A stretch of DNA of 27,744 nucleotides from a bacterium. Lineage in GTDB: Bacteria > Blakebacterota > Blakebacteria > Blakebacterales > Blakebacteraceae. Positions 1-27,744 of this stretch are shown here, piece after piece. Positions within the stretch are counted from its first letter, which is position 1. Each line of letters begins with the position of its first letter. The position numbers and the translations under genes were made by a program. Below the pieces are notes generated by a model. It ran no database searches. It worked only from the letters and a program-made list of their open reading frames with translations, and had not been told where the DNA came from. The DNA lies in contig JALGVQ010000005.1 of assembly GCA_025774615.1 (NCBI GenBank), forward strand, positions 1 through 27,744, read 5' to 3'.

Positions 1-699
1 CTCGCGTCACCGGGAGGGTATCAGGAATCGTCAGCGGGAGCTGCCGATGTGGGGAGGGTAGCCGAAAACCCTACACTGACTGACAGGGAGGAAGAGGCAC
101 AAGCCCCTGAAGCGGTACCGGCCCCTGAAGCGGTACCGGCCCCTGAAGACACAACAGCGGCAGACACTTCTGACAATCACGTCGGCCCTGATTCTTCACC
201 TCCCCCCATTGAGGCGTACGAAGAGGAGATTGCAGCCGATCAGTCTGCCCGGAACGAGGAGGACGCCGGGAGGACAGGAGGACAACTGGATATCGGTTTC
301 GTACAGGGACGCTGGAAGGAGATCCTCGAAGAGGTCCGGCGCCGTAAAGTGTCGCTGCATGCCTTCATGACAGAGGCCAGCCTGCAGGGGCTCGATCAGA
401 ACAACCTTGTTCTGGCTTTCGCCGGTGAGAATCACACGTTCCATATCAACATGCTCAACCGTCATACCGATATCATCCGTGACGCGACCAGGAGCGTGCT
501 CGGGCACGCCCTGGGTGTTACCTGCCGTAATGAGGCAGAGGGTTCACCATCCGGCGCCGGTGGGCAGGAGAAACAGTCAAGGGATGTGAACCAGCAACTG
601 CTGGAACGCCTCTGCGAGCAGGATGAGAATCTCAAGGAGATCGTGGATACATTCAACGCCCGATTGGAGGATGGTCCGGGAGGTCGATCGGGTACCTGA
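1..699 (+). CDS. dnaX: DNA polymerase III subunit gamma/tau, C-terminal part (5' end outside window)
   Basis: The reading frame is open from base 1 to the TGA at 697-699, so the gene starts before the window and the in-frame GTG at 49 is probably internal. The product is the clamp-loader subunit of the replicative polymerase. Visible are a low-complexity Pro/Ala/Glu/Asp-rich linker (about bases 60-270) and then a folded C-terminal domain with the pattern W-K-x-I-L-E-x-V-R-x-R-K-x-S-L-H-A-F, typical of DnaX C-terminal domains, followed by a basic, helix-rich end. The AAA+ domain, which would confirm the call, is not in view. The linker carries an 18-bp tandem repeat. ybaB and recR follow directly, the classic dnaX-ybaB-recR order, which strongly supports the identification. 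Confidence 0.85.
   Translation, partial: LASPGGYQESSAGAADVGRVAENPTLTDREEEAQAPEAVPAPEAVPAPEDTTAADTSDNHVGPDSSPPPIEAYEEEIAADQSARNEEDAGRTGGQLDIGFVQGRWKEILEEVRRRKVSLHAFMTEASLQGLDQNNLVLAFAGENHTFHINMLNRHTDIIRDATRSVLGHALGVTCRNEAEGSPSGAGGQEKQSRDVNQQLLERLCEQDENLKEIVDTFNARLEDGPGGRSGT
103..149 (+). repeat. 18-bp tandem repeat in the dnaX linker
   Basis: Two perfect copies of an 18-bp unit (103-120 and 121-138) are followed by a partial third copy (139-148). The unit starts GCCCCTGAAG and encodes the hexapeptide APEAVP in frame. Copy-number change by slippage would keep the reading frame and only lengthen the disordered linker. Confidence 0.9.
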
Positions 700-763
700 A
701 GGAACGCGCTCAGCAGTCGGGCCATACTGTTGAAAACCTGGCAGTGAGGAATAGGGGAGTACC

Positions 764-1102
764 ATGCCGAATCCGTTTGATGCCGGATTTCTGAAGAAGA
801 TACAGGATGTTCAGGCCAACCTGGCCAGGGCACAGGAAGAGTTGAAGGAGATCCGTGTCGAGGGGACAGCGGCTGGAGGGCTGGTGACCGCTGTTGTCAA
901 TGGACACAAGGAACTGATCGATATCAAGATCGACCCGGACGCGGTCGCTGATGGCGACCTGGAGATGCTCGAGGACCTGGTCGTGGCCGCTGTCTCGAGT
1001 GCCACTCAGTCCGCCGAAGCAAAGGCCACTGAGACCATGGCAGGGGTGACCGGCGGCATGCTTCCTCCCGGGATGGATCTGGGGAGCCTCCTGGGCGGCT
1101 GA
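764..1102 (+). CDS. ybaB: YbaB/EbfC family nucleoid-associated protein
   Basis: The product is 112 aa, the normal family length. YbaB/EbfC proteins are small dimeric DNA-binding proteins associated with the nucleoid and encoded next to recR. The sequence has the family pattern: an N-terminal helix (residues about 5-30, K-K-I-Q-D-V-Q-A-N-L-A-R-A-Q-E-E-L), a beta-rich middle (G-T-A-A-G-G-L-V-T-A-V-V-N-G), the I-D-P-D-A-V segment, then a helix and a Gly/Met/Pro-rich tail. A purine-rich AGGGGAG lies just upstream of the ATG. It starts 64 bp after dnaX and its stop lies 2 bp before the recR ATG, so it is clearly in the same operon. Confidence 0.93.
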   Translation: MPNPFDAGFLKKIQDVQANLARAQEELKEIRVEGTAAGGLVTAVVNGHKELIDIKIDPDAVADGDLEMLEDLVVAAVSSATQSAEAKATETMAGVTGGMLPPGMDLGSLLGG

Positions 1103-1104
1103 CA

Positions 1105-1713
1105 ATGAGTTCGCTTCCTGACGCGGTCGAGGCACTGATAACTGAGCTGACCCGGCTTCCCGGGATCGGGCGAAAGACCGCCCAGCGACTCGCGTTCCAT
1201 CTGCTCAAATCCCGCAGTGAGGCGCCGAGGCGTCTTGCCCATGTGCTGGAACGTGTCGCCAGTGATGTGACCTTCTGCCCCCGATGCAATAACCTCTCCG
1301 AGCGGGGTGAACTGTGCACGATCTGTTCCGCTCCCCGCAGGAATGAATCGATCGTCTGTGTGGTTGAGACACCCACCGATGTGCTTGCGATCGAGCGTAC
1401 CGGCCGGTTCGACGGCAGTTATCATGTTCTGGGAGGATCGATCAATCCTCTTGAGGGAGTCGGTCCGGAGGATCTGGCTCTTGATTCGCTCTTTGCCAGA
1501 ATCGATGATGGAGGGATCCGGGAACTGATCCTGGCGAGCAGTGCCACACTGGAGGGTGATACCACGGCTCTGTTCATTGCCCGCCAGGTCCAGGGACGGG
1601 ACCTGAAGGTCACGCGTCTTGCGCGGGGCATTCCCATGGGCGGTGATCTGGAGTTCTCGGACGAACATACGATCTCACGAGCTATCCAGGCTCGCACCGA
1701 TTTCGAGGGCTGA
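1105..1713 (+). CDS. recR: Recombination mediator RecR
   Basis: The product is 202 aa, the usual RecR length. With RecF and RecO it helps load RecA onto SSB-coated single-stranded DNA at gaps. Visible in order are the N-terminal helix-hairpin-helix (L-P-G-I-G-R-K-T-A-Q-R, residues 18-28), a four-cysteine zinc finger (C58, C61, C71, C74), a Toprim domain (starting V-C-V-V-E-T-P-T-D, with the family motif G-G-S-I-N-P-L-E-G-V-G-P), and the C-terminal L-A-R-G-I-P-x-G-x-D-L-E segment. No key residue is missing. The ATG lies 2 bp after the ybaB stop, and the stop overlaps the pgsA start as TGATG. Confidence 0.97.
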   Translation: MSSLPDAVEALITELTRLPGIGRKTAQRLAFHLLKSRSEAPRRLAHVLERVASDVTFCPRCNNLSERGELCTICSAPRRNESIVCVVETPTDVLAIERTGRFDGSYHVLGGSINPLEGVGPEDLALDSLFARIDDGGIRELILASSATLEGDTTALFIARQVQGRDLKVTRLARGIPMGGDLEFSDEHTISRAIQARTDFEG

Positions 1714-2354
1714 TGATCTGGACTATTCCGAATGCGCTTTCCGGATTCCGGCTTCTGCTGGTTCCTGTCTTCTTCTGGTTGATGACCCGCGGCACCACGG
1801 TGGGTGCGGTTCTGGGGCTGACAACCTTTGCGGTGGCCGGTATCACCGATACTCTCGACGGCTATATCGCCCGGAAATACGGCAGTGATTCAGACCTTGG
1901 GCGATTTCTCGATCCGCTGGCTGACAAGATCCTCGTCCTGACCGCGTTCTACTGGGCTGCGATTGGAAGCGGGACCTCTCTGGTCTGGTTCAATATCTGG
2001 CTTGTACACATCATCGCGCTCCGTGAGATCGTCATCACCACCCTTCGTATGGTCCGGCGCGCTCAGGGCAGGCAGGTGGTCACGGCCAATGAGGGCAAGG
2101 CTAAGGCAACCCTGCAGATGGTAACGCTCTCGACGATGCTGATCTTCGAAGCCGGATCACGCCTCTTTGCTGAATTCGGGATTCCTCCGGACTGGATCCA
2201 TTCGGGTACCGTCTGGATCGTGATCCAGACGCTCTTTGCCGCTACCCTTGTGCTCACGGTCATCTCGGGGTTCCGCTATTTTACGGTGAACATGACCACC
2301 GCGCCTCTCTCAGATTCCGGAGAGGCAGATTCCGGAGAGGATGGGACGGAGTGA
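1713..2354 (+). CDS. pgsA: CDP-diacylglycerol-glycerol-3-phosphate 3-phosphatidyltransferase
   Basis: The product is a 213-aa membrane enzyme that makes phosphatidylglycerol phosphate from CDP-diacylglycerol and glycerol 3-phosphate. The full CDP-alcohol phosphatidyltransferase motif D-G-x2-A-R-x8-G-x3-D-x3-D is present at D49, G50, A53, R54, G63, D67 and D71. Several hydrophobic stretches give the expected multi-pass topology. The ATG overlaps the recR stop by one base (TGATG). The C-terminal tail is acidic (D-S-G-E-A-D-S-G-E-D), encoded by a perfect 15-bp tandem duplication. pgpA, for the next step of the pathway, overlaps its end by 4 bp. Family members acting on other alcohols exist, but pairing with pgpA favours PgsA. 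Confidence 0.93.
   Translation: MIWTIPNALSGFRLLLVPVFFWLMTRGTTVGAVLGLTTFAVAGITDTLDGYIARKYGSDSDLGRFLDPLADKILVLTAFYWAAIGSGTSLVWFNIWLVHIIALREIVITTLRMVRRAQGRQVVTANEGKAKATLQMVTLSTMLIFEAGSRLFAEFGIPPDWIHSGTVWIVIQTLFAATLVLTVISGFRYFTVNMTTAPLSDSGEADSGEDGTE
2311..2340 (+). repeat. 15-bp perfect tandem duplication at the pgsA/pgpA junction
   Basis: Two identical copies (2311-2325 and 2326-2340) of a 15-bp unit starting CAGATTCCGG and ending AGAGG. It encodes a repeated D-S-G-E at the PgsA C terminus. Each copy ends with GGAGAGG, and the second GGAGAGG (2334-2340) lies 10 bp before the pgpA GTG, so the duplication also doubles a Shine-Dalgarno-like sequence. Confidence 0.9.
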
Positions 2355-2830
2355 GTATCGAGACGAAGAAGGGTCCGATCGGGTTCGCTACCTGGATCGC
2401 CTGCGGGTTCGGACTCGGTTTCGCTCCGTTGGCGCCAGGGAGCATCGCGACCCTCTTTCTGGTGTTCCTGGCAGGTGCGCTGAAAGGCACGCTGGAATCA
2501 GAGGGTCTGCTGGCGATCGTCATCCTTGTGATGATCGTGGTGGGTATTCCTCTCTGCAACGCTGCCGAGAAACAGCTCGGGCATGACGCTCAGTCGATCG
2601 TATGGGATGAGTTCGTCGGGTTCGCGGTGGCGATATGGTTCCTGCCCGAACTCACCTGGGAGACCATTGTGGGCGCATTCCTTGCGTTCCGGTTCTTCGA
2701 TGTGCTCAAGCCCTTTCCTGTCAACCGTGCCGAAAAGCTCCCCCGTGGGTGGGGGATAATCGGAGATGACTTCCTGGCGGGTGTATACGCGAACCTGGTG
2801 GTACGGGGCGTGTGGCACCTTCTCTCCTGA
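2351..2830 (+). CDS. pgpA: Phosphatidylglycerophosphatase A
   Basis: The product is 159 aa. PgpA is a membrane phosphatase that removes the phosphate from phosphatidylglycerol phosphate, the step after PgsA. The N terminus has the family pattern G-F-G-L-G-F-A-P-L-A-P-G-S, and the middle has the W-D-E-F-V-G-F acidic motif that marks the PgpA active site. A later R-F-F-D-V-L-K-P-F-P segment and the G-I-I-G-D-D end segment are also typical. The start is a GTG overlapping the pgsA TGA (GTGA), with a GGAGAGG upstream. Its TGA overlaps the cinA ATG as TGATG. Confidence 0.93.
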   Translation: MSIETKKGPIGFATWIACGFGLGFAPLAPGSIATLFLVFLAGALKGTLESEGLLAIVILVMIVVGIPLCNAAEKQLGHDAQSIVWDEFVGFAVAIWFLPELTWETIVGAFLAFRFFDVLKPFPVNRAEKLPRGWGIIGDDFLAGVYANLVVRGVWHLLS

Positions 2831-4116
2831 TGGCGGGCAGGCAGGGCAGCTCGCGTAGTCGTGCTGCGCGTTGTCGGATCATCACCGTCGGCGATGAACT
2901 CCTGAACGGGATCCGGGTGGATACGAACACCTCCTGGCTTGCCGACAAACTTTCCGAGATGGGAATCATGACAGAGCAGGCGGTCACTGTCGGAGATGAT
3001 CCGGTCATGATAGCCGCGAGTGTGCGGGAAGCGGTCGGGGGCACGGATATCGTCATCGTAACGGGGGGGCTCGGGCCCACCCTGGATGATCGGACCAAAG
3101 AGGCGTTAGCCGACCTCTTCGAGGTGAAGATGACACCCCGTCCCGAGGTCGAGGAGGCGGTGCGGGGGTTCTTCGAGGAGCGCGGCCGGGAGACGACCAG
3201 GGTGAATCTGGATCAGGCCCTCGTACCTGCCGGCTTCGAGTGCCGGGTCAATCCGCGAGGCACTGCCCCGGGCATGCTGAAGGATGATGGATCACACCTT
3301 CTTTTCGTCCTGCCCGGTGTACCGGGCGAGATGAAGGCCCTCTTCGAGGAGTGGGTCGGCCCGCTCATCAATGACCGATACGGTGGGCGAAGAGTGATCG
3401 TCAGAAGATGGTACCGGACGACAGGTATCGGGGAATCGGATCTCTTCGATCTGGTTGGAGGCCTGGAGGAGATGGCTCCGGCAGTGAATCTGGCCTATCT
3501 CCCGTCACCCGAAGGAACAACCCTCTATCTGACGGGATCGGGTGCCCATGAGGAGACTCTCGAGGCGTTGCTCGACAGCGCGGAGGCGCATATCGTCAGA
3601 GCCGCCCGACAGTATCTCTACACAACCTCTGATATCGACCTTCCCGAGCATATCGCCGACCTCTTCTCACGAAGGGGACTCACGCTGGCTACGGCGGAAT
3701 CGTGCACAGGCGGGCTGATCGCCAGCAGACTTACCGATGTCCCCGGTGCCTCTGAGTGGTTCCGGCGGGGGTGGGTCACGTATTCGGATGAGGCCAAGGT
3801 GGAGGAACTCGGCGTGCCCGCCGAAATCATCAGTGAATTCGGCGCGGTTTCATCCCCGGTCGTCATATCGATGGCAGAGGGAGCCCGATCGAGAGCAAAG
3901 ACCGATTACGCCATCGCTGTATCGGGGATCGCGGGACCGACCGGAGAGAGGCCGGGTAAACCTGTCGGATTCACCTGCATCGCCTGCGCCGGACCGGAGG
4001 GTACGGTGGTGAAGGAACACCATCTCGGCAGCGGGGGGCGGACGCGGAATAAACGAAGATCGATGGTCCTGCTTCTCGACCTGCTGCGGCGGGTGGTGGA
4101 TGGACTCGATCCATGA
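2830..4116 (+). CDS. cinA: CinA family protein (MoCF-like domain plus NMN amidohydrolase domain)
   Basis: The product is 428 aa from the ATG at 2830, which overlaps the pgpA stop; a GTG at 2812 would add six residues but lies inside pgpA. The N-terminal half is a MoCF-like domain (T-V-G-D-E-L-L-N-G, D-T-N-T, G-G-L-G-P-T-L-D-D, and an L-P-G-V-P-G-E-M segment). In CinA proteins this part has been linked to ADP-ribose pyrophosphatase activity. The C-terminal domain begins A-E-S-C-T-G-G at residue 289 and has the PncC-type deamidase pattern (V-T-Y-S-x-E-A-K, S-G-I-A-G-P-T-G), hydrolysing nicotinamide mononucleotide in pyridine nucleotide salvage. Both domains look complete. Historically named for competence, but nothing here shows a competence role. 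Confidence 0.94.
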   Translation: MAGRQGSSRSRAARCRIITVGDELLNGIRVDTNTSWLADKLSEMGIMTEQAVTVGDDPVMIAASVREAVGGTDIVIVTGGLGPTLDDRTKEALADLFEVKMTPRPEVEEAVRGFFEERGRETTRVNLDQALVPAGFECRVNPRGTAPGMLKDDGSHLLFVLPGVPGEMKALFEEWVGPLINDRYGGRRVIVRRWYRTTGIGESDLFDLVGGLEEMAPAVNLAYLPSPEGTTLYLTGSGAHEETLEALLDSAEAHIVRAARQYLYTTSDIDLPEHIADLFSRRGLTLATAESCTGGLIASRLTDVPGASEWFRRGWVTYSDEAKVEELGVPAEIISEFGAVSSPVVISMAEGARSRAKTDYAIAVSGIAGPTGERPGKPVGFTCIACAGPEGTVVKEHHLGSGGRTRNKRRSMVLLLDLLRRVVDGLDP

Positions 4117-4700
4117 GTATCCGCAGTTTCGTGGCACTGCCCATCCCCGGGAATATCAGATCCCACCTGGCCCGACTTCACGAGTCGGTACCACATTCAG
4201 CAGGTCAGGTCACGTGGGTCAGGGCCGAGGCGATCCATCTCACGTGCGTGTTCCTCGGTGATATCGAAGAGGAGCAGGTAGATCCGATCACTGCGGCGCT
4301 CGAAGAGGCAGCGAGCGGCATGGAATCGTTCGTCACCTGTCTCGATGGTGTGGGAGCCTTCCCGAACTTCAGGAATCCCCGGACTGTCTGGGTGGGGTAT
4401 GAGGAGGGAGCGAGCGAGGTCGTGGAACTCAAACGCCGTGTAGACAGGGTCCTCGAGCCTCTGGGATTCGAACCGGATCAGCGCAGGTTCCATCCGCACG
4501 TGACCCTCGGACTGGTGAAGAAACGGGGGAACGCGAAGGAATTCGAGAAGGCGGCCGCTGCCTGGGTACTTCCGTTCGAGAACTGGATCACCCGCAACAT
4601 GATCCTCTTTCAGAGCGAACTGACGAAACACGGCCCGATCTATACGCCATTGGCCCATATACCGATGTCAGACCCCGGAAGTAGTGTAGAGCGAAGATAA
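4113..4700 (+). CDS. thpR: RNA 2',3'-cyclic phosphodiesterase (2H/LigT family)
   Basis: The product is 195 aa, a 2H phosphoesterase that opens 2',3'-cyclic phosphate ends of RNA and can ligate tRNA halves in vitro in some family members. Both catalytic H-x-T motifs are present: H42-L-T44 followed by C-V-F-L-G, and H129-V-T131 followed by L-G-L-V-K. The N terminus R-S-F-V-A-L-P-I-P matches the family. The ATG overlaps the cinA TGA by 4 bp (ATGA). cinA-thpR-recA order recurs in several phyla, so the placement supports the call. It is the last gene before the recA promoter. Confidence 0.93.
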
Positions 4701-4720
4701 GGCGAAAGTCGGTTGGATCT

Positions 4721-4747
4721 TCCCGGTGTGGAACTCCACCGGGAGTT
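4721..4747 (+). promoter_or_regulatory. Two overlapping inverted repeats at the recA promoter
   Basis: An 8-bp inverted repeat, TCCCGGTG (4721-4728) and CACCGGGA (4737-4744), encloses an 8-nt loop. A second dyad overlaps it: AACTCC (4732-4737), a 4-bp spacer, GGAGTT (4742-4747). The right arm of the second dyad enters the -35 hexamer of the recA promoter. No T-run follows, so a terminator for the upstream operon is unlikely. An operator for a repressor such as LexA is possible, but the sequence does not match a LexA box I know with certainty. Confidence 0.5.
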
Positions 4748-4774
4748 GAGTCAGAGCGCACAGGGCAGTATACT
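4746..4774 (+). promoter_or_regulatory. Sigma70-type promoter of recA
   Basis: TTGAGT (4746-4751) and TATACT (4769-4774) are separated by 17 bp. The -10 matches TATAAT at five of six positions and the -35 matches TTGACA at four. The promoter lies in the only sizeable gap of this stretch (4701-4861), after seven tightly packed genes and about 90 bp before the chosen recA start. Confidence 0.65.
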
Positions 4775-4861
4775 CAGCATCCAATCCGATCCCCCCGTGA
4801 CATGCAGGAAAACCCATCCGGGATCACCGGGCGGAAGCTGAGGCAGGGAGGAACTACTCGC

Positions 4862-5923
4862 ATGACAGCAGGAAAAGATAAAGAGAAGGCCATCCAGATG
4901 GCCGTTTCCCAGATTGAGAAGCAGTTCGGGAAAGGGGCCATCATGAGGCTGGGAAAAGATTCGAGGGTCGAGGCAGTCCCGGCGATCAGTACGGGGAGTA
5001 TCGGGCTTGATCTCGCTCTGGGAGTGGGGGGAATCCCGCGCGGGCGGGTGCTTGAAATATTCGGACCGGAATCTTCAGGCAAGACCACTCTGTCGCTCCA
5101 CATTACCGCTGAGGCACAGCGAGCGGGAGGCGCGGCCGCTTTCATCGACGCTGAGCATGCCATGGATATTGACTACGCGGAACGGCTGGGGGTGAACATC
5201 GATGACCTTCTGGTCTCACAGCCGGACAACGGAGAGCAGGCACTCGACATCGCAGAAACGCTGATTCGCTCGGGGGCGATCGATCTCGTGGTCATCGATT
5301 CGGTAGCGGCCCTGGTGCCTAAGGCCGAACTCGATGGCGATATGGGTGACTCGTTCATTGGTCTGCAGGCGCGCCTGATGAGCCAGGCGATGCGCAAGCT
5401 GACCGCAGCTATCAGCAAGTCGAAATGCTCCATGCTGTTCGTGAACCAGATCCGTGAGAAGATCGGTGTAATGTTCGGCAACCCCGAGACGACCCCTGGA
5501 GGCCGGGCACTCAAGTTCTACAGTTCGGTCCGGCTGGATATCCGCAGGATCGGTGCAGTGAAGGAGGGCACCAACATCATCGGGAACCGGACCAGGGTGA
5601 AGGTCGTGAAGAACAAGGTCGCCCCCCCATTCAAACAGGCCGAGTTCGACATCATCTATAACGAGGGTATCAGTCGTGAGGGTGAACTGATCGACATGGC
5701 TTCTGATACCGATATCCTGGAAAAATCGGGAACCTGGTACTCCTTCGCTGGTGAACGGCTGGGACAGGGTCGTGAGAACGTTCGGCTTTTCCTGAAAGAG
5801 AACACCGATATCTGCACAGAGCTGGAGCGGCAGGTCCGCGAAGCGCTGGGGATCGCCCCGCTGCCGATTATTACCAGCACGCCGGCAGATGCGAGCGAAC
5901 CGGAGAAGGCCGACCAGGTATAA
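4862..5923 (+). CDS. recA: Recombinase RecA
   Basis: The product is 353 aa from the ATG at 4862, preceded by AGGGAGGA ending 9 bp upstream. An in-frame ATG at 4802 would add 20 residues not expected in RecA and has no Shine-Dalgarno sequence. RecA coats single-stranded DNA, drives strand exchange and activates LexA self-cleavage. Visible are the N-terminal Q-I-E-K-Q-F-G-K-G motif, Walker A G-P-E-S-S-G-K-T (residues 68-75), the E-H-A-M-D segment, Walker B L-V-V-I-D-S, the L1 and L2 loop regions ([15 protein letters not shown], and [15 protein letters not shown]) and a short acidic tail. There is no intein. recX follows after 5 bp. Confidence 0.98.
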
Positions 5924-5928
5924 TCCGG

Positions 5929-6465
5929 TTGTCACAGCCCTCTGAAGAAGATCGGCAGGCGTGGAGAAAGGCTCTCCTCCTTCTCCGGATCCGTCCCCGG
6001 TCAGAAGAAGAGTTGCGCCTCGCTCTGACCCGGGCCGATTTTACTTTTAGTGTGATCGAATCGACCCTTGAGCGTCTTCGCGATTGCGGGGCGGTGAACG
6101 ATCCCGCGTATGCTGAACAGTTCGCTGCCGAGCGCCGCCGGCTGAAGAAGCACGCGCCGGCGCGGATCGAGAAGGACCTGAGATCGAGGGGTATCTCGCC
6201 TGATCTTGCGCGTCTCGCGACACGTGGGGTGTATGAAGATGGCGCGAGTGACCCGGAGGCCAGGTTGCTTGATGAAGGAATGACCCTTCTGAGGAACAGG
6301 CAGGTTCATTACACTGACCTGAGGCCGGAAACAGCCTTTCGAAGAATGGCCGGGCTGCTGGAGCGGGCAGGATACCCGGGCCAGATAGCCCGGGACGCGG
6401 TGGAGGCCGTCATCGAGGAGATGGCGGCCGATGGTCTGCTCAAGATGCCGCCGGATGAAGAATAA
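5929..6465 (+). CDS. recX: Regulatory protein RecX
   Basis: The product is 178 aa from a TTG start 5 bp after recA. RecX binds RecA filaments and limits their activity. The sequence is helical and charged, with the family pattern A-L-x-L-L-x-x-R-x-R-S-E-x-E-L-R-x-x-L, then L-x-x-C-G-A-V-N-D-x-x-Y-A-E-Q-F and R-I-E-K-D-L-R-S-R-G-I. The three-helix repeat organisation is recognisable. A GGAGAAGG lies about 20 bp upstream, within the end of recA, so translational coupling is likely. No earlier start is plausible. The position directly after recA makes the call firm. Confidence 0.9.
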   Translation: MSQPSEEDRQAWRKALLLLRIRPRSEEELRLALTRADFTFSVIESTLERLRDCGAVNDPAYAEQFAAERRRLKKHAPARIEKDLRSRGISPDLARLATRGVYEDGASDPEARLLDEGMTLLRNRQVHYTDLRPETAFRRMAGLLERAGYPGQIARDAVEAVIEEMAADGLLKMPPDEE

Positions 6466-6501
6466 CAGGTCTGAGAGGCGTATGCCGATGACCGGGGACC
6501 G

Positions 6502-9165
6502 ATGACTGCGATGACTGGAAACGAAATACGAAGAGCATTCCTGGATTTCTTTGTCGAGCATGGGCACCTCGAGGTGGCGAGCAGCCCCGTAGTTCCGGCC
6601 GAGGATCCGACGCTGCTGTTCACCAACGCCGGGATGAACCAGTTCAAACAGGTGTTTACCGGTGAAGAGACGCGGCAGTACCTGCGAGCCGTCTCGGCTC
6701 AGAAGTGCATCAGGGTCTCGGGAAAGCACAATGACCTTGAAAACGTGGGCCGCACTCCGCGGCACCACACCTTCTTCGAGATGATGGGAAATTTCTCTTT
6801 CGGGGACTACTTCAAGGAAGAGGCCGTAGCACTTGCCTGGGAGTTCCTCTGCGAGACGATCGGTCTACCGAAAGAGCGACTCTATGTGACGATCTTCACC
6901 GAGGATGACGAGGCTGAGGAGATATGGACCTCCTTCACCGATATCGATCCGAAGCGGATCTACAGGCTGGGCAGAAAAGACAACTACTGGAGCATGGGTG
7001 AGACGGGACCCCAGGGGCCATGCAGCGAGATACTCTTCGATCTCGCGCCTACCTCTGACACCAATCCCAACAGTATCGACCCCACCGACGGGGATCGCCT
7101 GCTGGAGATCTGGAATCTCGTCTTCATGCAGTACGATGCGCTGCCCACCGGTGAGATCGTACCTCTTCCGAGTCCGAGTATCGATACCGGTCTCGGACTG
7201 GAGCGCCTTGCGAGCGTGATGCAGGGTGTTGGAAGCAACTACGAGACCGATCTGGTTTTACCCCTCATCGAAGAAGTAAGCGCGATCTCCGGAGTCGATT
7301 ACGATGCCGGGGAGGCAGGACTCAGTCACCGGGTCATCGCCGATCATATCCGCGGGCTCACATTTGCGATAACCGATGGGGTGATCCCCTCCAATGAAGG
7401 CAGGGGGTATGTGCTGCGTCGACTCCTTCGAAGGGCAGCACGACACGGCCGGAAACTCGAGATGCGTGAGCCATTCATGCACCTGCTCGTTCCTGAAGTC
7501 GTCAACATCTTCAGGGATGCCTACCCGGAAACAGCCGCGGCCGCCGAGCGGGTGATGCTGGTGGTGAAGACTGAAGAGGAACGATTCGGAGAGACGCTCG
7601 ATCAGGGTATCCAGAGGTTCGAAGAACTCGCTCGATCTGTCGAGACCAACGGAGATGTTGCGATCCCGGGTCGCGATGCCTTCACGCTCTACGACACGTT
7701 CGGTTTCCCGCTCGATCTGACACAGGTCATGGCCGAAGAGCGAGGACTGCCGGTGGATGTCGAAGGATTCCAGGAAGCACTGGAAGAGCAGAAGGAACGC
7801 TCACGCGCTGATCGGGCCAGCAAGGCCGGGAGTATGGATGAGGAGGCGCTGGGTGCCGTCGAGATCATCAGACCTGAACACGGCCGGATCTTCATCGGGT
7901 ATGAGAGAGAAAACCAGGAATACGACACGAAGGTAGTGGCAATCTTCAATCAGGATTTCCAGCAGGTAGTGCATCTGGATCAGGGTGAACCGGGGTATCT
8001 CGTTCTGGCCGAAACACCCTTCTATGTCGAGGCGGGTGGCCAGGCAGCAGATACCGGGGAGATCAGGGGCGAGGCTTCCTCTTTCAGGGTGGAACGGGTG
8101 CATCGTTTCGGTGGGGTGATCTTCCATGGTGGTATGGTGTCTGCCGGCGCCGTCGGCCCGGGGCCAGTGGTAGCGGCGATCGATCCGGTCAGGCGTGAAC
8201 GGATCATGCGCAACCATACCGCGACCCATCTCCTTCATGCCGCGTTGCGAGAGGTTCTGGGTGATCACGTACAGCAGTCAGGTTCACTCGTTGAACCAGA
8301 TCGGCTCCGCTTCGACTTCTCCCACTTCGCATCGATGAGCATGGATGAGCAGGCAGAGGTGGAACGATGGGTGAACCGGGCGATACAGGCGGATGTAGCC
8401 CTTGAAGTGAGAGAAATGCCTCAGCAGGAGGCTCACGCTGAAGGCGCGCTCGCATTCTTCGGAGATAAATATGGAGATGTTGTCCGGGTGGTGGATGTTC
8501 CGGGATGGGCGAAAGAGTTTTGCGGAGGAACGCATGTCTCCCGTACCGGGGAGATCGGATTCTTCCGTCTGACGCAGGAAGGGAGCATTTCCTCCGGAGT
8601 TCGCAGGATCGAAGCCATCACTGCGCAGGATGCAGTGGAGATGACGATCCGTGAACACCATACGCTCCTGCAGTTGAGAGAGGTGCTGGGAGGAACGGGC
8701 GATGCCGACCTCCTTGATCATGCGGAACAACTGGTCAGGGAGAACAAGTCGCTCAGGAAGGCGACCGAGAAGGATGCCGTGCAGCGGGGGATGGATCAGG
8801 TTGACGAACTGATGGGAAACGCAACCGAGATCGAGGGTGTACCGGTCGTTGTCGGACGTGTTGAGGCCGCAGATATCGGAATGATGCGTAACCTGGCAGA
8901 CGCACTCCGGAACAAACTCGGACGGGGAGTCGGGGTCCTGGGAATGGAGCTCGATGAGAAGGCGGTGCTGCTCTGTGTTGTCTCCGACGATCTGGTTGAA
9001 GAGGGCTGGCTGGCTGGTTCCATCGTCAATACCGTGGCGGAGATCACAGGCGGAAAGGGGGGTGGAAAGCCTCATCTGGCCCAGGCGGGAGGCCCCGACA
9101 CCATGAAGCTTGACGAAGCTCTCGGCTCGGTTCCCGAGATAATTCGTTTACAGGCAACACGTTAA
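6502..9165 (+). CDS. alaS: Alanine-tRNA ligase
   Basis: The product is 887 aa, the full family length. It charges tRNA-Ala and edits mischarged Ser/Gly. In order: class II catalytic core (F-F-x-x-H-G-H at the N terminus, then T-N-A-G-M-N-Q-F, R-x-S-G-K-H-N-D-L-E-N-V-G, H-H-T-F-F-E-M-M-G-N-F-S-F-G-D-Y), the tRNA-binding middle, the editing domain with H-T-A-T-H-L-L-H near residue 572 and C-G-G-T-H near residue 674, and the C-terminal DHHA1-type domain (G-G-K-G-G-G-K-P-H-L-A-Q-A-G-G). All zinc-ligand motifs are intact. The start could be the ATG at 6502 or at 6511; neither has a strong ribosome-binding site. It follows recX by 36 bp; the recA-recX-alaS order is common. Confidence 0.97.
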   Translation: MTAMTGNEIRRAFLDFFVEHGHLEVASSPVVPAEDPTLLFTNAGMNQFKQVFTGEETRQYLRAVSAQKCIRVSGKHNDLENVGRTPRHHTFFEMMGNFSFGDYFKEEAVALAWEFLCETIGLPKERLYVTIFTEDDEAEEIWTSFTDIDPKRIYRLGRKDNYWSMGETGPQGPCSEILFDLAPTSDTNPNSIDPTDGDRLLEIWNLVFMQYDALPTGEIVPLPSPSIDTGLGLERLASVMQGVGSNYETDLVLPLIEEVSAISGVDYDAGEAGLSHRVIADHIRGLTFAITDGVIPSNEGRGYVLRRLLRRAARHGRKLEMREPFMHLLVPEVVNIFRDAYPETAAAAERVMLVVKTEEERFGETLDQGIQRFEELARSVETNGDVAIPGRDAFTLYDTFGFPLDLTQVMAEERGLPVDVEGFQEALEEQKERSRADRASKAGSMDEEALGAVEIIRPEHGRIFIGYERENQEYDTKVVAIFNQDFQQVVHLDQGEPGYLVLAETPFYVEAGGQAADTGEIRGEASSFRVERVHRFGGVIFHGGMVSAGAVGPGPVVAAIDPVRRERIMRNHTATHLLHAALREVLGDHVQQSGSLVEPDRLRFDFSHFASMSMDEQAEVERWVNRAIQADVALEVREMPQQEAHAEGALAFFGDKYGDVVRVVDVPGWAKEFCGGTHVSRTGEIGFFRLTQEGSISSGVRRIEAITAQDAVEMTIREHHTLLQLREVLGGTGDADLLDHAEQLVRENKSLRKATEKDAVQRGMDQVDELMGNATEIEGVPVVVGRVEAADIGMMRNLADALRNKLGRGVGVLGMELDEKAVLLCVVSDDLVEEGWLAGSIVNTVAEITGGKGGGKPHLAQAGGPDTMKLDEALGSVPEIIRLQATR

Positions 9166-9364
9166 CCTGATATCAGGAGTGCCGGGCAGGAGAGGCTGGC
9201 AGAACCCTTGATACAGACTATACGATTGACAGGGAATCCCCTGTTCCCGAACTTTAAAAGCTTGTGAGATTGTAGTCGGATTACAGGATCCAGAGACTAA
9301 TCATTCATCATATCCGGACGACAACAGGATGTTTCCTGTGCCGTACCGGAAGGATCGCAGCAAA
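9166..9364. promoter_or_regulatory. Intergenic region between alaS and the small zinc-protein gene, with possible promoter and dyad
   Basis: A perfect 12-bp palindrome CCTGATATCAGG (9166-9177) follows the alaS stop directly. A weak promoter could be CTGGCA (9196-9201), 17 bp, TATACG (9219-9224). An inverted repeat ACAGGG (9229-9234), AATC, CCCTGT (9239-9244) lies just downstream and could act as an operator or a small hairpin. TTGACA at 9226-9231 is a perfect -35 hexamer, but the nearest -10-like sequence (TTTAAA, 9253-9258) is 21 bp away. I cannot tell which, if any, is used. Confidence 0.3.
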
Positions 9365-9562
9365 ATGGCAAAAGGTAAATCATTCGCAGACAAGATCGCC
9401 AAAGCGAGGGAGCAGAGTGGCGATACCTGTCAGGTATGTGGGGAGACCATCAAACCGATTATGGTCGTCTCACCGACAGAGTCCGAACGGACCGGGGCCT
9501 TGAGGTTCCGCAGGAACTTTCTCAGATACTGTTCCTGCAATGAAAAAGAGATCTTCGAATAG
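9365..9562 (+). CDS. Small putative zinc-binding protein (CxxC...CxC), function unknown
   Basis: The product is 65 aa from the ATG at 9365, preceded by GGAAGGA ending 10 bp upstream. An in-frame ATG at 9329 would add 12 residues and lacks a ribosome-binding site. The N terminus is basic and helical (M-A-K-G-K-S-F-A-D-K-I-A-K-A), then comes C22-x2-C25-G, a beta-like stretch, and C56-x-C58 near the C terminus. The four cysteines could bind one zinc ion. I do not know a function. The position directly before an RNase G/E gene and the ribosomal protein genes suggests a link to RNA or translation, which is inference. The last codons (E-K-E-I-F) are repeated at the nucleotide level at the start of the RNase gene. 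Confidence 0.8.
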   Translation: MAKGKSFADKIAKAREQSGDTCQVCGETIKPIMVVSPTESERTGALRFRRNFLRYCSCNEKEIFE

Positions 9563-9710
9563 GCCCGACACCGCTAATCCGGCTACAGAGAACCGTTCGG
9601 AATCACGTCGGACCTCCACGTGTACGATCTGTTGCTCCATCCCCTTGGAAACCCAGAACAGGAGGGATCGCTAGAGGGGGCGAAATAATTCATTGGAAAA
9701 AGAGATCTTC
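9542..9710 (+). repeat. 15-bp direct repeat linking the small zinc-protein gene and the RNase gene
   Basis: GAAAAAGAGATCTTC occurs at 9542-9556, near the 3' end of the small gene, and at 9696-9710, just after the RNase TTG start. The copies are 154 bp apart. In both, the repeat reads as E-K-E-I-F in the same codon phase. Confidence 0.9.
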
Positions 9711-11297
9711 ATCAACGTCGGCGCGACGGAAGAGCGCATTGCGTTGTTGGAGGATGGCCAACTGGTCGAGCTGGACGTCGAACGTCCCGATAGTATCCGC
9801 ATCGTCGGTAACGTCTACAAAGGCGAAGTCAAGACGGTGCTGCCTGGGATGCAAGCATCATTCGTGGACATTGGCATGGAAATGGGAGCCTTTCTCCACG
9901 TTTCAGACGTTTCAGCAAGGATGGAAGAACTCACCGCCGCACTCGATGTGGAGTTCGAGGATGAATCTGAAGGCGAAAACGGGAACTCCGGCAACGCCCG
10001 GAAGAAATCCCGGGATCAGCGGAACAGCGGGGGGAAGAGACCCCGCAGAAACGGTGATTATCTACCAATAGAGAAGCGGCTCAAACGTGGCCAGGAGATT
10101 ATGGTCCAGGTCACAAAGGAGCCGATCGGAACGAAAGGTCCGAGACTCACGACCCAGGTCAGCCTTCCCGGACGGTTTCTGGTGTTGCTGACAGCCGACA
10201 ACAAGATCGGCATCAGCCGAAAGATATCCGACCGGAACGAACGCAGGCGACTAAACAGGATAATCAGGAATATCAAGCCGAAGAACCTCGGGGTGATCCT
10301 GAGGACTGAAGCTGAAGGAAAAGATCAAAAGGCCATCCAGGACGACCTGGCACGCCAGGTCAGTCGTTGGGAAGAGATACAGAAGAACTATCCCAGTCTG
10401 CCCGTGCCGAGCCGGTTGCACGAGGAAAACGGATTTTCAGCAAGTATAATCCGGGATGTCTTCGGCACGGATATCTCCCGTCTGACGATCGACAACAAGA
10501 GCATCTTCGATGATATCCGCCGATATCTGCGGGATGTTGCACCCCAACTCCTGGATCGCGTCCACCTCTACCGCGGCAGGGAGCCGATTTTTGACAAATT
10601 TGGTATCGAATCGGAGATCAAGAAGACCTTCGATCGTAAAGTGTGGCTCAAGCGTGGCGGCAACATCACGATCGAGCACACCGAGGGCATGGTCGCCATC
10701 GATGTCAACACCGGCCGTTATGTCGGAACGAAAGATCAGGCTCAGACCATTCAGAGGACCAACATCGAAGCCGCGAAGGAGATTGCCCGGCAGCTTCGAT
10801 TGAGGGACATCGGCGGTATCGTGGTCATCGACTTCATCGATATGGATGACCCCGGCCACCAGCGGCAGGTACTTGGTGAATTGCGGGTCGGCATGAAGCA
10901 GAGCCGGGCCAAGTTCAATATTTCCGACTTTTCAGAATTCGGTCTGATTGAACTGACCCGTCAGCGGGTTCGACCGAGTCTCTTCCATGCACTGAGTGAT
11001 GACTGTCCGACGTGTGCGGGGAGTGGTCGGGTTCTGAGCAGGGAAACGCTCACTACCAAGATCGAACGCTGGTTCCAGAGGGCCCGTGTCGGATCACGGG
11101 ACAGGAAATACCGGCTCGAGGTCAACCCCGAGGTTGCCCAGCATCTCAGGGAGAACGAGTCGCAGCGTCTGAAGGCTATTGAGAACCGCTGTCGGTTGAA
11201 GATCCAGCTCGATGAGAATGAGCGTCTGGAGGCCGATCGGTTCGAGGTATTCAGTATCAGGCGGAAGAAAATCGTAACCAGCAGTTACACGACCTGA
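9693..11297 (+). CDS. rng: Ribonuclease G/E family endoribonuclease
   Basis: The product is 534 aa from a TTG at 9693, closer to RNase G length than to RNase E. It cleaves single-stranded A/U-rich RNA in rRNA maturation and mRNA decay. The N terminus K-E-I-F-I-N-V-G-A-T-E-E-R-I-A is typical. The S1 domain (about residues 37-165) carries a charged low-complexity insert near residues 85-120. The DNase I-like catalytic region has D-V-N-T-G-R (about residue 337) and V-V-I-D-F-I-D-M (about residue 377), holding the metal-binding aspartates. The C-P-T-C zinc-link motif lies near residue 438. There is no long RNase E scaffold tail. A GAGGGGG lies about 12 bp before the start. A 160-bp gap with its own promoter candidate separates it from rplU. 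Confidence 0.93.
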   Translation: MEKEIFINVGATEERIALLEDGQLVELDVERPDSIRIVGNVYKGEVKTVLPGMQASFVDIGMEMGAFLHVSDVSARMEELTAALDVEFEDESEGENGNSGNARKKSRDQRNSGGKRPRRNGDYLPIEKRLKRGQEIMVQVTKEPIGTKGPRLTTQVSLPGRFLVLLTADNKIGISRKISDRNERRRLNRIIRNIKPKNLGVILRTEAEGKDQKAIQDDLARQVSRWEEIQKNYPSLPVPSRLHEENGFSASIIRDVFGTDISRLTIDNKSIFDDIRRYLRDVAPQLLDRVHLYRGREPIFDKFGIESEIKKTFDRKVWLKRGGNITIEHTEGMVAIDVNTGRYVGTKDQAQTIQRTNIEAAKEIARQLRLRDIGGIVVIDFIDMDDPGHQRQVLGELRVGMKQSRAKFNISDFSEFGLIELTRQRVRPSLFHALSDDCPTCAGSGRVLSRETLTTKIERWFQRARVGSRDRKYRLEVNPEVAQHLRENESQRLKAIENRCRLKIQLDENERLEADRFEVFSIRRKKIVTSSYTT

Positions 11298-11353
11298 GAA
11301 CTGCTCTATAGCGTCTGATCACCGCCTTACCACCGGGTCTCCGGTGCACAGGC

Positions 11354-11382
11354 TTGACGCTCGTATGGGAATCGGGTTTATT
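11354..11382 (+). promoter_or_regulatory. Candidate promoter of rplU-rpmA
   Basis: TTGACG (11354-11359) and TTTATT (11377-11382) are 17 bp apart, about 75 bp before the L21 start; TATTAG at 11379 is an alternative -10. Just upstream is a 6-bp hairpin CACCGG (11331-11336), GTCT, CCGGTG (11341-11346) without a T-run. Downstream, in the predicted leader, CCCGC (11397-11401) can pair with GCGGG (11411-11415). A ribosomal-protein leader structure is possible but cannot be assigned by eye. Confidence 0.4.
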
Positions 11383-11457
11383 AGCCTGATTGGAGTCCCG
11401 CGACCGGTTTGCGGGCAGCTCTGAACGGGGTGATGACCCAGTATCTGGAGGAAAAGG

Positions 11458-11775
11458 GTGTACGCAGTCATCGAAGTGAAAGGCAGTCAGCTGGTAGTCC
11501 GTGAGGGAGATGTTGTGCGGGTTCCCTACAACGGAGATCTGGAAGCCGGCAAGAAATTCGATGCCGACCGGGTTCTGCTCCTGCGGGGGGAGAATAACAC
11601 CGATATCGGTACTCCGGAGATCACTGGCGCGAAGGTAAGCCTCGAGGTTCTCAGACACGGGCGGGACCGCAAAGTGACGGTGCTGAAGAAGAAGCGCCGT
11701 AAGAACTATCGTCGGATCCAGGGTCATCGTCAGCGGTACACAGAAGCCCTGGTTACCGGCGTCAAGAAAGCTTAG
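11458..11775 (+). CDS. rplU: 50S ribosomal protein L21
   Basis: The product is 105 aa from a GTG start, with GGAGGA 5 bp upstream. It is a large-subunit protein that binds 23S rRNA. The N terminus [10 protein letters not shown], the R-V-L-L-L segment, and the basic C-terminal stretch [16 protein letters not shown] are characteristic. rpmA follows after 20 bp, the near-universal rplU-rpmA pair. Confidence 0.97.
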
Positions 11776-11795
11776 AGAGCGAAGGGGGTAGTACA

Positions 11796-12062
11796 ATGGC
11801 CCATAAGAAAGGGGTCGGCTCAAGCAGGAACGGGCGGGATTCCAACCCGCAATTCCTGGGAGTCAAACGCTATGGTGGTGAGCAGGTGACAGCAGGTACC
11901 ATTCTCATCCGTCAGCGTGGGACCAGTATCCACCCGGGCCCGAATGTGGGACGGGGTGGAGATGATAGCCTCTACGCTCTCGTTGAGGGTACGGTTGTAT
12001 TCGAACGACGGGGCCGGAGCAAGAAGTGGGTTCGGGTTGAGCCTCTGCAGCAGTCGAACTGA
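11796..12062 (+). CDS. rpmA: 50S ribosomal protein L27
   Basis: The product is 88 aa. The N terminus [16 protein letters not shown] is the conserved tail that reaches the peptidyl transferase centre. There is no cleavable N-terminal extension as in Firmicutes. The [24 protein letters not shown] region is standard. An AGCGAAGGGG lies before the ATG. mdh starts 40 bp downstream; the usual neighbour in many bacteria (obgE) is absent. Confidence 0.97.
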
Positions 12063-12102
12063 ACATCATATTCCGAATTCTCTGAAGGAAGGTGCGTGAA
12101 CC

Positions 12103-13035
12103 GTGGGTGCAAAAAAGATTACTGTAGTCGGCGGTGGACATGTCGGTGCCACGACAGCCCAGTATTGCGCCATGGAAGAACTGGCTGAACAGATCGTCCT
12201 GGTGGATATCATCGAAGACATGCCGATGGGCAAGGCTCTCGATCTCTGGGAGTCAGCCCCCATCAACGGTTTCGACGCCAGAACGGTCGGCGCGAACGAT
12301 TACGACAAGAGCGCCGACAGTGACATCATTGTCATCACATCCGGACTTCCCCGCAAGCCGGGCATGTCGCGGGACGACCTCCGTGAGGCGAACGTGGAGA
12401 TCGCCCAGATCGTGACCGAGGGTGTGGTGAAGGAGAGCCCGAACGCGATCATCATCATGGTCGCCAATCCCCTCGACGTCATGACCTGGGTCTCCTGGAA
12501 GGTTTCCGGTTTCCCGAAGAACCGCGTCATGGGCATGGCGGGCATCCTCGATTCCGCCCGCTTCCGCTCCTTCATCGCTGAGAAGCTCGATGTATCGGCT
12601 GAAGATGTCCAGGCTATGGTACTCGGAGGTCACGGTGACAGCATGGTCCCGCTGCCCTCCATCACCACCGTTGGCGGCATTCCGCTTCCGCAGCTGATGG
12701 ACGCCGAGACGATCGAGGCACTGGTGGAACGCACCCGGAAGGGTGGAGGCGAGATCGTCGGCCTGCTGAAGACCGGCAGTGCCTTCTATGCCCCCGCCGC
12801 CGCGGCCGCCCAGATGGTGAAGAGCATCGTCAGGAACAAGAAGAGAATCCTGCCGTGTGCTGCCTATCTCGATGGCGAATACGGTATCGAGGGGACCTTC
12901 GTCGGTGTGCCCTGCAAGCTGGGTACGAATGGCATCGAGGAGATCATCGAAATCGATCTCACTGATGAGGAAATGAAGGCCTTGCAGCACAGCGCGGATC
13001 TCGTCAAAGAGCAGCTCGCTATGGTGAGTATCTGA
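12103..13035 (+). CDS. mdh: NAD-dependent malate dehydrogenase (LDH-like type)
   Basis: The product is 310 aa from a GTG start with AAGGAAGG about 10 bp upstream. It interconverts malate and oxaloacetate in the citric acid cycle. The Rossmann motif G10-G-G-H-V-G15 is followed by L-V-D at the end of beta-2, fitting NAD preference. The mobile loop reads [13 protein letters not shown]; its arginines match malate rather than lactate dehydrogenases. [11 protein letters not shown] and the catalytic G-G-H-G-D are present. It is most like the Chlorobium/Bacillus MDH type. A strong terminator follows 29 bp after the stop, ending the block that begins upstream with rplU. Confidence 0.95.
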
Positions 13036-13063
13036 GCTGATTCGCTATAATCAGAGGGCTATG

Positions 13064-13098
13064 AAAAAGGCCCGTCACCTTCAGGTGGCGGGCCTTTT
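13064..13098. terminator. Intrinsic, probably bidirectional terminator between mdh and the TPR gene
   Basis: A 15-bp stem with one G-T pair (13065-13079 with 13084-13098) closes a TTCA loop. It has an A-run on the left and CCTTTTC on the right, so each strand reads as a GC-rich hairpin followed by T residues. mdh (+) and the TPR gene (-) converge here and both can use it. Confidence 0.9.
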
Positions 13099-13145
13099 CA
13101 TATAATATATGATAATGCTGTCAACTGGTCCGGTGTGCCTGTGAA

Positions 13146-13961
13146 TCAGAGCAGATCGTCGTCGAGATTCTCCCAATCCTCTTCTGGCTTGATTCCCTCC
13201 TCGCCATCGATCCAGTCCTCGCCAGCCCAACTGTCCTTTTCCAGGTCTTCAGGACCTTCATCCGGCCGGAAGTCATCATCAGCATCATCATCGAGGTCAT
13301 CATCATCCCAGTCATCATCGATAGCGAAAATGTGAGGACCTGTCGCAGGAACCGGAGGAGGAGGGTTGTCGGCACCTGCCATCCGAGCCACTGTACTCAG
13401 AGCAGAGAGGGTTCTCAGGTCGTGAGGATCGAGTTCCTGTGATCGTTCCAGACAGACCATCGATTCCCGGTACCGGGCTTCGGAGGCAAAGGCCCAGCCG
13501 AGATCACGGAGCGTGCGATGGTCATCCGGTTTGAGCGCGAGAGCAGCAAGCAGCATCTTTATACCGTGTCCGGCCTCACCGAACCGGTGAAGAGTCCACC
13601 CGTATCCACGAAGCACTTTCGGTTTGAGCGGCTCGAGTTCGTATGCCCGCTCCATTGCCTTCAATGCCATGGATCTCGAACCGAGCCTGGTATACACGAT
13701 CCCCAGATGAAAATGATATGCGGCTTCATCGGGATTCAGAACCAGAGCCGACTCGATCGCTTCAAGCGCAAGCGTGTAATTTCCCAGGGTGAGAGAGACC
13801 TCACCAATTCCCCACTGGGCGCATTCCACAGCCAGAGGATCATCGTCCCCGGCAAGTGTTATCACATCGCGATAGACGGAAATCGCAGATTCGTACTGGT
13901 GGGTCTCTGCCTGGTGGTTCGCTTCGCGGAAGAGCCTCTTCAGCTCGTCTCTCTCGATCAT
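13146..13961 (-). CDS. TPR-repeat protein with acidic C-terminal tail
   Basis: The product is 271 aa with no signal peptide, so probably cytoplasmic. Residues about 5-195 are helical TPR-type repeats (for example Y-x-x-A-I-S-V-Y near residues 23-30, Y-T-L-A-L-E-A-I-E-S-A-L-V-L-N-P at 62-77, and A-L-K-A-M-E-R-A-Y-E-L-E-P at 99-111). A Pro-rich hinge near 199-206 leads into a tail (about 214-271) dominated by Asp and Glu, with runs such as D-D-D-D-L-D-D-D-A-D-D-D. TPRs mediate protein-protein contact; the tail could bind basic partners or metal ions. I cannot give a specific function. It converges with mdh at a shared terminator. GAGGAGAT lies about 11 bp before the ATG. Confidence 0.85.
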   Translation of the reverse strand: MIERDELKRLFREANHQAETHQYESAISVYRDVITLAGDDDPLAVECAQWGIGEVSLTLGNYTLALEAIESALVLNPDEAAYHFHLGIVYTRLGSRSMALKAMERAYELEPLKPKVLRGYGWTLHRFGEAGHGIKMLLAALALKPDDHRTLRDLGWAFASEARYRESMVCLERSQELDPHDLRTLSALSTVARMAGADNPPPPVPATGPHIFAIDDDWDDDDLDDDADDDFRPDEGPEDLEKDSWAGEDWIDGEEGIKPEEDWENLDDDLL

Positions 13962-14156
13962 TGCTTGCCGATCTCCTCGAGAGGTGGATTCCTTTCGAGG
14001 ATTATGCTCTCCCCCCCCGACAAGCTGCGCACCCCTGTGAACGGCTGTTCCAGCGTCGCCACGCCTTCCCGGTCGAGCCCGGCGTCACTCCCGGTGCCGA
14101 CATGTGCCGCGTGACATGACACTTCAGTGGGTTTTCGCTGGTCGGAGAGGCAGGCA

Positions 14157-15458
14157 GTGACCCATTATGAGAGCACTATGGTGCTTCCGGCGATGCTGAC
14201 ACTCCGCAGACACTTCACGGCCCCTCGTGAAAATGATCCCGTTGATGCGGTACGTCGTGAACTCACCCGTCTCGATCTCTCCTCCAGGGTGCCGGCAGGC
14301 GGAACAGTGGCAATTCCAGTCGGCAGCCGGGGGATCACCGGGATTACCGCGATCATCGCCTCAACAGTCACATTCCTGAAGGAATCGGGCTTTGCGCCAT
14401 TCATCGTCCCGGCGATGGGGAGCCATGGCGGTGGCACTGCCAGGGGGCAGGTGGAAGTACTCACCTCACTGGGGATCACCGAGGCGAGCATCGGCGCTCC
14501 GATCAGGGCTTCAATGGAGACGGTGGTAGTCGGTTATACGGAACGTGGTCTACCGGTGCATGTAGACAGGCACGCCAATGACGCTGGTGCGATCGTCGTG
14601 ATCAATCGCATAAAGCCGCATACTGAGTTCCAGGGACCGGTTGAGAGCGGATTGCTGAAAATGATGCTCATCGGTCTTGGTAAACTGGAAGGAGCAACGC
14701 TCTACCACAGGGCCGCTGTGCAGAACGGTTTCGCAACACTTGCCGGTGAGGCGGTCCCTGTCGTCATGGCGCAGTCCCGTGTGGTCGGGGGACTGGCGAT
14801 ACTCGAAAACGCCAGAGAAGAGACGGCGCGGATCGAGGCAGTCCCGATCGAGGATATCTTCGATCATGAATCCAGACTGTTGATTGAGGCCACTGAATTG
14901 ATGGCGAAACTGCCGTTCTACCGGGCTGACCTCCTTCTGGTCGATCGTATGGGCAAGAGTATCAGTGGTGCCGGTCTTGACCCGAACGTGACCGGTCGAG
15001 GCGGTCTCGATAACTGGGAAGGGCTGCAGGATCGACGCCCGAAAACCGCCGAGGCGACCCGTCTCGTCGTAAGAGAATTGACACCTGAATCCCACGGTAA
15101 CGCGCTGGGTGTCGGTCTGGTGGATCTCATTCCCCGTCGGCTCGCGGATCAGATCGACTGGGAGAAGACAGGCCTGAATGCCATTACCGCCCTTGTCCCC
15201 TATAAGGGGCGCTGTCCGGTGGTGCTGCCCACTGACAGGGATTGCGTCGAGACTGCGCTCGACACCTGTGGTCTTCGGGAGCCGGAGAACGCGCAGGTTA
15301 TGCATATCGCCGACACACTCCACCTGGGGGTGGTCCGGGTGAGTGAGGCATACCGTCAGGAAGTTGAAGCTCGAGATGATCTGGAGATCGTGGATGAAGG
15401 AGATTTCCTCCGTTTCGACACCAAAGGAAACCTCCTCGATCCGGTACCTGTTACCTGA
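14157..15458 (+). CDS. LarA-like (DUF2088/Lar_N family) protein
   Basis: The product is 433 aa from a GTG at 14157, which has GGAGAGG 6 bp upstream; a GTG at 14127 would add ten residues but lacks such a site. The fold family is that of LarA, the nickel-pincer lactate racemase. Visible are A-M-G-S-H-G-G-G-T with H90 and I-K-P-H-T-E-F with H155, followed by G-P-V-E-S-G-L-L-K, in the places where LarA has its nickel-ligand histidines and cofactor lysine. The motifs are variant, so the substrate may not be lactate. No larB, larC or larE homologue is in the window. It stands alone, divergent from the TPR gene and convergent with the thioredoxin-like gene (27-bp gap). Confidence 0.75.
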   Translation: MTHYESTMVLPAMLTLRRHFTAPRENDPVDAVRRELTRLDLSSRVPAGGTVAIPVGSRGITGITAIIASTVTFLKESGFAPFIVPAMGSHGGGTARGQVEVLTSLGITEASIGAPIRASMETVVVGYTERGLPVHVDRHANDAGAIVVINRIKPHTEFQGPVESGLLKMMLIGLGKLEGATLYHRAAVQNGFATLAGEAVPVVMAQSRVVGGLAILENAREETARIEAVPIEDIFDHESRLLIEATELMAKLPFYRADLLLVDRMGKSISGAGLDPNVTGRGGLDNWEGLQDRRPKTAEATRLVVRELTPESHGNALGVGLVDLIPRRLADQIDWEKTGLNAITALVPYKGRCPVVLPTDRDCVETALDTCGLREPENAQVMHIADTLHLGVVRVSEAYRQEVEARDDLEIVDEGDFLRFDTKGNLLDPVPVT

Positions 15459-15485
15459 GCGACGCTTTAATCGCCCTTTCAAGCA

Positions 15486-16031
15486 TTATCTGAGTGCTGC
15501 CGCGATCGCTCCTTCAAGCATCATCCGAGAGCGATCAGTGATCATGCCGACTTTCATGACAACCTGGCATTTCCGGTCAACAATCGAGGTCGTCGGCAGA
15601 GTCGCTATCCCGACGCTGTTGAGCTCGGCCTGATCGTCCCACACGACAATCGGCCAATCGAAACCTTCGAAAAATGAGCCCGGCGCTATGGTATCGGGAA
15701 GAGTGGCGGCAACCACCGTGATGATCTTCAGACCTTTGGATGAATACTTCTCAAGTATTGATTTGAGAATGGGCAGTTGTTCTCTCTGTTTCTCGTCTCT
15801 CGGGTCCATGAAGGTGTAGAGGACTCCAAACCCTTCAAGAGAGCGCAGTCTGATCACATCCCCGTTGATCGGATCCCATGTCAGGTTGGGGATATCCGCC
15901 GATCGACTTGAAAATGATCCGGTGCCCTGCGGAGAAGAGAAATCATTCGAGAAACCAGCGCCAGCCAGCATCACGATCATGATCGCCGAAAGCAATGCGA
16001 TGTGGCGTGGGCGGATGTGATGGAATGCCAT
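15486..16031 (-). CDS. Exported thioredoxin-fold (TlpA/redoxin-like) protein lacking the CxxC motif
   Basis: The product is 181 aa with an N-terminal hydrophobic segment (about residues 10-27) that is a signal peptide or anchor. The rest follows a TlpA-like pattern: G-D-V-I-R-L-R-S-L-E-G, a beta strand V-L-Y-T-F, a helix ending L-P-I-L-K-S-I-L-E-K-Y, K-G-L-K-I-I-T-V-V, and a cis-Pro loop A-T-L-P-T-T-S-I-V-D. Where TlpA has W-C-x-x-C there is F-M-D-P-R-D-E-K, with no cysteine. The only Cys is in D-R-K-C near the C terminus. Disulfide exchange is therefore unlikely. It is the last gene of a minus-strand cluster with a membrane zinc-ribbon-like protein and two M14-fold proteins. Confidence 0.72.
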   Translation of the reverse strand: MAFHHIRPRHIALLSAIMIVMLAGAGFSNDFSSPQGTGSFSSRSADIPNLTWDPINGDVIRLRSLEGFGVLYTFMDPRDEKQREQLPILKSILEKYSSKGLKIITVVAATLPDTIAPGSFFEGFDWPIVVWDDQAELNSVGIATLPTTSIVDRKCQVVMKVGMITDRSRMMLEGAIAAALR

Positions 16032-16136
16032 AAGTAACCGCCTTCCTACCCGGTGTGAATAGAGGCGTTTCTTACCCGGTATGTCAGTTAAGACGTTAAA
16101 CCGTACGGGTTAGTTTAATGAAAAGTCAACTGACAT
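16032..16136. promoter_or_regulatory. Nested inverted repeats and a direct repeat before the thioredoxin-like gene
   Basis: A perfect 9-bp inverted repeat, ATGTCAGTT (16081-16089) and AACTGACAT (16128-16136), flanks 38 bp that contain a second dyad (GTTTAA/TTAAAC on the minus strand). The right arm lies in the last codons of the membrane-protein gene. Nearer the thioredoxin-like start, TACCCGGT(G/A)TG occurs twice (16047-16057 and 16073-16083). This could be an operator or an RNA structure controlling the last gene of the cluster; I see no convincing promoter. Confidence 0.35.
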
Positions 16137-17077
16137 GGTAGTGTGTCCCAGGCCTCCATGGTCTCGATCAGTCTTTTGATCCTGAGTAGAGTTTCGGAAG
16201 ATGCGTCGATTTCCCAGGTGACCGGGTATTTGCCTTTCTGATCAAGGTCGCGTCTGAGACGGAACATCAACGGTGATGCCGATCGCTCATCATTCTCGCC
16301 AAACTTCTCTTTCACCTTGACCTCAAGCCTCTGGTGTGGTTCCAGCAGATGGCTGGTGATCCCTTCCACGTACCCTGTCAGATCCTCACCATGGAATCGT
16401 GCGCCCACGATCTGGTCCACATAGGTCGGGAAGAACACATGTCCGTCAGAGACGTATCCCCACATTTCCTGGATACCCGTTCTGGTGTGTCTCAGGGTGT
16501 CGAGTGTTTCCTCTGTGGGGTGGACGACGTGTACCTCCACCTCTCCCTCTTCAGACTGCAGAAGACTGGCAGCCAGGATCATGGCCGCGTCTGCAAGCGT
16601 CTCGATCGGTGTATCGACCTCTGAGGGCCCGATGAGCGTGCCGCTCGAATACACCCGCCATTTCAGAGGCACCCATCTTCGGAACATGGGCGCGGCCCAG
16701 CTTCCGAGACGGTTGGCGCACTTTTCAGGCACGCCCTGGAATCGGGGGAGAAGCAGTGATGTCAACCAGATGGATATGGAAAGGAGGATGCCGACTACAA
16801 TAATCCATGGGACGATAAGGAGTGCCAGCAGCGGTTCCACAATTCCCCGACCGATGATGAAGATCAATCCCGGCTTCATGAAGGCATGACAACGGCCGCA
16901 CCGCCAGGATGCACGAAGAAAGGGAAGCCGGCACCGCCGGCACGCGACCGATGGCGCCTGATCACGCAGAACCGGTTTGAATACCCTGTCCCTGCCTCTG
17001 GCGGATAAAAGTGCCAGGAGGAAGAGTGCCAGGAAACCCCAGCCGGCAATAGCCAGAATGATTTGAGTTATACTCAC
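16115..17077 (-). CDS. Membrane protein with zinc-ribbon-like segment, function unknown
   Basis: The product is 320 aa. A transmembrane helix near residues 4-25 is followed by C46-x2-C49 and C60-x2-C63, a zinc-ribbon arrangement, then one or two hydrophobic helices near 70-110, and a soluble C-terminal domain of about 200 residues. That domain contains repeated acidic and aromatic segments but no motif I recognise. The zinc ribbon probably faces the cytoplasm between the helices; topology is inference. It lies 22 bp downstream of the M14 carboxypeptidase gene on the same strand, so co-transcription is likely. I cannot assign a family. Confidence 0.75.
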   Translation of the reverse strand: MSITQIILAIAGWGFLALFLLALLSARGRDRVFKPVLRDQAPSVACRRCRLPFLRASWRCGRCHAFMKPGLIFIIGRGIVEPLLALLIVPWIIVVGILLSISIWLTSLLLPRFQGVPEKCANRLGSWAAPMFRRWVPLKWRVYSSGTLIGPSEVDTPIETLADAAMILAASLLQSEEGEVEVHVVHPTEETLDTLRHTRTGIQEMWGYVSDGHVFFPTYVDQIVGARFHGEDLTGYVEGITSHLLEPHQRLEVKVKEKFGENDERSASPLMFRLRRDLDQKGKYPVTWEIDASSETLLRIKRLIETMEAWDTLPCQLTFH

Positions 17078-17099
17078 AGTGCTCCCCTGCCGTTCCTCG

Positions 17100-18887
17100 T
17101 TACCTGAGTGGCACCGTACGACTCACCGTGCCTCCCTTGGTGCTTTCATAGGTGATCGTCACCGAACCGCTTCCACTGACGATCCAGGAAACGGTAACCC
17201 TGTCCCTTCCGGATATTCCGCTCTCGATTGAGATTCGCTCGGGCCGTCTCTCGACGGGGTTCAGTTGCTCGCCGAGCATGCCGGACGGGAATCCTCCCAT
17301 ATGAACGGTGAGGTCATCCCCTTCAATCCCGAAGAAGTCGGGCAATCCGATCCTGTTCTGCCGTGCCGCGTCAGCTCTGGTGGGAATGGCTTTCGGATTC
17401 ATGGCTGTCGCCGTGATCCGCCAGCTGTTCCCCTCGTGCTGTTCGATATCGATGTCGCCAAGTTCAACCATCGGCATCTGATCAGCGTGAAAGATAGCGA
17501 ACATCGCGTTCCGATGACACAGCTCCTGCAGCATGAACGGTGGAGTCATCCGGCCGTAAAATTTCGACCAGCCGCCTACCTCGATGGTGCCGTACGTCGG
17601 GTGATCGACCTCATGCCAGTCCACGTACCAGGCCCCCATACCGACCGCGTCATTGTAGAACAGTTGGCGCTGTTCGTTCGGGATCGGGCTCTCCTCGGTC
17701 CAGGCCTCGTTGTAGTACTGCCGGCTCGACCACAGCTCGTTACTGAAGGTGAAAATCCCCAGATTGTCGAATGTATAGTCGATGAAACCACCGTGGACGG
17801 TATAGAGATCATCCCACAGAACGATGTAATCGTAGTAGGGAAGGATCAATTCAGCCCGCTCCCCGATGTAGTCAAGGGCCTGGCGATCACGGTATGTGTA
17901 TTCACCGCGATCGGCCGATCCGGGACCGCGCAGGATCATCCCGCCGGTGTTGTGCCACGACTGCGCTCCGGCGATATTCGGGTGTGCCAGAAGAAAATCG
18001 GCTACTGCCCGTGATTCAGGATTGCTCAGCGGGTACCAGTGGGCACCTCCCTGAATCCAGTCCGGCTGCCAGTCGGTGGGCCAGTTCCGGTTAAGGTCGT
18101 AACCGCCGGGACCATCTTCGTTGATCCTGCCGTCCCCGTCATTATCGATGCCCTCGGAACCAAGCATGATCCAGTCACCGACTTCTCCCTGCTCGACCGG
18201 TACCATGAGTCTCGAATCGATGTCGCTGACCTTCATCGTCCCTGCGCCCGGCATGTATTTACGCATTTGTACGATATTGCCGTCACCGTCGAGATCGTCG
18301 GAGCCATCCTCGTCGAAACGTCCATCGTTGTCACTGTCGAGCGGTCGGGTCCCGCTTCGGCTGGAAGAACCGGTATTGGCGAACTCGAACCAGTTCTGGG
18401 ACCCATCAGGATTCTGCGTGATAACCACATAGAACGCGCGGGTGTCGACGAGTTCCCTGACCATCGGCAGGGTGTCATAGTTCTCCATGAGGAACCAGAT
18501 CAGGTAGAGGTTCACCTCGATGCCCTGGATCTCGTTTCCGTGAATGCTCCCGTCAACGTAGAAAGCGGTTTTTGCGGTATCGGGGCCGGTATCGGGATTA
18601 TTGATGACAACGCACCGCATGTCGCGCCCTTCCCACGACGTACCGATGATCTCAAGCCGCAGGAACTTTGGAAACGCTTCGATCATCTGATCGATCGCCT
18701 CACCCACCGCGGCGTAATCGTGGTAGCGATCGAAGCGGAGGTTCACTTTCGGATCGGTGATCGGCACATTGAACGGCTGTGCCTGGATAGCAGTGGTAAG
18801 GACCGGGATCAGTGTTCCCGCGATCACCGCGCACCGCAGGGCGCGGGTCATGCCCGAAATCATCTTCCCATGTGTTGTGCCTGGCAT
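17100..18887 (-). CDS. Secreted M14-family zinc carboxypeptidase
   Basis: The product is 595 aa. An N-terminal hydrophobic stretch ending A-I-Q-A-Q (residues about 15-37) is a signal peptide. The M14 zinc motif is H116-G-N-E119, the third ligand is H312 in S-W-H-N, the substrate-binding arginine is R267 in D-L-N-R-N-W, and the catalytic glutamate is E384 in F-S-N-E-L-W; the core looks complete. Two Asp/Gly-rich insertions (about 184-204 and 248-259, D-x-D-x-D-G type) resemble calcium-binding loops. A beta-rich C-terminal domain follows. The ATG lies 2 bp after the stop of the upstream paralogue, with AGGAGG about 10 bp before it. Predicted role: periplasmic or extracellular removal of C-terminal residues from peptides; specificity is unknown. 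Confidence 0.88.
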   Translation of the reverse strand: MPGTTHGKMISGMTRALRCAVIAGTLIPVLTTAIQAQPFNVPITDPKVNLRFDRYHDYAAVGEAIDQMIEAFPKFLRLEIIGTSWEGRDMRCVVINNPDTGPDTAKTAFYVDGSIHGNEIQGIEVNLYLIWFLMENYDTLPMVRELVDTRAFYVVITQNPDGSQNWFEFANTGSSSRSGTRPLDSDNDGRFDEDGSDDLDGDGNIVQMRKYMPGAGTMKVSDIDSRLMVPVEQGEVGDWIMLGSEGIDNDGDGRINEDGPGGYDLNRNWPTDWQPDWIQGGAHWYPLSNPESRAVADFLLAHPNIAGAQSWHNTGGMILRGPGSADRGEYTYRDRQALDYIGERAELILPYYDYIVLWDDLYTVHGGFIDYTFDNLGIFTFSNELWSSRQYYNEAWTEESPIPNEQRQLFYNDAVGMGAWYVDWHEVDHPTYGTIEVGGWSKFYGRMTPPFMLQELCHRNAMFAIFHADQMPMVELGDIDIEQHEGNSWRITATAMNPKAIPTRADAARQNRIGLPDFFGIEGDDLTVHMGGFPSGMLGEQLNPVERRPERISIESGISGRDRVTVSWIVSGSGSVTITYESTKGGTVSRTVPLR

Positions 18888-18889
18888 GA

Positions 18890-20710
18890 TCAGCGGCCCT
18901 CCTGGTTCAGACTGATTGTCACGGATGTCAGACCACCGGCCGCCGGGGCCAGCATTTCAAGGGTCACCCTCGTTCCGGGCGGAGCCTGGACCCGCCACTC
19001 AACCGTAGCTCTTCCGCCACTGCCGTACACATTGCGCACCTGCTGCTGGAGCGGACCCTGGATGAGGACCATTCCATCGACAGGCAGGAGGCGCAGTGTC
19101 ACCGGCTGCACTCTTCGGGTCCGCAGTCCCATCTCCAGGGCCGATGGCAGGTAGCGGTCATTCTGGATGGTGGCCTTGATCTGGTAGTATCCAGGACCAG
19201 TTGCTTCCACTTCAGTATCAACGAGCTGCACATGAGCGGTCTGAGCGCCCAACCAGACTGCGAATCGTGCATGCTGCTCACAGAGATCAGCAATTCTGTC
19301 CACGGGTGGATTCACCCGGGCATTCGGAGCAAATCCGCCGACTTCGACGTCGCCCAGATCGGGATGGTTTGCCGGGGTCCAATCCACGAATCCTTCAATA
19401 CCGTTCGACTCGAACCACTGGAGCCACTGCTGGTCTTCACTTGTCCCGTTCCTGCGCGCGAGGGCCGCTATCCTTGCTCTGGGAATGTCATCAGATGAGG
19501 TACCCGGTTGTTCGCCATCATCTTCTGAAGTCAGCGTCCATACCGGGGTGGTGAAGGAGGGAAGACCGAGCTGGTAGTATGCGAACTGGGGCCATGAACC
19601 CGCTTCGCCGGATGCTCCCTTGCCGGAAAGACCAGTCATTTCCCTGAAGCGTTCGGAGATGAAACGGTAATATGGTGCATCCTGCGAAAGGATCGAAGTC
19701 GGTGCCTTACGCTCCCGGAAATACTCCATCACCTCTTCCATGCTGACGCCTGGAGGAAGTTCCAGACCCTCCGGGATGTTCACCGGAGCTTCCCGCTCGA
19801 ATCCCGCTTCGGGAGAGGTGATCAGATTGTCGTAGGGGCTGAACGTCAGGGCCATCACCAGGTTGCGATGTGTGAAGGCAAAGTCGGCGAGCGCGCGTGT
19901 CTCGATCTCGGAAACCTGGTTTATCCCGGCATGGTCCTGGTAATAGGGGTACTGGTGCGGCCAGTTGTGATTGAGATGGGTTCCACCGAGACCGTCCTCA
20001 TTATACTCTCCATCAGCGTCGTCATCGACTCCCTCGGTATAGATCGTGTAGATACCACGCTCACCCCGGGTTCGATCAGCACGCTTGAGCAATCTCGGTT
20101 CATCGGGATCGACCATCCATATTCCATCGGGATCCCGAACCCGCATCTTCGTCACCAGTCCGTCTCCATTGATGTCATCGCCGGGATCTTCATCAGCGCT
20201 GCCATCCCGGTCATCATCTTCCGGGTCTGCTTTCCACGGCATTTCGGTCCCCGCCTGCGACCAGTAGAGTTCAGCGCCGTCAGGGTTGAGACGCGGCACC
20301 ACATAGATGGTGTGGGTATTGATCAGATCGGTTATCGCCGGTTCGGTTTCATACCCGTTCGCCAGATAATCGACCAGGTAGAGAGCCGCCATGCTTCCGA
20401 TCAGGTGGTTCCCCTCGATGTTGGCGACGACCAGCAGTCCCGGATTTGTAGCGGCGTGACCATTATTCGGATTGCCGATCGTCACCATCCAGAGGTCATG
20501 CCCGCCAGTGGTGACAGCCATACTTTCGAGAGTGCAGAGATCGTGGTGAGATTCCACGATGCTCTGCAGTCTTGCAGTGAGGTCTGTGTGGTTCAGGTAC
20601 GCGTCATACGAGCCGGTCTGGGCCAGCAGTGTGCCGCTGAGAGTCGGCAGAACCAGGATGAGAAATCCTGCTGCCAGAGTCGGTATCGCAATTGATCGGA
20701 ACAGCTTCAT
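18890..20710 (-). CDS. Secreted M14-fold protein with degenerate active site (probable pseudopeptidase)
   Basis: The product is 606 aa from the ATG at 20710, which has AGGAGA 8 bp upstream; an ATG at 20740 would add ten residues with no such site. The signal peptide is residues 1-30 (ending T-L-L-A-Q). It aligns along its length with the downstream M14 enzyme, but the motifs differ: H-G-N-E is E99-G-N-H102, the third ligand His is S291, the Arg is H248 (H-L-N-H-N-W) and the catalytic Glu is P389 (F-T-T-P-V-W). Asp-rich calcium-loop-like segments near 163-184 and 229-240 are kept. Catalysis by the usual mechanism looks impossible. It is translated just upstream of the intact copy, as if the two act together. 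Alternatively it has a different catalytic use. Confidence 0.82.
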   Translation of the reverse strand: MKLFRSIAIPTLAAGFLILVLPTLSGTLLAQTGSYDAYLNHTDLTARLQSIVESHHDLCTLESMAVTTGGHDLWMVTIGNPNNGHAATNPGLLVVANIEGNHLIGSMAALYLVDYLANGYETEPAITDLINTHTIYVVPRLNPDGAELYWSQAGTEMPWKADPEDDDRDGSADEDPGDDINGDGLVTKMRVRDPDGIWMVDPDEPRLLKRADRTRGERGIYTIYTEGVDDDADGEYNEDGLGGTHLNHNWPHQYPYYQDHAGINQVSEIETRALADFAFTHRNLVMALTFSPYDNLITSPEAGFEREAPVNIPEGLELPPGVSMEEVMEYFRERKAPTSILSQDAPYYRFISERFREMTGLSGKGASGEAGSWPQFAYYQLGLPSFTTPVWTLTSEDDGEQPGTSSDDIPRARIAALARRNGTSEDQQWLQWFESNGIEGFVDWTPANHPDLGDVEVGGFAPNARVNPPVDRIADLCEQHARFAVWLGAQTAHVQLVDTEVEATGPGYYQIKATIQNDRYLPSALEMGLRTRRVQPVTLRLLPVDGMVLIQGPLQQQVRNVYGSGGRATVEWRVQAPPGTRVTLEMLAPAAGGLTSVTISLNQEGR

Positions 20711-20783
20711 ACCGGTGTTCTCCTTGGACGTTGCCCCCATGCATGTTCAGAAACTGTAACATATTAACATAACTAATCACTAC

Positions 20784-20811
20784 GGTCTGAACCACCTGCT
20801 CGTTTCAGACC
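20784..20811. promoter_or_regulatory. 8-12-8 inverted repeat between the divergent M14 cluster and the VIT-VWA gene
   Basis: GGTCTGAA (20784-20791) and TTCAGACC (20804-20811) are perfect inverted arms around 12 bp. They lie roughly in the middle of the 205-bp divergent region (20711-20915). An AT-rich stretch (about 20757-20780) on the M14 side could hold a -10 element for the minus strand. A shared operator is plausible; no clear sigma70 promoter can be drawn on either strand. Confidence 0.5.
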
Positions 20812-20915
20812 TTCTGGTTCTTTCCATTACAGGTGAACTATTCCGGTCGAGGGTCGTTTGAAGGGCAGTAGAGTGAGGAGAGTGTGAGCTGCCGACTGCG
20901 TATCGGAGGCAGATC

Positions 20916-23255
20916 ATGCACATGATGAAACGAAGTATCCGGACGATCGCACTCAACCTTGTGTTGATAGCGATCGTAGCTCCAGCCGTATCCGGACAAC
21001 AGGTCCATATCGTGCCCGGTCCGGGGCATGAACATCCACACGCCATCTATCTGGCCTCGGCCAATCTGAATGTCGAGATCAGGGGCGGGGTAGCCCATTC
21101 AACCCTGACACAGGTGTTCGCCAACCCGAATGAATGGCAGGCTGAGGGGGTATATCTCTTTCCATTGCCGGAGGGCGCGGCAGTCACTGATTTCCGTCTG
21201 ACGATGGATGGTATTCCAGTGCGGGGTGAAGTGCTCGATCGGGAACAGGCCAGAAATATATACCTGGATATCGTTCGGCGGATCCGTGATCCGGCTCTGC
21301 TCGAATGGATCAACAACAGGGTGTTTCAGGCACGCATCTTCCCGTTCGACCCGGGTGGCGAACGTACCCTGACACTTTCTTATGCCCAGATCCTGCCCAG
21401 GGAAGGTGATTTCCATGTGTTCCGGTATCTCACCGGACAGGGCAGGATGGCTGCTCCCTCCCGGATCATAGCCCGTCGGGAACCGGGGATCGTACCACTT
21501 CTCGATCAGCAGCCTGGTCGCGCTCAAGTGGTTGCACCCGCTCGGGCCGGCGATCACCTGAGAAGAAGTACTACCTTTGTTGTAGAAGGAACCATCAGGG
21601 AAGACCGCCCGATAAGATCGGTCTATTCCCCCACGCACCCGTTGAGTGTTGAGCACCTGGAGGAGGGTACGCTGGCCACGTTCTCGGCCGAAGGAACGCT
21701 CTACAGCAGGGAGGGGTTCTCACTCTATTACGGCAGTGGAGAGCAGAATGACATCGGCATGGGTATGCTCTCCCATCGTCCCCCCGGCGAGGAGGGGTTT
21801 TTCCTGCTGACGATCAATCCCGGCCGGATCGCCCGCCGCGAGATCCTGCCGAGAGATGTCGTCTTTGTGCTGGATACCTCAGGCTCCATGCGGGGAGACC
21901 GGAAGCTGGAGCAGGCCATCGAGGCGCTCGATTTCGGGTTGAGCACACTCGGTGCGAACGATCGTTTTGCGCTGGTGATCTACAACAGTTCGATCCGGGC
22001 CTGGCGGGATGAGCTCGCGGATGCTGACAGACGTGCTGTGGCGGATGCCCGGGAGTTCATCAAACGGCTCACTGCCGAAGGCGGGACCAATATCGAGGGA
22101 GCGCTCGCCGCTTCTGTCGACTTCGCCTCGGAGTCAGTAGAGCAGAACGGTAACGGATCGCACCTTACTTATGTGGTATTCCTGACCGATGGTCTGGCTA
22201 CCGTCGGCGAGACCCGGCCCGATGTGCTTCTGGAACAGGCTGAGGAAGGTTTGCCAGCGTCTGTGCGACTCTTTACCTGGGGCGTCGGCTATGACGTGAA
22301 CGCCTATCTGCTCGACCGTCTGGCTACCGAACATGGCGGACATTCGGCATATGTCGAACCGATGGAGGATCTGGAAGTCAAGGTCAGCGCTTTCTTCAGC
22401 CGGGTGAGTACACCGGTACTCTCTGACCTGGAGATCGAGGTCGTCGGAGCCGATACCTGGGACCTCTTCCCGGCTGAGCTCCCCGATCTGTTCGAAGGAA
22501 CGGAGATCACGGTGATGGGCCGATACCGTGGCAATGGACGGGCGGAAGTGAGGCTGACCGGCAGAATGGCCGGCCGGGAGCACACGGTCCGTCATCCGGT
22601 GGAACTCCCTCGACGATATTCCGAGGCGGCGTTCCTCGCGCCGATGTGGGCGCAGCGAAAAGTGGGGTTCCTGCTCGAGCAGATCCGCCTCCATGGTGAA
22701 TCGGAAGAACTGAAGGATGAAGTTGTGCGTTTGGGAGAGAAATTCGGGATCGTTACTCCCTACACCGCTTACCTTGTTATCGAGGAGCACATGCTTCAGG
22801 CCATGGAAGCCCAGGCAGTGAGTACGACCGCTCCGGCGGTTGTCCAGGCGTCCATGAGGATGGCGCGGGAGTCGATCCAGGCCCGTACCAGCGCTGATGC
22901 GTCTCTTTATGGAGGCAGAGCCGGAGCGCAGCAGCAGACTGGAGCCGGCGATATCTCCCTGAGTGTTGCTGAAAAGGAACTCCAGACCTCGAGTCTGATT
23001 AATCGGGTCGATTTTCTCAGTATGCAGCGGGTGGGAGAGAAGACCTTCCAGCTTGACCAGGAAAAGCAGATATGGCGGGATCAGGCGATCAAAGCTGAGG
23101 CAGAGGTAATCGAGGTGGAGATCGGAAGCCGTGAGTTTCTGAGGCTCCTCGATCGGCATGAATCGCTGGCGCGCTACATCGCGATGGGGGAACAGGTCGA
23201 AATCCTCCTCGGCGATCAGGCGTACCGTCTCGTGCTGCCTGACGATCGGTCCTGA
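20916..23255 (+). CDS. Secreted VIT and VWA domain protein
   Basis: The product is 779 aa from an ATG with GGAGG 6 bp upstream. A signal peptide covers residues about 1-28 (ending A-V-S-G-Q-Q). A VIT domain spans about 45-165 (V-Y-L-F-P-L-P-E-G-A-A-V, then F-Q-A-R-I-F-P-F). The VWA domain (about 313-490) has an intact metal-ion-dependent adhesion site, D320-T-S-G-S-M, and the later F-L-T-D-G. The C-terminal third (Y-S-E-A-A-F-L-A-P-M-W-A-Q-R-K-V, then T-P-Y-T-A-Y-L-V) is as in bacterial inter-alpha-trypsin-inhibitor-like proteins. There is no LPxTG motif or C-terminal membrane helix, so it is probably periplasmic or released. VWA proteins bind partners through the metal site; the partner is unknown. 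It is divergent from the M14 cluster. Confidence 0.88.
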   Translation: MHMMKRSIRTIALNLVLIAIVAPAVSGQQVHIVPGPGHEHPHAIYLASANLNVEIRGGVAHSTLTQVFANPNEWQAEGVYLFPLPEGAAVTDFRLTMDGIPVRGEVLDREQARNIYLDIVRRIRDPALLEWINNRVFQARIFPFDPGGERTLTLSYAQILPREGDFHVFRYLTGQGRMAAPSRIIARREPGIVPLLDQQPGRAQVVAPARAGDHLRRSTTFVVEGTIREDRPIRSVYSPTHPLSVEHLEEGTLATFSAEGTLYSREGFSLYYGSGEQNDIGMGMLSHRPPGEEGFFLLTINPGRIARREILPRDVVFVLDTSGSMRGDRKLEQAIEALDFGLSTLGANDRFALVIYNSSIRAWRDELADADRRAVADAREFIKRLTAEGGTNIEGALAASVDFASESVEQNGNGSHLTYVVFLTDGLATVGETRPDVLLEQAEEGLPASVRLFTWGVGYDVNAYLLDRLATEHGGHSAYVEPMEDLEVKVSAFFSRVSTPVLSDLEIEVVGADTWDLFPAELPDLFEGTEITVMGRYRGNGRAEVRLTGRMAGREHTVRHPVELPRRYSEAAFLAPMWAQRKVGFLLEQIRLHGESEELKDEVVRLGEKFGIVTPYTAYLVIEEHMLQAMEAQAVSTTAPAVVQASMRMARESIQARTSADASLYGGRAGAQQQTGAGDISLSVAEKELQTSSLINRVDFLSMQRVGEKTFQLDQEKQIWRDQAIKAEAEVIEVEIGSREFLRLLDRHESLARYIAMGEQVEILLGDQAYRLVLPDDRS

Positions 23256-23562
23256 GGTCTGATCCAGACGAGCGGTCCCGTGTCTCACCCGTGTCTCAAA
23301 TGGGATGCCGGGATTGTGAACGGGCTGATCATGCAGTGCGTCAAACCGGCGAAGGGGTGAAGATTCGAAACGCCTTCACCCCCGGGCCGAACACTCACTC
23401 GGCCCTACGAGGCCCGGCGTTTGCCGCAGAACGCCGGGCTTCACTTTTTAACGACCCCATATATTTATTCATTATCTTTTTCCAGCTCGCTCCGTATGAA
23501 GTAATAGTGATCGGGTGCCCGCCTGGTCCAAATGGTGTGTATCAAACCTCGGGAGCGTTCAT
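23256..23562. other. 307-bp intergenic region with tandem repeat, three hairpins, terminator and AT-rich promoter zone
   Basis: From left to right: an 11-bp perfect tandem repeat CCCGTGTCTCA (23277-23287, 23288-23298); a 9-bp hairpin GGGGTGAAG/CTTCACCCC (23354-23362 with 23374-23382); a 7-bp hairpin GGGCCGA/TCGGCCC (23384-23390 with 23399-23405); a 10-bp terminator hairpin (23412-23439) with a T-run; then an AT-rich stretch (23450-23485) that may hold the promoter of the ADOP gene. CCGGGCC (23382-23388) could instead pair with GGCCCGG (23411-23417), breaking the terminator stem. I see no credible gene here. Confidence 0.7.
23412..23449 (+). terminator. Intrinsic terminator downstream of the VIT-VWA gene
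   Basis: GCCCGGCGTT (23412-23421) pairs perfectly with AACGCCGGGC (23430-23439) around an 8-nt loop and is followed by TTCACTTTTT. It lies about 160 bp after the VIT-VWA stop and 114 bp before the ADOP start. It either ends the VIT-VWA transcript or forms part of a conditional leader. Confidence 0.85.
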
Positions 23563-25965
23563 ATGCGGCTGTACGACCTCCGTCTCGCCCTCCGCCAGAT
23601 GACCAGGAACCCTGGTATATCCGTCGTCATCATCCTCACACTCGCCATAGGGATAGGCGCGAATACCGCGATGTTCAGCACTATCAACGCCGCGCTGTTC
23701 AGATCCCTTCCCTTTGAGGATTCCGATGAACTGGTGATCGGGAGGAAGACCCGGGATGGCAACCTGCAGGGGCCTGTCTCCGGATACGACTATCTCGATT
23801 TCCAGGAGCAGAACAGCTCCTTCGAGACCCTTTCGGCGTGCTCCGGATTCACCATGGATATGACTATCACCGGGGATGAAGGCCCTGAACAGGTCTCTGT
23901 TGTGATCACAACCTGGGACCTCTTCAACACTCTGCAGGTCACACCCGGTGCCGGTCGTTTCTTCCTTGAGGAAGAAGGCACGGCGGAGCAGGCGAATGTC
24001 GTCGTCATCAGCAACGGGTACTGGCAGAGGCGTTATGCGGGCTCACCTGATGCAATAGGAAGTGGTGTTACCGTAAACGATACGCCCTATACGATCATCG
24101 GTGTCCTGCCGGTCGGCTTCAATTTTCTGTTCGACGCCGATGTCTGGGTACCGACGTTTCGTGAAGGACCGCTGCTGAATGCCAGACGGTGGCACAACCT
24201 GCTTCTTCTTGGTCGCCTGAATGATGATGTCTCCCTCGAACAGGCTCAGGCCGATGTCGATGTCATCGCTGCGCGACTTGCGCAGGAATATCCGGAATCG
24301 AACGAAGGGAAGGGGATCCGCTTCGTCGGTCTGCACGAATACATGGTGGAGGATGTGCGGACGAGTCTGCTCCTGCTCATGGGAACCGTTCTGCTGGTCC
24401 TGCTCATCGCCTGCGGCAATGTGGCCGGACTCCTCCTGGCGCGGGGGCAGGGAAGGCTCTCCGAAATGGCAGTCCGATCCGCGCTGGGGGGTGAGAGAAA
24501 ACATCTGGTCGGACAGCTTCTCACCGAGAACATGCTGTCGGCTCTCCTGGCTGGAGGTGTGGGGATCCTTTTCGCATATCTATTCCAGATCGTGATCCTC
24601 AGACTGCTTCCGATGGGATCATTGGGCATCAGTGGGCCGGGGATCGATGGCGGTGTGCTCCTCTTTGCTCTTGGTGCATCGGTCGTCACCGGACTGATCT
24701 TCGGGATCGTTCCCGCCCTGCGAGGAACGTCTTTGAATCTCACAAATCAGCTGAAGGGTGGACAGCGATCAACGGAGGGGTCGGGCAGTTCGAAGCTACG
24801 CAGCGGGATGGTGGTGGCGCAGGTTGCGCTCTCCATCATGCTTCTGATCGGAGCCGGTCTGCTGATCCGGAGCCTCGGTCAGCAGGCGCGAACAGATCTG
24901 GGATTCCAGCCGGATAACCTTCTGGTCGGCAGGATAGATCTGCCGGCAAGTGAGTATCCTGAAGCTGACCAGCGGATCGCGTTCTTCTCCTCGGTCAAAG
25001 AGGATATCGAAGCCCGACCAGGTGTTCTCTCTGCCAGTCTCATCTCACAACTGCCGATAATAAATTCGGGGAACGATATCTATGTCTGGACTCCCGATGA
25101 TCCACCAGCTTCATCACAGGATACGCGTTCGGCATATTTTCGGGTCATCACTCCCGACTATTTCGAGACGATGGAGATCGGGATGCAGATGGGGCGGGAT
25201 ATCAATGAGACAGATTCAGAGAGTACCCCGAGGGTGATCGTTATCAGCGAAGAGATGGTGAACGAGTTCTTCCCTGATCAGAATCCGATTGGTCAGCAAT
25301 TGATCGTTGATATGGGCGAACTGGTGACACATGAGGTCATCGGTGTTGTAGATGATGTTCTGATGTGGGGAGTGCGAGCTGAACCGTATCGCACCATGTA
25401 CATGGCCTATGCCCAGGTTCCGAGCGAGTCGATGGAGATCGCCATCCGTACCGGAGGTGAACCGGAGGGTCTGGTTGAACCGATCAGGGAGATGGTCGCG
25501 GAAAAGAACCAGAACGTGATGTTCGTCGATTCAGCAGTGATGTCCACAGTCGTGGATGAATCACTATCGGATTGTCGGGTCATCACCTCTTCGCTCAGCC
25601 TGTTCTCCATGATCGCCCTGCTGCTCACGGCGATCGGGCTCTATGGGGTACTGGCCTACCATGTGAGTCAGCGCACCAATGAGATCGGTATCAGGAAAGC
25701 ACTTGGCGCTACCGAGAATGACCTGATCGGGATGATCCTGAAACGCGGCCTCCTCCTGGTCGGAGTCGGCCTCGTTCTGGGTGTTGCCGGTGCATTTCTG
25801 GGAACCCGACCGCTTCAGCAGCTCATATTCGGGATAGAGCTGGTGGATATGGCCAGTTACTCAGGAGCTGCTATCGCCCTGGTGGTGGTCACCATCTTGG
25901 CCTGCTTCCTGCCCGCTTTTCGAGCATCACGGGTGGATCCCATCGAGGCTCTCCGAACTGAGTGA
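23563..25965 (+). CDS. ADOP-type ABC transporter permease (FtsX/MacB family)
   Basis: The product is 800 aa from the ATG at 23563, with GGGAG 7 bp upstream; an in-frame ATG at 23515 lacks a site and adds a non-conserved 16 residues. The layout is that of ADOP permeases: N-terminal R-L-A-L-R-Q-M-T-R-N-P-G, a transmembrane helix (about 18-40), a periplasmic MacB-like domain, a first FtsX domain (about 262-385, with R-S-A-L-G-G), a helix near 414-440, a second periplasmic domain, and a second FtsX domain (about 676-800, with E-I-G-I-R-K-A-L-G-A). The last residues R-A-S-R-V-D-P-I-E-A-L-R-T-E are typical. No ATPase gene is adjacent, so the partner ATPase must be encoded elsewhere. The substrate is unknown. 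Confidence 0.92.
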   Translation: MRLYDLRLALRQMTRNPGISVVIILTLAIGIGANTAMFSTINAALFRSLPFEDSDELVIGRKTRDGNLQGPVSGYDYLDFQEQNSSFETLSACSGFTMDMTITGDEGPEQVSVVITTWDLFNTLQVTPGAGRFFLEEEGTAEQANVVVISNGYWQRRYAGSPDAIGSGVTVNDTPYTIIGVLPVGFNFLFDADVWVPTFREGPLLNARRWHNLLLLGRLNDDVSLEQAQADVDVIAARLAQEYPESNEGKGIRFVGLHEYMVEDVRTSLLLLMGTVLLVLLIACGNVAGLLLARGQGRLSEMAVRSALGGERKHLVGQLLTENMLSALLAGGVGILFAYLFQIVILRLLPMGSLGISGPGIDGGVLLFALGASVVTGLIFGIVPALRGTSLNLTNQLKGGQRSTEGSGSSKLRSGMVVAQVALSIMLLIGAGLLIRSLGQQARTDLGFQPDNLLVGRIDLPASEYPEADQRIAFFSSVKEDIEARPGVLSASLISQLPIINSGNDIYVWTPDDPPASSQDTRSAYFRVITPDYFETMEIGMQMGRDINETDSESTPRVIVISEEMVNEFFPDQNPIGQQLIVDMGELVTHEVIGVVDDVLMWGVRAEPYRTMYMAYAQVPSESMEIAIRTGGEPEGLVEPIREMVAEKNQNVMFVDSAVMSTVVDESLSDCRVITSSLSLFSMIALLLTAIGLYGVLAYHVSQRTNEIGIRKALGATENDLIGMILKRGLLLVGVGLVLGVAGAFLGTRPLQQLIFGIELVDMASYSGAAIALVVVTILACFLPAFRASRVDPIEALRTE

Positions 25966-26500
25966 TGCTGCTGTACGATCTTACAACAGCAGGTCGTTTG
26001 AGCCGGAGAAAGAAATCCAGCACCTCGACATGAACCTCCAGTTCCTCTCCATCCTCCATAGTGATGAAAAAGAGCTCATCACATGAAGTGCTGGAACCCT
26101 GGATGATGTAGTTCAGATCCCAGTGTTGCAGTGCGCCCAGAAGTGTGGCTATGAACCCTCCCGCACCATATTCCGAGATAGAAGGACGACCGTTAGCGAA
26201 GCCGGGGATCGAAATCATCGAGATCGATATGTCTATCAGTTCGGGCAATCCGGCAGCGACATCTTCTGCAAGCATCCGCGCGTCCTCAAGAAGCAACTGA
26301 TCCTGTTGATAATTCCAGGCATCCCGAAGGGTCTCTTCGATGTCGATACCATCCAATGGGCTGAGAATGTCACCGGCTGTCAACCCGATCGAAATACTCC
26401 AGTAACTGTGCTGAATGATCGGGATCTGAATGGTGGAATCAGTCCTGCAGGCAGTGAGAGTGACGGTAATGGCAACGGCAGTGATGAGCAGGCGTTTCAC
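25889..26500 (-). CDS. Putative lipoprotein, function unknown
   Basis: The product is 203 aa from a GTG at 26500, with GAGGAGG ending 7-8 bp upstream. The N terminus M-K-R-L-L-I-T-A-V-A-I-T-V-T is a signal sequence followed by the lipobox L-T-A-C18, so the mature protein should be lipid-anchored. The rest is acidic, with no motif I recognise; a D-G-E-E-L-E-V-H-V-E-V-L segment is beta-like. The last 25 codons lie antisense to the end of the ADOP permease gene (77-bp convergent overlap). The ribosome-binding site lies in a perfect hairpin. Coding status rests on the lipobox, the site and the length, since no family is recognised. Confidence 0.65.
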   Translation of the reverse strand: MKRLLITAVAITVTLTACRTDSTIQIPIIQHSYWSISIGLTAGDILSPLDGIDIEETLRDAWNYQQDQLLLEDARMLAEDVAAGLPELIDISISMISIPGFANGRPSISEYGAGGFIATLLGALQHWDLNYIIQGSSTSCDELFFITMEDGEELEVHVEVLDFFLRLKRPAVVRSYSSITQFGEPRWDPPVMLEKRAGSRPRW

Positions 26501-26503
26501 GGT

Positions 26504-26521
26504 GTCACCTCCTCAGGTGAC
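26504..26521 (-). promoter_or_regulatory. Hairpin containing the ribosome-binding site of the lipoprotein gene
   Basis: In the minus-strand transcript GTCACCT (26521-26515) pairs perfectly with AGGTGAC (26510-26504) around a GAGG loop. The Shine-Dalgarno sequence GAGGAGG spans the loop and the 3' arm, ending a few bases before the GTG at 26500. Folding would limit ribosome access. Confidence 0.6.
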
Positions 26522-26641
26522 GGAGTAAGCCATGAGCGGCATTTTTTCCGATTTTCTCCAATACAACGCAATGATCATGCCATTAGCTGGAATCATCGCG
26601 ATATACAACCCTATCTATCTGTCAATATGTTGCAGAGAAAG

Positions 26642-26671
26642 AAGATAGCCTGATCGCTCGGTTTCTTTCAA
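26642..26671 (-). promoter_or_regulatory. Candidate promoter of the lipoprotein gene
   Basis: On the minus strand TTGAAA (26671-26666) and TATCTT (26647-26642) are separated by 18 bp. The -35 matches consensus at five of six positions and the -10 at four. It would give a leader of about 135 nt containing the ribosome-binding-site hairpin. Confidence 0.4.
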
Positions 26672-26778
26672 CGGTTGGGAATAAGGGGTAATACGATCGG
26701 CCAGGAACCAGGAAGTGCAGAAGTCCACATTATTTGTGGAAATGGATTGAGGAAGGGGAGAGTCTGCTGATCTCCCTT

Positions 26779-26808
26779 CAGGAGAGCCTCAGGCAGGAGA
26801 GCCTCAGG
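26779..26808. repeat. 15-bp perfect tandem duplication at the end of the propeller gene
   Basis: Two identical copies (26779-26793 and 26794-26808) of CAGGAGAGCCTCAGG. The stop codon of the minus-strand propeller gene (26804-26806) lies inside the copy nearer the gene. Confidence 0.9.
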
Positions 26809-27744
26809 GGTACACAAATCCCTCTATCCGGGGAATCAGGCGCCAGACTGCATACTCCACACGATCGGTTTCAGGGTCGGTGACCTCTCCAAGAAAGAAC
26901 CCCCGGGTGATCCGTCCCGCTGCCGGGGCGCGGGTGCTGCCCAGGAATTCACCCTCCGGGCTGAACAGATAGTAGGTATGACCACCACCCCGGTCGTGGC
27001 GTTCGAATTCCATCTCGAATCCCTCCAGCCAGATATAGCCGGCATCATCAACCGAGATATGGTTCCAGAGGGTGCGGTATTGAGGAAAAACCACCGCGTC
27101 CTTCAACCATTCCAGGTATACCTGCTGGTTGTCATCCGCAACCCTGATCTGTGAGTCGAGATCCCGGAAGAATCGATCTCTCTCCTGAGGGGTCACCGGT
27201 CGGGGGGGGATACCCGTTTCGATCTTTTTTCGGATCGATCCATCCAGCCGGTACCACATGAGTACCGGATTCACACCATCGGTGAGGAGAACGCTGCCGT
27301 CTGATACGTAGAGCCCGAACGGCTGGTCAATATAGGGTACCGGGGGCCTGCTCTTCCCTCCCTTGCCGTGTCCCGGGGTTTCGAACTCGTAGTTGATCCT
27401 GACTTGTTGCAAAGCTGTCGTTCCGACAGTATCCCCGGCCGCGTCAGTCACAAGGAATCCGGATCCCATCCACAGGTGCCCGTTCTGGTCGTAACGGGAG
27501 GGATGGGTCAGACTGAAAAAGAGATCAGGTCCGATGTTGAAACGACCTCTACCCGGGAATGTATCGATCAGCCGACCATCCGTCCGGTAATGGGTCGTCC
27601 GGTGCAGGTTGTAATCCACACTTTTCAATATGCCGTCAGAGAGGTCAATCAGTTCACAGATCATGAATTCACCGGGACCCTGGCCCCGTCGTCCGATCGA
27701 TCGCTCGAACCGGCCATCGGTACCAAATACGGCGATCCTGGCAC
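26804..27744 (-). CDS. 6-bladed beta-propeller / NHL-like protein, C-terminal part (5' end outside window)
   Basis: The minus-strand frame has no stop between 26804 and the right edge, so the ATG at 27664 is internal and the gene continues out of the window. About 313 residues are visible. The outermost part reads V-F-G-T-D-G-R-F and then G-R-R-G-Q-G-P-G-E-F, the blade motif of 6-bladed beta-propeller (NHL-like) proteins. Further blade-like segments follow: T-D-G-R-L-I-D-T-F, D-Q-N-G-H-L-W-M-G, D-D-A-G-Y-I-W-L-E, and S-P-E-G-E-F-L-G-S. Related proteins are usually exported, but the N terminus is not seen. The likely role is ligand or protein binding; no catalytic motif is visible. Confidence 0.78.
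   Translation of the reverse strand, partial: ARIAVFGTDGRFERSIGRRGQGPGEFMICELIDLSDGILKSVDYNLHRTTHYRTDGRLIDTFPGRGRFNIGPDLFFSLTHPSRYDQNGHLWMGSGFLVTDAAGDTVGTTALQQVRINYEFETPGHGKGGKSRPPVPYIDQPFGLYVSDGSVLLTDGVNPVLMWYRLDGSIRKKIETGIPPRPVTPQERDRFFRDLDSQIRVADDNQQVYLEWLKDAVVFPQYRTLWNHISVDDAGYIWLEGFEMEFERHDRGGGHTYYLFSPEGEFLGSTRAPAAGRITRGFFLGEVTDPETDRVEYAVWRLIPRIEGFVYP

Follow-up and report, generated by a model that had tools for sequence, protein, structure and literature searches.

Why would a bacterium keep, directly beside an apparently intact carboxypeptidase gene, a homolog whose catalytic residues have been replaced? The question is raised by two M14 genes on the minus strand of the window, that is, the whole stretch of 27,744 nucleotides analysed here. 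The first in order of transcription, termed P (18890–20740; 616 aa, with an alternative start at 20710), encodes a predicted secreted M14 pseudo-carboxypeptidase, and the second, A (17100–18887; 595 aa), a predicted secreted zinc carboxypeptidase of family M14 whose active site is complete. Just 2 bp (18888–18889) lie between the stop codon of P and the start codon of A, and short or overlapping junctions are the rule across the family. Both ORFs and their spacing agree with a preliminary description of the locus, which numbered the residues of P from the second Met (20710), 10 below the numbering of the 616-aa ORF used here.

Both products match Pfam PF00246 (E = 5.4e-36 for A; 2.9e-30, 106 bits, for P), and neither matched any NCBIfam model. 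Judged by eye, both N-termini resemble Sec signal peptides without a lipobox, in keeping with the signal peptides described previously, and no prodomain is obvious in the sequence of A between the signal peptide and the catalytic domain. AlphaFold2 modelled P with a pLDDT of 86.5 and a pTM of 0.86, and A with a pLDDT of 85.8. The model of P aligned with carboxypeptidase T at a Z score of 32.8 (296 residues, 2.8 Å), so that the full M14 fold is kept, as had been proposed for P.

The catalytic residues were compared by MAFFT alignment (fast setting) of 123 A and 119 P proteins, 116 of the latter being full-length. Window A possesses H116, E119, R177, N266, R267, H312, Y362 and E384, all of them unchanged or almost unchanged across the A clade, and its H-G-N-E zinc motif (residues 116–119) lies at 18531–18542 on the minus strand. 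Equivalents of the zinc ligands (H69, E72, H196) and of the general base E270 are complete in all 123 A-clade proteins, window A included, and the substrate residues are nearly as constant, with the R127 equivalent (R177) found in 121 and the N144, R145 and Y248 equivalents each found in 122 of the 123. Going by this complete set of catalytic and substrate residues, A can be classed as an M14 zinc carboxypeptidase.

The P clade presents the opposite picture, since the zinc triad is complete in none of its 119 proteins. In the window, residues 109–112 of P (20405–20416, minus strand) read E-G-N-H in place of H-x-x-E, and the alignment bore out the exchange of H116 and E119 of A for E109 and H112 (E99 and H102 in the earlier numbering), as well as the replacement of H312 by S301 (formerly S291) and of E384 by P399 (formerly P389). 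The further claim that R267 becomes His (H258, formerly H248) is right for window P but not in general, as R is kept in a congener (L050) and an R145-type residue persists in 80 of the 116 full-length P proteins; an N144-type residue persists in 79. Across these 116 proteins, the first zinc-ligand position is acidic in 99 (Glu in 70, Asp in 29), the second is His in 58, and the third is Gly or Ser in 93, while the general base is replaced mainly by Pro, Asn, Arg or Asp, Pro being the commonest (43). The motif at the zinc site is EGDH in 25 proteins and EGNH and EANH in 4 each, with EGDR, DGRT, QAQQ and NADY among the other variants. Thus, the idea of the E-G-N-H form as a conserved clade stands only in part: the P clade is conserved, but its rule is loss of the active site, with the exact His/Glu exchange common rather than universal. 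Every catalytic residue that had been named as replaced in window P is indeed replaced, and two that had not been named are gone too, since the R127 equivalent falls inside a deletion in 116 of 116 P proteins and the Y248 equivalent (A Y362) is also absent. An Arg in an "M-R-K" stretch was considered as the R127 equivalent and dropped, as it varies to Trp or Phe in A; R177 was preferred because it is invariant and lies 15 residues after NPDG, and because of this better fit a claim that P keeps R127 was withdrawn.

Loss of catalysis has not meant loss of the gene. Among close pairs, dN/dS was 0.06–0.35 for P and 0.03–0.24 for A, and between the window and its congener it was 0.11 and 0.09, respectively, values that are approximate given a dS above 1. 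P does evolve faster than A, with a median pairwise identity of 0.32 versus 0.45, but it is not evolving neutrally. A pseudogene was rejected in view of purifying selection and wide conservation, and a sequencing artefact and a chance tandem duplication in one genome were likewise rejected. Considering its M14 homology and fold, its missing catalytic residues and the selection acting on its gene, P is an M14 pseudopeptidase.

A tree of 94 proteins, built with the quick search of IQ-TREE and with support from SH-aLRT only, places A on one side of a branch (support 96) and P, together with three divergent Q proteins, on one side of another (support 100). Many sub-branches match between the P and A sides, which fits a single ancestral pair inherited as a unit. 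Moreover, across 103 pairs the identities among P proteins track those among their A partners (r = 0.84 between the two matrices), and no permutation out of 1000 exceeded 0.12; this correlation speaks for co-inheritance rather than contact, because shared phylogeny alone would also give a high value.

The linkage of the two genes was assessed from the side of A. A profile of A alone (A3) served to search 84,980 species genomes, from which the 80 top-scoring loci were retained, P playing no part in the search, although the profile had been built from A proteins with a P partner and so favours their nearest kin. Of these 80 loci, 77 have P upstream in the same orientation, 74 of them found by automatic pairing and three (L203, L272, L275) by tblastn. 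Two of the remaining loci (L214, L259) are cut by a contig end, and hence P is upstream in 77 of 78 informative loci, in one of them (L233) only as a remnant 1.1 kb away at the contig edge. The sole exception, L257, has no P nearby but carries one on another contig of its genome. Seen from the other side, 138 P pieces are followed immediately by A in 118 cases, lie near A in 9, abut a contig edge in 5 and have no A in 6, and lone P genes are few (L147, L169, L191). P is clearly not a gene that mostly occurs alone. When P was used by itself as a single-sequence query against the genome contigs, no match was returned. Two P genes from Planctomycetota MAGs carry a single in-frame stop (L250, TAG at 4606–4608; L266, TAA at 4776–4778), reflecting either sequencing error or decay of P.

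Among 116 measured junctions, the two genes overlap in 49, by exactly 4 bp in 37, and are separated by 0–35 nt in another 47. Strict co-translation is not required, however, because an htpG-like (Hsp90) gene on the opposite strand intervenes between P and A in one family of the phylum of genome G047 (L165, L167, L168, L158), and because P and A are unlinked in a few genomes. No natural P-A fusion was present among ORFs longer than 780 aa. Clustering of four genes on each side of the pairs gave no functional hint, as families were confined to at most 9 loci each and held no fixed position, leaving the pair itself as the conserved unit. In the window, a VIT and VWA domain protein (20916–23255, plus strand) is divergent from the pair and recurs beside no other, and a nickel pincer cofactor-dependent isomerase of group 22 is encoded at 14127–15458 (plus strand; NF052515, score exceeding the cut-off).

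The P form is far from unique to this genome, with 116 full-length P proteins distributed over many phyla. The order P then A occurs twice in the window genome, in a congener where the pair is split over two contigs (L050, L051), and in distant genomes (L059, L061, L062). It recurs repeatedly in 6 genomes of the phylum of G057, 82 of the phylum of G047 and 10 of the phylum of G018, as well as in a domain-wide sample of 386 genomes. In the 82 genomes, approximately 30 have both genes, 2 have P only, 1 has A only and approximately 49 have neither. The best 80 loci of the A profile lie in Gemmatimonadota, Bacteroidota, Rhodothermales, Planctomycetota, Acidobacteria, Aminicenantes, Opitutaceae and one gammaproteobacterial MAG, and the phyla with P directly upstream of A include Gemmatimonadota, Bacteroidota, Rhodothermota, Planctomycetota, Acidobacteriota/Aminicenantes, Verrucomicrobiota and others. 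A conserved genetic partnership of P and A is therefore close to certain, and the partnership proposed in the preliminary description is supported.

The window genome (G000; 3.3 Mb in 324 contigs, 82% complete) carries many further M14 genes, its 30 PF00246 matches, some of which are pieces of one gene, amounting to a large M14 expansion. Its second P-A pair (L045, 4693–8360, contig C175) is nearest in the tree to a Gemmatimonadota pair, not to that of the window, so that the genome holds two separately descended pairs. Another two-gene M14 tandem occurs in the window genus and family (L048, L053, L063) and keeps the active-site residues in both members. In yet another (L199, 6510–10665; L198, 3405–5624), the leading gene looks active and is followed by a pseudo gene with the zinc motif Q-G-D-E, so that active/dead pairing may have arisen here independently within M14.

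What P contributes is suggested by where it has kept and lost constraint. The claim that the Asp-rich loops are retained holds, conservation being 0.73 in both P and A (P 182–201), and the segment 462–481 is similar (0.63 in P, 0.64 in A). These loops presumably bind calcium, going by their D-x-D-x-D-G pattern. In contrast, the old active-site segments have lost much of their conservation in P relative to A (302–321, 0.43 versus 0.88; 102–121, 0.55 versus 0.80; 362–381, 0.36 versus 0.69), and certain sites are more conserved in P than in A (Y388, F451, W454, G272, S277, E278 and W582). For a subunit, constraint would be expected on the overall fold, on the loops presumed to bind calcium and on a contact surface away from the cleft. 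Loss of cleft conservation alongside retention of the Asp-rich loops thus makes a non-catalytic subunit more likely than a peptide receptor. The latter, one of three roles previously suggested for P (partner, inhibitor or receptor), would have P use the old substrate cleft to bind peptides, as receptor or decoy, without cutting them. About two-thirds of P proteins do keep the carboxylate-binding residues of the N144 and R145 type counted above. Such a receptor ought to have preserved the cleft, though, and the cleft segments show the greatest loss of conservation relative to A; besides, the R127 and Y248 equivalents are absent and window P has His for R145. For these reasons, a receptor is quite improbable. 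Less probable still is that P works as an enzyme in its own right, its active site having been rebuilt, for instance around a new metal bound by the exchanged Glu and His. The prevalence of an acidic first position and of His at the second could be read in this way, but the usual Gly or Ser at the third ligand position, the replaced general base and a freely varying motif make it a very remote prospect.

Linkage and co-inheritance would fit just as well if P were an inhibitor, a folding chaperone or a substitute prodomain that binds A during export, silences it in the envelope and dissociates afterwards. In favor of this, no prodomain is obvious in A, and P, always the first gene of the pair, would be made first. 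P is nevertheless full length with an intact fold, its deeply conserved loops lie away from any active-site plug, and its sequence bears no mark of transience; we regard such a role as unlikely, if less so than a receptor. It could also be argued that P and A are independent secreted proteins of one pathway that are merely co-transcribed, for operon linkage by itself is no proof of contact and unlinked cases exist. Against this stand the homology of P and A, the lack of any third gene sharing the operon across phyla, so that no wider pathway is visible, and an association that outlasts the loss of linkage; we consider independent action slightly less plausible than a receptor, though not as far-fetched as a rebuilt enzyme.

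The reading that we prefer, and consider reasonably probable, is that of an ancient module in which A is the enzyme and P is retained as a dedicated non-catalytic partner. P would have arisen by an M14 duplication and lost catalysis before the sampled lineages diverged. The two proteins would then be translationally coupled, exported and assembled into a heterodimer, in which P could stabilise A or shape access to its active site, a role comparable to that of TldE toward TldD and of the inactive half toward the active half in M16 peptidases. We infer that a physical heterodimer best explains the data and that the activity of A depends on P. A stronger version, in which the pair represents an obligate secreted heterodimeric class of carboxypeptidases, widespread in bacterial phyla, in which the live member would owe its activity or specificity to the dead M14 subunit, is offered tentatively, as an idea that might hold but falls a little short of probable.

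Inactive enzyme copies are commonly written off as paralogues, and here one has been retained beside its live sister across phylum-deep divergences. The pair would thus make a clean, portable system for the role of a pseudoenzyme toward its active relative, and assays of A by itself may give a misleading view of the M14 activity of the natural enzyme. Active/dead pairs of metallopeptidases are already known from TldD/E and M16, and the M14 case is undescribed in the literature that was searched; coverage of subscription journals was thin, and a bacterial M14 active/pseudo pair might be described there.

Among known systems, carboxypeptidase T, a bacterial M14A enzyme (1obr and mutants), offers the closest solved fold to P and is among the closest to P and A by sequence. 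It differs in being active, single and approximately 320 aa long, whereas P and A add an Asp-rich insertion and a C-terminal beta domain. The M14 pseudopeptidases that have been reviewed come from vertebrates, Drosophila and yeast, with no bacterial examples (PMC11266112). Domain III of CPD, AEBP1/ACLP, CPXM1/2 and Ecm14 resemble P in keeping the M14 fold without the catalytic residues, and CPD combines active with inactive M14 domains within a single polypeptide; several of these proteins retain H69/E72, unlike P, in which the zinc triad is never complete (PMC11266112). In the two-part M16 peptidases, both halves are needed and the active-site residues typically reside in one (PMC12731061). 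Their catalytic and non-catalytic homologous halves, including those of the mitochondrial processing peptidase, parallel A and P (PMC12731061, PMC11266112), although M16 enzymes are clam-shell endopeptidases with another fold and an HxxEH zinc motif. TldE likewise lacks any metal ligand, and activity is reported only with TldD and TldE both present (PMC5810440). P and A do not belong to that family (PmbA/TldD), for they match only PF00246 in Pfam and the motif of A is HxxE, not HExxxH; the folds are unrelated, P and A both carry apparent signal peptides, and the need of A for P would be the counterpart of what was seen with TldD and TldE. The likeness lies in the arrangement, an active metallopeptidase and a homologous partner devoid of metal ligands (PMC5810440). 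P and A are encoded as a conserved tandem pair and co-inherited, and an obligate P-A heterodimer, if real, would be the so far unnoticed M14 counterpart of TldD/E.
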